Assembly: GCA_028284185.1 (NCBI GenBank)
Contig: JANQSG010000020.1
Span: 124,001 to 188,000 of the forward strand
DNA length: 64,000 nt
Reading direction: 5' to 3'
Source: Kangiella sp.
GTDB taxonomy: Bacteria; Pseudomonadota; Gammaproteobacteria; Enterobacterales; Kangiellaceae
Shown: positions 1 through 64,000 of the stretch, piece after piece
How positions within the stretch are numbered: the first letter of the stretch is position 1
Layout of the letters: every line of letters begins with the position of its first letter
Program-made: the position numbers and the translations under genes
The notes under the pieces: generated by a model
The model's database searches: none
What the model was told of the DNA's origin: nothing
What the model saw: only the letters and a program-made list of their open reading frames with translations

Positions 1-1
1 T

Positions 2-1060
2 GGGCAAACCTGGGGTAAACCAGTTGTAGCTAAATTACCTCGTAATAATAATGCCGGTTATGCCAGAAGATTAATTCTAGCCGGTGGTTATGACGAGTAT
101 TATGATAATCGTGCTAATGCCATTAACCCGGCTAATAATACTATATTGGGAGATGGAATTTACGATATACCATTTAAAGGTTCTGTAAATAGCGATAATA
201 ACTATTTACAGCTTGCTACAGAAAATAATATCAGTAACAGCATAGCGGCAGATGTAACTTTATTGGATCTCAATAATGATGGCATTGTGGATAATATCTA
301 TGCTGCAGATGTTGCTGGTAAAGTTTACAGACTCGATTTTAAAGCTGGAGTTACTACAAATGCGGTAGAGGTTTTTGCTGATGTTAGTGGCGATGCTAGT
401 GGTTCTTATCGTTTTTATAATAAACCTGATGTTGCTTTTGCAACTTATAAAGGTGAAAGTTTTGCGATTGTTGCTTTAGGATCTGGCCATAGACCAAACC
501 CTAAAGCCAAGACAACAAGAGATAAATTTTACGCATTTTATGATTTTGAGATAACAGGAACCAAGAGTGTTTCTAGTGCTTTAACCATATCAGATCTTTA
601 TAATGTCACTAATGTTGGTTCGACAACGCAAACCTTTGCTACAGTAGAGGAGATTCGGGATCCTCAAAATCCAAAAGATGGCTGGTATTTTGAATTAGAA
701 GTTGGTGAAAAAGTTCTTTCAGGCGCTACGACAATTAATTTCGTTAGCTTTTTCACGACATTTAAGCCGCAATCTGGAACTGCTAGTTGTTTAGCTGCCG
801 CAGGTAATAACCGACTGTATGGCGTTAATTTAGTGGATGGTTCTCCTGGCGTTAAAAAATTTAATCAGGGTACTGTGGACAGCACAGATGATCGCTATAA
901 TACCGTTGAGTTTGTTGGTATTGCTCCAGGTGTTACTTTACTGTTCCCTGATGATACGAGCATTGCAACGCTGGTAGGTACGCAAACCATCTGTTCTGGA
1001 CAAGATTGTGACTTTTTGCCTAGTGGTGTAAAGACAGTTAAGTGGAAGCAGACAGAGTAA
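2..1060 (+). CDS. pilY1: PilY1/PilC-type pilus tip-associated protein, C-terminal part (cut by window edge)
   Basis: The open frame runs in from the left edge without a start, so only the C-terminal roughly 352 residues are present. The first residues visible read GQTWGKPVVAKL, followed by a GGYDEYYD segment. Both are typical of the beta-propeller blades of PilY1/PilC (Neisseria_PilC domain). A calcium-loop-like stretch, DLNNDGIVDNIYAADVAG, lies near residues 84-101 of the visible part and matches the D-x-N-x-D-G-x-x-D pattern of the PilY1 Ca2+ site. PilY1 primes type IV pilus assembly and controls retraction and adhesion at the pilus tip. The next gene, 5 bp downstream, is a pilin, as in the fimU-pilVWXY1-pilE operon of Pseudomonas. 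The family call is solid; the specificity (adhesin, mechanosensor) cannot be read here. Confidence 0.88.
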   Translation, partial: GQTWGKPVVAKLPRNNNAGYARRLILAGGYDEYYDNRANAINPANNTILGDGIYDIPFKGSVNSDNNYLQLATENNISNSIAADVTLLDLNNDGIVDNIYAADVAGKVYRLDFKAGVTTNAVEVFADVSGDASGSYRFYNKPDVAFATYKGESFAIVALGSGHRPNPKAKTTRDKFYAFYDFEITGTKSVSSALTISDLYNVTNVGSTTQTFATVEEIRDPQNPKDGWYFELEVGEKVLSGATTINFVSFFTTFKPQSGTASCLAAAGNNRLYGVNLVDGSPGVKKFNQGTVDSTDDRYNTVEFVGIAPGVTLLFPDDTSIATLVGTQTICSGQDCDFLPSGVKTVKWKQTE

Positions 1061-1065
1061 TTATT

Positions 1066-1500
1066 ATGAAACAGAAAAAAATCGAAGGATTTACAATTAT
1101 TGAGCTTTTAATAACGGTAGCTATTATTGGTGTTATTGTTGCTATAGCTTATCCTGCGTATAGAAATTATGTGATAACTTCAAAACGAGCTGATGCAATG
1201 GCGGCATTAATGACTGCAGTACAGGCTGTTGAGCGTTTTAAGGGTAATAATAACTTTAGTTATGTGGGTGTTGATACTGCTAATGTGATTCCAACCCAAG
1301 TTCCTGTAGATGGAGGTGCAGCCTATTATAGCATTGCTTTCGTGGGAACTCCTACCACAGCTGCTTATGAACTAAGGGCAACGCCAACAGGTTCACAGCC
1401 TACCACAGATGGCTCATTAAGCATCGACCATTCTGGAGCTAAAAAGTGGTCAAAAGGAAATAAATCATGTTGGCCCGAGAGTGGGGGCGATAATTGCTAA
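1066..1500 (+). CDS. pilE: Type IV minor pilin PilE-like
   Basis: This 144-residue protein has a class III (type IV prepilin) leader: a short basic MKQKKIEG, then cleavage before F, giving mature FTIIELLITVAIIGVIVAIA with the conserved Glu5. The hydrophobic alpha1 segment is followed by a small globular domain. The C-terminal end has two Cys (KSCWPESGGDNC) that would form the D-loop disulfide. I chose the ATG at 1066 because it gives the canonical leader; an in-frame GTG at 1042 would add eight residues. It follows pilY1 by 5 bp and is followed by a rho-independent terminator, so it is the last gene of the pilus operon. The product would be processed by PilD and inserted in the inner membrane. 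I infer a minor pilin from its position next to pilY1. Confidence 0.88.
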   Translation: MKQKKIEGFTIIELLITVAIIGVIVAIAYPAYRNYVITSKRADAMAALMTAVQAVERFKGNNNFSYVGVDTANVIPTQVPVDGGAAYYSIAFVGTPTTAAYELRATPTGSQPTTDGSLSIDHSGAKKWSKGNKSCWPESGGDNC

Positions 1501-1511
1501 CCTTAGCTTTT

Positions 1512-1536
1512 AAAAAACTCCCGATGGGAGTTTTTT
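1512..1536 (+). terminator. Rho-independent terminator after pilE
   Basis: AAAAAACTCCC, a short GAT loop, then GGGAGTTTTTT forms a perfect stem ending in six T. It starts 12 bp after the pilE stop and closes the pilus operon. Confidence 0.85.
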
Positions 1537-1622
1537 GCTTTTGACAATGAAGAAGCTTAGTTTCTTGCCAATTTTACTAGGATATGTAGAATTGAGTCAT
1601 ACCAAAAATTTGGGGATACTTT

Positions 1623-2333
1623 GTGCGCGCTAAAATTATCAGCTTTGTTCAAATGAAAGGAGGGGCAGGAAAAACCACTCTTTGTGCCAATATCGCTTCA
1701 ACTTTATCTGACCGAGCCAATGTGCTAATGGTGGATACAGATTTTCCGCAGAGTTCATTAGAAACCTGGTATCAGATTCGTAATGATAAATATGTTATTG
1801 AGAATTTAGATATCGCAGTGGCCAAGAATTTATCTCAGCTACAAAAGGTGGTTCGAAGTAACCTGGATAACTATGATTATATTTTGATCGATGGCCACCC
1901 TCGAATTACCAATATTACCCGTGCCGTGGTGATCTTGTCTGATTTGGCGCTGATCCCTCTAAGCCCTTCGCAAGTGGAAGTTTGGTCAACTAAACATTTA
2001 GCAGGGATTGTTGAAGAAGCTAAGAATATTAATGTGCATCTTGAAACCCGAATTTGCTGGAATCGTTACCGAGTCAGAACCAATTCGGCAGAAGAAGTGG
2101 TAGCCGAAGCTAAAAAAGTGCTTAAAATTGAGGACTTGCCTACCAAATTGGGTAATCGTGTGGCTTATTTGGATTCTTTTGCACAAGGTTTAACGGTGGC
2201 TGAATGGCACGATCAAGCTGCTAAGATGGAAATCTGGTCATTAACTTCGGCCATTCAAAGAACGCTGGATAAACAAGCCAATCACAGGATCAAAACTGAA
2301 GCACAAGTTGATACCTTTGCTAAAGCTAAATAG
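1623..2333 (+). CDS. Orphan ParA/MinD-family ATPase
   Basis: A 236-residue P-loop ATPase. It has the deviant Walker A KGGAGKTT near residues 12-19, a MVDTDFPQSS switch I/Walker A' region near 36-45, and Walker B YILIDGHP near 80-87. This is the ParA-type partitioning fold. No parB, replication gene or conjugative gene lies nearby: upstream is the pilin terminator and downstream the aromatic operon leader. Such solitary ParAs can position cellular cargo (chemoreceptors, pili, flagella), but nothing here shows the cargo. The GTG start at 1623 places the P loop at the usual distance from the N-terminus. No terminator is visible after the stop, so read-through into the trp leader region is possible. 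Confidence 0.8.
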   Translation: MRAKIISFVQMKGGAGKTTLCANIASTLSDRANVLMVDTDFPQSSLETWYQIRNDKYVIENLDIAVAKNLSQLQKVVRSNLDNYDYILIDGHPRITNITRAVVILSDLALIPLSPSQVEVWSTKHLAGIVEEAKNINVHLETRICWNRYRVRTNSAEEVVAEAKKVLKIEDLPTKLGNRVAYLDSFAQGLTVAEWHDQAAKMEIWSLTSAIQRTLDKQANHRIKTEAQVDTFAKAK

Positions 2334-2383
2334 ATTTAAATGCAGGCAAAACCATTATATTTAAAAAAGTTATATATAAAGAC

Positions 2384-2412
2384 TTGACCCTTTAGCTTTA
2401 TTCAATTACCTT
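2384..2412 (+). promoter_or_regulatory. Probable sigma-70 promoter of the aromatic supraoperon
   Basis: TTGACC at 2384-2389, 17 bp spacer, TACCTT at 2407-2412. The -35 is good and the -10 is weak. Transcription would start about 2418-2420, that is, on or next to the ATG of the first leader peptide. No trp operator-like palindrome was recognised over it. Confidence 0.45.
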
Positions 2413-2418
2413 ACGCTC

Positions 2419-2463
2419 ATGCAAGGATTAAACACAAACAATATTTGGTGGCACGTTACATAG
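2419..2463 (+). CDS. trpL: Trp leader peptide 1 (14 aa, tandem Trp codons)
   Basis: This short ORF encodes MQGLNTNNIWWHVT and a TAG stop. It has 14 residues with Trp at positions 10 and 11, the same length and Trp positions as the E. coli trpL peptide ([14 protein letters not shown]). It precedes a classic set of mutually exclusive pairings. Segment 1 (2430-2443) pairs with segment 2 (2474-2484). Segment 2 (GCGGGCTT, 2467-2474) pairs with segment 3 (AAGCCCGC, 2501-2508). Segments 3 and 4 form the terminator at 2500-2525. A ribosome stalled on the Trp codons (2446-2451) would cover segment 1 and free the antiterminator. There is no Shine-Dalgarno before the ATG, and the likely transcription start coincides with it, so translation may be leaderless, as known for the Sinorhizobium meliloti trp leader. 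Confidence 0.85.
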   Translation: MQGLNTNNIWWHVT

Positions 2464-2499
2464 GTAGCGGGCTTATTGGTGTTTATTTGAAAGTTTTCC

Positions 2500-2525
2500 A
2501 AAGCCCGCAAAATGCGGGCTTTTTT
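2500..2525 (+). terminator. Attenuator 1 terminator hairpin
   Basis: AAAGCCCGCA (2500-2509), AAA loop, TGCGGGCTTT (2513-2522), a 10-bp stem running into a T tract (2520-2525). Its left arm is also the target of an 8-bp perfect antiterminator pairing with 2467-2474, directly after the stop codon of leader peptide 1. This is standard transcription-attenuation architecture. Confidence 0.88.
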
Positions 2526-2560
2526 ATGGCAGTTACAAGTAAAGATTAAAGAGTATATAA

Positions 2561-2653
2561 ATGCAACTAACTTATTTTTTGAATGAAAGTTTCAGCAGCT
2601 ACTGGTGGCATTGGCTTAGGCGGCTTTGGTTCGAGGAAGAGTTATGTAATTGA
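2561..2653 (+). CDS. Second leader peptide (30 aa, rich in Trp, Tyr and Phe)
   Basis: An ATG at 2561, 7 bp after an AAAGAG ribosome-binding site, opens a 30-codon ORF starting MQLTYFLNESFSSYWWHW and ending in TGA at 2651-2653. It has four Trp (codons 15, 16, 18, 23), three Phe (6, 11, 24) and two Tyr (5, 14): nine aromatics in 30 residues. A second terminator hairpin follows 15 bp after the stop. A partial antiterminator is visible within the ORF: AGGCGGCTTT (2618-2627) can pair, with one bulge, with the left arm of that terminator. It therefore looks like a second attenuator that could sense more than tryptophan. This fits the downstream operon, which starts with DAHP synthase and ends with aroA-aroC. 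Confidence 0.78.
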   Translation: MQLTYFLNESFSSYWWHWLRRLWFEEELCN

Positions 2654-2667
2654 CATATAAATCCACT

Positions 2668-2703
2668 AAAGCCCGCTTCATCAAATGATTAAGCGGGTTT
2701 TTT
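2668..2703 (+). terminator. Attenuator 2 terminator hairpin
   Basis: CCCGCTT (2672-2678), 12-nt loop, AAGCGGG (2691-2697), extended by A/T pairs and followed by T tract 2698-2703. It sits between leader peptide 2 and the aroF ribosome-binding site, where it must be read through to express the operon. Confidence 0.85.
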
Positions 2704-2746
2704 ATGTCCAAAAAATAAGCAAGAAATTAAATTTTAAGGAAACAAG

Positions 2747-3796
2747 ATGATTATTATTTTAAAAGCTGATACTAGCGAAGCTGATGCAAAAGAGATATTG
2801 GCACAAATTGAACAATCCGGTTTGCAGCCACTGCATATGCCTGGAGTGGAAAGAACGGTGCTGGGGGCGCTGGGTGATGAGCGTGTATTGCAATCACTGC
2901 ATTTGGAAAATCACCCGCAAGTAGAAGCGATAAAGCCAGTATTAAGCAAGTATAAATTAGTGAGCCGGGAAATCTATCCTCAAGATACTGTTATTCAGCT
3001 TGGCAAGACTCCAGTGGGTTCTCAGCAGTTTACCATTATGGGCGGACCTTGTGCTATTGAAAGTGAAGAGCAGTTACTGGAAACTGCGCAGCAGGTAAAA
3101 GCGGCTGGAGCTACAGTATTGCGTGGCGGTGCTTTTAAACCAAGAACCAGCCCATATTCATTTCAGGGATTAGGCGTTGCAGGCTTAAAAATTATGCAGC
3201 AAGTTGGCCAGGAAACGAGACTGGATACCATAACTGAGTTGATGGATATCAAAGATCTGGATGATGTTGCGCGTTATACCTCAGCGATACAAGTTGGTGC
3301 CCGCAATATGCAGAATTATTCTTTGTTAAAGGCAGTTGGTGAAACACAAAAACCGATTTTGTTAAAGCGAGGATTATCTGCCACCATCGAAGAGTTACTG
3401 TTAGCTGCTGAATACATAGTAGCTACTGGTAACCCTAATGTTATGATTTGTGAAAGAGGTATTCGCACTTTTGAAACAGCCACTCGCAATACTTTGGACT
3501 TGAATGCGGTTGCTTATATCAAAGAAAAAAGCCACTTGCCGGTGATTGTCGATCCATCACATGGTACTGGTGTACGAACTTTAGTCGGCCCAATGGCGAA
3601 AGCGGGTGTGGCTTGTGGTGCCGACGGTTTGATTATTGAGTGTCATCGCAATCCTCGCGAGTCGGTTTCGGATGCTGCCCAGGCATTGTCGCCAACTGAT
3701 TTTTCCGAGCTTGTGCAACAGCTTAGACCTTTTATCGAAGCCAGTGGACGCACATTCATTCCACTACCGGATGCAGACCAGCTTGGTGCAAGCTGA
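2747..3796 (+). CDS. aroF: 3-deoxy-7-phosphoheptulonate (DAHP) synthase, type I-beta
   Basis: 349 residues. It condenses phosphoenolpyruvate and erythrose 4-phosphate, the first step of the shikimate pathway. The N-terminal roughly 90 residues ([10 protein letters not shown]...[10 protein letters not shown]) form the ferredoxin-like regulatory domain of I-beta enzymes such as that of Thermotoga maritima. The barrel follows with [10 protein letters not shown] near 98-107, [14 protein letters not shown] near 128-141, and [10 protein letters not shown] near 265-274. Feedback control by Tyr/Phe through the N-terminal domain is known for this type but not shown for this protein. SD AAGGA (2736-2740) precedes the ATG. 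As first gene of a trp-aro operon behind two attenuators, it couples carbon entry to aromatic demand. Its stop overlaps the trpE start (TGATG). Confidence 0.9.
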
Positions 3797-5352
3797 TGTA
3801 CGTTAATACTTTAACTAAAAAGTTGCCTTTAAGTTTAACGCCTTTTGAGGCTTATAATCGTTTATGCGTGGCAGGCAATAAAGCACATAGTGCCTTATTG
3901 GAAACTGCTGAGGTGGGTACTCATAATCATCAAAAAAGTGTGATTATGGTTTCAGCAGCGGTAAAAATTTATGCCACAAATCATCATGTAATATTGGAGG
4001 CGTTAAATGAAAATGGCACTTCATTTTTGCAAAACTTCGATAACAGTGATTTAAAGCAATTTGTAATTGAACAAGATGAACAGCAAATACAACTAACTCT
4101 TAAGAATAGTCCACCAAATATCGATGAAGAGAAAAGGTTAACCGAATCTTCAGTGCTCGATATATTAAAGGAAATCATCAAACAAACCCACTCTGCTAAT
4201 ATCGAAAACAACCAATCCTCCTGCTTGATCGGCGCCTTTAGTTTTGATTTGGTTGATCAGTTTGAACAATTACCAGCGGTTGACAAGCAGGATGAAGATT
4301 ATTGCTTTTATTTAGCTGATCAACTGCTGATTCAATCTATTGATAGTCAATCAGCAATCATTGTAGTGAAAGGTTTTGCGGATAATGGCAATAATACCAT
4401 TCGTTTAGGGTTGAATATTGATACGATAGAAAAGAATTTAAACAATCCAGTTAAGCACAGGGTAGCTAAAACAATAGCTAATAATATTGCTCTTGATCTT
4501 TCTGATGAAGTTTTTGCAGAAAAGGTAAATGCCATTAAGCAAAACATTATTGATGGTGATGCTTTTCAAGTGGTTTTATCGCGTACCTATCAGGTCGATT
4601 GCGCAGACGCACTAACCAGTTATGACGTTTTAAGGCAAACCAATCCAAGTCCTTATATGTATTTTATAAACTTTGGCGATAAGCAGTTATTAGGTGCCAG
4701 TCCCGAGAGTGCGTTGAAAGTAAACAGGCAAAAAGAAGTTTTGTTATACCCAATTGCTGGAACCCGCAAAAGAGCTGTTTCTGAGGCAGGAATTGATTAT
4801 GAAAAGGACTCTAAAACGGAATTCGAATTAATACAAGATCAAAAAGAAACCGCAGAACATATGATGTTGGTAGATTTAGCTAGGAATGATTTGGCAAGAA
4901 TTGTTCAGGCTGGCAGCCGGCGAGTTACTCAGCTTAAACAACTAGTTAGATATTCTCATGTAATGCATTTGGTTTCCGAAGTTCGTGGGTTGCTAAAACC
5001 TGCTATCGACTGCCTGGATGCCTATCGAGCTTGTGCCAATATGGGAACTTTGAGTGGTGCGCCTAAGATAAAAGCAATGCAAATTATTCGCCAGCAGGAA
5101 CAAAAAGCTCGTGGCTTTTACGGTGGTGCGGTAGCTATTATCAATGCTAACCAGGAGTTTGACAGTGCTATTATTATTCGTTCCGCAGTCGTTAAGGATA
5201 ATAAGGCTTTTATCAGTGCCGGTGCTGGAATTGTTTACGACTCTAATGAGAAAAATGAAACCCAGGAAACCTATAATAAAGCCAGGGTAGTAATTGATGC
5301 CTGTTTACAGGCCAATAAGCAATTATTGGTAAAGCAGGAGGCTGTCATATGA
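3796..5352 (+). CDS. trpE: Anthranilate synthase component I
   Basis: 518 residues, full length for the enterobacterial/Vibrio-type TrpE. It converts chorismate plus ammonia (supplied by TrpG) to anthranilate. The N-terminal region contains ALLETAEVGT near 34-43, equivalent to the LLES motif that binds feedback-inhibiting Trp. The chorismate-binding half has FQVVLSRTYQV, SPSPYMYF-like NPSPYMYFINF, LLYPIAGTRKR, MLVDLARNDLARI and GAPKIKAMQII. The start overlaps the aroF stop and the end overlaps trpG by 4 bp (ATGA), which suggests translational coupling and stoichiometric production with TrpG. TrpE, TrpG and TrpD are separate genes here, not the TrpGD fusion of E. coli. Confidence 0.96.
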   Translation: MYVNTLTKKLPLSLTPFEAYNRLCVAGNKAHSALLETAEVGTHNHQKSVIMVSAAVKIYATNHHVILEALNENGTSFLQNFDNSDLKQFVIEQDEQQIQLTLKNSPPNIDEEKRLTESSVLDILKEIIKQTHSANIENNQSSCLIGAFSFDLVDQFEQLPAVDKQDEDYCFYLADQLLIQSIDSQSAIIVVKGFADNGNNTIRLGLNIDTIEKNLNNPVKHRVAKTIANNIALDLSDEVFAEKVNAIKQNIIDGDAFQVVLSRTYQVDCADALTSYDVLRQTNPSPYMYFINFGDKQLLGASPESALKVNRQKEVLLYPIAGTRKRAVSEAGIDYEKDSKTEFELIQDQKETAEHMMLVDLARNDLARIVQAGSRRVTQLKQLVRYSHVMHLVSEVRGLLKPAIDCLDAYRACANMGTLSGAPKIKAMQIIRQQEQKARGFYGGAVAIINANQEFDSAIIIRSAVVKDNKAFISAGAGIVYDSNEKNETQETYNKARVVIDACLQANKQLLVKQEAVI

Positions 5353-5960
5353 AGATTCTTATTATCGATAATTATGATTCATTTATTTATAACTTAAGTT
5401 ATGAATTTGAGCTTGCAGGACACCAGGTCAGCATTTGTAGAAATGATGTGGATTATTTAAAACTACAGCAGCTGATACCATTAAACGATGCCATTATATT
5501 ATCACCAGGCCCGGGAGCTCCAGGTTCTGCGGGACACTGTTTGCAGCTGATAAGAGATTACTATCAGACTAAGCCCATACTCGGTATTTGTTTAGGCCAT
5601 CAAGCTATTGTTGAAGCCTTTGATGGTGGCGTTTCTCACGCCAAGTCTGTTATGCATGGCAAAACTTCGCAGGTTTTTACCGACAGTTCACCATTGTTTT
5701 TAGAGCTGGATGAACAGCAAATGGTAGCCAGGTATCATTCATTAGCGGCATCATCTGTACCTAAAAATCTTAGTGTTATTGCTAAAACCAGTGATGGAGA
5801 AGCGATGGCAGTAGAGCATAAAAAATATCCAGTATTTGGGATTCAATTTCATCCAGAAAGTATTATGAGTAAATACGGACAACGTATTATCGGTAATTTT
5901 ATTAAAATTGTTCAAACCGGCGATTCAGGTGATGGAGGTCAAGATGTTGCAGCTGCTTGA
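5349..5960 (+). CDS. trpG: Anthranilate synthase component II (glutamine amidotransferase)
   Basis: 203 residues, class I glutamine amidotransferase. It shows NYDSFIYNL near 8-16, LSPGPGAPGSAGHC near 51-64, the nucleophile elbow GICLGHQAI near 77-85 (catalytic Cys), and the His-Glu pair in FGIQFHPESIMS near 166-177. It supplies ammonia to TrpE. The start overlaps trpE by ATGA. The C-terminus carries a short tail (GDSGDGGQDVAAA) beyond the usual end. That tail is read through the trpD ribosome-binding site and start, so trpG and trpD overlap by 17 bp. Confidence 0.95.
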   Translation: MKILIIDNYDSFIYNLSYEFELAGHQVSICRNDVDYLKLQQLIPLNDAIILSPGPGAPGSAGHCLQLIRDYYQTKPILGICLGHQAIVEAFDGGVSHAKSVMHGKTSQVFTDSSPLFLELDEQQMVARYHSLAASSVPKNLSVIAKTSDGEAMAVEHKKYPVFGIQFHPESIMSKYGQRIIGNFIKIVQTGDSGDGGQDVAAA

Positions 5961-6951
5961 AAATATCTATCAGGGAAAAAGCTTGAACTTGCAGCAGGCT
6001 TTGGCTTCTTTTAACGAAGTGTTAACCGGTAAAGTGGAATTACCTGTTGTGGCAGCTATGTTGGCAGCTTTAAAAACAAAAGGTGAATCTATTGAAGAGA
6101 TTGCTGGAGCGGCTCAAGCTTTAAGAGAACAAGCATTGCCATTTCCAAAAGCGGATTACTCTATGACGGATTGTTGTGGTACCGGCGGCGATGGTTTGAA
6201 TACGATTAATGTTTCAACTTTATCAGCTCTGGTTGCTGCAAGCCTGGGTATTAAAATGGTTAAACATGGTAACCGTTCGGTTTCATCAAACTGTGGCTCA
6301 TCTGACTTGATGGAGGCCTTGGGCATTAATACCCATTTATCACCAAAACAAAGCAAACGGTTATTGGATAACACCAACTTTTGTTTTTTGTTTGCCCCGG
6401 ATTATCATCATGGTGTTAAGCATGTGATGCCGGTAAGACAGTCACTTAAAACCAGAACCATTTTCAATTTAATCGGACCTCTGGCAAATCCGGCCAATCC
6501 TGATACTCAGCTGCTTGGAGTTTATGACGTAAAATATTGTGAACCTTTTGCGCAGATTTTAAAAATACTGGGTACAAAAAAAGCCTTAATTGTCAATGGT
6601 TCAGGTTTGGATGAGGTAGCGGTACATGCTTCCACCGATGCGGTTTTGCTTGACGGTGATGAAATTAAAAATTTGAAGCTTGAGCCGGATGATTTAGGAA
6701 TACAACAACATGATATTCAATCCATACAGGTAACAACTGTTGATGATAATTTACAAGCCGGTATTGCGGTATTAAAAGGACAAGCTTCCGAAGCGCATAT
6801 CGATATGGTGGCGGTTAATACAGGAGCGGTATTATTTTTGAACGATAAAGCCGATACTTTAAAGTCTGCTGTACAAATAGCCAAGCAGCATATTGTATCC
6901 GGTAAAGCATTTGACTATATGCAGCACATTAAGGAACATTCTAATGGATAA
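5944..6951 (+). CDS. trpD: Anthranilate phosphoribosyltransferase
   Basis: 335 residues. It transfers phosphoribose from PRPP to anthranilate. Visible are the PRPP-binding CCGTGGDGLNTINVST near 76-91, KHGNRSVSSNCGSSDLMEALG near 104-124, and KTRTIFNLIGPLANPA near 163-178, all family hallmarks. I chose ATG 5944 because it sits 5 bp after GGAGG (5934-5938) and gives the normal length. A longer in-frame TTG at 5908 would be inside trpG with no SD. It overlaps trpG upstream and trpCF downstream (8 bp). Confidence 0.95.
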   Translation: MLQLLENIYQGKSLNLQQALASFNEVLTGKVELPVVAAMLAALKTKGESIEEIAGAAQALREQALPFPKADYSMTDCCGTGGDGLNTINVSTLSALVAASLGIKMVKHGNRSVSSNCGSSDLMEALGINTHLSPKQSKRLLDNTNFCFLFAPDYHHGVKHVMPVRQSLKTRTIFNLIGPLANPANPDTQLLGVYDVKYCEPFAQILKILGTKKALIVNGSGLDEVAVHASTDAVLLDGDEIKNLKLEPDDLGIQQHDIQSIQVTTVDDNLQAGIAVLKGQASEAHIDMVAVNTGAVLFLNDKADTLKSAVQIAKQHIVSGKAFDYMQHIKEHSNG

Positions 6952-8329
6952 TATACTGCAAATGATTGTTGAGCATAAAAGGCAATTAGTAACTAATAGC
7001 CGTGATATAACTAGACTTGAACCAACTAATAAAAGTTTTAAAGAAGCCTTAGTAAAGCCTCAATTTGGTTTTATTATGGAGTGTAAAAAAGCATCACCTT
7101 CGAAAGGTTTGATTCGGCCAGAATTTGATTTGGCTGAGATTTTGCCGGTTTATAATCAATATGCGGATGCTATCTCTGTGTTAACTGAAGAACGATTTTT
7201 TAAAGGCAGTTATTCCAATTTACGTTATGTCAGTGAAAACACTGATAAGCCTGTGCTTTGTAAGGATTTTATTTTAGAGCCTAAACAAGTTCGCCAAGCT
7301 CGGTATTATGGTGCAGATGCGATTTTATTAATGCTTTCGGTGCTCAATGATTTTGAGTATCAGGCCTGCTTAGAGCAAGCCAACAAACTTAATATGGATG
7401 TGTTGACAGAGGTGCATAATAAAGTTGAGCTACAACGCGCAATTGATTTGGGTAGTGAAATTATTGGTATCAATAATCGAAATTTAAAAAATTTAAGCAC
7501 ATCATTGGATAATACCAAGCAATTAGCCAGTAAGGTGCCCGCTGACCGCGTGATCATAACCGAGTCCGGTATCTATAGCCATGATGATGTTCTGGATTTA
7601 GCACCCTATGCTGATGCCTGTTTGGTTGGTTCTTCACTGATGGGCAGTGTGGATTTGAAGTTGGCAGCGCAACAGCTGGTGTATGGTGATATCAAAATCT
7701 GTGGCTTGACCAGACAAGCTGATTTGGAGTTGGTTGAACAACAGCCCAGTTCGAGCCTGGGGGTGATTTTTGCGGAAAAATCCAAACGTAAAGTGACTGC
7801 TGAAAAGGGTTGTGTATTAACAGCAGATAAAAAATTAATAGGGGTTTTTCAAAATCAGGATATAGAGTTTATTGCTGCCAGGGTTTCAGAATATCAATTA
7901 ACGGGTATCCAGCTACATGGCGATGAAACGCAGGAATTTATTGATCAGCTACGAGCAAAACTGGGTGATAGGATTTTTATTTCCAAAGTCATTCATGTTA
8001 ATGGCAGCTTACCAGAGTTTGACTATCAAAATGTTGATGAAATTTTGCTGGACAGTCAAATTGGTTCGCAGCAGGGCGGTACCGGTGAAGCTTTTGATTG
8101 GCAGCTGCTATCAGAGCCTCAGATAAAGCTGCAACAGACAGAACTGAAAAAGAAAAAGCTACGTATTGCTGGTGGGGTGACCGCCGATAATATCCAGCGT
8201 TTAAAACAATTAGGTTTTAGTCGGTTAGATTTATGTTCCGGCACTGAGCAGTCAGCAGGAGTCAAATCTCCAGAAAAACTTCAACAGATTTTTGATAACG
8301 CCAAAATATTAGCGCGTTATTCTAAATAG
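6944..8329 (+). CDS. trpCF: Bifunctional indole-3-glycerol-phosphate synthase / phosphoribosylanthranilate isomerase
   Basis: 461 residues, a TrpC-TrpF fusion as in most enterics and marine gammaproteobacteria. The IGPS half (about 1-255) shows [15 protein letters not shown] near 39-53, [10 protein letters not shown] near 106-115, and [15 protein letters not shown] and [12 protein letters not shown]. The PRAI half begins at about 258 with IKICGLTR and continues with [23 protein letters not shown] and [10 protein letters not shown]. It performs two consecutive steps, isomerisation of PRA to CdRP and ring closure to indoleglycerol phosphate. ATG 6944 overlaps the trpD stop and is preceded by AAGGAAC. 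A start at 6893 would lie within trpD and is not supported. Confidence 0.95.
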
Positions 8330-8339
8330 AGGTTCATTT

Positions 8340-9557
8340 ATGAATACTACTAATCAGTCACAACCAATATTTGATTATGACGGTGCTTATATTGGTCAAT
8401 ATGGTGGTCAATTTGTGCCACAAATCTTGATGCCTGCTTTGCAGCAGTTGGGGCAAGCATTTGAAGATTCTTTGCAAGACAAAGATTTTCAAGAAGAACT
8501 CAGTCAATTATTAAACCAATATGCAGGTCGCCCAACACCTCTTACAGAATGCACTAGCTTTGGAGTAAACAATAAGGTTCGTATTTTTCTCAAACGTGAA
8601 GATTTGTTGCATGGTGGTGCGCATAAAACCAATCAGGTTTTGGCTCAGGCATTATTGGCGAAGCGTATGGGAAAAAATCGGATTATTGCTGAAACCGGTG
8701 CTGGTCAGCATGGAGTGGCAACGGCACTGGCCTGTGCGCTATTGGGTTTGGATGCCACTATTTATATGGGCAAAAAAGATATTGATAGACAGGCGCCCAA
8801 TGTTTTTCGTATGCAATTAATGGGAGCTAAAGTTGTTCCGGTAGATAATGGTAGTGGTAGTCTCAAGGATGCTATTAATGAAGCTTTGCGCGACTGGGCG
8901 GCCAGCTACGACACGACTCATTATTTGCTAGGAACTGCTGCCGGACCACATCCTTTTCCAAAAATGGTTAAGGCTTATCAAAAAATCATTGGTGAAGAGG
9001 TCAAACAGCAAATTCAGCAAATGATAGGGAAATTGCCCGATGCGGTGGTCGCTTGTGTTGGTGGCGGTTCCAATGCCATTGGAATTTTTGCCGACTTTAT
9101 TAAAGAACCTTCGGTGCAGTTAATAGGTGTTGAACCTGCTGGTCATGGCTTGGATAGTGATGCGCATGGTGCAACTTTACTTAAAGGCAGTGAAGGAATT
9201 ATTCATGGAGCGCGCACTCAAACCCTGCAAACCGAAGAAGGGCAGATTGTAGAATCTCACTCAGTGTCGGCAGGTCTTGATTATCCAGCGGTAGGCCCTG
9301 AGCATGTTCATTTAATGAAAACGGGGCGAGCACAATACGTGGGTATTACCGATCAGGAAGCGCTTGAGGCTTTTCAGGAATTATCACGCTGTGAAGGAAT
9401 TATTCCAGCGTTAGAGTCTTCGCATGCGCTGGCTTATGCAAAAAAACTGGCACAGGAAGCACAGCAACCGATGAATATTATCGTTAATTTGTCAGGACGA
9501 GGCGATAAAGATTTGTCTCATGTTATGGCTATTATTCAAAATAAGGCAGTGAACTGA
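8340..9557 (+). CDS. trpB: Tryptophan synthase beta subunit
   Basis: 405 residues, PLP-dependent. It condenses indole with serine. Recognised motifs are [12 protein letters not shown] near 17-28, GRPTPLTEC near 64-72, [13 protein letters not shown] near 88-100 (the Lys that binds PLP), [10 protein letters not shown] near 120-129, and the phosphate-binding [11 protein letters not shown] near 240-250. It forms the alpha2beta2 complex with TrpA, whose gene overlaps the stop (TGATG). It is a TrpB1-type subunit, as expected beside trpA. Confidence 0.97.
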
Positions 9558-10369
9558 TGCGCTATCAAAATCTTTTTACCAAGAAGCAGGCTGATAAAGA
9601 ACTGGCTTATATTCCTTTTGTGGTTATTGGCGATCCAACTGCTGAATTGTCGCTACACATTATTGATGTTCTGGTGGACAATGGGGCGGATGCCTTAGAG
9701 TTAGGCTTTGCTTTTTCCGATCCGGTTGCCGATGGGCCTGTTATTCAACAAGCCAGTTTGCGCCCTCTAGCTAATCAATTCTCGGTAAAGCAGGGCTTTG
9801 AACTGATACGACAGGTTAGAGATAAATATCCGCAACTTCCCATGGGCTTATTAACTTATGCCAATTTGGTCTTTGCACAGGGGATTGATAATTTTTATCA
9901 TCAGGCACAAGTTTGTGGTTTAGATTCAGTATTGATTGCTGACTGTCCGGTACAGGAAGGCAAATTGTTTACTGAATCTGCGATTCAGTACAATATCCAA
10001 AGCGTGTTTATTGCTCCCCCTGATGCTGATGATGAAACCCTACAACTGATTGCTGAAAACACTCAGGGTTATACTTATGTGCTCAGTCGTAAAGGTATTA
10101 CTGGTACGGAGGTAGCGGCCAGTCAGGCTAACAGTGATTTTTTACAAAAGTTACGCGCTTTTGGTAGTGCTCCTTTAGTGCAGGGCTTTGGGATATCCGA
10201 GCCTGAGCATGCCTATCAGGCAGCTGCGGCAGGGGTTGACGGAATTATTACCGGTTCAGCCATAGTGAAGTTGATCAATCAGCATTATAATAAGCCAGAT
10301 CTTATGCTTGAGCAGGTGGGCCAGTATGCAAAAACTATGGCACAAGCGGCACACCAGGCTCATGACTAA
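9557..10369 (+). CDS. trpA: Tryptophan synthase alpha subunit
   Basis: 270 residues. It cleaves indoleglycerol phosphate to indole and glyceraldehyde 3-phosphate. The barrel shows ALELGFAFSDPVADGPVIQ near 46-64, whose Glu and Asp match the catalytic Glu49/Asp60 of E. coli, then VLIADCPVQEG, and the SRKGITGTEVA loop and GFGISEPEHA near the C-terminal half. It is translationally coupled to trpB. It ends the trp genes proper, but the operon appears to continue: the next ORF starts 27 bp downstream with no terminator between. Confidence 0.96.
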   Translation: MRYQNLFTKKQADKELAYIPFVVIGDPTAELSLHIIDVLVDNGADALELGFAFSDPVADGPVIQQASLRPLANQFSVKQGFELIRQVRDKYPQLPMGLLTYANLVFAQGIDNFYHQAQVCGLDSVLIADCPVQEGKLFTESAIQYNIQSVFIAPPDADDETLQLIAENTQGYTYVLSRKGITGTEVAASQANSDFLQKLRAFGSAPLVQGFGISEPEHAYQAAAAGVDGIITGSAIVKLINQHYNKPDLMLEQVGQYAKTMAQAAHQAHD

Positions 10370-10396
10370 TACTTAAAACCAAGAAGGGCCTGGATA

Positions 10397-10642
10397 ATGG
10401 CTATAGCTGAGAAAATAAAGTCGCAACTGCTGGATATGGAACAGCAGGTTGATGAAGAAAAATTATTTTTGGTGGGTTATTTAATTCCAATGGTGGATTT
10501 GATCCCACAAGATGAGTTAAGCGATGTTGAATGGTTTGCAGAGTTCGCACTGTTTGTTGAAGAGGCGGTCGATGCTGACGGTTTAAATGATCGAGATGTT
10601 GAGCAGTTAAGTGATATTTTTGAACAGCTGCAACCTGAATAA
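10397..10642 (+). CDS. Small acidic YfcL-like protein
   Basis: 81 residues, strongly acidic, mostly helical, no Cys and no membrane segment. The pattern EKLFLVGYLIPMVDLI near 20-35 and a C-terminal LNDRDVEQLSDIFEQL resemble the E. coli YfcL family (DELFASGYL... and LSPRDQALVTDMWENL). In E. coli yfcL lies close to aroC, and here the gene sits two genes before aroC. That makes the assignment more likely, though it rests on remembered family patterns. The function of YfcL is unknown. SD GAAGGG lies about 10 bp before the ATG. It is embedded between trpA and aroA, so it is probably co-transcribed with them. Confidence 0.6.
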   Translation: MAIAEKIKSQLLDMEQQVDEEKLFLVGYLIPMVDLIPQDELSDVEWFAEFALFVEEAVDADGLNDRDVEQLSDIFEQLQPE

Positions 10643-10659
10643 AGTAACTAGGATATATT

Positions 10660-11940
10660 TTGCCTGATAGACGTATTGTTTCCAGTAATATCAATGCACC
10701 GACTATAACAGTGCCAGGTAGTAAATATCTGGCCAATCGTTATGTGGCGATTGCTGCATTAGTTGATGGAGCAAGTGAACTAACTAATGTGCCATTAAAT
10801 GATGATATTGTTGCTGCCTTAAATGCCATTAAAGCACTGGGTGCTGTAGTCAAAATTGAAGATAACTGCGTGCAGATTCAGGGTATAAATGAATTTGCAC
10901 GTCCAGATCTGATTGAAATTAATTGTAAAGACAGTGGAACCCTTAGCCGTTTCGTGACAGCTTTGGCTGCGAATTTACATTCAACAGTAAGGATTGATGC
11001 CAGCGAACAAATGCGACAAAGGCCCATGCAGGAAATTGTTGATTGTTTATCGGATTTAGGGGTTTCAGTTGAATCAGAAAAAGGCTTTTTACCGTTAACT
11101 GTAAAAGGTCCCATTGCAGGTGGTGAATGTAAATTGGATGCGTCTCGCTCCAGCCAATTTTTAAGCGCCTTGTTGATAGCCTGTTTGAAAGCAAAAGAAC
11201 AAACGCTGATTCAGTTAACAACAGATCCTGTGTCAGAAAGTTATATTGAACTAACCTTGAATGCTATAAAACGTTTTTCAGGTTCAGTTCAACGTATCAG
11301 TAGTCGTGAATTTTTAATTGATGCGGATCAGGAGTTAAAAGCTGCGCAAATTCATGTAGCCAGTGATGTGGTTAGTTGTAGTTATTTTATGGCTGCAGCT
11401 TTGATCGGCGAAACTTCGATTTGCATTAAGCATTATGACTTTGACTCAGTGCAAGGCGAGTCTCAGTTTTTTGAAGTGCTTGAGGAAATGGGGGCACAGG
11501 TCGAGCGTGATAAAGATGACCTATTGGTGACTTATCAAAAGCCACTAAAAGGTATAGAGGTGGATATGGGTAATATGCCTGACGCGGTACCTACCTTAAC
11601 TGCAATAGCTGCTTTTGCTAAAGGAACGACTCATATCACTAATATTGCTCACTTAGCCTTTAAAGAGTCGAATCGAATTGTGGATTTGTGTGAGCAGTTA
11701 AAAAAAATTGGTGTGTCATGTGAATATGGTGCTGATTACATTACTATTGCTGGCGGAGCTGCTTTGCAGGCAACAGAGGTTTCAAGTTGTCATGATCATC
11801 GTCTGGCGATGTCACTGGCGTTGTTGGGAATTAAAGTTCCAGGATTGATTATTCAGGATGCGCAAGCGGTAGAAAAATCCTTTCCACAGTATTGGCAATA
11901 CCTGGAGCAGATTGGTATCGTGACAGAAGAAATTAATTAA
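10660..11940 (+). CDS. aroA: 5-enolpyruvylshikimate-3-phosphate synthase, divergent
   Basis: 426 residues. It adds enolpyruvate from PEP to shikimate 3-phosphate. The TTG start at 10660 follows AGGA by 7 bp; no ATG fits upstream. Most catalytic positions are kept: Lys in PGSK, the Arg of NR, SGT with the following Arg, [12 protein letters not shown], the Asp in [22 protein letters not shown] and the final EKSFPQY Lys. Unusual are PGSKYLANR, where the family has PGSKS-x-x-NR (the Ser that binds shikimate phosphate is replaced by Tyr), and KDSGTLSRF in place of the usual N-A/S-G-T-x-x-R-P (Pro replaced by Phe). It is adjacent to aroC, the next enzyme. I think it is active but with an altered PEP/S3P site. 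Confidence 0.87.
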
Positions 11941-12019
11941 AAACCCTCATCGAAATAAGATAGAGAGCTTTCAGTTTAACTATGTGGAGAGCCCTCCGCG
12001 AAAACAAGGTAAAAAGTAC

Positions 12020-13114
12020 ATGGCTGGCGATAGTTTTGGAAAATTATTTAAAGTAACCAACTGGGGCGAATCTCACGGCAAGGCTATTGGTGCTGTGGTG
12101 GAAGGTTGTCCGGCAGGATTAGAGCTTTCTGAACAAGATATTCAACCTTTTCTGGATAGACGTCGTCCTGGACAAAGCTCCATTACTACACGCCGTGATG
12201 AAAAAGACCAGGTTAAAATTTTATCAGGAACAGTGGATGGAATTACCACCGGAACGCCAATCAGTTTAGTGATTGAAAACCAGGATCAAAAGTCCAAAGA
12301 CTATTCTGAAATGGCGAAAATATTTCGTCCGAGCCATGCCGATTTTACCTATCAAAAAAAATATGGGATCCGTGATGTAGCCGGTGGCGGTCGCAGTTCT
12401 GCCCGTATTACCGCAGGTCATGTTGCCGCTGGTGCTATTGCACAGAAAATTTTGCAAAAATCATTAGGCACTGAAATGGTTGGTTATGTTAAAAGTGTTA
12501 ATGATTTAGTGTTAGCTATAGATTCAGCAGATATTGATGCTAGTTTGATTGAGCAAACCCCAGTGCGTTGTCCGGATTTGGTTTTAGCTGAAAAAATGAT
12601 TAAACGAATTGAAATGGCTCGTAAAAATGGTGATTCATTAGGCGGCGTTGTTGAATGTCGAATTAATTCGGTGCCAGTAGGTTTGGGTGAACCTGTGTTT
12701 GATAAATTAGAGGCAGATCTAGCCAAAGCCATGTTATCCATTAATGCCAGCAAAGGCTTTGAAATTGGTTCTGGCTTTGCCGGAACACTGGAAACAGGTT
12801 CCAGCCATAATGATGTTTTTATTAATGAGCATGGTAAAGTTAAAACCAAAACCAATAATTCTGGCGGCGTTTTAGGCGGTATTTCTAATGGTATGCCTAT
12901 TGTCTTTAGAGTCGCATTCAAACCAACGCCTACTTTAATTAAAACTCAACAAACGGTAACTATCGAAGGCCAGGAAACCGAGTTTCATGGACGAGGGCGA
13001 CATGATCCCTGTGTGTTACCAAGAGCGGTTCCAATTGTAGAAGCCATGGCAGCTTTGGTATTGTGTGATCATTTTTTAAGGTTTAGGGTTTATAAGGGTT
13101 TGTTTGATTTATAG
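12020..13114 (+). CDS. aroC: Chorismate synthase
   Basis: 364 residues, normal length. It converts EPSP to chorismate with reduced FMN. The N-terminus reads [19 protein letters not shown], with the signature GESHG, then [18 protein letters not shown], the FMN/EPSP-binding [15 protein letters not shown] near 117-131, and the C-terminal [22 protein letters not shown] chose ATG 12020 because it gives this canonical start. A GTG 36 bp upstream lacks homology. It is the last gene of the aromatic supraoperon. No simple terminator follows; instead a large inverted-repeat element occupies the next 600 bp. Confidence 0.96.
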
Positions 13115-13737
13115 TGTCATTCCTGTGGACGACTACCAAGGAAGGTGGGAGTTAGAATAATGCAGGAGCAGTTATCGGCAGGAATCTTCTTAGAGTTAGT
13201 ATTTCGCTTTTTCAGCGAGTTACTTAATGTATTGTTCATTTCTTTGTCCGCACAAAGAAACGAACCAAAGAAAAGCGCCCCAGATATTTAGGCCTTTCTG
13301 TGAAAGGCTACCCTCAAAAAGATAAATCACTTAACGCACCACAAACTACGGCACATCCTTATGCCGAAGTTTGTTATTTCAATCATCCAGATTGAAATTG
13401 TTATGCTTTATCTTTCTTCGGCTAAATATGAAGGGGGTTGTCAAAACTGAAACTTTAGGAGCTAAAGTATAAAGCATTTTCCCCTTATATTTAGCTGAAT
13501 AAAAGCAAAGTATTAGCAATCGACAACAGGACGTTGTCGATAGTGAAATTCGACACACGGATGTGGCGTATTTCACGGTGCGTTAAGGTACTTTGATTTT
13601 ATGAAGGTAGTTTTCGTAGAAAACCTAAATATTCGGGAAAGCTTCTTTTGGTTACTTTTCCAAGCTAGGAAAAGTAACTCGCTGAGAAGCGAAAAACAAT
13701 TTTTTTAGAAGATTCACGTTTTCACGGAAATGACGGA
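13115..13737 (+). repeat. Composite inverted-arm hairpin element, copy A (non-coding)
   Basis: This gene-free 620-bp stretch lies between convergent aroC and the DUF2069 gene. The outer edges carry TCATTCC.../...GGAAATGAC type repeats. Inside are two arms in inverted orientation. Left-arm hairpins: GTTCATTTCTTTG pairing 13234-13246 with 13253-13265; 13341-13374 (ACAAACT, CGGCA, loop CATCCTTA); 13376-13398 (ATTTCAATC, loop ATCCA). Right-arm hairpins: 13519-13541 (ATCGACAAC, loop AGGAC); 13543-13576 (GTGAAAT, CGACACA, loop CGGA); 13651-13678 (GTTACTTTTCC, loop AAGCTA). The arms share ATATTTAGG, CTTAACGCACC and AGCTAAATAT (in inverted form). Short ORFs across it are not protein genes. It is the partner of copy B at 21331-22006. 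Confidence 0.85.
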
Positions 13738-14744
<1,007 letters not shown>

Positions 14745-14751
14745 TTAGTGG

Positions 14752-14774
14752 ATACCGCGGTCAAGCCGCGGTAT
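14752..14774. repeat. Short palindromic repeat between arsC-like and wrbA
   Basis: ATACCGCGG, TCAAG loop, CCGCGGTAT: a perfect 9-bp stem flanked by GTGG and GAC. The sequence type (GGATACCGCGGTCAAG...) is a dispersed palindrome seen in many proteobacterial genomes (from memory). It lies in the 46-bp gap of the operon, so it would form an mRNA hairpin just upstream of wrbA. Confidence 0.7.
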
Positions 14775-14777
14775 GAC

Positions 14778-15131
14778 TTATTTGATTAATTGCAATACAT
14801 TTTCTGGCGGGCGGCCAACGGCAGCTTTATCTTTAGTGAAAACAATAGGACGCTCGATGACTTTTGGATACTCAACCATTAAAGCAATTTGTTGTTCTTT
14901 GGTTAAGGATTCGTTATCAAGACCTGCGGCTTTATATTCGGCTTCTTTTTTGCGCATAATATCGCGAGGTTCAACACCTAAAAGCTTAATAATGGTTTTG
15001 ATTTTATTTTTGTTCAGCGCATCTTTCAGGTATTCGATAATATTGGGTTCGATACCATTTTTCTGTAAAAGGGCCAGAGTTTGGCGTGATTTTGAGCAGC
15101 GAGGATTATGTAAGATATTGAATTCACTCAT
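14778..15131 (-). CDS. ArsC/YfgD-family glutaredoxin-like reductase
   Basis: 117 residues of the ArsC fold: HNPRCSKSRQTLALL near 8-22 with the single N-terminal Cys, YLKDALNKN, and the C-terminal RPIVFTKDKAAVGRPPE with the conserved Arg-Pro. It is annotated as arsenate reductase by family, but in this neighbourhood (with wrbA and the bepA/perM genes nearby, as for E. coli yfgD) the physiological substrate is not established. It is first gene of the minus-strand arsC-wrbA-DUF2069 operon. Confidence 0.85.
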   Translation of the reverse strand: MSEFNILHNPRCSKSRQTLALLQKNGIEPNIIEYLKDALNKNKIKTIIKLLGVEPRDIMRKKEAEYKAAGLDNESLTKEQQIALMVEYPKVIERPIVFTKDKAAVGRPPENVLQLIK

Positions 15132-15194
15132 GACTTTCAGTTAAGACCTGTGTTTTAATGGTTAAAAATAACGATAGGGCTATTTTAGGCGCAA

Positions 15195-16394
15195 ATGAAC
15201 ATGGAAAAAAGGTGGCAATGGCTAAAAGCTTTCACAAAGTTTGTATTTAGCCAATTTAGCAGGAAAAAATGCAGTGCCATGGCATCGGAATTAACCTTGA
15301 ACAATATGTTGGCATTGGTTCCTTTGATGACGGTGGCGGTCAGCCTGATGGCGGTTTTTCCAGCCTTTGAAGGTTTGAATAATCAGGTCCAAGAGCTGAT
15401 TTTAAAAAATCTTTTGCCGGAAAAGGGCTTGGCGGTACAGGAATACTTGAACGAATACGTATCCAAGTCGAAAAACCTGTCTGCTATCGGTTTTATTTTT
15501 TTGTTTATTACCGCTTTGCTTTTGATGCGCTCGATCGATAAATCTATCAATACCATTTGGGAAACCAGCAATAAACGACAGGGCATTCATAAATGGCTGG
15601 CTTATTGGGCCATGTTGACGATGGCGCCGATTTTGATAGGTGCCAGCTTACTGGCTTCATCATCATTTGCGGCTTTGCCGGTTTTTGACAAGATCAGCGG
15701 CCTTTTAAGTATTGGTTTGCCTTTTGTGTTGATTGTATTGGCTTTTACAGCCTTGTATATGATTACGCCATACAGTCGCGTGAGTTTTTACAAGGCACTA
15801 ATTGCTTCATCGATTACTGCTATTTTGTTTGAAGTTGCCAAGTATGGTTTTGCCATTTTCGTAACTAAATTTTCGACCTATGAAGTTATTTATGGTGCTA
15901 TTACCGCGATTCCACTATTTTTCCTGTGGGTGTTTTTATCCTGGGTAATTTTATTATTCGGTGTGGTTATTTGCTATGCTTTGCACCGTTTCGATGTTAG
16001 CTATAAAAAGTCACAGGATCCTTTTGTTTCAGCGCTACAGGTTGCGCAATATTTTGCTGTTGCACAACAGGCCGAGTCGAAAGTAGATTTGGATAAATTA
16101 AAAAAGCAATTTCCGTTGATGCATGAGCAAACTTTGTTAAATGTAGTAGAAAAGTTAATTGGCTTAAACTTTGTCGCCAAGTTAGAAGGCGATGAATACT
16201 GTCTGACAGTAAATGGCAAGGAGCTTACGATTGCCGATTTATATCGACGTGGTAACTGGCGTTTGCCCAATAGTCAGGAAACGGTTGACAGCAAGGATCC
16301 TTTGATCAAAAAGGTAGAAGCAGCCAATCTGCATTTGGATCAAGAATTGAGTGTTTCTTTATTAGAAGCGGACACCAAAAATACTGATTTCTGA
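15195..16394 (+). CDS. yihY: YihY/BrkB-family inner-membrane protein
   Basis: 399 residues. The N-terminal roughly 280 residues hold six membrane segments with the family pattern ASELTLNNMLALVPLMTVAVSLMAVFPAF near 32-60 and TPYSRVSFYKALIASSITAILFEVAKYGFAIFV in the middle. The C-terminal roughly 115 residues form a cytosolic winged-helix-like tail (VDLDKLKKQF...ELTIADLYRRGNWRLP). It was once called ribonuclease BN (Rbn); that activity belongs to another gene and YihY's function is unknown. The last 33 bp overlap the 3' end of the convergent PilZ-like gene. Confidence 0.9.
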   Translation: MNMEKRWQWLKAFTKFVFSQFSRKKCSAMASELTLNNMLALVPLMTVAVSLMAVFPAFEGLNNQVQELILKNLLPEKGLAVQEYLNEYVSKSKNLSAIGFIFLFITALLLMRSIDKSINTIWETSNKRQGIHKWLAYWAMLTMAPILIGASLLASSSFAALPVFDKISGLLSIGLPFVLIVLAFTALYMITPYSRVSFYKALIASSITAILFEVAKYGFAIFVTKFSTYEVIYGAITAIPLFFLWVFLSWVILLFGVVICYALHRFDVSYKKSQDPFVSALQVAQYFAVAQQAESKVDLDKLKKQFPLMHEQTLLNVVEKLIGLNFVAKLEGDEYCLTVNGKELTIADLYRRGNWRLPNSQETVDSKDPLIKKVEAANLHLDQELSVSLLEADTKNTDF

Positions 16395-17936
16395 ATTGGT
16401 TTCGATCAAGTGACTGATAGTAAGCTCGCTGGTTTCTTCTTTTATTTTGATCTGGATGCTTTTATGTCCGCCAATAAGATTTTTGGCAGTAATTAAAATA
16501 GGATTGGTATTATCAAATGGCCTAACAAGCAGCACCGGATGCGAAATGGTTTTTCCGTTTTTATTGATAGTTAAATAATCAATAACTTCCATACTGCCGT
16601 GAATATATTCCAGCCCCATAGTGGCTCCGGAAGCCCCATGACTCTGTAACCAGCGAATAATGGCCAATTGCCACTGCCTTTGAGGCTTTTGGTTGATATG
16701 ACGTTTCAGTATCAGTAGGTTACCGATCTTTAGATGATCAACCTGCTGTTGATGGTTTTGTAAACAGATACCGCCTTCGCTATGATTAACCGCTTGCCAA
16801 CGGATCTGTATGACATAATTTTTTCCTAAAAACTCAGCAAGTTCCTGATTGAGCTCCAGCGGTTTATTATCCGTTTGTTCTTTTCGTAAAACCTTTTTGA
16901 TTGCAGATAAACTCCATGCAGTATCCACATTGGTCATGAGTGGGTAGCGGGTAGAATCGCGCTCAACAAAAGTATCGCAAAATTCATAAATACGGTTTAA
17001 TAACTTAATGGCATTGGTCGGTTCGATGCCATCGTAAAAACCATTTTTAGGTAGCTGCTCACTAGTATTAAAATGGGAAATTTGTTTTTCAATGCTATCA
17101 AGCAGCTGATCGGTTTTTAACAGTCGAATTTGTTCCTCATTATCGTACTCATGTTCTTCTGTGGCGATGTGTGGTTTATTGGCATCGGTTAAGTCAACAA
17201 TAAAACAGCGCTGTTTACTATATCGTTTTAGGTTTTTGGTAATAGTTGCCAGTTTTGACCAGTGTGCTAAATATTTGAATAGATGCCAATGCTGGTTATC
17301 TTCAATATGATAAGGATTAATTACTGACATTAGACAATTACGAATATAGCTTTGCTTGATAGTCAAGCATGGCTCTAGTGGATTTGGTGTCTTTTTAAAT
17401 AGAACTTTATTCAGCAAACCATGCTTTTCAGCATACTCATAGAGTAAATGCAGTTCCCGCCAGATATAAGAGGGGATTGGAGAGTAAAGCTGATATTGTT
17501 CGATCAGCATAATTCCTAAATAGTGTTGGGCATAGTTTATTGCATTGGCAAGGCGTGATTTGCGTAAGAGTATTTTTTGATTGGTTAATTCATCAATTAA
17601 GCGCTTAAAGCCGAAGGCCATTTCAGTGGATAGGTTGTGTAGAGCTTTATACTGGGCTTTGTTTACTAAGGTTTTATGGCGGTCATGTTGTTCACGCATA
17701 TGACGACTTAAGATCAGGTAACCTTTAGTTACTAAAAGCAAATTAGCTTCTAAGTTAACTAGTTTTTGCGGGCCACGATTCAGGGTTGATATAACCCGAG
17801 TTAGTTCATGAATGGTTTTATTGGTTTCTACGTAGGCAAGACTATTGAGCCATCGTTCGATAGCTTTAGGAGCGGTATCCGTAATAAATTCTTGTCCACT
17901 TTGAATCGAAGGAAAAGTCAGTTTCAACGAGTCCAT
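16362..17936 (-). CDS. PilZ-like domain protein, paralogue 1
   Basis: 524 residues. A long helical N-terminal region (about 1-370) is followed by a C-terminal beta-rich domain starting near 375 with VIQIRWQAVNHSEGGICLQN. That stretch contains the N-x-S-x-x-G motif of PilZ domains, preceded by an Arg; further on, WQLAIIRWLQS and MGLEYIHGSMEV resemble PilZ strands. PilZ domains bind cyclic di-GMP, so this may be a c-di-GMP effector, but the upstream R-x-x-x-R is not clearly intact. A paralogue of the same length and layout lies at 36396-37973. They share W-Q-x-V-N-x-S-x-G-G and E-R/A-x-D-x-x-R-Y-P. No signal peptide is seen, so it is cytosolic. The 3' end overlaps yihY by 33 bp in convergent orientation. 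Confidence 0.65.
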   Translation of the reverse strand: MDSLKLTFPSIQSGQEFITDTAPKAIERWLNSLAYVETNKTIHELTRVISTLNRGPQKLVNLEANLLLVTKGYLILSRHMREQHDRHKTLVNKAQYKALHNLSTEMAFGFKRLIDELTNQKILLRKSRLANAINYAQHYLGIMLIEQYQLYSPIPSYIWRELHLLYEYAEKHGLLNKVLFKKTPNPLEPCLTIKQSYIRNCLMSVINPYHIEDNQHWHLFKYLAHWSKLATITKNLKRYSKQRCFIVDLTDANKPHIATEEHEYDNEEQIRLLKTDQLLDSIEKQISHFNTSEQLPKNGFYDGIEPTNAIKLLNRIYEFCDTFVERDSTRYPLMTNVDTAWSLSAIKKVLRKEQTDNKPLELNQELAEFLGKNYVIQIRWQAVNHSEGGICLQNHQQQVDHLKIGNLLILKRHINQKPQRQWQLAIIRWLQSHGASGATMGLEYIHGSMEVIDYLTINKNGKTISHPVLLVRPFDNTNPILITAKNLIGGHKSIQIKIKEETSELTISHLIETNSEISIFGVRF

Positions 17937-18088
17937 TTATTGCCCTTATGCAAAAATGCAATTAATTAGTCCAATGGATAGGATATTTTCTTTTTCAGTC
18001 TTATCTTAGATTGGTACAATAATGCCCTATAATTTTGAATATTTCCAGCATAGGGCTGGCATATTAACCCTAAATACATGATTTTGCT

Positions 18089-18562
18089 ATGATTATTCTT
18101 AAGCAATTAAAATTATTTTTCAGTGCCCTGAGCCTCATGATGATCATTTTGGGCTGTCAGCAATCCAGTGAGTTTAAACTTCTGAGCGGAGAGTCCAAGT
18201 CAATCAAAGATTATCACGGGCAATGGCTTTTGATAAATTTTTGGGCAGAATGGTGTCCGCCTTGCATTAAAGAGATTCCGGAGCTTAATGCTTTGTCTCA
18301 AGACGGGCTACAGGTGTTAGCCGTGAGCTATGATAAGTTGAGTAATCATCAATTAGAGCAGCTAATAGAAAAATATAAGATTAACTATCCTGTTATTGCG
18401 ACAAGCCCCATGCCTTATTTACCTATAGAGCGTCCTTCAGGTTTGCCTGCCAACTATTTATTTACCCCGGAAGGGGAAATGATAGGGCCATTATTAGGCA
18501 AGCAGGATCGTCAGTCGATTAAAGAATTAATCGAGAAAATCGAAAGTTCTCAACTCAAATAA
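18089..18562 (+). CDS. TlpA-like thiol-disulfide oxidoreductase lipoprotein
   Basis: 157 residues. The signal peptide ends in the lipobox ILGC (Cys23). The thioredoxin fold follows with INFWAEWCPPCIKEIPEL near 50-67, where WCPPC is the redox motif typical of TlpA/ResA/CcmG, and a cis-Pro region SGLPANYLFTPEG. It is a periplasmic, membrane-anchored reductase; partners may include cytochrome c maturation or DsbD, but no such genes are nearby. Convergent with bepA, 16 bp apart. Confidence 0.85.
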   Translation: MIILKQLKLFFSALSLMMIILGCQQSSEFKLLSGESKSIKDYHGQWLLINFWAEWCPPCIKEIPELNALSQDGLQVLAVSYDKLSNHQLEQLIEKYKINYPVIATSPMPYLPIERPSGLPANYLFTPEGEMIGPLLGKQDRQSIKELIEKIESSQLK

Positions 18563-18578
18563 CTAATTGTTTAGTTAT

Positions 18579-20048
18579 TTAACCGCGACGTTTTTGATTT
18601 TCCAATAGCTCACGAATTTTTTGTCGTATATTATCCAGTCTTGCCTGAATTCTGGTTTGTGCATAGGGGTCGTGAGAAAAATGCCCCAGCGCGATCTCAA
18701 AATGTTTTTTAGCAGTACGATAATCGCCCACAAGTTCCATGTATTGGCCTGTAGTTTCATGCATTTCGGGAACATGGTTTGCCTGTTGTTGCGCTTTAGC
18801 TAAGGTAAATAAATAATTGGTATTGGTCTTATTTAAATCCGCATAGCGCAATAACAAAAGTTCTGCCTGTCTGGCTTTGCCCAACGATAAATAGGCATTA
18901 GCGGTAGCTAAAATAAGCTTGGTGGAGCCTGGAGCTCGTTGTAACTGCTGCTTCAATAAAGGCAAAGCTTTATCACTGGAGTTATTGGATAAATGAGCTT
19001 CTGACAAACTATAGAGCAGAATATGGTTATTCGGCATCTTTTGGTATAGTTTTTGCAAAACTCCAATGGCTTTTTGGTAATGGCCTTGCGCTTTAAGCAA
19101 TTCGGCATACTGATATTTATCTGCAACAGTAGCTGAATTGGATTTATAGGCTTTAGCCAGATGGGCAAAATGCTTTTCATCCCGCAGTTTTTCAATGCTT
19201 TCGATGCGCGCCTTGACCAGTTGATAGTCAATCGAACTTTGGTGCTCTACCTGTGGATATAAGTCGGCACGGCGTCTGGCATCAGCGATACGATGTTTGG
19301 ATAAAGGGTGGGTCAATAAAATTTCAGGTGGTTTGCGTATGTAGCGACTTTGTTGCTCCAGGGTTTCAAAAAAGCCAGCCGCTCCGCGAACATCGAACCC
19401 TGCTCCTGATAACATGGCGATACCAATTCGATCCGCTTCTTTTTCGTTGTCTCGAGTGTGGCTAATAATAGATTGTTGAACTGCGCCCTGAGTAGCAGCT
19501 AAAGCACCCACGCCAGCTTCCGGGTTTTGAGTGGCAATAATCACTGCACCAATAGTTGCCAAGATAGAAGGCAAAGAAAGTTCGCTTTGTTTTTCCAGGC
19601 GACGAGCCAGATGGCGTTGAGTAACGTGTGCTACCTCATGGCCTAATACTGAAGCCAATTCACTTTCAGACTTTGAGGCGGTAATTAATCCCGAATGAAT
19701 GCCAATGTAGCCACCGGGCAGGGCAAAGGCGTTAATGCTGGGTTCCTGAATCACGAAAAAACGAAAGCTACGGCCTAAAGCATCAGGATTAGCTGCTACC
19801 AGACGATAACCCACCTGCTGAATATAATCATTGATTAAGGGATCCGTCATCAGATAATTGCTGCGTCGGATCTGTGCCATAATCTGATCACCAATTTGCT
19901 GCTCTTTGATTACCGAAAGTGTAGCACCAGCGGCATCCCCTAATTTTGGCAAATCATTTTTATGCAAGTCTGCGGCCCCAAAAGCATTTAAACTAAGGCT
20001 AAAAAATAGTGTAGAGCTTAATGAAATTCGAAATAAGGCTTTGAACAT
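18579..20048 (-). CDS. bepA: Periplasmic chaperone/M48 metalloprotease BepA
   Basis: 489 residues: signal peptide (cleavage after about AFG-A at 24-25), then an M48 zinc protease domain with GHEVAHVTQRH near 138-148 and the third ligand in EKEADRIGIAML near 201-212. A tetratricopeptide repeat region fills about 290-480. BepA helps assemble or degrades outer-membrane proteins such as LptD with the BAM complex. The neighbouring perM gene and the arsC/yfgD homologue match the E. coli yfgD-bepA-perM region. Confidence 0.93.
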   Translation of the reverse strand: MFKALFRISLSSTLFFSLSLNAFGAADLHKNDLPKLGDAAGATLSVIKEQQIGDQIMAQIRRSNYLMTDPLINDYIQQVGYRLVAANPDALGRSFRFFVIQEPSINAFALPGGYIGIHSGLITASKSESELASVLGHEVAHVTQRHLARRLEKQSELSLPSILATIGAVIIATQNPEAGVGALAATQGAVQQSIISHTRDNEKEADRIGIAMLSGAGFDVRGAAGFFETLEQQSRYIRKPPEILLTHPLSKHRIADARRRADLYPQVEHQSSIDYQLVKARIESIEKLRDEKHFAHLAKAYKSNSATVADKYQYAELLKAQGHYQKAIGVLQKLYQKMPNNHILLYSLSEAHLSNNSSDKALPLLKQQLQRAPGSTKLILATANAYLSLGKARQAELLLLRYADLNKTNTNYLFTLAKAQQQANHVPEMHETTGQYMELVGDYRTAKKHFEIALGHFSHDPYAQTRIQARLDNIRQKIRELLENQKRRG

Positions 20049-20247
20049 TAAATAGTTTTCGCAGTCATAAATGGCAATAATTACTTTATATGATGGTGCC
20101 GAGAGCAGAAAAGTTCAAATAGACTTTTGTATAAATGGTGTAAATTTGCCTGTTTTGACAAATCTTTAGCCAATATGGAAGTTTTTACTACCAATACAGA
20201 GACTCTATTCACTATAATCATAGTCATAATAACGACCTATAGATTTT

Positions 20248-21330
20248 ATGACTTCAATATTTACTCGCTGGTTTAAACGTAACTTTTCAAGTCCAGCAAC
20301 TATAGTATTAACCATGCTATTGATCTTGGGCTTTGTCTTTATCTTAACTTTAGGGGAGATTTTAGCACCAATTTTATGGGCTTTGGTTATTGCCTATTTA
20401 TTGGAATGGGTAGTGGGTGCTTTGCAAAAACGGGGTGTAAAGCGCTTATGGGCCGTACTGATTGTATTTATTGGCTTTATCACAACTGCTTTATTGGTAA
20501 TTCTGGGATTGGTGCCATTAATTTGGGAGCAGGGGACTCGTTTGATTGCTGAACTCCCCAGTATTGGTTTGAAAGCCAAGCAAGCCATTCTGGCGTTGCC
20601 TGAAAAATATCCCAATTTTGTTTCTTCCGAGCAGGTGAATGACATTCTGACCAATGTGGGTTCTGAGTTAGGAAATCTAGGTCAAGGATTGGTAACTGCT
20701 TCATTTAGTTCTTTAATAGGTGTCGCTAGCCTATTGATTTATATAGTATTAGTGCCTTTATTAGTATTCTTTTTCTTAAAAGATAGAACTCTGATTTTGA
20801 GTTGGATTGGGCAATGGCTACCGCAAGACCGTCATTTAGCAGAAAGTGTTTGGGGCAAAGTAAATTACCAAATCGGTAACTATATTCGCGGTAAGGTGAT
20901 GGAAATTCTGATCATTGGTACCGTTTCCTACATCGCTTTTGCCATAATGGGTTTGAATTATGCGTTATTGTTGGGTGTTTTAGTTGGTTTCTCGGTGCTC
21001 ATTCCCTACGTCGGTGCTGCTCTGGTGACCATTCCGGTATTATTAATAGGCTTTTTCCAATGGGGCTTTAGCCAGCCGTTTTATATTCTATTTATTGTCT
21101 ATATGGTTATCCAAATCCTCGACGGTAATGTTCTGGTACCGCTACTTTTTTCAGAAGCCGTTAGTTTGCATCCAGTTGCTATTATCGGTGCAATCCTGCT
21201 GTTTGGCGGCCTTTGGGGCTTTTGGGGTGTCTTTTTTGCCATACCGCTCGCTATATTGGTCAACGCCGTACTTGATGCGGTAAAAGAACATCGAGAAGGG
21301 CAGGAAGAACCTCTACAAGTTGAAGAATAA
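20248..21330 (+). CDS. perM: AI-2E/PerM-family permease
   Basis: 360 residues with about eight hydrophobic segments: paired at 20-60, one at 68-92, and a cluster at 155-340. The family pattern ILAPILWALVIAYLLEWVV is at 32-50, with LVPLLVFFFLKDR near 165-177 and LIPYVGAALVTIPVLLIGFFQWG near 250-272. It is divergently transcribed from bepA, as in E. coli. AI-2E transporters export or exchange small molecules or act as Na+/H+ antiporters; the substrate cannot be read from sequence. The C-terminus is acidic (EGQEEPLQVEE). Confidence 0.88.
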   Translation: MTSIFTRWFKRNFSSPATIVLTMLLILGFVFILTLGEILAPILWALVIAYLLEWVVGALQKRGVKRLWAVLIVFIGFITTALLVILGLVPLIWEQGTRLIAELPSIGLKAKQAILALPEKYPNFVSSEQVNDILTNVGSELGNLGQGLVTASFSSLIGVASLLIYIVLVPLLVFFFLKDRTLILSWIGQWLPQDRHLAESVWGKVNYQIGNYIRGKVMEILIIGTVSYIAFAIMGLNYALLLGVLVGFSVLIPYVGAALVTIPVLLIGFFQWGFSQPFYILFIVYMVIQILDGNVLVPLLFSEAVSLHPVAIIGAILLFGGLWGFWGVFFAIPLAILVNAVLDAVKEHREGQEEPLQVEE

Positions 21331-22006
21331 GCTTCATTAGCGGATGGTTTCGCTTTTTCAGCGAGTTACTTTTCCAGACTTGGAAAAGTAACCAAAAGAA
21401 GTTTTCCCTAATATTTAGGTTTTCTTCGAAAACTACCTTTATAAAAGTAAAGTATCTTAACGCACCATGAAATACAGCACTTCCCTGTGCTGGATTTCAC
21501 TATTGCCATCCATCCAAGATGGCAATTGCTAATACTTATCTTTTATTCAGCTAAATATAAGGGGAATTCATGTACAGAATTATCCGTATTATCGTGGGGA
21601 TTTTAATGTTGTATGATGATTTACTAATCTAGATTAGGCTATCAGTCAACTTAAATTCATTGCTTGAAAGTTTAAAATCTTATATTGGCTCTTAAATTCC
21701 CCTTAGAGCTAGCCGCAGTGATAAAAACTAATAGCGTAAATTGGGCAGGGATACCCAATTTAGCAAAGGCGAAACATGGATGTTTCGTTTTGCGGCGCGT
21801 TAAATTAGTTTATATCGCAAGGGTAATGCGTAGCATCTAGCGACAGGGGCGCTTTTCTTTGGTTCATTTCTTTGCGCGGGCAAAGAAATGAACAAGAAAT
21901 TAATCAATAATTCGCTGAGGGCAAGGGGCGAAAAACTTGGTAAATGTTCTATCTTGATTCCCACTTTCGCGGGAATGACATCGAAAAAAGTGTGAATGAA
22001 ATAAAT
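21331..22006 (+). repeat. Composite inverted-arm hairpin element, copy B (non-coding)
   Basis: This 676-bp gene-free region lies between convergent perM and phoH, with the same architecture as copy A but reversed. Left-arm hairpins: 21365-21392 (GTTACTTTTCC, loop AGACTT); 21468-21499 (TGAAAT, CAGCAC, loop TTCCCT); 21503-21525 (TTGCCATC, loop CATCCAA). Right-arm hairpins: 21738-21761 (AAATTGGG, loop CAGGGATA); 21770-21787 (CGAAACAT, GG, ATGTTTCG) with an outer GCAAA/TTTGC; 21862-21893 (GTTCATTTCTTTG, loop CGCGGG). The end is a GATTCCC...GGGAATGAC repeat (21953-21980). The left arm is nearly identical to the right arm of copy A (reverse complement), except that both inner stems have changed with compensating bases. 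Confidence 0.85.
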
Positions 22007-23431
22007 CTATAAAATATCCGACGCATAATCCGCCAGTCTTGAACGCTCACCACGTTTTAAGGTAATGTGCCCTGAGTGTTTCCAGTTTTTAAAGCGATCC
22101 ACCACATAGGTAATGCCGGAAGTAGTTTCGGTTAAATAAGGAGTGTCAATTTGTGCCACATTACCCATACAGACCACTTTGGTTCCAGGGCCGGCGCGAG
22201 TAATCAAAGTTTTCATTTGTTTGGAGGTCAGGTTTTGCGCTTCGTCGATAATGATAAATTTATTAAGGAAAGTTCGCCCACGCATAAAGTTAAGCGAACG
22301 AACCTTAATCCATTTGCGCAGTAAATCGTGAGTCGCAGCGGCTCCCCATTCATCATTGTCTGAGGGTGCAAGCACCTCTAAATTATCCATTAAGGCGCCC
22401 ATCCAGGGAGTCATTTTTTCCTCTTCGGTACCAGGCAAAAACCCAATGTCCTCGCCAACGGAAACGGTAACGCGGGTTACAATAATCTCTTTATAGCGTT
22501 TCATTTCAATGGCCTGTTCCAGCGCGGCAGCTAATGCTAATAATGTTTTACCGGTTCCAGCAGGACCTTGCAGGGTGACAAAGTCGATTTCAGGGTCCAT
22601 TAGTAAGTTCAAGGCATAGCTTTGTTCACGGTTGCGCGCGGTAATCCCCCAGATATTATGGCTATCGGTACGATAATCGGTCAGTAATTCAATTAAAGCA
22701 GTCGGATTGCCATCATCATCTTGTTCAATGGAACGTACTATGGCTTCAAAGTGATCGGCTTCATGGAAAAGGCACTGGTTGGTAAACCATTCTTCGACCA
22801 GTGGGCCTTTGATACGGTAGTAGGTATGGCCATCTTCCTGCCAGGAATCCATATCACGGCTATGAGTCTCCCAAAAGTCCTCTGGTAACTCGAAATAGCC
22901 AGTATGCAGCTGTTCAACGTCGTCTAAAACCTTATCATTAAAGTAATCTTCGGCATGCACTCCGACAATATTGGCTTTAATACGCAGATTTATGTCTTTT
23001 GACACCAGGGTGACAGTTCTTTCAGTATCTTTTTCTTGTAGTGCCAGGGCAACGTTTAGAATAGTATTGTCGGCTTTGGAGCTGGGTAATGACTCAGGCA
23101 GGCGATCCGTATGTTCGCGGATCTGGAAATAAATTTTGCCGTGTTTTGAAATGTCGCCAATTTGCGGTAATACGCCAATATGGATGCCATGAACCATTGG
23201 GTCTTCGTCTTCAGTAGCATTGGACATCAAATCATCAATATAACGGTTTACTTGGCGAACGTTGCGGGCAACTTCGGATAGCCCTTTTTTACCGGCATCA
23301 AGCTCTTCAAGGACTACCATTGGGATCAAAATGTCGTGTTCTTCGAAACGGAAAAGAGCGGCGGGGTCGTGCATTAATACGTTGGTATCTAATACGAAAA
23401 GTCGTTTACCATCGATTTTTTTTCTTACCAT
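22007..23431 (-). CDS. PIN-domain PhoH family ATPase (YlaK/PhoH2 type)
   Basis: 474 residues. The N-terminal PIN nuclease domain (about 8-150) shows LFVLDTNVLMHDPAALF, LEELDAGKKG and TLVSKDINLRIKA, with the expected acidic residues. The C-terminal PhoH ATPase (about 245-470) has Walker A QGPAGTGKTLLALAAA and Walker B FIIIDEAQNLT. PIN-PhoH proteins are RNA helicase/ribonuclease-like; their cellular role is poorly defined. It is followed by the hairpin element, and lies 63 bp downstream of bcp on the same strand. Confidence 0.92.
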   Translation of the reverse strand: MVRKKIDGKRLFVLDTNVLMHDPAALFRFEEHDILIPMVVLEELDAGKKGLSEVARNVRQVNRYIDDLMSNATEDEDPMVHGIHIGVLPQIGDISKHGKIYFQIREHTDRLPESLPSSKADNTILNVALALQEKDTERTVTLVSKDINLRIKANIVGVHAEDYFNDKVLDDVEQLHTGYFELPEDFWETHSRDMDSWQEDGHTYYRIKGPLVEEWFTNQCLFHEADHFEAIVRSIEQDDDGNPTALIELLTDYRTDSHNIWGITARNREQSYALNLLMDPEIDFVTLQGPAGTGKTLLALAAALEQAIEMKRYKEIIVTRVTVSVGEDIGFLPGTEEEKMTPWMGALMDNLEVLAPSDNDEWGAAATHDLLRKWIKVRSLNFMRGRTFLNKFIIIDEAQNLTSKQMKTLITRAGPGTKVVCMGNVAQIDTPYLTETTSGITYVVDRFKNWKHSGHITLKRGERSRLADYASDIL

Positions 23432-23494
23432 GCGGGTTCCTCTGGACTTATTTCTCTTGAATAGAGTGAGGGTGTAAGAGCGAATATGATGTTT

Positions 23495-23965
23495 TTAAAG
23501 ATCTTTGACAGCTGCAAGTACCTCTTCCACATGACCTTTAACCTTGACTTTGCGCCATTCGTGTCGCAATTTACCTTTGTCGTCGATTAGGAAAGTGCTG
23601 CGCTCGATCCCCATATATTCACGACCATACAGCTTTTTCAGTTTAATGACGTCATAGGCTTTACACATAACTTCATCGGGATCGGAAAGTAAATCGAACG
23701 GGAAACCATGCTTGTTTTTGAAGTTTTCATGAATTCTGACGCTATCTCGGGAAACACCTAAAATTTCAGTATTAAGTTTTTGAAACTTTTGATATAAATC
23801 TCTAAAATTTTGGCCTTCAGTAGTGCAACCAGGGGTATTGTCTTTGGGATAAAAATAGATTATCAGATTTTTACCTTTAAAGTCTTTTAGAGAGAGGGTT
23901 TGATCGCCAGTAGCAGCAAGGGAAAAATCAGGAGCTTTTTTATTCAATGTTATGGAACCAGTCAC
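23495..23965 (-). CDS. bcp: Thioredoxin-dependent peroxiredoxin Bcp
   Basis: 156 residues of the PrxQ/Bcp family. It reduces peroxides. The peroxidatic Cys is in KDNTPGCTTEGQNFRDLY near 42-59. The position five residues on, which in E. coli Bcp holds the resolving Cys, is Gln here, so the enzyme would work as a 1-Cys type or use a different resolving thiol (the only other Cys is in EVMCKAYDV near 105-113). The family block YGREYMGIERSTFLIDDKG is intact. It is probably co-transcribed with the downstream phoH gene. Confidence 0.92.
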   Translation of the reverse strand: MTGSITLNKKAPDFSLAATGDQTLSLKDFKGKNLIIYFYPKDNTPGCTTEGQNFRDLYQKFQKLNTEILGVSRDSVRIHENFKNKHGFPFDLLSDPDEVMCKAYDVIKLKKLYGREYMGIERSTFLIDDKGKLRHEWRKVKVKGHVEEVLAAVKDL

Positions 23966-24235
23966 TTGTTCTATTATCTTGTGTATATTTGCTTAGCCAT
24001 TTAGTGAGTGTTAGTTAGCCATCTTTTAATTCTTTTCGATTAAAAAATAAACAGTTGGCTGACTACACAGTCACTGATTTAAAATCCACTTTACGTGAGA
24101 CGATTGGAGATCGCAAGCCCTAAAATTTAAGTTTTTTAGGATCAGAATTAAGTGCTTATTTTTGCTTGTTTTTAATCTCAAGCATAGCTACCATAACGGG
24201 CTAAATACTCGATTTTTCCTACAAGAAGAAGCTTC

Positions 24236-25117
24236 ATGTTTTCTGGCAGCATTGTTGCTATCGTCACTCCGATGAAAGCATCCGATCATAGCGTGGATTT
24301 TGATAAGTTACGAGCTCTGTGCCAATGGCATATTGAGCAGGGAACCAGTGGTATCGTGGTGATGGGTACTACTGGTGAATCAGCCACGATTGCCGAAGCA
24401 GATTACTTCAGGGCTATTCAAACGGTAGCTGAAGAGGTGGCTGGGCGTATCGCGGTGATTGCTGGTACTGGCTCGATTAGTACCGCAAAAACCATTGAAC
24501 TGACTCGCAAAGCGGCAAAATTAGGGGTGGATGCTGCTTTGGTGGTCACCCCTTACTATTGTAAGCCATCGCAAAAAGGTCTTTATCAGCATTTTATGAC
24601 GATTGCTGATGCGGTTGAATTGCCGCTGATTTTATATAATGTGCCTGGCAGAACTGCCTGTGATTTATTGCCAGCGACGGTAGCGGAGTTGGCTGGTCAT
24701 AAAAATATTGTGGCAATTAAGGAAGCAACAGGAGATGTTTCTCGAGTTAAGGAACTTATTGACTTGTGCGATACTCCAATCCAGTTATTAAGCGGCGATG
24801 ATGCCACTTGCCGTGAATTTATTAACGCTGGTGGGCATGGGGTTATTTCGGTAACCGCCAATATTGCACCAGCTTTGATGAGTGATATGTGTCGATTGGC
24901 GTTGGCTGGACAAAGCAAGCAGGCAGAAATTGTTGACCAAAAATTAACTGCTTTGCATCAGGCCCTATTTTTGGAGGCAAATCCGATCCCTGTAAAATGG
25001 GCTATGGCCGCCGTGGGGTTGGTAGAAAATGCAATCATGTTGCCATTGACGACTTTAGATAAAAAATTTCAACCTGCTATTTTAGAAGCACTGGAACAGG
25101 CAAATGTTAAAACATAA
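24236..25117 (+). CDS. dapA: 4-hydroxy-tetrahydrodipicolinate synthase
   Basis: 293 residues. It condenses pyruvate with aspartate semialdehyde, the committed step to lysine and diaminopimelate. GTTGES lies near 43-48 (substrate-binding Thr-Thr), PYYCKPSQKGLYQHF near 107-121 (catalytic Tyr), VAIKEATGDVSRV near 159-171 (Schiff-base Lys), and LLSGDDATCREFI follows. It is immediately followed by bamC (14-bp overlap), the conserved dapA-bamC pair. The 270-bp gap upstream, shared with divergent bcp, holds no gene I can see. Confidence 0.96.
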   Translation: MFSGSIVAIVTPMKASDHSVDFDKLRALCQWHIEQGTSGIVVMGTTGESATIAEADYFRAIQTVAEEVAGRIAVIAGTGSISTAKTIELTRKAAKLGVDAALVVTPYYCKPSQKGLYQHFMTIADAVELPLILYNVPGRTACDLLPATVAELAGHKNIVAIKEATGDVSRVKELIDLCDTPIQLLSGDDATCREFINAGGHGVISVTANIAPALMSDMCRLALAGQSKQAEIVDQKLTALHQALFLEANPIPVKWAMAAVGLVENAIMLPLTTLDKKFQPAILEALEQANVKT

Positions 25118-26186
25118 TAAACAAAGATTCTTATTGATTTTGGCTGCAACGGGCAGCCTTGCTCTTTCCGGCTGTAGCTGGTTTTCAGCGAATGATGGTC
25201 GTGAAGATATCGATGATTCCTATTTGAAAAGCCGTCAAGACCGAGAATTACAAATTCCTGCGGAGGTCACTGAAATCCAGGAAGGGGATCTGTATCAGAT
25301 CCCGCAGGGAGCTGTGATCGTCAATCGTGATCCCAAAGGGCAAATGTTAGGCCTGGAACCACCGCAATTGTTATTAAGCAGTGGTGATGGGGTGCGTGAA
25401 GATCAGGATGCTGAGCACCCAACGGTTTGGCTGCGTGGTCAATCTTCACGTTTTACCGAGTTCGTTGAAGGCTTTGCCTCTTCCAATAATGTTCCTGTGA
25501 TTTCAAAAAATAACCGAAATTTTTTAACTGATTGGTTGAGTGATGAGGACGAAGGACTTGGCGAAGGTCTCGGTTCTTACAATATTGATGGACAGCGACA
25601 TAAATTTAACTTAAGTCTGGTTGCTGAAAACGCAAATGAATTTGCTGTGCAGGCTGTCCATTCGGCCAGTGAGCAGGAAATTGATGGTCAGTGGCGTCAA
25701 ATTGAAACTTCTGATCGAGTAGCCAAACAGTTTTTAAACCAGTTTATTGGTTATTACGATGGAATACGTGATCGTGAAGCACGTGCTCGAATTTTGGCGG
25801 AAGGCAGTATTGATACACGCTTGGGTACGAATCCGCAAGGCCATATAGCCATTGTGACTGAGCGCGAAAAAGCTGCAGTTTGGCAGCAAACGCCTGCAGT
25901 TCTGGAGTATTTGAATTTAGTGATTACTGATCGTGATCAAAGCGAAGGTACCTTCTATTTTAAAGTAGAGGAGCCATCAGGTTTCTTTAGTTCCATTTTT
26001 AGCGATACGAAGGATGTTAAAGTGGATTTGGCGCCTGGTGATTATCGCATTGATATTGAAGATATTGCAATTGGTACTAGTATCAGTTTTAAAAATGAAC
26101 AGGGCGAGCGTTTATCGCCTAATCTGGTTGGTAAGATTTATCCTGAATTCAGTGCTGCTTATCGGAGCCGCAAAATTCGAAAATAA
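25104..26186 (+). CDS. bamC: Outer-membrane assembly lipoprotein BamC
   Basis: 360 residues. The signal peptide has the lipobox LSGC (Cys24), then the long unstructured BamC N-terminus with the conserved DDSYLKSRQDRELQIP that contacts BamD. Two helix-grip domains follow (about 110-210 and 245-355). It is part of the BAM complex that inserts beta-barrel proteins. Overlap with dapA implies co-expression, and a terminator follows. Confidence 0.9.
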   Translation: MLKHNKQRFLLILAATGSLALSGCSWFSANDGREDIDDSYLKSRQDRELQIPAEVTEIQEGDLYQIPQGAVIVNRDPKGQMLGLEPPQLLLSSGDGVREDQDAEHPTVWLRGQSSRFTEFVEGFASSNNVPVISKNNRNFLTDWLSDEDEGLGEGLGSYNIDGQRHKFNLSLVAENANEFAVQAVHSASEQEIDGQWRQIETSDRVAKQFLNQFIGYYDGIRDREARARILAEGSIDTRLGTNPQGHIAIVTEREKAAVWQQTPAVLEYLNLVITDRDQSEGTFYFKVEEPSGFFSSIFSDTKDVKVDLAPGDYRIDIEDIAIGTSISFKNEQGERLSPNLVGKIYPEFSAAYRSRKIRK

Positions 26187-26204
26187 AACTAACAATCTAT
26201 CAAT

Positions 26205-26230
26205 AAACCGCTAGAAATTAGCGGTTTTTT
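26205..26230 (+). terminator. Terminator after dapA-bamC
   Basis: AAACCGCTA (26205-26213), loop GAAAT, TAGCGGTTT (26219-26227), followed by T residues. It separates bamC from the metallo-hydrolase gene. Confidence 0.82.
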
Positions 26231-26252
26231 TAATTTCACTCAAGCGGTTTAT

Positions 26253-27041
26253 ATGGTTTTAAACGATCATCAATCCAGCTTTAAAGTAGCCTCTTTGGGC
26301 TCTGGTTCCAAGGGTAATGCGACTTTGGTTGCTGCTGGCAGAACAAGTCTTATGATTGATTGCGGCTTTACGCTAAAAGAAACCTTGAGTCGCTGTCAAC
26401 GCCTAGGATTTGCAGCAGAAGATTTGAATGCTATTCTGGTAACACATGAACATCAGGATCATATTAAAGGTGCTGGTGCCTTAAGTCGAAAGTTAAAAAT
26501 TCCGATCTATACCAGTCAGGGAACCTATTTAAGTGACAAGTTAGGAGCAGTGGACTTTAGACGCATTAAATCTTATGAAGATTTTGTTATTGGTGATCTA
26601 AACATTAAACCTTTTTCGGTGCCACATGATGCCAGAGAGCCTTGCCAGTTTATGTTTAGTGCTTTTGGCAAGCGACTGGGGGTTTTGAGTGATTTGGGGT
26701 CGATAACCAAACCGATTATAGAGTTATTATCGAATTGTCAGGCTCTGATGTTAGAGATGAATCATGATTTTGAAATGCTAATGAATGGGCCATATCCTTA
26801 TCAATTAAAGCAAAGAGTAGCTGGTAATCTGGGACACTTAAACAATCAACAAACATTGGAACTATTAAAAAAACTCGATTTTGAACACTTGGAACTCATG
26901 ATCGCGACTCATCTTAGTGAGCAGAATAATTGTCCGCAATTAGTACGTAAAGAGTTAGACAGGCTATTTTTAGAACGTCAAGTTCAGGTAAAAGTCGCCG
27001 GCCAATGGGATGGTTTTGATTGGGTTGATATAATCAATTAA
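26253..27041 (+). CDS. MBL-fold metallo-hydrolase (YycJ/VicX-like)
   Basis: 262 residues of the metallo-beta-lactamase fold: ASLGSGSKGNATLV near 13-26, the metal motif LVTHEHQDHIKG near 67-78, and SVPHDAREPCQF and LMLEMNHDFEML further on. It resembles the YycJ/ExoDNase-like group found after dapA-bamC in Pseudomonas and related genera. The substrate is unknown and may be nucleic acid. Its TAA stop shares bases (TTAA, 27038-27041) with the stop of the convergent histidine kinase. Confidence 0.85.
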   Translation: MVLNDHQSSFKVASLGSGSKGNATLVAAGRTSLMIDCGFTLKETLSRCQRLGFAAEDLNAILVTHEHQDHIKGAGALSRKLKIPIYTSQGTYLSDKLGAVDFRRIKSYEDFVIGDLNIKPFSVPHDAREPCQFMFSAFGKRLGVLSDLGSITKPIIELLSNCQALMLEMNHDFEMLMNGPYPYQLKQRVAGNLGHLNNQQTLELLKKLDFEHLELMIATHLSEQNNCPQLVRKELDRLFLERQVQVKVAGQWDGFDWVDIIN

Positions 27042-28366
27042 GTATCCTGGTTAGACTTGAATTTTATGGGCAACTTGAGAATAAACCGAGCTCCCCCCAG
27101 ATTTTCACTACCCGCAACTTTAATGCTTCCCTGATGCCGTTTAGCAATATTTTTAACAATAGCCAAACCCAAACCTGCACCTCCTGAGCCACGGCTACGG
27201 CTATGATCCAGGCGAGTAAATGGTTCAAAAATACGTTCTCTTTTGCCAGGCGGGACACCGTTACCATCATCCTCTACAATTAAACTAAAGTCTTCGGTAT
27301 TTTTTTGTATGGACACTTTAATTCGTGAATGACTAAATTTAGCCGCATTGGAAACTAAATTTAGAATACAGCGTTCCACTAATTTTTGATCCAACCAACA
27401 ATTAAAAGCATCGTCTGATTCAAGTGCAACTTCAAAATGTTTAGCTTGATAAAGTGGAGATACCTTCTTAATTACAGTATCAATAGTATCGAGTAGATTG
27501 AAATTACTAGGAGTTAAGGTCAATTGGCCATCTTTTAGGCGGGAATAATCCAAAACTTCTTTAACCAGCGAATCTAGTTCTTCCAGTGAATTTTCAATAT
27601 CGCTTTTTAAGCTTTCGGCTTTTTGACTGTCCGGATTACTCGTGAGCAAATCAATGGCAAAGCTGATTCTGGCCATTGGTCCTCTGAATTCATGAGCTAC
27701 AGCATGCATCAGGTCTCTTTGGCTATATAAATTACGTTTATGCTCTTTCTGTAACTGGAATATTTTCTTTACTAACAGAGGGGTATTATTTGAAACATTA
27801 TCTAAGGCTTCATTATTTTTATTGATATACACGGAGGAGGAAACCTTATTGATTGCTTCGTTTGCATCTTGGAACCTTGATTTTAAATAGCTATAAGCTG
27901 CTAAAGCAGTTATATAATTAAAACCGAGTAGTAGAAAAATATAGACTACTAAGTCTTGAAGGTTAATGTTCTCATAAGTGGCAACATAAGGACCTAAGAC
28001 CAGATAATTTTGTTCATTAAGCTTTAATATTCCGATAGGACCAGCTTCATATTCCATATAAATTTTGTAACGCTCCTGAGATAAAGCTTCTCGGATTTCC
28101 TTTGGCAATTCTAAATCAGACGGTTTACGTTGTTTGATAGAACGATTTAGTTCAAGACTGGCCTGGTCAACAATAGTTTTTGAAAAGCGGTATTCATTAG
28201 CTGCTAATCTTATATTAAGATCCAGTAAGTCACTTCTAACAATTTGTTCCTTTTTTCTATACTCGATGTCTGAGACCCAGGGAAAGTAAAAAGAATATAG
28301 TAATACCCCAGCCACGCCATTAACCAGCGCTAAAAATAAAACAAAAATAGCAAATTGCTTTTTCAT
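27038..28366 (-). CDS. Sensor histidine kinase, RstB-like
   Basis: 442 residues. TM1 is about 7-29, a periplasmic sensor of about 100 residues follows, and TM2 is about 131-152. A HAMP-like linker precedes the dimerisation H-box HAVAHEFRGPMARISFAIDLL, with phospho-accepting His at about 225. The ATPase blocks are ILNLVSNAAKF (N), VEDDGNGVPPGKRERIFEPF (G1/F) and GGAGLGLAIVKNIAKRH (G2). It is coupled to the response regulator (start overlaps its stop, ATGA). The regulator resembles RstA, so I call this RstB-like. The ligand is unknown. Confidence 0.9.
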   Translation of the reverse strand: MKKQFAIFVLFLALVNGVAGVLLYSFYFPWVSDIEYRKKEQIVRSDLLDLNIRLAANEYRFSKTIVDQASLELNRSIKQRKPSDLELPKEIREALSQERYKIYMEYEAGPIGILKLNEQNYLVLGPYVATYENINLQDLVVYIFLLLGFNYITALAAYSYLKSRFQDANEAINKVSSSVYINKNNEALDNVSNNTPLLVKKIFQLQKEHKRNLYSQRDLMHAVAHEFRGPMARISFAIDLLTSNPDSQKAESLKSDIENSLEELDSLVKEVLDYSRLKDGQLTLTPSNFNLLDTIDTVIKKVSPLYQAKHFEVALESDDAFNCWLDQKLVERCILNLVSNAAKFSHSRIKVSIQKNTEDFSLIVEDDGNGVPPGKRERIFEPFTRLDHSRSRGSGGAGLGLAIVKNIAKRHQGSIKVAGSENLGGARFILKLPIKFKSNQDT

Positions 28367-29052
28367 TGTGCTAGTAGGTAACCTTGCCCCCGAATGGTTT
28401 TAATAATGTATGGGTTTTTAGGATCGTCACCTAATTTTTTGCGAAGTCTGGAAATCCTCAGATCAATACTGCGATCCAGGCCATCATATTCCAGACGAAA
28501 GGTTTTACGATGTAACTCCTCTCGACTTATTACCTTGCCCGATTGTTCTGCTAAAAGCCATAATAAGTTATATTCTGCTGTAGTCAGGTGAACGCTAGTG
28601 TTATTCACTGATACGGAGCGGCTTTTGGGATTAATACTAATCTTACCAACAATGATTTGGGAGGATTTACCATTTGATTTATCGTAGGACTCCACTCTGC
28701 GTAATAAAGCCCTAAGATGGGCTAATAAAACTCGGGGCTTGGTTGGTTTGGTAAGATAGTCATCGGCTCCAGTTTCCAAACCAACGATTTCATCAATATC
28801 ATTATCCATAGCGGTTAGCATTAAAATCGGGCCTTGATAAAAATCCCTGACTTGACGGCATACCGTTAGTCCATCTGCTCCTGGTAGCATAATATCAAGA
28901 ATAATGGCTAGAGGAGGGTTTTTTCCTACATACTCAATGGCATCGTTGCCATTATCTACAATAGTAACTTCATAGTCGTTGATCTGCAAAAATTCTCCGG
29001 TTAGTGCCGCGAGTTTATGATCGTCTTCTACTAATAATATAGTGTTATTCAT
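28363..29052 (-). CDS. OmpR-family response regulator, RstA-like
   Basis: 229 residues. The receiver domain has the acidic pair ED-D at 9-11, phospho-acceptor Asp53 in IILDIMLPGADGL, the Thr in LTAMDND and the Lys in DDYLTKPTKP. A C-terminal winged helix (about 130-229) has the pattern LTTAEYNLLWLLAEQSGKVISREEL and RGQGYLLAQ. Its closest remembered relative is E. coli RstA (LDIMLPG, LxxLxSD, KxTxPxVLLARLR). Divergent from the chalcone-isomerase/TonB gene, which may be a target. Confidence 0.9.
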   Translation of the reverse strand: MNNTILLVEDDHKLAALTGEFLQINDYEVTIVDNGNDAIEYVGKNPPLAIILDIMLPGADGLTVCRQVRDFYQGPILMLTAMDNDIDEIVGLETGADDYLTKPTKPRVLLAHLRALLRRVESYDKSNGKSSQIIVGKISINPKSRSVSVNNTSVHLTTAEYNLLWLLAEQSGKVISREELHRKTFRLEYDGLDRSIDLRISRLRKKLGDDPKNPYIIKTIRGQGYLLAQ

Positions 29053-29195
29053 ATTCTTTCAGTTAGCTGCTTTACGCAGACTATAATTTATATAAAACAA
29101 AGGATTGTCTGCATCATATAAAACTTGCATTTAAAGGTATAGGCCTTAAAATGGTTTCGTGAGTTATTTTAACCAGAATTTTATCTGTTTATATC

Positions 29196-30440
29196 ATGAA
29201 TAATAAATTATTATCTTTCAGCATCACGCTGCTTATTTTTTTAGCTTGCTTGCCATCAACTTTATATTCAGCGACTAGCATTTCGCTAGGAAGTGCTACT
29301 TTACAATTAAATGGTATTGCCATTCAAAGTGAACTGAGAAGCGATTGGTTTATCAATGCACTTTATTTATCTGAAAAAAGCACCAATCCGGAAGCTATTT
29401 TGTCTGATGTTAACCCCAAGCGTATGGAAATCAAAGTGTTAGCAGATCATTTGTCCGGCCGTCGCCTTAAGCGATTTTGGGTAGAGAGGATTCGGAATAA
29501 CAATAACCCAAGCGATGTTCTGGCGTTAGCAAAACAGGTGCGTAACTTTGCTAACGCTATGGGACAAAACTTGGTGGCTAATGATGTAATTACGATTGAT
29601 TATTTACCAGGTACAGCGACAAGAATTTCTATCAATGGTTCGAAAACTGCTGATTTGAGCCCTAAAATTTTTAATATGGTCTTAAAAAGTTGGATTGGAG
29701 AACTACCTCCTTCCAATGAGTTCAAGACTGCCATTTTAGGTGAAACCAATTATGATGCATTGCTGAGCCGCTATCAGGCGATCCAGCCTTCCGAAGCACG
29801 CATAGCTCTATTTGACCAGAAGTTGCAAGAAGAAATTGCTAGAAAAGCAAAGTTAGAGGAAGAAAAGCGTTTAGCTGAAGAAAAGAAAAAAGCTGCTGAA
29901 GAAGAGAAAAAGCGCCAAGAGTTGTTAGCACAACAGCAAGCTGAACAAGAGCGTCAGACTCAATTAGCACAAGCTGCAGAAGCCCAAAAGCGTGAACAGG
30001 AGCAGCTTAAACAGGCTGAAGAGGCAGCCCGTAAGGCAGAAGAGGCTGCAGCAAAACCACCCGTGGTGGAAGTTCCTGCTGGCCCAACCCCAGAAGAGAT
30101 TGCTGCTATCAAAAGAAATTATACCAATAGCATTAAACGCCATTATTCGCCGTATTTTAAATATCCAACCCGTGAGCTTATTAAACGTTATGGGGGAACG
30201 ATATTTAAACGACCTAAAAAAGGTAAAACGCATGGTAAGGTGGATGTTCAACTGGAAGTTGATCATGATGGTGATTTAGTCGGCGGCTCTGTTATTAAGA
30301 GTTCAGGTGAGAGAATTTTAGATGAAGCGGTTGAAAAAGCCTTATTTGATGCTGTGCCGTTTCCGGCAATGCCGAGTGAATTAAAAGAAGATACTTTTAG
30401 CACGGTATTATCAATTAGTATTCCTGCGCCAACTCTATAA
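29196..30440 (+). CDS. Secreted chalcone-isomerase-like / TonB C-terminal fusion protein
   Basis: 414 residues. The N-terminal signal is hydrophobic (5-24) and ends LYSA-TS, so probable secretion. About 25-185 is a chalcone-isomerase-like domain (ATLQLNGIAIQSELRSDWFINALYLSEKS, DYLPGTATRISINGS). About 208-287 is a Lys/Glu/Ala-rich TolA-like coiled coil. About 290-414 is a TonB C-terminal domain (GKVDVQLEVDHDGDLVGGSVIKSSGERILDEAVEKAL). Classic TonB is anchored by an N-terminal membrane helix; here the only hydrophobic segment looks cleavable, so energy transduction from ExbBD is doubtful. Divergent from the RstA-like regulator. Confidence 0.78.
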   Translation: MNNKLLSFSITLLIFLACLPSTLYSATSISLGSATLQLNGIAIQSELRSDWFINALYLSEKSTNPEAILSDVNPKRMEIKVLADHLSGRRLKRFWVERIRNNNNPSDVLALAKQVRNFANAMGQNLVANDVITIDYLPGTATRISINGSKTADLSPKIFNMVLKSWIGELPPSNEFKTAILGETNYDALLSRYQAIQPSEARIALFDQKLQEEIARKAKLEEEKRLAEEKKKAAEEEKKRQELLAQQQAEQERQTQLAQAAEAQKREQEQLKQAEEAARKAEEAAAKPPVVEVPAGPTPEEIAAIKRNYTNSIKRHYSPYFKYPTRELIKRYGGTIFKRPKKGKTHGKVDVQLEVDHDGDLVGGSVIKSSGERILDEAVEKALFDAVPFPAMPSELKEDTFSTVLSISIPAPTL

Positions 30441-30459
30441 GTATTGATTTGATTATCTT

Positions 30460-30484
30460 AAGGGGCTTCAGAGCCCCTTTATTT
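30460..30484 (+). terminator. Terminator after the CHI-TonB gene
   Basis: AAGGGGCT (30460-30467), TCAG, AGCCCCTT (30472-30479), then TATTTT. Confidence 0.8.
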
Positions 30485-30516
30485 TAATTGGCTTTAGAAA
30501 ATAGTTTGAGAAAAGT

Positions 30517-31623
30517 ATGTATGTTAATAAAAATTTTGACGCTGGAAATATAGAAGTTGTTCAAATAAAAGATTCATCTGTAATTCTAAATATTAGTGCA
30601 GATACTAATTCCGAATTTAAGCAATGGTTTTATTTCCAGTTTCATGCTGAAGCTGGAAAAAAGTATCACTTTGAAATTGCCAATGCAGCAAACTGTTCTT
30701 ATGAAAAAGGTTGGGAAAATTATCAGGTAGTGGCTTCCTATGATGGCGATTATTGGTTTAGAGTGGATACTCAATATGAAGCTAAGAAGCTTATTTTTTC
30801 ACATGAATTAAGCCATAACAGTATTTATTTTGCATATTTTGCACCTTATTCGTACCAAAGACACCAACAATTGATTCATAACGCCCAATTATCCGAGACT
30901 TGTACCCATAGTGTTTTAGGAACGACAGTTGATGGTCGAAATATCGATTTGTTAGTGATAGGGGATACTAGTAATAAAGCAGTTTGGATAACGGCACGTC
31001 AACATCCCGGCGAAACTATGGCTGAATGGTGTGCTGAGGGGATAGTTGAGTCTTTGCTGGACACTGATAGTGCTTTATCGCTCACTTTATTAAAAGATTA
31101 TTGCTTTTATGTAGTGCCTAACATGAATCCTGATGGTTCGGTGCATGGCAATTTGCGTTCCAATTTTGCTGGAGCCAATTTAAATCGGGAATGGTTAGAG
31201 CCATCTTTAGAGCATAGTCCTGAGGTTTATCATGTGCGCCGTATGATGAAACAAACTGGGGTTGCAGCTTATTTGGATTTACATGGGGATGAAGGGCTGC
31301 CTTATGTGTTTATGGCTGGAAATGAGGGTAATCCAAGTTACAGCAATAGCATCGCACAATTAGAGCAGAATTTTTCTAATAACTTAATGGTGATTAATCC
31401 CGATTTTCAAAGCGAATTCGGTTATCCAAAAGACGAGCCTGGTAAGGCCGATTTAAGGATTGCGAGTAACTGGGTTGGTGAAGAGTTTAAATGTTTGGCC
31501 TTGACCATAGAAATGCCTTTTAAAGATAATGCTAATATCCCGAATAAAGAAATGGGCTGGTCGGCTGAACGCAGTTATTTATTGGGTACTTCCTTGCTCA
31601 CGGCTTTATACCAAACTTTATAG
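30517..31623 (+). CDS. M14-family carboxypeptidase, cytosolic CCP-like
   Basis: 368 residues, no signal peptide. The N-terminal roughly 120 residues form the beta-sandwich typical of cytosolic carboxypeptidases (pattern WFYFQFHAEAGKKYHFEI, YFAYFAPYSYQRH). The peptidase domain has zinc ligands in RQHPGETMAEW near 165-175 and YLDLHGDEGLPY near 260-271, substrate-binding NPDGSVHGNLRSNFAGANLNREW near 205-227, and a Glu in LTIEMPFKDN near 330-339. Eukaryotic relatives remove polyglutamate from tubulin; bacterial substrates are unknown. Followed 8 bp later by the saccharopine dehydrogenase gene. Confidence 0.88.
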   Translation: MYVNKNFDAGNIEVVQIKDSSVILNISADTNSEFKQWFYFQFHAEAGKKYHFEIANAANCSYEKGWENYQVVASYDGDYWFRVDTQYEAKKLIFSHELSHNSIYFAYFAPYSYQRHQQLIHNAQLSETCTHSVLGTTVDGRNIDLLVIGDTSNKAVWITARQHPGETMAEWCAEGIVESLLDTDSALSLTLLKDYCFYVVPNMNPDGSVHGNLRSNFAGANLNREWLEPSLEHSPEVYHVRRMMKQTGVAAYLDLHGDEGLPYVFMAGNEGNPSYSNSIAQLEQNFSNNLMVINPDFQSEFGYPKDEPGKADLRIASNWVGEEFKCLALTIEMPFKDNANIPNKEMGWSAERSYLLGTSLLTALYQTL

Positions 31624-31631
31624 CGATTTAA

Positions 31632-32987
31632 ATGATGAAAAATATCCTGGTCCTAGGTGCAGGGTTTGTAGCCGAGCCCGTGGTGGAATATCTTAGTCGT
31701 CGTTCAGAGAATCAAATCACTTTAGCCAATTATGTTTTAGCAGAAGCTAAAAATCTGGCATCCAAATTTAGTGGTGTTAAGGCGATACAATTAGATGTTG
31801 CTAATCAAGATGAAGTTAAGAAACAGTTAAAGGGATTTGATCTGGCAGTTAGTTTAGTGCCAGCACCGTTTCATGCAGCTATTGCCAAGGCCTGCATTGC
31901 CACTAAAGTTTCTATGGTGACGGCCAGTTATGAGTCAGATGAAATGCGCGCTTTAGCAAAAGAGGCCAAAGATGCAGATATTACTATTTTGAATGAAATA
32001 GGTCTGGATCCTGGTATTGATCACTTAAGTGCGATGCAAATTATTGATAAGGCTCATGAAAAAGGTGAAAGCATCGATTGCTTTGTTTCCTGGTGCGGTG
32101 GTTTGCCGGCACCGGAATTTAATGATAATCCCTTGGGCTATAAATTCTCTTGGGCGCCAAAAGCGGTTTTAATGGCCTTGCTAAATGAAGCCAAGTATCT
32201 GCATCAAAATAAAGCTGTTGAAGTTTCATCCGATCAACTAATGGACTGGACTCAGCCATTAGAGGTAAGCGGTTTAAAGCTGGAGGGCTACCCTAATCGT
32301 GAATCAATCAGTTATAAGGAAGTTTATGGTATTGAAGAAAGTTCTACTTTATTAAGAGGCACTTTACGGTATCAGGGTTTTAGCGAAATTATCAAAGGCG
32401 CCCATCAATTAAAACTTTTATCTACAGAAACAATAGAAACAGCTGATAATATGGATTGGTTGGAGTTTTTAAAGTTGTTAAATGCTAATAAAAAGTTGGA
32501 TAAACTTTTATTAAATTTAAGCGTTAAAGCAAAAGAAGCTTTAACTTGGCTGGGCTGTTTTAGCCATACAAAAATTTCAAAAAAATCGACGCCATTGGAT
32601 ATTTTTTGCGACTTATTGGTCGAGAAGCTTCAATATTTAAATAATGAGTCTGATATGGTTGTGCTGCAACATAAGTTTGTGATAACTAAAGCTTCTGGTG
32701 AGGAATATTTTATAAGCTCAACGCTGAAAGTTATCGGTGATCCTAATGGCTATTCGGCTATGTCGAAAACGGTGGGTTATCCTGTGGCAATTGCTAGCCA
32801 ATTGATTTTGGATGGCGCTTTTAAAAAAGCGGGTTTACAGTTGCCAGTGAGTAAAGAGTTGTATCAACCTATGCTGAAATGTTTAAAAGATGAAGGGATT
32901 GATTGTGTGGAAAAAGAATATACTATTGGTGAGAAAAGTCGGAAAGGTTTTCTATCCGAGCTTTATTCGGTTAATTTAAAAAGATAA
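31632..32987 (+). CDS. Saccharopine dehydrogenase (NADP+, L-glutamate-forming), LYS9-like
   Basis: 451 residues, close in length and pattern to yeast Lys9. It shows the Rossmann NILVLGAGFVAEPVVEYL near 4-21, SYESDEMRALAKEA, NEIGLDPGIDHLSAM near 121-135, CGGLPAPEFNDNPLGYKFSW near 155-174, LRGTLRYQGF near 240-249, and AMSKTVGYPVAIASQLILDG near the end. The family interconverts saccharopine and allysine plus glutamate. Because dapA is present at 24236, lysine is presumably made by the diaminopimelate route, so this gene more likely serves lysine breakdown. Its last 12 bp overlap the convergent S9 gene. No second (LKR) domain is fused. Confidence 0.9.
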   Translation: MMKNILVLGAGFVAEPVVEYLSRRSENQITLANYVLAEAKNLASKFSGVKAIQLDVANQDEVKKQLKGFDLAVSLVPAPFHAAIAKACIATKVSMVTASYESDEMRALAKEAKDADITILNEIGLDPGIDHLSAMQIIDKAHEKGESIDCFVSWCGGLPAPEFNDNPLGYKFSWAPKAVLMALLNEAKYLHQNKAVEVSSDQLMDWTQPLEVSGLKLEGYPNRESISYKEVYGIEESSTLLRGTLRYQGFSEIIKGAHQLKLLSTETIETADNMDWLEFLKLLNANKKLDKLLLNLSVKAKEALTWLGCFSHTKISKKSTPLDIFCDLLVEKLQYLNNESDMVVLQHKFVITKASGEEYFISSTLKVIGDPNGYSAMSKTVGYPVAIASQLILDGAFKKAGLQLPVSKELYQPMLKCLKDEGIDCVEKEYTIGEKSRKGFLSELYSVNLKR

Positions 32988-35084
32988 TTGCTGTTTTAAA
33001 AAATACAGTTGTTTAAAGTTTAAATTATCTGATGTGGCTTTATTCATATAAAGAACAGGCTTTGGGACTTGCTGATAATTTTGCAGCTTTGCCAGAAATT
33101 GTAAGTTATCACTTTTTTCAGAATCGGTGATGATTAAGCTGGCTGGATAGGCTTTAGGGTGGATCTGTTCAAAAGGACTTAGGCTTAATAACCGTTGGCT
33201 GCTCGCTCTGTCATTACTGTATCCAAATTCTTTGGCCCAACCTGGATCAGCATTTTGTGCCCGTAACGCTAGGTTGTAATAACCATTCTGGAAAATAGCA
33301 GCAGCAAAAGCATTTTCGGATTGATTAATAGCTTGTGCAATAATAGGGCTATTTATGTGGTTACCGTATATGGCTAATTTTTTTGTTGAACTATAGTTTT
33401 TATCAAGTAGCCAGCTTTGTGCTGCAATTAAGTCTGCAACAGCTTTATTTTTATTTTTTCCTGCACCATTGAGATACCAATCAGTACCATAAATCCCGCC
33501 GCCTCGGCTATGCACTAAGGCCAGAGTTCCGCCTGAATTGATAAAATCACTTGCCAATGGTTCGTATTGATTGTCAAAAATATTGCCAAAACCATTATTG
33601 GCCATTAAAAGGGTAGGCCTATCACGCCGGATCTTGCCTTTGGCCAGCAGAGTAATAGGGATGCGACTACTGTCCAAACTTCTGAAAAAAAACAGTTGGC
33701 TTTTTATTTCATTATTTCTTAGGTTTAAGTTCTTTAAAACACCGTGCTCTTTAGGATCAAAAATTGCATTAAATTTTAAACTTTCAATATCGACATGAAA
33801 AACTTGGCTACTGTTGCTTAATGAGTTTAAGCTAACCAGTGGAGACGGTTCTGTTTCGGCATTATTCAGCATTAAAGCTTTTGGACTGAATTGCAAATCT
33901 GCAAAAACATCAGTTTCAATTAATGTTTTATTGGAGCCATTTAATTGAGATACATATAATCTGTTTCGACTGTTTTCTTTATAATTTAGTAACCATCGAT
34001 TTTTGTGATATTGAGCATCGACTAATAGATCATTAGTTTGAGCGACAACTTCTTTCCAGTTTCTTCTTGATGGACTTTTGAGATCAATGGAAATAATCCG
34101 ATTTCTCGATGCAGAAAGGTTGCTCAGAAAATAAAATTTTTCATCTCTGTTGGTTAAAAACTGGAATTTTGCATTAATCTTTTCAATTAGTTTAATGGCT
34201 GCTTTATCTTGATTATTAAGAGGTTTAACCCAAATTACATTTTGCTTATGTCTACTCTGTTGGGTGCTAATGACCAGATAATTTAAATCTTCTGTGATTT
34301 GCGCATTGAGCCTGGCAATATTGGAAGAAGCCAGTGGCTGTTTCTTAGAATTTGCAGTTTCAGCTTCAACTTCAACTGAAAAAATAACCGAATCATATTT
34401 TTGGGGCAGCTTTAAATTTCCAGTTTTGACTTGAGAGTCTGAACTGTAAATGAATTGACTTTCCCCAATCCATTGAAAGTTATTGACTGCCTGCGTTTGT
34501 GGAAAGCTTCTGGCCAAAAACTTGTTGCCACTAAAATCATAAAGATGCCAGCGATATTGATCTAGTTGGGTTTGAATTAAATAGGCTGCATAGCGTCCAT
34601 AGGGTGATAGCTTGAGTGCTTTAACAGCTTTTAAATCAGGCTGCGCAATAGTTATATGGTTAATGCTTTGATTAATTGAGTTATAGCGACTGAGCTGCCA
34701 CTGAACTTGTTCTTGAGAAAATTTTTTATTGATAAAAAAGAAAAAATAACCTCTCCGGCTGGGCCATAAATAGTTGCTGACAGGGGTGTCTGGCTGCTTA
34801 CTAATAAAGTCCTGGAAGTTTTCATTATTAAAATACTCTTGAGTAAGCTTTTGCTGGCTTTGGATCCAAATCTGAACTTTATTGGATTGAGTTTCACTTA
34901 ACCAATGATAAGGGTTTTCTATGCTTATTCCATTAAATTCATATTCAAATGGAATTGTTTCATTTTTTGGGTTTTCTATGGGTGCGGCTTTTGTATAGGG
35001 AGTTTCATTAGAGCAGGCAAAGATTAGTGTAAACGCAATAATTACTATTAGTTTTTTATAATCTAAAAAATAACTTGAAAACAC
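32976..35084 (-). CDS. Prolyl-oligopeptidase-family (S9) lipoprotein lacking the catalytic triad
   Basis: 702 residues. The signal peptide has lipobox IFAC (Cys24). A beta-propeller-like middle follows (about 90-440), then an alpha/beta-hydrolase C-terminal domain with the family blocks NGFGNIFDNQYEP and LVHSRGGGIYGTDWYLNGAGKNKNK. Where active members have G-G-S-x-G-G the sequence reads YGNHINSPII (near 572-581), so the nucleophile Ser is His. The Asp loop reads IITDSEKSDN and the His loop NKATSDNLNF, so both other triad residues are missing too. It appears to be a pseudoenzyme, probably a binding or regulatory lipoprotein. Divergent from nadA. Confidence 0.85.
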   Translation of the reverse strand: MFSSYFLDYKKLIVIIAFTLIFACSNETPYTKAAPIENPKNETIPFEYEFNGISIENPYHWLSETQSNKVQIWIQSQQKLTQEYFNNENFQDFISKQPDTPVSNYLWPSRRGYFFFFINKKFSQEQVQWQLSRYNSINQSINHITIAQPDLKAVKALKLSPYGRYAAYLIQTQLDQYRWHLYDFSGNKFLARSFPQTQAVNNFQWIGESQFIYSSDSQVKTGNLKLPQKYDSVIFSVEVEAETANSKKQPLASSNIARLNAQITEDLNYLVISTQQSRHKQNVIWVKPLNNQDKAAIKLIEKINAKFQFLTNRDEKFYFLSNLSASRNRIISIDLKSPSRRNWKEVVAQTNDLLVDAQYHKNRWLLNYKENSRNRLYVSQLNGSNKTLIETDVFADLQFSPKALMLNNAETEPSPLVSLNSLSNSSQVFHVDIESLKFNAIFDPKEHGVLKNLNLRNNEIKSQLFFFRSLDSSRIPITLLAKGKIRRDRPTLLMANNGFGNIFDNQYEPLASDFINSGGTLALVHSRGGGIYGTDWYLNGAGKNKNKAVADLIAAQSWLLDKNYSSTKKLAIYGNHINSPIIAQAINQSENAFAAAIFQNGYYNLALRAQNADPGWAKEFGYSNDRASSQRLLSLSPFEQIHPKAYPASLIITDSEKSDNLQFLAKLQNYQQVPKPVLYMNKATSDNLNFKQLYFLKQQLSF

Positions 35085-35242
35085 TATTTTACCGTTAAGT
35101 TATAAGAATTTGAATGAGAACTTCAATTGTAGCAATATACTACCAATTTATTCCAGTCAGTTTGTAAAGGATCGATTGAAATATTCAGCTTCTGAACCAA
35201 TATCGGCTATACTGATTGTGTTATCAATGATAGAGAAGTTTT

Positions 35243-36301
35243 ATGGCTGCTGAAATCCCCATTCCAGTTGAAATCAATATTCCGTTTCCAAAGCCACCTG
35301 CGGTACTGAATAGTACAGAGCAGGAGTATTATCGAGAGCGTATTATAGCTTTATTAAAGCAGCATAATGCTGTTCTAATTGCGCATTATTATACGGATCC
35401 TGAGATTCAGGCATTGGCCGAAGAAACTGGAGGTTTTGTCGGCGACTCTTTGGAAATGGCTAAGTTTGGAGCTCAGCACCCGGCAGATACTTTGATTATT
35501 GCAGGCGTTAAATTTATGGGAGAAACTGCAAAAATACTGAGTCCTGAAAAACGCGTGTTAATGCCTACTTTAGAGGCGACCTGTTCTTTGGATTTAGGTT
35601 GTCCAATAGGGCCTTTTAATGAATTTTGTAATCAGCATCCTGAGCGTACTGTGGTGGTTTATGCCAATACCTCGGCAGCGGTTAAAGCTAGGGCCGACTG
35701 GGTGGTGACTTCCAGTATTGCTGTTGAGGTGATTGAGCATTTGCAAGCAAAGGATGAGAAAATCATTTGGGGGCCTGATAAACATTTGGGAGCTTATATT
35801 CAAAATCAAACTGGTGCAGATATGCTGTTATGGCAAGGCGCTTGCATTGTACATGATGAGTTTAAATTCCAGGGTTTGGAAAAAGCTATGAACCTTTATC
35901 CTGAAGCGGCGGTATTGGTGCACCCTGAATCTCCAAAGAAAGTGGTAGAACTTGCGGATGTGGTGGGGTCGACCTCACAACTGATTAAAGCTGCCCAAAC
36001 TTTACCGCATCAGCAAGCTATTGTGGCCACAGATAAAGGTATTTTCTATAAAATGCAGCAAGCAGCACCTGACAAGGAACTGATTATAGCTCCTACTGCA
36101 GGTGAGGGCGCAACATGTCGTAGTTGTGCCCACTGTCCCTGGATGAAAATGAATGCCCTTCAGCTGTTAGCAGGAGTCTTTGAGGCAAACGATAACGAAA
36201 TTTTTGTTGAGTCTGCGCTGGCTCAAAAAGCTTTGTTGCCACTAACTAAAATGGTGAATTTTGCACAAGATATAAAAGTGCTGGTAAAAGGAAATATATA
36301 G
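35243..36301 (+). CDS. nadA: Quinolinate synthase A
   Basis: 352 residues. It condenses iminoaspartate and dihydroxyacetone phosphate to quinolinate, for NAD synthesis. It uses a [4Fe-4S] cluster. Conserved Cys are seen in [12 protein letters not shown] near 113-124, [11 protein letters not shown] near 198-208 and [12 protein letters not shown] near 292-303, along with [25 protein letters not shown] near 43-67 and [10 protein letters not shown]. Single gene; the SD is weak. Confidence 0.96.
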
Positions 36302-36395
36302 TTTGTGTTTCGATAGCACTTAATGGTAACCTATTGATTATAATGGTAAAAAAAGGAACCACTTCACATATCAGTGGTCATTAATAGAAAAATCA

Positions 36396-37973
36396 ATGAG
36401 TGATACTTTGAGCTTGATTTGTCCAGATTTATTGGAAGGGCAAGAGTTTTTAATTTCGGCTGAGCCAAAAGACATTAAGCGAAAGTTGGATGCTGACGAT
36501 TCCGCTGATTTAAGCGAAGATATCATCCATGCAACAAAGTGCTTGCATGAGTTGAATCGTTGTCCACAGTCACTTTCTGAACAAGAAGCCAATCTTAAAT
36601 CTTTTGAGCGAAAGTATTCGCTTTTAAGCTTATCTTTACGCAACTATTCACTGGGACAGCTACAAGAATCTGAGCAGCTGGATGCTCTTATGCATGAGTT
36701 GACTCTTGAAATGAGTTACGGCTTTAAAAGGTATTTGCTTCAATTAGATGGTAATACCAACTGGGTTTTTGGAATACAAAAAAAAGTTGCTTATGCGGTT
36801 AATGCCAGTATTTACTATTTATCCTTGTTAAAAAATGAACGCTATAACTCGAATAAAGCCATCCCGAGTTATTTATGGCAGGAATTGCACCAACTGTATC
36901 TTTATGCTGAAAATAAAAAGTTACTGAAAATCAAGTTGAAAGTGGCGGTCACGGGCCTATTATCTGCAGCAGATACTATTAGTGCCAATTATGTCAGGGC
37001 TTGTTTGTTATCAGCAATTATTCCTTATGATCTTAGTCGCAAAGAGAGCTGGAATTTATTTCAGTATCTTCAACAAGCAGCTGGCAGCATTATTATTAGT
37101 GATGATCTTGATTTGGCTCAGGATAAACATTGTTTTGCGATTGATCTTAAAGGTGGTTCACGTCCAGTTTTGATCAGAAGCGTGATCAATGGTAATAATT
37201 TAGAACCCAGATTTATGATTACTAATGGCTTTACAGACTTACTCAAATCTCAATTATCGGACTATGTGAATCAGGGAGTTTTAGCAGACAAGGCTTTTTT
37301 AAGTATTGATGAACCCCAGTTAGCTGAAAAGTTAATGCAGCTCATGTATCGGTATTCAGTTCAATTTATTGCCCGAGAAAGTGATCGCTACCCTATTGAG
37401 GTGGATGCGGATACGGTATGGGGATTGAAGGCGATCCTAGATTTTTGGCAGTACCAAGAGTTGTCTCCTATGGATGAAAATTTTGCAGCAAGCTTTGAGG
37501 AAAACTTGTTAGACCTATTAGACGAATCTTATTCGATGCCAATCCGTTGGCAAACGGTTAATGAAAGCCAAGGAGGTCTTTGTATTCAAGAGCAAAAACA
37601 CGGGGCTTTAACTATTTCCGAATCAATGCCAGTTTTAATAGCCAAGCATACTCATGTCCGTAATAGTAACTGGGTATTTGCATTGACTCGTTGGCATCAA
37701 ATGGAAGGAATTAAAAATAGAGTTGGTGTCAAATTTATTAAAGGGAAATTGCAAATAGCTTGTATTAACCAAAAGCCTGATGTGAAGTTGCTGGTTATTG
37801 GTCCAGACAGCTCAGGACGCCAGTTTTTACTGGTACCCAGAGGATATTTAGTCAATAAAAACAACATGGTGCTTCAATTGGCAGGTAAAAAGATGCTGGC
37901 TCAATGTGTACGAACTTTTCACTGCACTGACGCTGATTTGGTACAAATAGAGCTAACCGGAAATTTTGCTTAA
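36396..37973 (+). CDS. PilZ-like domain protein, paralogue 2
   Basis: 525 residues, same length and domain plan as the gene at 16362-17936. The helical N-terminal roughly 370 residues include QSLSEQEANLKSFERKYSLLSLSLR near 60-84 and a YLWQELHQLYLYAE block near 155-168 that corresponds to YIWRELHLLYEYAE in paralogue 1. ARESDRYPIEVDADTVWGLKAI near 326-347 is shared with RDSTRYPLMTNVDTAWSLSAI. The C-terminal domain has PIRWQTVNESQGGLCIQE near 382-399 with N-x-S-x-x-G. It probably senses a nucleotide second messenger or is a degenerate PilZ protein; unproven. It lies between nadA and the 4.5S RNA gene. Confidence 0.65.
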   Translation: MSDTLSLICPDLLEGQEFLISAEPKDIKRKLDADDSADLSEDIIHATKCLHELNRCPQSLSEQEANLKSFERKYSLLSLSLRNYSLGQLQESEQLDALMHELTLEMSYGFKRYLLQLDGNTNWVFGIQKKVAYAVNASIYYLSLLKNERYNSNKAIPSYLWQELHQLYLYAENKKLLKIKLKVAVTGLLSAADTISANYVRACLLSAIIPYDLSRKESWNLFQYLQQAAGSIIISDDLDLAQDKHCFAIDLKGGSRPVLIRSVINGNNLEPRFMITNGFTDLLKSQLSDYVNQGVLADKAFLSIDEPQLAEKLMQLMYRYSVQFIARESDRYPIEVDADTVWGLKAILDFWQYQELSPMDENFAASFEENLLDLLDESYSMPIRWQTVNESQGGLCIQEQKHGALTISESMPVLIAKHTHVRNSNWVFALTRWHQMEGIKNRVGVKFIKGKLQIACINQKPDVKLLVIGPDSSGRQFLLVPRGYLVNKNNMVLQLAGKKMLAQCVRTFHCTDADLVQIELTGNFA

Positions 37974-37989
37974 TTTATTGGTTCAGGAC

Positions 37990-38018
37990 TTTATTCTTAT
38001 CTCAGTTTATTGGATAAT
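37990..38018 (+). promoter_or_regulatory. Possible promoter of ffs
   Basis: TTTATT (37990-37995), 17 bp, GATAAT (38013-38018), followed 7 bp later by the first base of the conserved 4.5S RNA stem. The -35 match is poor; the -10 and its distance fit. Confidence 0.4.
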
Positions 38019-38024
38019 GCCAGC

Positions 38025-38122
<98 letters not shown>

Positions 38123-38128
<6 letters not shown>

Positions 38129-38147
38129 TTTTACAAAGACTCTTTTT
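38123..38147 (+). terminator. ffs terminator
   Basis: AGAGTCTTT (38123-38131), TAC, AAAGACTCT (38135-38143), then TTTTG. The left arm uses the last bases of the 4.5S RNA, so the terminator stem competes with the closing stem of the RNA. Confidence 0.85.
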
Positions 38148-38413
38148 GTTTCTTTCGTTGTTAATCACTTCACTCAATCAGTCATTTATAAGGCATAAAC
38201 TCCTTCATTCGTTCAGTGATTGCCTAGAAAAAATCAAAAAGCCTACTTTGTAAAATCAGTATGAGTTTGATTTTGAAAGAAACATCTAAAAATATCTCCT
38301 AATTATTTTGAATTGGTGCAAAGCTTAATTAAAAACTACCAGGCTTTTATCTCGCGCTGGAACTATGGTACAGTTTGGCAACTGCGAAACCTTCCTAACC
38401 ATTAGAATACAAT

Positions 38414-40537
38414 ATGAGCTATCAGGTGCTTGCCCGTAAGTGGCGGCCAAAGAATTTTGAGGAATTACAAGGCCAAGAACACGTCAGCCGTGCTTTAATC
38501 AATGCGATTGAGACGGAGCGTTTGCACCATGCTTATTTGTTTACCGGTACTCGTGGTGTGGGTAAAACCACTATTGCTCGCATTTTATCCAAATGTTTGA
38601 ATTGCGAAACGCATGGTCTGACTGCTAAACCATGTGGCGAGTGCGCTTCTTGTGTGGAAATTGATGAAGGGCGTTTTGTCGATCTGATTGAGGTGGATGC
38701 GGCTTCGCGCACTAAAGTCGACGATACCCGCGAACTACTGGATAATGTCCAATATCGCCCCACCCGTGGGCGTTATAAGGTTTATCTGATTGATGAAGTT
38801 CATATGCTTTCCAACAGTTCCTTTAATGCACTGTTAAAAACTCTGGAAGAGCCACCGGAGCATGTGATCTTCTTGCTGGCCACTACAGATCCACAAAAAC
38901 TGCCAGTAACGGTTCTATCCCGTTGTTTACAATTTCATCTTAAACATATGGATGAAAAAATCATTAGTAAGCATTTGAATTTTATATTGGAGCAAGAGGC
39001 CATCAAATTCGAGCCAATGGCTTTAAATCTAATTGCTCAATCGGCCGAAGGTAGTATGCGCGATGCTTTGAGTCTGCTTGATCAGGCCATTGCTTTTGGT
39101 CAAGGGCAGGTTAATGAAGTCGATATTCGTTCTATGCTTGGCACTATTGATCACCAGTTTATAGAACGTTTATTAATGGCTTTAGCGGATAAAGACTCAA
39201 AAATGGCGATTGAGGCTATTGATGAGATGAGCAATTTCCCATTGGATTTTGCGGATGCTCTGAAAGAGTTATTAAGTCGAATTCACCAGACTGCAATTTT
39301 CCAGGCTACCGGCGTTTTATTGGATACTTCTGCTTCTTATGTAGAAAAGTTTGCCCAATTGATTGAGCCGCCGGATTTGCAACTTTATTATCAATTGGGT
39401 CTGCATGCTCGCCGTGATTTGGCTTGGGCTGCCACACCGAAACAAGGTCTGGAGATGGCTTTACTTCGAATGTTGGCTTTTAATATAGCGCCACAAGATC
39501 CGGCCAATTCTTCAACTTCTTCTCCAGCTTCACACTCATCAACTCCAGAAGGAGTAAAAAAAAAAGCTAGCTTAGTAGCGGTTGAAAAGCCTTTAACTAC
39601 GGAAGCTTCTGTGAAAAAAATAGTAGCTAAAGAGCTAGGGTCTTCTTCTGATAATGCAGAAGAGCCGCCTTTCGATCCCGATGAATATGCTTGGGTAGAA
39701 CAAGCTTCTTCTCCTTTGCAGCAACAAGGGCCACAAGAATTTAAATCCAAAAAGGCCAAATCTAATCAATATATAGAGACTCCTGAACCAAAAGTTGAAT
39801 TGAAAGCCACTATCAATGAAGCTACCGTAAATAAAACAGAAAAAACAGGCAACGCGGATCCAGTGGCAAGCCTGCATGCGGCTCTAGGCTTGCAAACTGA
39901 TGATAGGCAACCGTCAAAGTCCGTCAGTTTTAGTAAATTAATTGAAGATGAACTGGAAGAAACTACCAGTCAGCCTAAGCAAATCCCAATTGAAAATGAG
40001 CCAGTTAGTAATTTTATAGATACCGATGAAGATTTACTAAATGAACAATTAATTGCTGATAATATCCTTGTTAGTCAGTCTGATACGATTACTGCGGAAA
40101 ATGAGTATCTTGAAGAAAAGCAGGAAATTGAATCAGCGGTAGTTGAATTATCTGCCGATGAAGATGAATGGGCCCACTTAATAATTGCTTTAAGTTTACC
40201 TGGGACTTTCCATCAAATTGCACAATCGAGTCTTATGAACTGGTTGGATAATGATAGAATGGCTATTCGGGTATCGCCAAGCCAGGATGTCATTTGTACT
40301 GATAGTGCAAAGGCGGGTATTGAAAAGGCGATAATAGAGCATTTTGATCGAGGCATTAAATTTGACTGGTCCTTTGAGGAGCCAACGCGAGAAACTCCGG
40401 CCATGATTTTTCAAAGAAAAGCTAAAGAGAAGCATCAAAAGGCTTGTGATTTATTGGAGCAGCACCCATTTAGCAAGCGGCTAATGCAGCAGTTTTCTGC
40501 ACAGTTGATTCGTGAATCGGTTGAGTATTTAGATTAA
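38414..40537 (+). CDS. dnaX: DNA polymerase III tau (and gamma) subunit
   Basis: 707 residues. The N-terminal AAA+ clamp-loader core has Walker A FTGTRGVGKTTIARIL near 42-57, the zinc Cys in CLNCETHGLTAKPCGECASC near 61-80, Walker B VYLIDEVHML near 122-131 and sensor 1 LLATTDPQKLPVTVLSRC near 154-171. Residues about 360-590 are a low-complexity linker. The C-terminal domain (about 585-707) would bind DnaB and the polymerase alpha subunit. A run of ten A (39556-39565) lies at codons 381-384, and both shifted frames stop at once (TAG at 39568 in -1, TAG at 39573 in +1), which would give a shorter gamma form of about 385 residues. It starts the dnaX-ybaB-recR cluster. Confidence 0.96.
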   Translation: MSYQVLARKWRPKNFEELQGQEHVSRALINAIETERLHHAYLFTGTRGVGKTTIARILSKCLNCETHGLTAKPCGECASCVEIDEGRFVDLIEVDAASRTKVDDTRELLDNVQYRPTRGRYKVYLIDEVHMLSNSSFNALLKTLEEPPEHVIFLLATTDPQKLPVTVLSRCLQFHLKHMDEKIISKHLNFILEQEAIKFEPMALNLIAQSAEGSMRDALSLLDQAIAFGQGQVNEVDIRSMLGTIDHQFIERLLMALADKDSKMAIEAIDEMSNFPLDFADALKELLSRIHQTAIFQATGVLLDTSASYVEKFAQLIEPPDLQLYYQLGLHARRDLAWAATPKQGLEMALLRMLAFNIAPQDPANSSTSSPASHSSTPEGVKKKASLVAVEKPLTTEASVKKIVAKELGSSSDNAEEPPFDPDEYAWVEQASSPLQQQGPQEFKSKKAKSNQYIETPEPKVELKATINEATVNKTEKTGNADPVASLHAALGLQTDDRQPSKSVSFSKLIEDELEETTSQPKQIPIENEPVSNFIDTDEDLLNEQLIADNILVSQSDTITAENEYLEEKQEIESAVVELSADEDEWAHLIIALSLPGTFHQIAQSSLMNWLDNDRMAIRVSPSQDVICTDSAKAGIEKAIIEHFDRGIKFDWSFEEPTRETPAMIFQRKAKEKHQKACDLLEQHPFSKRLMQQFSAQLIRESVEYLD
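39548..39575 (+). other. dnaX: dnaX programmed frameshift / transcriptional slippage site
   Basis: GAAGGAGT followed by ten A and GCTAGCTTAG. Frame 0 reads GTA AAA AAA AAA GCT. A -1 shift gives AGC TAG and a +1 shift gives CTA GCT TAG. A Shine-Dalgarno-like AGGAG lies just before the A run. The position, near the end of the clamp-loader core, is where E. coli and Thermus make gamma. Confidence 0.75.
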
Positions 40538-40558
40538 TTAGAGAAATAGAGGTTATTC

Positions 40559-40888
40559 ATGTTTGGAAAAGGTGGTTTGGGTGGCATGATGAAACAGGCC
40601 CAGCAAATGCAAGAGTGTATGCAAAAAGTTCAAGAGGAAATTGCTAATATGGAAGTGTCGGCGGATGCTGGTGCCGGTATGGTAAAAGTCATTATGACTG
40701 GTCGTCACGATATTAAGCGAGTAGAAATCGATCCGAGTCTGATGAATGATGATAAAGAGTTACTGGAAGACCTGATTGCTGCAGCAGTTAATGCGGCGGT
40801 GAGAAAGGTGGAGCAGACTTCACAGGAGAGGATGGCGGAAGTGACTAAGGGTATGAATCTTCCTCCCGGCATGAACCTCCCTTTTTAA
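40559..40888 (+). CDS. ybaB: Nucleoid-associated protein YbaB/EbfC
   Basis: 109 residues. The N-terminus [32 protein letters not shown] near 2-33 and a central [21 protein letters not shown] near 47-67 are typical of this dimeric DNA-binding protein. It sits between dnaX and recR as in most bacteria. The ATG is 21 bp after the dnaX stop with SD AGAGGT. Confidence 0.94.
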
Positions 40889-41025
40889 ATTGCTTTTTTG
40901 CTGTTCTACTTTGCTAGATTTACCCTCTAAAATATCGAGTATTTAGTATACACTCAATTTTTTCGAATAAATCTGCCTCGTATAACAACAAAAATTCTAC
41001 TTTAAAAATTTAACAATGATTACCA

Positions 41026-41625
41026 ATGCAATCGCCGTTAATTAAGAAACTAATCGATGCTTTTTGTTGCTTGCCAGGAGTAGGGCCCAAGTCTGCCCAG
41101 CGTATGGCGTATCATTTATTAGAGCGTAATCGGGAGGGTGGTGAGCAGTTATCGGAATCACTAATGGCGGCGATGAATGGAGTACAGCATTGTTCGCGTT
41201 GTCGTGATTTTACCGAAGATAAAACCTGCCAGCTATGTTTATCAGGTTCTCGCGATAAAAGTTTATTATGTGTGGTAGAAAGCCCAGTGGATGTGTTTGC
41301 GATTGAAGCTACTGGCGGTTATAAGGGCACTTATTTCGTGTTGATGGGGCATTTATCGCCACTAGATGGTATTGGCCCAGAGGATATTGGCCTTGATCAT
41401 TTAAAGTCATTAGTTGAGCTTGAAAAGCCAACGGAAATTATTCTGGCCACAAATTCTACAGTAGAAGGTGAAGCTACCGCCCATTTTATCGCGGAAATGT
41501 TTAAAAATAGCGGAATCAGCCTGTCTAGGTTGGCATCGGGAGTGCCTATAGGTGGCGAGCTTGAATATATTGATGGCGGCACTCTTATTCAATCCTTATC
41601 TGGCCGCAGACCTTATCAAAGTTAA
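41026..41625 (+). CDS. recR: Recombination protein RecR
   Basis: 199 residues. It has a helix-hairpin-helix [17 protein letters not shown] near 15-31, a zinc finger [16 protein letters not shown] near 56-71, and a Toprim domain ([29 protein letters not shown] near 79-107). It works with RecO and RecF to load RecA at gaps. The 137-bp gap after ybaB holds no gene. Confidence 0.95.
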
Positions 41626-41685
41626 CAATTGATACATATTTACTATTAAAGTTTTACCGCATAATTTAGTATTATGGAGACATAC

Positions 41686-43320
41686 ATGCTTCGATGGTAT
41701 TATAGTTACGGTTGTAACGTCATGAAAAATAAGCAAAAAATAATATTTTTATTAGTTTCTGCGATTGCTGTTTTAACGTCCTGCGGTGGAGGATCCGATT
41801 CTAATTCTGGCGGCTTAACACCGATTCCCAGATCCAGTTCGCCAACATGGACAGCTGGTGTATTTGAGCCATCCACAAAGTTTGAAGCGCGCTGTGCAAG
41901 TCCGCGCTCGGGTACAGATATAGATGGTAATCCTTGGCCTGATATTGCTGGTTCGACTCTAGAAGAGAATCATTGGTTACGTTCGTGGAGTGATGAAACT
42001 TACCTTTGGTATAGTGAAATTCCTGATCAAAATCCAGCAAATTTCACAGATTCTATTGCTTACTTCGATACTTTAAAAACCAGTGCAGTTACGGCTTCTG
42101 GTAATCCAAAGGATCAATTCCATTTCACCCAAGATACAGATGATTATCAGCAACAAGCGAGCACAGGTTCTTCGGCTGGTTATGGCATGCGAATTCGGCT
42201 ATTACAAGCTTCACCGCCTCGTAAAGCGGTTATTGCTTATACTGAACCGAACTCACCAGCAACTAATGCCAATATTGAAAGGGGTGCCGAAATTTTAGAA
42301 ATTGATGGTGTAGATTTGATCAATGGTTCTGATACTGACACTTTAAATGCAGGATTATTTCCATCTATTGTAGGTGAGTCTCATACATTTGTTATTCGCG
42401 ATTTGGGAGCTTCAACTACCAGAACCATAACTTTAACCGCAGCCAATGTGACTTCAGATCCAGTACAAAAAGAAACCGTATTTGATACAGCTACTGGTAA
42501 AGTGGGCTATATGCAATTTAATACCTTTGGTACCCGAATTGCTGAGCAAGAGCTGATTGATGCATTTGTTGATTTTTCCAATCAAGGGGTACAGAGCCTA
42601 GTTGTTGATCTGCGATACAACGGTGGTGGCTTCTTGTTTATTTCAAGCCAATTGGCTTATATGGTAGCAGGTCCAGCTCGTACTTCTAATAGGGTTTACG
42701 AGACTACAGTTTTTAATGATAAAAATCCAACCACCAATCCTGTGACTGGGCAAACGCTTGCTCCAACACCTTTCTATAATACACCCAGCTCTCAAGCTAC
42801 AGCCCCAGGCGGGGTTTTACCAGATTTAAATTTGAATCGTATTTTTGTGCTTTCAACCTTTTCTACTGCCTCTGCTAGCGAAGCATTTATTAATGGTCTG
42901 AGAGGTATTGATGTAGAAGTTGTTTTAATAGGCGAAACAACTCGCGGTAAACCCTATGGTTTTTACCCAACGGATAACTGTGGCACTACTTACTTTACTA
43001 TTCAATTCCGTGGTGAAAATGATAAAGGTTGGGGCGATTATGCCGATGGTTTTGTGCCCTCAGCAATTGATGATGGTTTTGGTAATGTAAATGGTTGTAC
43101 CGTTGCTGATGATTTTAATCACCAACTGGGAGATCAAAATGAAGCTATGTTGGCAGCAGCCCTGAACTACCAAGCGACAGGTTCTTGCCCAGTAACAAAA
43201 ATGGCGCCAGCACAACCAAATCGTTATGATTGGGGCCAAGATCCGCTGGATCTGCGTAATCATGAGCACTATCAAAGACAAATGTTTTTACGACAAAATC
43301 GTATTGATATTAAGCCTTAA
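41686..43320 (+). CDS. S41-family (C-terminal processing type) protease lipoprotein
   Basis: 544 residues from ATG 41686, which follows GGAG by 6 bp. An in-frame ATG at 41722 gives a cleaner signal peptide with lipobox LTSC (Cys21 in that numbering) but has no SD. A glycine-serine linker (GGGSDSNSGG) follows, then a PDZ domain (about 165-260; ERGAEILEIDGVDL), then the S41 domain. This has LVVDLRYNGGGFLFISSQLAYMVAG and the Ser-Lys dyad in STASASEAFINGLRG and ETTRGKPYGF. It lies between recR and htpG, which are adjacent in E. coli, so it is an insertion in that order. The substrate is unknown. Confidence 0.88.
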   Translation: MLRWYYSYGCNVMKNKQKIIFLLVSAIAVLTSCGGGSDSNSGGLTPIPRSSSPTWTAGVFEPSTKFEARCASPRSGTDIDGNPWPDIAGSTLEENHWLRSWSDETYLWYSEIPDQNPANFTDSIAYFDTLKTSAVTASGNPKDQFHFTQDTDDYQQQASTGSSAGYGMRIRLLQASPPRKAVIAYTEPNSPATNANIERGAEILEIDGVDLINGSDTDTLNAGLFPSIVGESHTFVIRDLGASTTRTITLTAANVTSDPVQKETVFDTATGKVGYMQFNTFGTRIAEQELIDAFVDFSNQGVQSLVVDLRYNGGGFLFISSQLAYMVAGPARTSNRVYETTVFNDKNPTTNPVTGQTLAPTPFYNTPSSQATAPGGVLPDLNLNRIFVLSTFSTASASEAFINGLRGIDVEVVLIGETTRGKPYGFYPTDNCGTTYFTIQFRGENDKGWGDYADGFVPSAIDDGFGNVNGCTVADDFNHQLGDQNEAMLAAALNYQATGSCPVTKMAPAQPNRYDWGQDPLDLRNHEHYQRQMFLRQNRIDIKP

Positions 43321-43336
43321 GCAAAGCAATTAAATA

Positions 43337-43363
43337 AAATGGAGCTGGGTGTTCCATTTTTTT
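43337..43363 (+). terminator. Terminator after the S41 protease gene
   Basis: AAATGGA (43337-43343), 9-nt loop, TCCATTT (43353-43359), then T residues. It insulates htpG from upstream transcription. Confidence 0.75.
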
Positions 43364-43373
43364 GCAAAAGACA

Positions 43374-43401
43374 CTTGAATCTAGTTATACAATCCCCACT
43401 T
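43374..43401 (+). promoter_or_regulatory. Sigma-32 (heat-shock) promoter of htpG
   Basis: CTTGAA at 43374-43379, 14-bp spacer, CCCCACTT at 43394-43401. This is a near-consensus RpoH promoter (CTTGAA, then CCCCATnT). It lies 42 bp before the htpG ATG and directly after a terminator. HtpG is a classic sigma-32 regulon member. Confidence 0.85.
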
Positions 43402-43442
43402 AGCTTTCAGTAGATTGAGTTAAATTTAATTGGGGTTTAGTC

Positions 43443-45359
43443 ATGTCCACAACGGCTGAAAAACAAACACATTCTTTTCAAACTGAAGTTAAACAATTGT
43501 TGCACTTGATGGTGCATTCTTTATATTCCAATAAGGAAATATTCTTAAGAGAATTGATTTCTAACGCTGCTGATGCGGCTGATAAACTGCGCTTTAAAGC
43601 TTTAGAAAATACAGAGTTTTATCAGGGCGACAGTGATTTAAAAATTCGTATCACCACGGACAAAGACACTAGAAGCTTGACCATTTCGGATAATGGAATC
43701 GGCATGAATAAAGATGAGGTGATTACCCATCTAGGTACTATTGCCAAGTCAGGAACTGCTGAATTTTTAAGCCAATTAACCGGCGATCAAAAAAAGGATT
43801 CACACCTGATCGGTCAATTTGGGGTTGGTTTTTATTCAGCCTTTATTGTAGCTGACAAGGTTACGGTTATTTCTCGTGCCGCTGGTGATGCTGCTGATCA
43901 GGCGGTTATTTGGGAATCACAGGGTGATGGCGAATTTACCATCGAAGATACTCATAAAGAAACTCGCGGTACTGACATTATTCTGCATTTAAAAGAGAAC
44001 GAAGCCGAGTTTTTGGAAGACTTCCGCTTACGAAATATTATCGGTAAATATTCTGATCATATTTCCCTGCCAGTGGAAATGAAAAAGCAGTACTTTGGTG
44101 AAGATAAAGATAAACCAAAAGATAAATCAGAAAAACCTGAATTTGAAGCGGTCAATAAAGCTACTGCATTATGGACTCGCTCTAAAACTGATATTTCAGA
44201 TGAAGAGTATCAGGAGTTTTATAAACATATTTCCCATGACTTTCAGGATGCTTTAAGCTGGTCGCATAATCAAGTGGAAGGTAAGCAGGAGTACACCAGC
44301 TTGCTTTATATTCCTTCAAAAGCACCTTATGATCTATGGAATCGTGATCGCCAACGTGGCGTGAAACTGTATGTACAGCGTGTTTTTATTATGGATGATG
44401 CTGAGCAGTTCCTGCCAATTTATATGCGTTTTGTCCGTGGTTTATTGGATTCAAACGATTTACCATTAAACGTTTCCCGTGAGATTTTACAGGATTCAGC
44501 AACTACTCAATCGCTGCGTAGTGCAATGGTTAGTCGTGTGCTAAAAATGCTAGAGCAATTGGCGAAAAAAGATAAGGAGAAATACCAGGAATTCTGGAAT
44601 GAGTTTGGCCAGGTATTAAAAGAAGGACCTGGTGAGGATTTTGCCAATAAGGAAAAAATTGCCAAACTATTCCGTTTTAGCTCTACTCATACTGATTCCG
44701 AAGTTCAGAGTGTATCTTTGGATGACTATATTGAACGCATGAAGCCTGAGCAAGATAAGATTTATTATATTGCTACTGAAAGCTTCTTAGCTGCTAAAAA
44801 CAGTCCGCATCTGGAAGTATTCCGCAAAAAAGGCGTTGAAGTTCTATTGATGTCAGATCGCATTGATGAATGGACCATGTCACATTTGCAGGAATATGCG
44901 GGCAAGCAGTTTATTTCGGTGACTCAAGGTGATTTGGATTTAGGTAATCTTGAAGATGCCGAAGATAAAAAGGCACAGGAAAAAGCTTCCGAAGAAAATA
45001 AAGGCCTGGTTGAACGTGTTAAAACAGTTCTGGGTGACAAAGTTGCTGATGTCAAAATCACCATGCGTTTGACCGATACCCCAGCTTGTATTGTTGCTGG
45101 AGAAGGTGATATGCCATTGCAGATGATAAAAATGATGCAGGCCGCTGGTCAACCAGTACCTGATGTTAAGCCAATTTTTGAGCTTAACCCAGAGCACGCT
45201 TTGATTCAGTTAGTGGATAGTGAACAAGATGAAGGGCAGTTCAATGAATGGATTGAAGTGTTATTTAATCAGGCTCAACTAGCCGAGTCAGGCCAACTGG
45301 AAGATCCAGCAAGTTTTGCTAGTAAGCTTAATAAGCTGTTGTTAAAATTGGCACAATAG
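43443..45359 (+). CDS. htpG: Hsp90-family molecular chaperone HtpG
   Basis: 638 residues. The GHKL ATPase domain shows [22 protein letters not shown] near 31-52, [25 protein letters not shown] near 80-104 and [13 protein letters not shown] near 121-133. Middle-domain Arg [19 protein letters not shown] near 338-356 and a C-terminal dimerisation domain follow. ATP-dependent cytosolic chaperone. It has a heat-shock promoter and its own terminator. Confidence 0.97.
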
Positions 45360-45379
45360 CATTTAAGGATTAAAAGGAT

Positions 45380-45414
45380 AGCCGCCTTCAGCCCAAAGCT
45401 AAGGCGGTTTTTTT
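45380..45414 (+). terminator. htpG terminator
   Basis: GCCGCCTT (45381-45388), 12-nt loop, AAGGCGG (45401-45407), then seven T ending exactly at the ATG of the next gene (45415). Confidence 0.85.
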
Positions 45415-45765
45415 ATGAAGATATTTTCCAGTAAAGCTTTTAAAATTCTGTTTGCGATTGCTTGTTTGGCTATTTTTTTAGTTTCTTTATTACCGGGACA
45501 AAAATTACCAAATTTAATTTGGGATAAAGCGGGACATTTTATTGCCTATTTTGGACTTGCTGTAATTTGTCGTTTTGCTTCCAATAAACATCCAGCTTGG
45601 CAGTTGTTTCTTGGTATTTTAGCCTTTTCCTTTGTGATTGAATTACTGCAACAGTTGATTCCGAACCGTAGCTTTGAATGGCTGGATTTACTGGCGAATG
45701 GTTTGGGTACAATTGTGGGTCTTTTATTGGCAATACTGTTTAAGCCTTTGTTTTTCAGAGAATAA
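45415..45765 (+). CDS. VanZ-family small membrane protein
   Basis: 116 residues, four hydrophobic segments (about 7-26, 40-55, 60-80, 90-110) with DKAGHFIAYFGLAV near 37-50 and SFEWLDLLANGLGTIVGLL near 85-103, the VanZ pattern. Function unknown in non-resistance settings. The start codon directly follows the T tract of the htpG terminator and has no ribosome-binding site apart from an AAGGAT inside the hairpin leader, so expression may depend on read-through or an internal promoter. No later start fits the family. Confidence 0.8.
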   Translation: MKIFSSKAFKILFAIACLAIFLVSLLPGQKLPNLIWDKAGHFIAYFGLAVICRFASNKHPAWQLFLGILAFSFVIELLQQLIPNRSFEWLDLLANGLGTIVGLLLAILFKPLFFRE

Positions 45766-45815
45766 CCAATTTAGATTACCCATAAGCGGCTTTTTTTGTA
45801 ATAATCACGTTTATA

Positions 45816-46382
45816 GTGACTCAAAGCATAAAAGCAAAACTAAATCGGGCGAAAGATTTGAATTTATTACAACAAGCGGTCAATGATAATCAGTTATTGT
45901 TAGCAGAATTAAGGCAGTTACTGGAGCTTATCTCAAACAGCAGTCCCAGGCTCTATAGTGAAAATCATCCATTGCTAAACAGCACCAGCCTGGGTGGTCA
46001 TATTCGCCATCTACTTGAACATTATCAAATCTTTTTTAAAGCTTTTCAGAATCAAACCCCAATTGACTATGATCATAGACCTCGCTGCCATCAATGCCAG
46101 AATTGTATAGAAAATGCCCAATTAGTGATTGATGATATTTTGCATGATCTAAAAGCAATGCCGCAACAAGATGAGAGCGTGGCTGTCTCTATCATTACCA
46201 ATCCTGCACTTTCAGATATGGTTTCCCAATCAAGTTTGCTGCGTGAAATGCAGTTTTTGCAAAGTCATACGGTACATCATCTGGCCATTATTGGCATTGT
46301 TTTGCGACAAGAAGGTATAAGTTTGGCGGGTGATATGACCAAAGCACCATCTACGGTTCAATACGAACAAGACTTCGCTTAA
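45816..46382 (+). CDS. DinB-like four-helix protein
   Basis: 188 residues, GTG start. DinB/YfiT-like pattern with candidate metal-binding His in LGGHIRHLLEHYQIF near 68-82 and in LREMQFLQSHTVHHLAIIGIVL near 142-163. A CHQCQNC motif near 92-98 could also bind metal. The family includes thiol-dependent transferases; no substrate can be named. It lies 19 bp before the ATP-grasp gene and may be transcribed with it. Confidence 0.7.
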   Translation: MTQSIKAKLNRAKDLNLLQQAVNDNQLLLAELRQLLELISNSSPRLYSENHPLLNSTSLGGHIRHLLEHYQIFFKAFQNQTPIDYDHRPRCHQCQNCIENAQLVIDDILHDLKAMPQQDESVAVSIITNPALSDMVSQSSLLREMQFLQSHTVHHLAIIGIVLRQEGISLAGDMTKAPSTVQYEQDFA

Positions 46383-46400
46383 TTTCCCTTATTATAAGCA

Positions 46401-47465
46401 ATGTCATTTTATAAGTTTCGGCGACTAACTTATTCAAAATGGCAGCGAATTTCACGCTGGGAATTTTGGCCAGCCTGGCTATTTTATATCCCCATTGTTA
46501 TTTATATTTTTTGGCTCGCAATTAAATATCGTGGAGCAACCTTGTTCAGTATCGCTAATCCAAAAATGGGGTATGGCGGTATTTTTGGTGATGATAAATC
46601 ATCAACTTTGGATCCCTTAGCTAAGGTTTTTCCAAGAACAGTACCACAAAGTTTTTATCTGAAAGGCGATGCTATTGAGCAATTTGCTCAGTTTCAGGCA
46701 TTAGTTTTTAACTACCCTATGGTACTAAAACCGAATAGCGGCTATCGGGGAGCTGGAGTAAAAATCATTAGTGATTTTGCACAAGCTGAAGATTATTTTA
46801 GAACATTTGAAAATGAGCAGACTATCGCGCAAGAATATATTGCAGGCAAAGAATACGGTGTTTTTTATATACGTCAGCCGGATTTAAAGCATGGTTTTGT
46901 GTATTCGATTGTGGAGAAAACTTTTCCAGAAGTGATTGGTGATGGCCGTAAAAGCTTGCAAGAACTTATTTTAAGCGATCACAGAGCCGTTATGATGGCC
47001 CCGGTTTTTTTACAAAGACATAACAAAAAATTAACAAAGATTTTGGATAATGGAGAAGAATTTAAACTCGTTGAAGTTGGTAGCCATTGTCGAGGCTCGG
47101 TATTTTTAGATGCAAATCATTTGATTTCAGATACTTTGGCTAAAAAACTGGATGAATTATTAGAGGTTATACCTGAATATTATTTCGGACGTTTGGATTT
47201 ACGCTGTCCTGATGAAAGCTCATTACAACAGGCTAAAAATCTCAAAATCCTTGAGATTAATGGTGTTACCTCGGAGGCTGCTTCAATCTATGACCCAGAA
47301 AACTCTATATTGACTGCTTATAAAGTTATGTTTAAACAGTGGGATTGGGCTTTTAAAATTGGTAAATTAAATCAAAAGCGTGGTTATCAGCCGATATCTT
47401 TATTGGAAATCATTAAACGCTGGATACGCGGAAAAACGAATGACAAAAGCAAGAGAGAAAGCTAA
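46401..47465 (+). CDS. Membrane-anchored ATP-grasp ligase
   Basis: 354 residues. An N-terminal hydrophobic segment (about 23-44, EFWPAWLFYIPIVIYIFWLAI) anchors it. The ATP-grasp fold follows: MVLKPNSGYRGAGVKII near 110-126, IAQEYIAGKEYGVFYIR near 147-163 and the metal-binding LKILEINGVTSEAASIYDPE near 282-301. ATP-grasp enzymes form amide or ester bonds through acyl phosphates. It is coupled (TAATG overlap) to an OlsB-like acyltransferase, which is coupled to an OlsA-like one. That suggests a role in building or modifying an aminoacyl lipid; the substrate is unknown. It has also been labelled D-alanine-D-alanine ligase-like in related genomes (from memory). Confidence 0.75.
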   Translation: MSFYKFRRLTYSKWQRISRWEFWPAWLFYIPIVIYIFWLAIKYRGATLFSIANPKMGYGGIFGDDKSSTLDPLAKVFPRTVPQSFYLKGDAIEQFAQFQALVFNYPMVLKPNSGYRGAGVKIISDFAQAEDYFRTFENEQTIAQEYIAGKEYGVFYIRQPDLKHGFVYSIVEKTFPEVIGDGRKSLQELILSDHRAVMMAPVFLQRHNKKLTKILDNGEEFKLVEVGSHCRGSVFLDANHLISDTLAKKLDELLEVIPEYYFGRLDLRCPDESSLQQAKNLKILEINGVTSEAASIYDPENSILTAYKVMFKQWDWAFKIGKLNQKRGYQPISLLEIIKRWIRGKTNDKSKRES

Positions 47466-48244
47466 TGGAAAAAGGTGTTTCTGAAAAAATTTTACAGAGT
47501 GTAAAAGAAATTCCCTGTGAAATCAAAGCGGGGAAATATACCGTTAAGTTAGCTGAAACGGCTGAGGAAATTCGTCAAACTCAAGTATTGCGTGCCAAAA
47601 TTTTCTTTCAACACTTATCAAAAGCACAGCAAAAATCCGCTGAGACTCGTGATTACTATGCTCATCATTTGATAGTGATTTATCATGATAAAAATGATGG
47701 CGATCGAGTCGTAGGGACTTTGCGATTAATTAATAGTGATTATTTACCGGATAGTGAAAGGTTTTATTCACAAGAATACTATCAATTCGATGAATTGTTA
47801 AAAGCTAATCAGCGTTGCCTGGAATTGAGTCGTTTTTGTATCGAAGAAAAATTCAGGAAAGGTTCTATATTACTGCTGATTTGGAAAAGTGCCATGGCTT
47901 ATATCAATCATGTGAAGGTAGATATGATGTTCGGTATTTCAAGTTTCCCAGGGCAAAATCCACAAGAGCATGCGCCTGTACTCAGCTTATTGTATCGCGA
48001 TTATCTAGCTGAACTAGATGTGATGCCAAAACCTGTGAAAGATGCCTATCCAGTCAAAGAATTATTGAGTGAAAATATTGCTCAAGAACGCCAGTTACCC
48101 ACTTTGGTCCGGGGTTATTTAAAGATGGGTGGTAAAATTAGCGACCATTATTATGTTGATCCTGTGTTTAATACTATCTTCGTATTCTTATATGTGGAGT
48201 TTGATAATTTTAAGGATTATGTCAAAGAAGTAGGGCGTAGTTAA
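47465..48244 (+). CDS. GNAT-type N-acyltransferase, OlsB-like (ornithine lipid synthesis)
   Basis: 259 residues. The pattern VLRAKIFFQHLSKAQQKSAETRDYYAHHLIVIY, VVGTLRLINSDYLP, QRCLELSRFCIEEKFRKGSILLLIWKSAMAYI is that of the OlsB/autoinducer-synthase-like GNAT family (hemolysin-like, Acetyltransf_5). OlsB adds a 3-hydroxyacyl chain from ACP to the alpha-amino group of ornithine. Start overlaps the ATP-grasp stop, and stop overlaps the OlsA-like start, so the three are translated together. The amino-acid acceptor could differ from ornithine. Confidence 0.8.
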   Translation: MEKGVSEKILQSVKEIPCEIKAGKYTVKLAETAEEIRQTQVLRAKIFFQHLSKAQQKSAETRDYYAHHLIVIYHDKNDGDRVVGTLRLINSDYLPDSERFYSQEYYQFDELLKANQRCLELSRFCIEEKFRKGSILLLIWKSAMAYINHVKVDMMFGISSFPGQNPQEHAPVLSLLYRDYLAELDVMPKPVKDAYPVKELLSENIAQERQLPTLVRGYLKMGGKISDHYYVDPVFNTIFVFLYVEFDNFKDYVKEVGRS

Positions 48245-48993
48245 TGACCATTTGGTTAAATCTGAAGGCTGTGTTCAGATTATTACTTTTTTTGCTTTGG
48301 ACAGGAATTTTATTAATTATTTTCTTATTGGCTTTGCCATTTGGTGGTCGTTTAACGGTGACCAAACTATGGCATAAAGGCTGCTTAGCTATCTTTGGTA
48401 TTAAATTAAAATTGATTGGTGACATCAGTCAACAAAAGCCCATGCTCTATGTGGCTAACCATGTTTCCTACCTCGATATTAATATTTTAGGCTCGTTACT
48501 AAATGCTTCTTTTGTGTCTAAAGCTGAAGTGCGTCAATGGCCATTGTTTGGTTGGCTTAGCACTCTGCAAAATACCGTATTTATTAACCGTCGTAGTCGG
48601 GAAATTAAGGTGCAGTTAAAAGAACTGTCAGAACGCGTTGCCAATAATGAAAACCTGATCATTTTCCCAGAAGGTACTTCTACCGATGGTAAAAGCGTGC
48701 AGCCTTTTAAATCCAGCTTGTTTGCTATTTGCGACTTACATCCAGAGCTTTCAGTACAATCCATTGGCATAAAATATCTTGGTAAAAAAGGTCAGCTTTT
48801 AACCGATCAAGAGCGCAATCAATATGCTTTTTATGCGGATTTTCCCTTTGGAGCGCACTTCTGGGGAATGTTAAAGGGGAGGGGCTTATTCGTTGAAGTG
48901 AGTTTTAGCTGGGTTTTAACTACTGCAACCTTTGCTAATCGGAAAGAATTGGCATCTATAGCTCATAACGAAACTGATAAGTTTGTCAGGTAA
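48244..48993 (+). CDS. PlsC-family O-acyltransferase, OlsA-like
   Basis: 249 residues. An N-terminal membrane segment (about 9-33) is followed by the acyltransferase motifs: VANHVSYLDINIL near 76-88 (H-x4-D), FINRRSREIKVQL near 117-129, and IIFPEGTSTDGKSVQPFKSSL near 139-159. After an OlsB-like gene it fits OlsA, which esterifies lyso-ornithine lipid; alone it would be called 1-acylglycerol-3-phosphate acyltransferase. Confidence 0.85.
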   Translation: MTIWLNLKAVFRLLLFLLWTGILLIIFLLALPFGGRLTVTKLWHKGCLAIFGIKLKLIGDISQQKPMLYVANHVSYLDINILGSLLNASFVSKAEVRQWPLFGWLSTLQNTVFINRRSREIKVQLKELSERVANNENLIIFPEGTSTDGKSVQPFKSSLFAICDLHPELSVQSIGIKYLGKKGQLLTDQERNQYAFYADFPFGAHFWGMLKGRGLFVEVSFSWVLTTATFANRKELASIAHNETDKFVR

Positions 48994-49088
48994 AGATTTT
49001 GTTGATTTTCTACTTGAGCTCGAGCCTTATTCCAAGTATCTTTAGCGGCTGATAGCTATTTCTAATTTTGTTCGTTTAGGAGCCATAA

Positions 49089-49745
<657 letters not shown>

Positions 49746-49767
49746 TTAGGGCTCAATAGTAAGTAGG

Positions 49768-50802
49768 ATGGCTAAAAAGCAGGGAGTTCTATTATGCAAT
49801 TTGGGAACGCCCGATGCCCCGACGCCACAAGCCGTTCGTAAATACCTTTGCCAATTCTTGCATGATAAACGGGTAGTTTCTATTCCCAGAATCATTTGGT
49901 GCCCGATTTTACATGGAATTATTCTTCGAGTTCGTCCGACTAAAGTGGCTAAACTCTATCAGGCTATTTGGACTGAGCAGGGTTCGCCCTTGATGGTGCA
50001 TAGCCAGGCACAACGAAAAGAGTTGCAGCTACGCTTGGATAAGAGTGCTGAAATCTATGATTCGCAGTCTTACGTGCCAATTGAATTAGCCATGTGTTAT
50101 GGCAATCCATCCATTGAACACGGTTTGGCGACTTTGGAAAATCAAGGTTGTGAGCGGATTATTGTGATGCCTTTATACCCGCAGTATTCTTCGGCGACTA
50201 ATGCGGCAATCTTCGATCAGATCAACAAATACTACAAAAAACGTTACTTTGTGCCAGAACTTTCTTATGTAAATGGCTATTATGATAATCCTTTATATAT
50301 CAAAGCATTATCTAACTCTATTAAAGTTTATTGGCAGGAATATGGGCAGGCACAAAAGCTGTTATTTTCTTATCATGGAGTGCCTGAGCGTTTTAGCAAA
50401 AATGGTGACCCTTATGAACAGCAATGTCACGAAACCACTCGTCTGGTGGTTGAGCAATTAGGATTAAGCAAAGAACAATATCAGGTGTCATTTCAGTCGC
50501 GCTTTGGTCGTGAAGAGTGGATCAAGCCTTATACTGACGCTACCCTGGAAGACTGGGGCAAAGCTGGGGTTAAGTCTGTGCAAGTCATCAGTCCAGCCTT
50601 TAGCGCTGATTGTTTGGAAACACTTGAAGAACTGGCCATACAGAATAAAGAGATTTTTCTTGAAGCGGCAGGCAAACTTACTGGAAATAAGGAAAATAGC
50701 AAGACAAATAAAGCCTATAGCTACATACCAGCTTTGAACGAGCAAACTGCGCATATCGACGCATTATTTGATATTTTGAACAGCCATTTAATTAGTGATT
50801 AA
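49768..50802 (+). CDS. hemH: Ferrochelatase
   Basis: 344 residues. Inserts Fe2+ into protoporphyrin IX at the inner membrane. LLCNLGTPDAPTPQAVRKYLCQFLHDKRV near 8-36 and FSYHGVPERFSKNGDPYEQQCHET near 202-225 contain the active-site His, and ISPAFSADCLETLEELAIQ near 275-293 contains the catalytic Glu. adk-hemH order is conserved with E. coli. Confidence 0.95.
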   Translation: MAKKQGVLLCNLGTPDAPTPQAVRKYLCQFLHDKRVVSIPRIIWCPILHGIILRVRPTKVAKLYQAIWTEQGSPLMVHSQAQRKELQLRLDKSAEIYDSQSYVPIELAMCYGNPSIEHGLATLENQGCERIIVMPLYPQYSSATNAAIFDQINKYYKKRYFVPELSYVNGYYDNPLYIKALSNSIKVYWQEYGQAQKLLFSYHGVPERFSKNGDPYEQQCHETTRLVVEQLGLSKEQYQVSFQSRFGREEWIKPYTDATLEDWGKAGVKSVQVISPAFSADCLETLEELAIQNKEIFLEAAGKLTGNKENSKTNKAYSYIPALNEQTAHIDALFDILNSHLISD

Positions 50803-50816
50803 TGGTCTTTTGATTC

Positions 50817-52799
50817 GTGTCCGATCTTAAACCGCTTTCCATAGACTCCTTGTTTTCTGCTAATGGTTTATTGGCAGAGGCTTTTGATAAGTTTGTGGAG
50901 CGTGATGCCCAGTTGCAAATGGCTAAAGCCATTGAAAAAGCCATAGAAAAAGCTGAATCTATTTGCATTGAAGCTGGAACCGGCACCGGTAAAACTTTTG
51001 CCTATTTAGTTCCTGCATTACTGGCTGCGTATCATAATGGCAAAAAAATCATTGTTTCCACCGGCACCAAAAATCTACAAGATCAATTATATTTTAGGGA
51101 TTTACCAAATATAGCTGAAGCACTTTCGATTAATAAACAAAAGGCTTTATTAAAAGGGCGCAACAATTACCTGTGCCTTTATCGTATGGCTCAGAATCTC
51201 GATTCAGGGCGCTTTCAGAGTCGCTCAATGGCGGATACTTTGATCAAGGTTAATCATTGGTCAAAGAAAACCGTTTCCGGCGATCTGACCCAATGTCCGG
51301 AGTTAAAAGATAATGATCCCCTGTGGGGCTATGTGACTTCCACTAATGATAATTGCTTAGGGGCGGATTGTCCTGATTATGCTGATTGTTACCTGGTCAA
51401 AGCACGTCAGAAAGCGATGGAAGCGGATCTGGTGGTGGTCAATCATCACTTACTGCTGGCTGATATGGTACTTAAGGAAGACGGCTTTGGTGAATTATTG
51501 CCACAGGCAGATATGATGATCGTGGATGAAGCACACCAATTAGCGGCGATAGCTCATAGTTTTTATGGTCGGCGTCTTACCAGTCGTCAGATTAATGAGT
51601 TGTGTCGCGATACCGAACTGGAAGCCATGACCACGGCCAAAGATGATCGCCAATTGTCGGTAGCAGTGCGCCGGGTGGAAGGTGCGGTCAATGAAATCCG
51701 TATTCAGCTTGGCGATACCGGTCAGAAAATCAATTGGTTACAACTCCATTCTAATATTCGTGAAAAGATGTTTGCGGAGCTTTTACGCGAAGTGAAAGCT
51801 CTTTCTCGGCGTTTGGATATGCAGGCTACTCGTAGCAAAGGCCTGGATTCCTGCCATCGCCGCTCAATGGAAATTCTGCAAAGCCTGATGATGTTTGGTG
51901 ACCAGGAACTGGCTCCGGAATTGGCCCAGGAATCGGTTCGCTGGGTGGAAACCTACCGTACTGGTTTTGCGGTAATTGAAACGCCACTGGATGTAGCTGA
52001 AGCCTTTGAGCAGTCACGATTGGAGCAGGGGGCGGATACCTGGGTTTTTACTTCCGCCACCATGACTCAGTCCAAAAAGTTTGAGCACTTTAAATCCTTA
52101 TTGGGCCTTGATGCATCTAAAGAATTAATGCTGGATAGCCCCTTTGATTATCAAAATCAATCGCTGCTTTATGTACCGAGAGGTTTGCCCGATCCGAGAA
52201 ATGCGACTTATATTGAGACTTGGTTCGAGCGAATTTATCCTTTAATTGAAATCAATCAAGGTGGTACTTTTTTACTCTTTACCAGCTATTTTGCATTAAA
52301 CAAAGTGCGCGATTTGATCGAGGATAAACTTAAAGTTTCTTCTCAAGAAACTGCTAGTAACTTATTGTTAATACAGGGTGAAAAACCTAAAAATGAATTG
52401 ATTGAATTATTCCGCGAAGCGGGCAACGGAATCTTGCTGGCAACCTCCAGTTTTTGGGAGGGGGTCGATGTTAAAGGTATGGCTTTGAGTTTGGTGGTGA
52501 TTGATAAGTTGCCATTTTCCGCCCCTGATGAGCCACTGGTGGAAGCCAGGATCCAGTCCATGCGTAAGCAGGGCAAGAATCCTTTTTATGAATTGCAAAT
52601 CCCTGAAGCCATTACCGCCTTGCAGCAGGGCTCTGGTCGTTTGATCCGTGATCAAGAGGATAAAGGGGTTTTGGTTTTGTGTGACCCCAGAATTGTTGCC
52701 AATCCCTATGGTAAAGCCTTCTTAAACAGTCTGCCCGATTTGCCCCGTACTCGCGATCAAAAGACTGTGCTAAAATTTTTGCAAAGCTTAACGGATTAA
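50817..52799 (+). CDS. yoaA: DinG/YoaA-family XPD-like DNA helicase
   Basis: 660 residues. Walker A IEAGTGTGKTFAYLVPALL near 51-69. Fe-S cluster Cys are spread over NYLCLYRM, LTQCPELKD and DNCLGADCPDYADCYL near 116-196. The DEAH box is MMIVDEAHQLAAIAHSF near 232-248, and the C-terminal helicase motif is QGSGRLIRDQEDKG near 604-617. 5'-3' helicase of damage repair. Genome context (tsaB and an slp-like gene follow) matches E. coli yoaA rather than dinG. GTG start at 50817; no good SD is seen. Confidence 0.9.
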   Translation: MSDLKPLSIDSLFSANGLLAEAFDKFVERDAQLQMAKAIEKAIEKAESICIEAGTGTGKTFAYLVPALLAAYHNGKKIIVSTGTKNLQDQLYFRDLPNIAEALSINKQKALLKGRNNYLCLYRMAQNLDSGRFQSRSMADTLIKVNHWSKKTVSGDLTQCPELKDNDPLWGYVTSTNDNCLGADCPDYADCYLVKARQKAMEADLVVVNHHLLLADMVLKEDGFGELLPQADMMIVDEAHQLAAIAHSFYGRRLTSRQINELCRDTELEAMTTAKDDRQLSVAVRRVEGAVNEIRIQLGDTGQKINWLQLHSNIREKMFAELLREVKALSRRLDMQATRSKGLDSCHRRSMEILQSLMMFGDQELAPELAQESVRWVETYRTGFAVIETPLDVAEAFEQSRLEQGADTWVFTSATMTQSKKFEHFKSLLGLDASKELMLDSPFDYQNQSLLYVPRGLPDPRNATYIETWFERIYPLIEINQGGTFLLFTSYFALNKVRDLIEDKLKVSSQETASNLLLIQGEKPKNELIELFREAGNGILLATSSFWEGVDVKGMALSLVVIDKLPFSAPDEPLVEARIQSMRKQGKNPFYELQIPEAITALQQGSGRLIRDQEDKGVLVLCDPRIVANPYGKAFLNSLPDLPRTRDQKTVLKFLQSLTD

Positions 52800-52800
52800 C

Positions 52801-53052
52801 GTCATTGTGAGCTGCAAAGCAGCGTGGCAATCTCTCAACAGGGATAGATAAAATGAACCGGCAAGGGTTTAGTGATAAATATAATTGTGAAAAGTTAGTT
52901 TACTTTGAAGCAATAGAAGATATTAAAACAGCAATCTGAAGAGAAAAGCAGGTAAAAGCGGGTTCCAGGCGAAGAAAAGTTGCCTTGATTGACAAGCTGA
53001 ATCCTCACTGGAAGGATTTATACCAAGAGATTGCTTCGCTTCGCTCGCAATG
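52801..53052. repeat. Intergenic insert bounded by inverted TCATTG...CAATCTC repeats
   Basis: The left end GTCATTGTGAGC...GGCAATCTC (52801-52834) and the right end, read inversely, GTCATTGCGAGCGAAG...CAATCTC (about 53023-53052) are imperfect inverted repeats of a very common proteobacterial dispersed repeat type. The roughly 190 bp between them show no gene; a 28-codon ORF at 52853 has no supporting features. It separates yoaA from tsaB. Confidence 0.7.
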
Positions 53053-53064
53053 ACAGAGAATGAA

Positions 53065-53772
53065 ATGACCAAAATTTTAGTAATTGATACCGCTACTGAA
53101 GCCTGCTCTGTTGCACTAAAAACTGGCACTGAGCTTTATGAGGACTACCAACTGGCACCGCGGCAGCATGGTGAGTTGGTATTACCAATGGTGGACAATC
53201 TGTTAAAACAAGCCAATCTCAAACTGGAAAACTTGGATGCGATTGGTTTTGGGCGAGGTCCGGGGGCTTTTACTGGTCTGCGGATTTGCGTTTCTATCGT
53301 TCAGGGTTTGGCTTTTGGTGCCAATTTGCCGGTAGTAGGCATTTCCAGCTTACAGGCTTTGGCGCAGCAGGCTTATAACCTTTTTGCTTATGACAAGGTG
53401 CTAGCAGCGATTGATGCTCGTATGAATGAGATCTATTGGGGGCAATATGAGCTGGATAATGGTTTGATGCGCTTGGTGGGTGAAGAACAGGTGCTGCAAC
53501 CACAAGATGTCACTTTATCTGCTGCTGATATGTCTAAAGATATGAGTTTTTATGCAACGGGTAGTGGCTGGAAAACATATTCGCTGCAGCTTACTGAAGC
53601 TTTAAATTGCACTTTAAATATTGAGCAAGAAGTCAGTTTTCCACGAGCGAGTGTTATTTTGCCTATAGCAGAAGCGGAGTTTAAAGCCGGTAATGCGGTT
53701 GCTGCTGAATTGGCTCAGCCAGTTTACTTAAGAAATAATGTGGCGAAAAAGAAGGTTGAGCAAGGAAAATAA
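53065..53772 (+). CDS. tsaB: tRNA threonylcarbamoyladenosine biosynthesis protein TsaB
   Basis: 235 residues. KILVIDTATEACSVAL near 3-18, APRQHGELVLPMVDNLL, and FGRGPGAFTGLRICVSIVQGLAF near 68-90 are TsaB (YeaZ) signatures. It is a partner of TsaD for t6A37 formation in ANN-decoding tRNAs. I prefer ATG 53065 because the in-frame ATG at 53050 lies in the dispersed repeat and adds five unrelated residues. Confidence 0.93.
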   Translation: MTKILVIDTATEACSVALKTGTELYEDYQLAPRQHGELVLPMVDNLLKQANLKLENLDAIGFGRGPGAFTGLRICVSIVQGLAFGANLPVVGISSLQALAQQAYNLFAYDKVLAAIDARMNEIYWGQYELDNGLMRLVGEEQVLQPQDVTLSAADMSKDMSFYATGSGWKTYSLQLTEALNCTLNIEQEVSFPRASVILPIAEAEFKAGNAVAAELAQPVYLRNNVAKKKVEQGK

Positions 53773-53894
53773 GAGGTTTCCTTGAGGTTTATTCAGTTTA
53801 AATTCAGAGAATTATGCTATAACTAGGCTATACATAGGGAAATCACGGGTGTTTGGATCAAAGGTTTGATCAAGATTTATACAGGAGCGGTCAA

Positions 53895-54812
53895 TTGAGA
53901 ACAAACTTTTTTAAATTAAATCAATGGGTTAGCCTATCAAAAGCTAAGCTAGTAGCTGTTGTTTTAGGTGCAGCTTTACTAACGGCTTGTGCGACTACCC
54001 CAGATACGGTTAATTTTGAACAACAAAATACCAGCTTTGTTCAGGTTGCCCAAAATCCTGAATCTTTTGTGGGCAGTCAGGTTCGCTGGGGCGGTATTGT
54101 GGCTCGCGTAGAAAATCTTGAACGAGATACGCTAGTGGAAATCGTTAATTTACCATTGGATCGCCAAGCCAGGCCTTTAGCCAGCCAGCAAACTGGTGGT
54201 CGTTTTATTGCCATGATCCCGGGCTTTGTTGATCCTTTGATTTACCAGCAAGGTAAAGAAATCACCGTTGTTGGTGTTTTAAATAAACCAATGCCGGGTA
54301 AAATTGGTCAGCACTCAGTTAATTTTCCAGTAGTTGAAACCAGTGGGCATCATTTATGGCAAGAACGCCCGGTACGTCAGCATATTACGGTTTTTAGCTC
54401 TTGGGATCCTTTCTGGTTTGGTCATGTAGGTTACCGCTGGCGCTACCCCTATTATCATGGTTATCCGCGTTATAATTATTGCCCGACGCATGGTGTTTTC
54501 CATCACCATAGATATAGTCGCCATATCCAAAGAGTTGAAAGACCTTTGTTGCAGCAAAGAGCAGCACCATCGCCAACTAATGTAGTGCGTCCTATGTCTA
54601 ATCAGCGTTCGGTAGTGAACGAAGTAGAAAGAGCAACTTTGCGCGAGCGTCCACAGGCTGTAGAGAAACCTAGAGCGGTAACCAAACCACGTAGAATTCG
54701 TGAAGCAGATATCCCTAGAACACCTCGTCGAATTCATCCGAAAATTCATCGGGTAAAAATTCCTAAGCCAGCACCACAGCGTGTACAAAAGGATACAAAG
54801 AAATTCAGATAA
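53895..54812 (+). CDS. Slp-family outer-membrane lipoprotein with long basic tail
   Basis: 305 residues from a TTG at 53895, preceded by AGGAG at 7 bp. An earlier TTG at 53853 lacks an SD. Lipobox LTAC (Cys32). The Slp domain (about 40-160) has VAQNPESFVGSQVRWGGIVARVEN and RFIAMIPGFVDPLIYQQGKEITVVG. Beyond residue 160, where Slp normally ends, comes a tail of about 145 residues. It has Trp/Tyr/His-rich segments (FWFGHVGYRWRYPYY, FHHHRYSRH) and then Arg/Lys/Pro-rich sequence. slp next to tsaB and yoaA matches E. coli yeaY-tsaB-yoaA. Confidence 0.85.
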   Translation: MRTNFFKLNQWVSLSKAKLVAVVLGAALLTACATTPDTVNFEQQNTSFVQVAQNPESFVGSQVRWGGIVARVENLERDTLVEIVNLPLDRQARPLASQQTGGRFIAMIPGFVDPLIYQQGKEITVVGVLNKPMPGKIGQHSVNFPVVETSGHHLWQERPVRQHITVFSSWDPFWFGHVGYRWRYPYYHGYPRYNYCPTHGVFHHHRYSRHIQRVERPLLQQRAAPSPTNVVRPMSNQRSVVNEVERATLRERPQAVEKPRAVTKPRRIREADIPRTPRRIHPKIHRVKIPKPAPQRVQKDTKKFR

Positions 54813-54827
54813 ATAATCGTCGATAAC

Positions 54828-54853
54828 AAAAAGCCCTTATATTAAGGGCTTTT
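54828..54853. terminator. Bidirectional terminator between slp-like and queH
   Basis: AAAAAGCCCTTA, TAT, TAAGGGCTTTTT, with A and T tracts on both sides. The convergent queH stop codon (54853-54855) lies just past it. Confidence 0.85.
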
Positions 54854-55536
54854 TACTTTTGCTCTCTCGGATCTTCCAGTCCATAAAATTTCACATTGCG
54901 TTTAATTCTTGGTCGGCCATTGGATATACGCCAGCGGTTAGTGTCGCGTAGCGAATAAACGCAACCACAGTATTCCTGCTGATAGAATTTCTCTCTTTTT
55001 GAGATTTCAATCATGCGTTGGGCGCCACCTTGTTTACGCCAGTTAAATGTCCAATAGCTAACATCGTCATAAGGTTCGGCAGCACGAATACCACAATCAT
55101 TAATTTGTTCCATGTTTTTCCAGCGAGAAATGCCTAAGGTGCTGGAAATTAAATTAAAACCATTTTCTTCAGCGAATAGAGCGGTTCGCTCAAAACGCAT
55201 ATCAAAACAGCTAGTACAGCGTGCACCACGCTCTGGTTCATTTTCCTTGCCTTTAACCCGCTCAAACCAATTATCTTTGTCGTAGTCGGCATCAATAAAT
55301 TCAATCCCTAACTTATCGCAAAAACGCTTGTTTTCATCTTTACGAATTTCATATTCTTCAATCGGATGAATATTAGGGTTATAGAAGAAAATGGTTTGCT
55401 CAATACCAGAATGATGAACCGCTTCCATCACCTCCGCCGCACAAGGCGCACAACAAGAGTGCATCAACACCTTCTCTTCACCATTAGGCGTTTCAAGAGT
55501 AGGGCGCTCATAATTGTCAATGGAATAAGGATTCAT
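54853..55536 (-). CDS. queH: Epoxyqueuosine reductase QueH
   Basis: 227 residues of DUF208. The Cys motifs are [13 protein letters not shown] near 25-37, [15 protein letters not shown] near 100-114 and [15 protein letters not shown] near 189-203, arranged for an Fe-S cluster plus an adjacent iron. QueH catalyses the last step of queuosine synthesis in tRNA and is unrelated in sequence to QueG. Well-supported assignment. Confidence 0.93.
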
Positions 55537-55599
55537 TAATAAAGTTTAATACAATTGATTAAAAAAACAGCAGCTTTCTGCTGATGCGATTTTACTGGG

Positions 55600-56979
55600 C
55601 TAAGGTGTGCCTGGCAAGTCTGGTTCTAATTCTTCGGGTAGCTTTTTCGTCAAGCGCATAAAGCGTGCTAACAATAAAATTGCGGCTACAGTGAGACCTG
55701 CGATAATGCCAATCCAGAATCCCTGTGCTTGCATGGCATGGACTTCAGCCAAGTAATAACCTAAAGGAAAACCGACGATCCAGTAGGAAAATGCCATGTA
55801 AATCATCGGAATAGTCGTATCTTTCATACCGCGTAGAGCGCCAGCAGCATTGACCTGCAAGCCATCAGAGAATTGGAATATGGCGGCTAGGAATATCAAG
55901 CTGGCGGCAATATCGATAATGACCAGATCATCGGTGTAGATGCCGACGATTTGGTAACGCAGGAACAGCATAATACTTACAGATATTAGCTGGAATAAAA
56001 GGCTTAGGCCGATACCACAGTAGCCTGCCAGCCGCATTTGTCCATAGCGCTCCTGTCCCATCCAATAACCCACACGAGCCGTTACTGCGACCGATAGACC
56101 TAGTGGTACCATAAAGGCTACTGCAGCGATATTCATGGCAATCTGATGAGCACCAGCAAGTTGTTCACCATAACGCGCAATAAAAATGCCAATACCACCA
56201 AACATGGCAATTTCCATCACCATCCCCATTGCGATCGGTAAACCAATTTGAAAATACTCTTTAGTGAGTTTCCACTTAGGCCATGCAAAATGCTTAAAAA
56301 TTTCGAATTTGGCATAGGGTTTGTGGGCAAAAGTGAAGATGGCTAAGGACAAAAATAAAATGGTCCAAACAATGCTGGTGGCGTAGCCTGCACCTACTGC
56401 GCCCATGGCTTCTACCCCCAAGCCGCCAAAAATAAACCAGTAATTCAAAACGATATTAAAAGGAATGGCTAAAAAGGAACAGACCATTACTGCTTTGGTA
56501 GAAAACAAACCTTCGTTGCCGGAGCGTAAAGCGAGAAATAAATAAACGGAAATAGTGCCCCAGCTTAAGGCTTTTAAATAGTCGCTGGTGGTGGATACAA
56601 TATTTTCTGGTATACCAGCTAAGTTTAGTGGGTATTTTGCAAGGTTAAGTGCGATAAAGCTGATAATACCAAAAACAATCGCCATTACGAACCCCAGTTG
56701 GAATACCTTGCCAATAGGTTTCTCGGCTTTTTGTCCGTTTAGTTGTGCTACCATCGGATTAATAGCAATCATCATGCCCATAAAGAGCGCAAAGATAATC
56801 ATAAACAAGTTAAAGCCGGTACCTACTGCGGCCAGAGCATTGGCTGAGAAATTACCGGCCATAATGGTATCGCTCACCCCCAGAGCCATTTGTGCCAATT
56901 GCGCTAAAATTGCAGGAATGGCAATTCTAATGAGCTCGCTGGTTTCACGCTTTATTTGATGAGATTGGTAATGTTTCAT
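55600..56979 (-). CDS. MATE-family multidrug efflux transporter (NorM-like)
   Basis: 459 residues, 12 membrane segments. The pattern AIPAILAQLAQMALGVSDTIMAGNFSANALAAVGTG near 18-53 and GLPIAMGMVMEIAMFGG near the middle (with conserved Glu) are typical of the NorM branch, which exchanges drugs for Na+ or H+. The start overlaps the roxA stop by one base. Confidence 0.9.
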   Translation of the reverse strand: MKHYQSHQIKRETSELIRIAIPAILAQLAQMALGVSDTIMAGNFSANALAAVGTGFNLFMIIFALFMGMMIAINPMVAQLNGQKAEKPIGKVFQLGFVMAIVFGIISFIALNLAKYPLNLAGIPENIVSTTSDYLKALSWGTISVYLFLALRSGNEGLFSTKAVMVCSFLAIPFNIVLNYWFIFGGLGVEAMGAVGAGYATSIVWTILFLSLAIFTFAHKPYAKFEIFKHFAWPKWKLTKEYFQIGLPIAMGMVMEIAMFGGIGIFIARYGEQLAGAHQIAMNIAAVAFMVPLGLSVAVTARVGYWMGQERYGQMRLAGYCGIGLSLLFQLISVSIMLFLRYQIVGIYTDDLVIIDIAASLIFLAAIFQFSDGLQVNAAGALRGMKDTTIPMIYMAFSYWIVGFPLGYYLAEVHAMQAQGFWIGIIAGLTVAAILLLARFMRLTKKLPEELEPDLPGTP

Positions 56980-58118
56980 CAGGATTCAAATTCTATGGCG
57001 GAAATAGCGGCCAGCTCAGCGATTAGCTTACGTGCAGTTTCTTTGTTAGTGACTATCGACTGGGTTTGCACTAACTCATAACTATTCAAAGCTTTAACCA
57101 AATTGAGGTTAGAAGTGTCTGACTCAATAAATTCACCATTAATAAACAACAAAATTTTATCAGCGTCCTGATAAAAAGCCATCCGGCTTAGTGGATTAAG
57201 TTTTATTGACTTTATAAAAGCCAGTTCAGATAACTCTTCAGCTTCGCATGGGACGATTTCAGGCAATATGTCAGGATATTTTAAACGAGTAACTTCTTTA
57301 CCAATGGCAATTTTAAGTTTCTGACTAAAAGTCAATTGCTGGATCTCTGTTTGTGCCCACTGACTAATTTCAGTAGGAAGCTCTCCATGATTATGTTGCT
57401 TATTTAACAGATCTTGATCCTGCCAAAGTTGGTTGAATTCGTCAGAAGCTTCTTCTAATAATTGTTGGCTAATGGCTTCGATATTCGGCGCACGAAAGCC
57501 TACCGAATAGCAGATAGAATTATCAATTGACTCGCCCCAATGAGGCGTATTGGACGGGATATAAAGTAGATCGCCAGCTTCCACTTCAATATCTAAATCT
57601 GTGGCAAAAGGTTCTATCTGCAAAATCTCAGAGTGAAACTGAGATTTACTAATGGTTTGATTCTTAGAGCCGACAAGCCAACGTCTTTTGCCAGCACCTT
57701 GAATCAAGAATACATCGTATTGATCAAAATGGGGGCCAACACCGCCATTGTCAGTGGCAAAAGACACCATTACATCATCCAGCCGCCAGCGCGGAATAAA
57801 ATTACAGGCCTGAATCAAAGCTTGTAGTGGAGGATGGAAATAATCCAGGGATTGTACTAACAGTGTCCAATTAGACTCTGGTAGCCGTTGAAACAAAGCT
57901 TCATCTAATGGCCCGTGTTGTAGCTCCCAATTACCATCAAACTGACTGATCAGGCGCGATTCAATGTCTGCCTCCAACGAATAACCAGCCAGTTCTTCAG
58001 CCGAAATCAGACTCTGTATAAAGTCATTAGCAAAAGCCCCTCGAATCAGGAGGGGCTTTTTTTGCCAATAGTCTTTAAAAAAAGTATCTATTGAAATATT
58101 GGAATTAAAGATATTAAT
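56979..58118 (-). CDS. roxA: 50S ribosomal protein L16 arginine hydroxylase RoxA (YcfD), start uncertain
   Basis: This JmjC/cupin 2-oxoglutarate oxygenase has FATDNGGVGPHFDQYDVFLIQGAGKRRW with the H-x-D iron ligands, and PSNTPHWGES with the second His. The first acceptable start (TTG 57977) gives only 332 residues and lacks the N-terminal part of the family. The frame stays open upstream and encodes ISIDTFFKDYWQKKPLLIRG, matching E. coli LNWPDFLERHWQKRPVVLKRG. Yet there is no ATG, GTG or TTG before the in-frame stop. An ATT at 58118, 10 bp after AAAGG, would give 379 residues (E. coli RoxA has about 373) and is my tentative start. A terminator-like hairpin (58034-58063) lies inside these codons. 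Confidence 0.75.
   Translation of the reverse strand: MNIFNSNISIDTFFKDYWQKKPLLIRGAFANDFIQSLISAEELAGYSLEADIESRLISQFDGNWELQHGPLDEALFQRLPESNWTLLVQSLDYFHPPLQALIQACNFIPRWRLDDVMVSFATDNGGVGPHFDQYDVFLIQGAGKRRWLVGSKNQTISKSQFHSEILQIEPFATDLDIEVEAGDLLYIPSNTPHWGESIDNSICYSVGFRAPNIEAISQQLLEEASDEFNQLWQDQDLLNKQHNHGELPTEISQWAQTEIQQLTFSQKLKIAIGKEVTRLKYPDILPEIVPCEAEELSELAFIKSIKLNPLSRMAFYQDADKILLFINGEFIESDTSNLNLVKALNSYELVQTQSIVTNKETARKLIAELAAISAIEFES
58034..58063. terminator. Terminator-like hairpin inside the roxA N-terminal codons
   Basis: Plus-strand AAAGCCCCTC, GAATCAG, GAGGGGCTTT with a T tract after it; on the minus strand the hairpin is followed by TTTTGC. It lies about 70 bp downstream of the purB stop, in the position of a purB terminator. 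It is also the coding sequence for the conserved WQKKPLLIRGAF block of RoxA. Confidence 0.65.
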
Positions 58119-58130
58119 TGTTAAGTGCCT

Positions 58131-59537
<1,407 letters not shown>

Positions 59538-59657
59538 TTACCTGAATAATGCTTGATGGTCATGTGTAAATCGTTTTTTGTCCATTATTCTGCCTGTTAT
59601 CTGGGCGAGGGTTTGGTATAAATTGAATCAACTAATAATCCCATTCGCTATGGTCTA

Positions 59658-59666
59658 TGTTATACT
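59658..59666 (+). promoter_or_regulatory. Extended -10 promoter of acnB
   Basis: TGTTATACT gives TGn plus TATACT, an extended -10 element, 80 bp before the acnB GTG. No clear -35 was found, as is usual for extended -10 promoters. The 250-bp purB-acnB gap has no other feature I could identify. Confidence 0.5.
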
Positions 59667-59745
59667 TTTAGGCCAATTCAGTTTCGCATACCGATCTGAT
59701 AATTTTAGTGAAAAGACCTATTAAGCATAATCAAAGAGGATAGCC

Positions 59746-62361
59746 GTGTTAGAAGCCTATAGAAAGCATGTTGCCGAGCGCGCAAAGCAGAATATTCCTG
59801 CTTTGCCATTAAGCGCTGAACAAGTAAATGGTTTAATTGAATTATTAAAAAATCCGCCAGCAGGTGAAGAAGAATTTCTGGTGGATTTAATCACCAATCG
59901 AGTACCACCCGGGGTTGACGAGGCGGCTTATGTGAAAGCGGGCTTTTTGGCGGCAATTGCTAAAGATGAAGCGAGCTCGCCGTTAATTGATAAAGCTCAT
60001 GCGGTCAATTTATTAGGCACCATGCTGGGTGGTTATAACATCGCGACTTTGGTTGAGTTACTAGATGACGCTGAACTGGGCGAACTGGCTGGCGAGAAGC
60101 TTAAGCATACGTTGTTAATGTTTGACGCTTTTCACGATGTAGCTGAAAAAGCTGAAAAAGGAAATGAGGTTGCAAAATCAGTGATCCAATCCTGGGCTGA
60201 TGCCGAATGGTTTAAATCTAAAGATGCTCTTGCGGAAAAGATTTCCTTAACTGTATTTAAAGTACCTGGCGAAACCAATACCGATGACTTGTCTCCAGCG
60301 CAGGATGCCTGGTCACGCCCGGATATTCCTTTGCACGCTTTAGCCATGCTGAAAAATGAGCGTGAGGGCATTACACCTGATAAACAAGGTGAGATTGGCC
60401 CTATTAACTTAATCAATGAGCTTGAATCTCGCGGTTATCCACTGGCTTATGTGGGTGATGTTGTGGGTACGGGTTCTTCGCGTAAATCAGCGACTAACTC
60501 AGTGTTATGGTATATGGGTGATGATATTCCTTATGTTCCTAATAAGCGTGATGGTGGCTTCTGTTTTGGCGGCAAAATCGCACCTATTTTCTTTAATACG
60601 ATGGAAGATGCGGGTGCATTGCCAGTTGAGATGGATGTTTCCAAAATGGCAATGGGTGACTTGATCCATGTTTATCCATTTAAAGGTAAAGTTGAAAATG
60701 ATAAGGGTGAAGTGATTTCCACTTTTGAATTAAAAACGGACGTTTTACTGGATGAAGTGCAAGCGGGCGGCCGTATCCCATTGATTATTGGTCGTGGCCT
60801 AACGGCTCGCGCCCGAGAATATTTGGGGATGCCAGAAGCCGATTTCTTCCGTAAGCCTGATCCGGTTGAATCTTCAAATAAAGGTTTTACTTTGGCGCAA
60901 AAAATGGTGGGTAAAGCCTGTGGTGTTGAAGGTGTTCGTCCTGGCCAATACTGCGAACCAAAAATGACCACGGTAGGTTCACAAGATACTACCGGTCCTA
61001 TGACCCGTGATGAACTTAAAGATTTAGCTTGTTTGGGATTTTCAGCAGATCTGGTGATGCAGTCTTTCTGCCATACCGCAGCTTATCCAAAGCCAGTGGA
61101 TATTGATACACAGCATAATTTACCAGATTTCATTATGAATCGTGGCGGGGTTTCTTTACGCCCTGGCGACGGCATTATCCATTCCTGGTTAAATCGTATG
61201 TTATTACCTGATACGGTAGGTACGGGCGGTGATTCCCATACTCGCTTCCCATTAGGTATTTCATTTCCAGCCGGTTCTGGCCTGGTGGCGTTTGCCGCAG
61301 CAACGGGTGTGATGCCATTGGATATGCCGGAGTCAGTATTAGTAAAGTTTACTGGTGAAATGCAGCCAGGCATTACCTTGCGTGATTTGGTACATGCCAT
61401 CCCTTATCAAGCAATTAAAGATGGTTTATTAACGGTCGAAAAAGCAGGTAAGAAAAATATTTTCTCTGGTCGTATCTTGGAAATTGAGGGTCTTGAAAAC
61501 TTAACGGCTGAGCAAGCTTTTGAGTTATCGGATGCTTCTGCAGAGCGCTCAGCGGCAGGCTGTACTATTAAGTTAAGTGAAGAATCGGTTTCAGAATACT
61601 TACAATCGAATGTGGTATTGTTGAAGTGGATGATGGCTAATGGTTATGGCGATGAGCGTACCATTTCACGTCGTGTAGCCAAGATGGAGGAGTGGTTAGC
61701 GAATCCATCCTTGATGCAAGCGGATGCCGATGCCGAATATACTGAGGTTATCGAAATCAACATGAGTGAGCTTAAAGAACCGGTCTTGTGTGCACCAAAT
61801 GATCCGGATGATGCGCGTTTATTAAGTGAAGTCGCTGGCGATAAGATTGATGAAGTATTTATTGGCTCATGCATGACTAACATTGGCCATTTCCGTGCAG
61901 CTTCCAAGTTGTTGGAAAGCGTTGAAGCTGGCACTTTACAAACTCGCTTGTGGATTGCGCCACCAACCAAGATGGACGAGCACCAGTTGATGGAAGAAGG
62001 TCATTATAATATTTTTGGTCGTTCTGGTGCACGTTTGGAAATGCCTGGTTGTTCACTATGTATGGGTAATCAGGCACGGGTAGCCCCGAAATCTACGGTG
62101 GTTTCTACTTCGACTCGTAATTTCCCGAATCGTTTAGGCCAGGGCGCTAATGTTTATTTGGCTTCAGCTGAATTAGCAGCAATTGCGGCTGTGATGGGTA
62201 AATTACCAACACCGGAAGAATACCTGGAATATGCTACTAAGATTGATTCCATGGCTGATGATATCTACGTTTATATGAACTTCCATCAGATGGAAGAGTA
62301 TAAAGAGAAAGCTAATCAGGTAACGATCCCGGTTGAGAATAAAGTGACTGTTGGTGCTTAA
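59746..62361 (+). CDS. acnB: Aconitate hydratase B (bifunctional aconitase / 2-methylisocitrate dehydratase)
   Basis: 871 residues, full length. N-terminal HEAT-like domain (about 1-160), then the swivel domain ([20 protein letters not shown] near 239-258), then domains with [4Fe-4S] Cys in [19 protein letters not shown] near 705-723 and [16 protein letters not shown] near 766-781. Interconverts citrate and isocitrate; apo-AcnB can bind mRNA under iron limitation (known for E. coli). GTG start with SD AGAGGA. Confidence 0.96.
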
Positions 62362-62377
62362 TTTCCTATAAATTTTC

Positions 62378-62414
62378 AAAGCCCGCGCTCGAATATGAGT
62401 TGACGGGCTTTTTT
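62378..62414 (+). terminator. acnB terminator
   Basis: AAAGCCCG (62378-62385), 18-nt loop with additional partial pairing, CGGGCTTT (62404-62411), then T residues. Confidence 0.78.
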
Positions 62415-62450
62415 ATTCCCAAAGGTTTACAAAAATATTGAGAGAAAATT

Positions 62451-62855
62451 ATGAGCTTAATTTATACCCCCATTTATGCAGCTATTTTGGCAATATTTAT
62501 TTTAGTGCTTGCCGCCAATGTCGCTAAAACCCGTAGAAAACTACGGATTGGAGTTGGTGACAAGGGCGATAAAAATATGTTGCAAATTATTCGAGTGCAT
62601 GCCAATGCCACAGAATATGTTCCTATGGCTTTATTGCTAATGGCTTTTGCGGAGCTAAATAACGCTTCGGCTTATTTGCTTAACACCTGCGGTATTGCAC
62701 TGGTTATTGGCCGTTTGATCCATGCTTATGGGCTAGGCCGAAATATTGGTGTTAGTTTTGGACGTTTTTGGGGAACCAGCCTGACTTGGTTAGTAATTTT
62801 GATTTTATCATTATACTTGCTGGTACAAAGTATTATGGTTATTACTAACTCTTAA
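62451..62855 (+). CDS. MAPEG-family membrane protein
   Basis: 134 residues, four membrane helices (about 5-24, 52-70, 74-92, 108-130). The IRVHANATEYVPMALLLMAFAELN block near 45-68 carries the Arg/Asn/Glu pattern of the membrane-associated eicosanoid and glutathione metabolism family. In bacteria the substrate is generally unknown. Its stop is one base from the stop of the convergent EAL gene. Confidence 0.85.
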   Translation: MSLIYTPIYAAILAIFILVLAANVAKTRRKLRIGVGDKGDKNMLQIIRVHANATEYVPMALLLMAFAELNNASAYLLNTCGIALVIGRLIHAYGLGRNIGVSFGRFWGTSLTWLVILILSLYLLVQSIMVITNS

Positions 62856-62856
62856 A

Positions 62857-64000
62857 TTAGTTTTTTTTACTTTCAAGATCTTCCTTATTCCATTGGATCG
62901 GAGCTTTGGAATACAAAGCTATAACTTCGTCATTGGAGAGAGGCTTATTAAAGTAATAACCTTGGAAATAATCACAGTCTATAGATTGTAAAAATTCAAT
63001 GTGAGCTTTTTCTTCAACACCTTCGGCTAAGATATTTAAACCAAGGTCTTTACCCATTTTAATAATGGTACTAACAATGGTTTGACTACTTTTATCCGTT
63101 CCAACATCTTTAATAAATGAACGATCAATCTTAAGTTTATCTAATGGTAGGCGATTGATGTAACTTAGTGAAGAATAGCCGGTTCCAAAATCGTCAATTG
63201 ATAAGCGTGTTCCTAGCTTTTTCAATTCGTTTAAGGTTTCAAGTGAGTCATCAATCCCTTGGAATAACACAGTTTCCGTAATTTCAAATTCAATTAAGCT
63301 TGGATCAATTTGATAACGCTGGATTAAATCTTTTACTAAAGGTACTAAGTTAGCGTCCTTAATTTGAATAACCGATAGATTTATACCAATAAAGCTTCCT
63401 GCTACTGGTTTATCTTGCCAGTTTTTAAGTTGTTTAAAGGCTGCTTCGATAACCCAATAGCCAATTGGAATTATGAGGTTATTTTTCTCGGCTGCAGGAA
63501 TAAAGTCATCAGGATAGACCATACCGTGTTTTTTGTGATTCCATCGAATTAATGCCTCAAAACCTATAGGGTAACCATTTCCTATTCGCATTTGAGGCTG
63601 ATAATAGAGTTCAAATTCATCGTTATTGATTGCCGATTTTAGTTCATTTTTAATCAGATCACGCTGGAATACAACAGCCTCCATTTCTTTGCTAAAACGC
63701 ACAATCTGATTTTTACCTTTGAGTTTTGCATGACGCATGGCCGTTTCGGCACGAGGAATGATTTTAGTGTGTCTTTTGCCATCTATGGGATAGATCACTA
63801 CGCCAATACTTGCAGTTGTGAATAGTTTAACACCTTGATAATCAAATGGTTCGTTGATTTTCCCTTGCAGTTGCTGTGCAAAGTTCATAGCAATTTCATG
63901 GGCTGCTTCTGGCTTTATTGATAGCTCATTGAGCTGAATTACAAAGGTGTCTCCGCTGTGTCGAGCAACCGTATCCCCAATTTTAACCAGACTTTTAATA
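62857..64000 (-). CDS. GGDEF-EAL protein, C-terminal part (start beyond the window)
   Basis: The frame runs off the right edge, leaving about 380 residues. The visible end of the GGDEF domain reads ARHSGDTFVIQL, so the motif is SGDTF rather than GGDEF and cyclase activity is unlikely. TASIGVVIYPIDG and AETAMRHAKLKGKNQIVRF complete that domain. The EAL domain is intact: FEALIRWNHKKHGMVYPDDFIPAAE, ITETVLFQG, SIDDFGTGYSSLSYINRLPLDKLKIDRSFI and ILAEGVEEKAHIEFL all carry the catalytic and metal-binding residues. It probably degrades cyclic di-GMP. Confidence 0.9.
   Translation of the reverse strand, partial: IKSLVKIGDTVARHSGDTFVIQLNELSIKPEAAHEIAMNFAQQLQGKINEPFDYQGVKLFTTASIGVVIYPIDGKRHTKIIPRAETAMRHAKLKGKNQIVRFSKEMEAVVFQRDLIKNELKSAINNDEFELYYQPQMRIGNGYPIGFEALIRWNHKKHGMVYPDDFIPAAEKNNLIIPIGYWVIEAAFKQLKNWQDKPVAGSFIGINLSVIQIKDANLVPLVKDLIQRYQIDPSLIEFEITETVLFQGIDDSLETLNELKKLGTRLSIDDFGTGYSSLSYINRLPLDKLKIDRSFIKDVGTDKSSQTIVSTIIKMGKDLGLNILAEGVEEKAHIEFLQSIDCDYFQGYYFNKPLSNDEVIALYSKAPIQWNKEDLESKKN

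Follow-up and report, generated by a model that had tools for sequence, protein, structure and literature searches.

Two predicted Trp attenuators in series before an aroF-first aromatic amino-acid operon of Kangiella and related Gammaproteobacteria

A long aromatic amino-acid operon of Kangiella sp. is preceded by what are most likely two complete Trp attenuators on one transcript. The trp attenuator is a textbook case of regulation by one leader peptide and one switch. Here, in a stretch of 64,000 nucleotides (the window: contig JANQSG010000020.1, positions 124,001 to 188,000), one such unit follows another between a predicted promoter and aroF. The anatomy of the units and their comparison among genomes make it very probable that they are two classical, ribosome-mediated Trp attenuators acting in series. 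The conservation of such a doubled trp leader-peptide attenuator over several families appears to be new here; tandem trp leader-peptide attenuators were not found among the best literature matches, and an earlier description in subscription papers is possible. The features, numbered from the first base of the window, are as follows.

2384-2412 (+): predicted promoter, with a -35 box TTGACC at 2384-2389, a spacer of 17 nt and a -10 box TACCTT at 2407-2412.
2419-2463 (+): leader peptide 1, MQGLNTNNIWWHVT (14 aa, then stop), Trp codons at 2446-2451; predicted to be leaderless.
2450-2473 (+): 1:2 (pause/protector) hairpin 1, from folding; 2450-2452 and 2454-2459 paired with 2464-2469 and 2471-2473.
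2467-2508 (+): antiterminator 1 (2:3), GCGGGCTT at 2467-2474 complementary to AAGCCCGC at 2501-2508.
2500-2525 (+): terminator 1 (3:4), AAAGCCCGCA/TGCGGGCTTT and a T-run.
2561-2653 (+): leader peptide 2, MQLTYFLNESFSSYWWHWLRRLWFEEELCN (30 aa, with YWWHW), Trp codons at 2603-2608 and 2612-2614, before segment 2.
2618-2678 (+): antiterminator 2 (2:3), 2618-2630 with 2665-2678; not placed in the sequence-only reading.
2668-2703 (+): terminator 2 (3:4), stem 2668-2701, T-run 2698-2703.
2747-3796 (+): aroF (DAHP synthase with an N-terminal ferredoxin-like domain; Pfam PF00793 and PF18152), first gene of the predicted operon.
3796-13114 (+): rest of the predicted operon, from open reading frames and Pfam: trpE, trpG, trpD, a trpC/F fusion, trpB, trpA, an 81-aa ORF, aroA and aroC.

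The Pfam order along the operon is DAHP synthase, TrpE, TrpG, TrpD, the TrpC/F fusion, a PLP enzyme in the TrpB position, TrpA, EPSP synthase and chorismate synthase. Judging from gene order and spacing, aroF to aroC would be co-transcribed. The 81-aa ORF (10397-10642, +), which lies between trpA and aroA, is acidic and matches no Pfam family. Directly 5' of the trp promoter lies a gene (1623-2333, +) that we take, from its GKTT motif, to encode a ParA-like ATPase, and the tail of a similar gene precedes the trp promoter in several members of the genus. The window also holds two TwoAYGGAY RNAs (Rfam RF01731, cut-off 43), one at 13479-13622 (+; 59.3 bits), shortly 3' of aroC at the operon end, and the other at 21416-21572 (-; 44.1 bits). 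A T-box RNA was matched by Rfam neither in the window at gathering scores nor within 2300-2800 at E <=5.

Attenuator 1 has all parts of the classical switch. Its terminator folds at -15.5 kcal/mol (z -3.5), its antiterminator at -16.4 kcal/mol (z -2.7) and the unit as a whole with a z of -2.7. The leader carries WW or WWW followed by H in 20/20 members of the genus. The 1:2 stem also recurs, with a two-sided change from C-G to U-A in one of them (L008), and in all 20 segment 2 is paired upstream, in the same stem, with P >0.5. Attenuator 2 has a leader, an antiterminator and a terminator of its own. Its leader, with WW or WWW in 20/20 genus members, ends 14 nt before terminator 2 and has a further Trp codon (2627-2629) inside segment 2. 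Terminator 2 folds at -17.8 kcal/mol (z -5.5; 0/200 shuffles as good) and antiterminator 2 at -19.9 kcal/mol (z -3.1); folded whole, unit 2 is less remarkable than unit 1 (z -1.8; 9/200 shuffles as good). The distances from the Trp codons to the stop codon and to segment 2 fit the stalling model. Direct reading reproduced every coordinate given in the sequence-only reading for the leaders, antiterminator 1 and both terminators. The idea that attenuator 2 has no protector hairpin and is open by default was dropped: its segment 2 is predicted to be paired upstream in 18/20 genus members, but the stems differ, and no single conserved 1:2 structure emerges. By their anatomy both units would work like an attenuator of the E. 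coli type, yet they fall outside the Rfam Trp_leader family (RF00513) by its cut-off of 41 bits, with 37.1 bits over unit 1 and 15.7 bits over unit 2; among the 40 attenuators of the genus, two pass it (one each in L003 and L006).

Chance and over-reading can be ruled out from shuffles, the reverse strand and conservation. The detector calls a unit where a short ORF has two Trp residues within five and its last Trp lies 20-160 nt 5' of an intrinsic terminator. It found two units in each of the 20 genus upstream regions and none on their reverse strands (0/20). Among 1000 dinucleotide shuffles of these regions, 999 had no unit, one had one and none had two. The second leader and its hairpin, whose loss from all close relatives would have spoken against the reading, are retained throughout the genus.

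Covariation of both hairpins had been proposed as a check. Tabulated over 41 genomes, changes in segments 2, 3 and 4 accompany one another; in attenuator 1, for example, a single position is G-C-G in 31/41 and A-T-A in 6/41, changed on all three strands. The 3:4 partners from the same genome pair better than permuted ones in both units (0/2000 permutations as good), and so do the 2:3 partners (18/2000 as good for attenuator 1, 0/2000 for attenuator 2); these tests lean in favor of pairing, as segment 2 had been chosen to match its own segment 3 best, a paired terminator stem is among the detector's requirements and the statistics ignore kinship. The arms of the two attenuators share GCGGGC/GCCCGC, and coupling of the units through segment 4 of attenuator 1 and segment 3 of attenuator 2 was considered and rejected: 368/451 cells were paired against a permuted mean of 367.1 (868/2000 as good). 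Since pairing between the arms of the two units is unlinked, they look like separate modules.

The pair extends well beyond the genus. In a sample of 149 genomes of the order, 53 have an aroF orthologue (best match <=1.5e-96). Three whose aroF lies at a contig end (G031, G039, G051) and one whose aroF does not adjoin trpE (G061) were set aside, leaving 49 operons, of which 48 adjoin trpE by coordinates; in the remaining one (G029) trpE is on another contig. The detector finds two units in 41 of these 49 readable aroF-first operons, spread over several families. Three more (G020, G022, G042) have a degenerate second unit, that is, a second terminator or stem with a single-Trp leader or an imperfect stem. 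Four have one unit only (G025, G035, G038, G068), and G029 has a terminator without an intact Trp leader. In the aroF upstream region of G029 (L131) a stop precedes TTGGTGG in a leader-like ORF and aroF itself reads broken, which may reflect decay or an assembly error. In one two-unit region (L025, genome G095) both leader peptides share WRWWW, and local duplication or conversion between the units could account for it. In two genomes of one genus with a single attenuator (L122, L123), the stretch from the terminator to aroF holds repeats of the ATGGACTG/ATGGCGG type, which by eye resemble AYGGAY motifs.

That a trp operon of the E. coli type has a single attenuator is in line with what the trpE-first regions of this sample show. 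Among 83 trpE hits that do not adjoin aroF, 79 were read (G062, G083, G130 and G144 being left out, and one piece, L186, being only 113 nt long). Exactly one unit is found in 62 of the 79 and none in 15. The other two have one real unit and one apparently spurious: the second hits (L166, L171) are short hydrophobic ORFs that resemble each other, their two genomes being of the same genus, and were judged false positives by eye. Single attenuators also precede relatives of aroF in Photobacterium, Salinivibrio, Enterovibrio and Veronia, genera of the Vibrionaceae (one in each of nine records, covering the aroF upstream only). Among class-level aroF relatives, 29 upstream regions were read of 54 other matching genomes; none has two units and five have one W-leader hit. 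In a tree of aroF, two-unit rows are spread over the entire group and one-unit rows are interspersed, so placed that five changes between two and one are needed. The tree was made by a quick method and leaves out G029, its branches are long and 21 of its 58 forks are open; because it is weak, one ancient gain followed by losses and several separate gains are indistinguishable.

The second unit might be a decaying copy, or a plain back-up terminator that regulates nothing. Besides the eight operons in which it is degenerate (3/49) or missing (5 more), its greater variability points that way, and so does a duplex test in which the antiterminator was matched by more than 5 of 100 shuffles in 11/40 genomes for attenuator 2 (93/100 in L119) and in 2/40 for attenuator 1. 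Three of 43 were skipped in this test, and within the genus only one region (L001) failed for attenuator 2, where the last-Trp rule had mis-set the region to be paired; there a direct fold and the pairing test (-11.7) replace the -3.7 from the mis-set region. However, adjacent Trp codons and a terminator are kept in 41/49 operons over several families though the sequence between them diverges, and we regard decay or mere back-up as very unlikely. A second working attenuator remains the preferred reading of unit 2.

If leader 2 had its own promoter, each attenuator would gate a separate transcript, and the logic would be additive rather than serial. The distance from terminator 1 to the leader 2 ATG reaches 72 nt within the genus, and a promoter may be weak or belong to another type, both of which speak for this arrangement. 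However, when the stretch from leader 1 to the WW codons of leader 2 was scanned, three of the 20 genus members had promoter-like sites scoring at least 9/12; these lie at unrelated places (one being promoter 1 itself), and no sigma-70-like site is conserved; nor does a promoter end 4-9 nt 5' of the leader 2 ATG in any of 41 operons. In two genus members (L003, L005) the gap is just 18-20 nt. As there is no conserved internal site and the gap can be so short, one transcript is most likely, and separate transcripts have little probability. The proposal of two attenuators in series before one aromatic operon is supported: they are conserved in the genus and in several families, each pairs separately, and no conserved promoter lies between them.

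The sequence-only reading had further proposed a gate with two inputs. Taken as two different signals, this would have attenuator 1 reading Trp and attenuator 2 the general supply of aromatic amino acids (Phe, Tyr, Trp). In favor are the two Tyr and two Phe codons that precede WWHW in leader 2 of the window, and the role of the operon in making chorismate as well, from which all three aromatics derive. Against it, those codons are not conserved: the other 19 genus members have at most two Phe/Tyr codons in leader 2, and all have WW or WWW. We consider two different signals highly improbable. What both leaders have kept is Trp, and the pair is better described as testing for Trp twice in series. 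An AND relation on read-through would still follow from the anatomy.

The two units differ in where promoters lie relative to the leader ATG. The predicted transcription start, at about 2419, coincides with the A of the leader 1 ATG, and with the -10 box so close, transcription should start at or next to that A. The pattern TTGAC[C/G], 17 nt, TANNNT, 6-7 nt, ATG was found by script in 19/20 genus members and by eye in the twentieth (L017). Over the 44 aroF-first operons used for this test (the 41 with two units and the three with a degenerate second unit), a promoter ends 4-9 nt 5' of the leader 1 ATG in 34, the distance from the -10 box being 6-8 nt, or in 35 with L017 read by eye. The same geometry is seen in 0/41 leaders 2, in 1/64 leaders of trpE-first operons and in 0/9 of the named Vibrionaceae. 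Ribosome-site matches of at least 4 bases are found before 5/44 leaders 1, 12/41 leaders 2 and 20/64 trpE-first leaders. A consensus scanner called neither terminator (0 found) nor the leader 1 promoter, which scores 8/12 against its cut-off of 9. Leader 1 is probably leaderless, in view of this promoter-to-ATG geometry.

A leaderless leader raises another reading, in which attenuator 1 is mainly a source of a short leaderless RNA and a peptide that act elsewhere, like rnTrpL/peTrpL of Sinorhizobium meliloti, and attenuator 2 controls the operon. The predicted leaderless leader of 14 aa, together with the failure to find TrpR, resembles S. meliloti as portrayed in the available text of PMC7298713, and attenuator 1 is the more conserved within the genus (mean column identity 70% vs 59%). 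However, all three switch structures are present in attenuator 1, and they show compensated changes; a unit that served just to supply an RNA would have no need of this, and we give the reading a small chance. Serial control by both attenuators remains the preferred account.

TrpR (PF01371) exceeds its cut-off in 37/149 genomes of the order sample, in 0/40 genomes of the family and in 0/41 tandem genomes, with one weak match below the cut-off in G014 and with two of the genomes called (G002, G003) being less than 90% complete. One genome with a single-unit aroF-first operon (G068) has it. On the long aroF-first operon, the role of TrpR may be taken by the doubled attenuator. However, TrpR is also absent from 40/64 trpE-first genomes with one attenuator, so its absence does not predict the pair, and on the same count TrpR loss is a weak candidate for the cause of the pair.

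From the anatomy and the comparisons we infer a scheme comprising the transcription start, leaderless translation, ribosome stalling and multiplication. Transcription would begin at the leader 1 ATG or no more than a base or two from it, and the 5' AUG would be where a ribosome loads. With charged tRNA-Trp the ribosome would reach the leader 1 stop and mask segment 2, and terminator 1 would form, releasing an RNA of about 107 nt. With uncharged tRNA-Trp it would stall at the WW of leader 1, 2:3 would pair and polymerase would continue. A second ribosome would then load on leader 2, and the test would be repeated at WWHW with that unit's own 2:3 and 3:4 stems, the terminated RNA being about 285 nt. 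As only transcripts passing both terminators would reach aroF-trp-aroA-aroC, read-through would be about p1 x p2, which would widen the range and steepen the response to one signal. The purpose of such an arrangement, the least certain part of the scheme, could be to strengthen control, in cells that lack TrpR, over a long operon whose first gene encodes the pathway's entry enzyme.

A more elaborate version would make the leader a two-stage checkpoint with two ribosome-loading routes, the first leaderless (70S-type, on a 5' AUG) and the second initiated internally, so that the operon opens only when the ribosomes of both routes lack charged tRNA-Trp. We offer this tentatively and think it unlikely. 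If true, the checkpoint would report the translation-initiation state as well as the charge of tRNA-Trp and would replace TrpR, and it would represent an ancient equivalent, built on the ribosome, of the tandem Trp T-boxes that Bacillota have.

Several known systems share parts of the design. Like the E. coli-type trp attenuator (RF00513), each unit has a leader with Trp codons, a segment 2 that follows the stop codon or overlaps the ORF, a 2:3 antiterminator and a 3:4 GCCCGC terminator. Unlike it, there are two units in series, leader 1 is predicted to be leaderless, TrpR was not found and aroF comes first. Tandem Trp T-boxes likewise place two sensors of tRNA-Trp charge in series before trp genes. 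The available text of PMC12452182 reports them from Bacillota only, names Trp synthesis as the pathway that contiguous riboswitches regulate most significantly and expects a pseudo-cooperative response of tandem switches with one ligand. However, T-boxes bind tRNA directly, as that text has it, whereas the sensor here would be a translating ribosome, in Gammaproteobacteria. The mgtCBR leader of Salmonella also has two short ORFs in one leader, each an attenuator. The available text of PMC3641672 describes it as a singular case of tandem attenuators whose signals differ (ATP and proline), each being effective by itself, and sets it apart from metE, which has two intrinsic terminators. In contrast, the leader described here would respond to a single signal, and polymerase would have to pass both of its two intrinsic terminators. 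The trpL of S. meliloti is a known leaderless Trp leader; as given in the available text of PMC7298713, its RNA also begins at the ATG of a 14-aa Trp leader and the operon is not under transcriptional repression, but there a single attenuator precedes trpE(G), in Alphaproteobacteria. The rimP leader of several Gammaproteobacteria also has two tandem terminators and a potential antiterminator, but no amino-acid leader peptide is described for it in the available text of PMC2965389.

Found over several families, in genomes where TrpR was not detected, and with a first unit that is probably leaderless, the doubled attenuator would provide a natural test of the range and steepness of serial attenuation. 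The parallel with the tandem Trp T-boxes of Bacillota spans two phyla, in which two unrelated sensors of tRNA-Trp charge would be doubled before one and the same operon.
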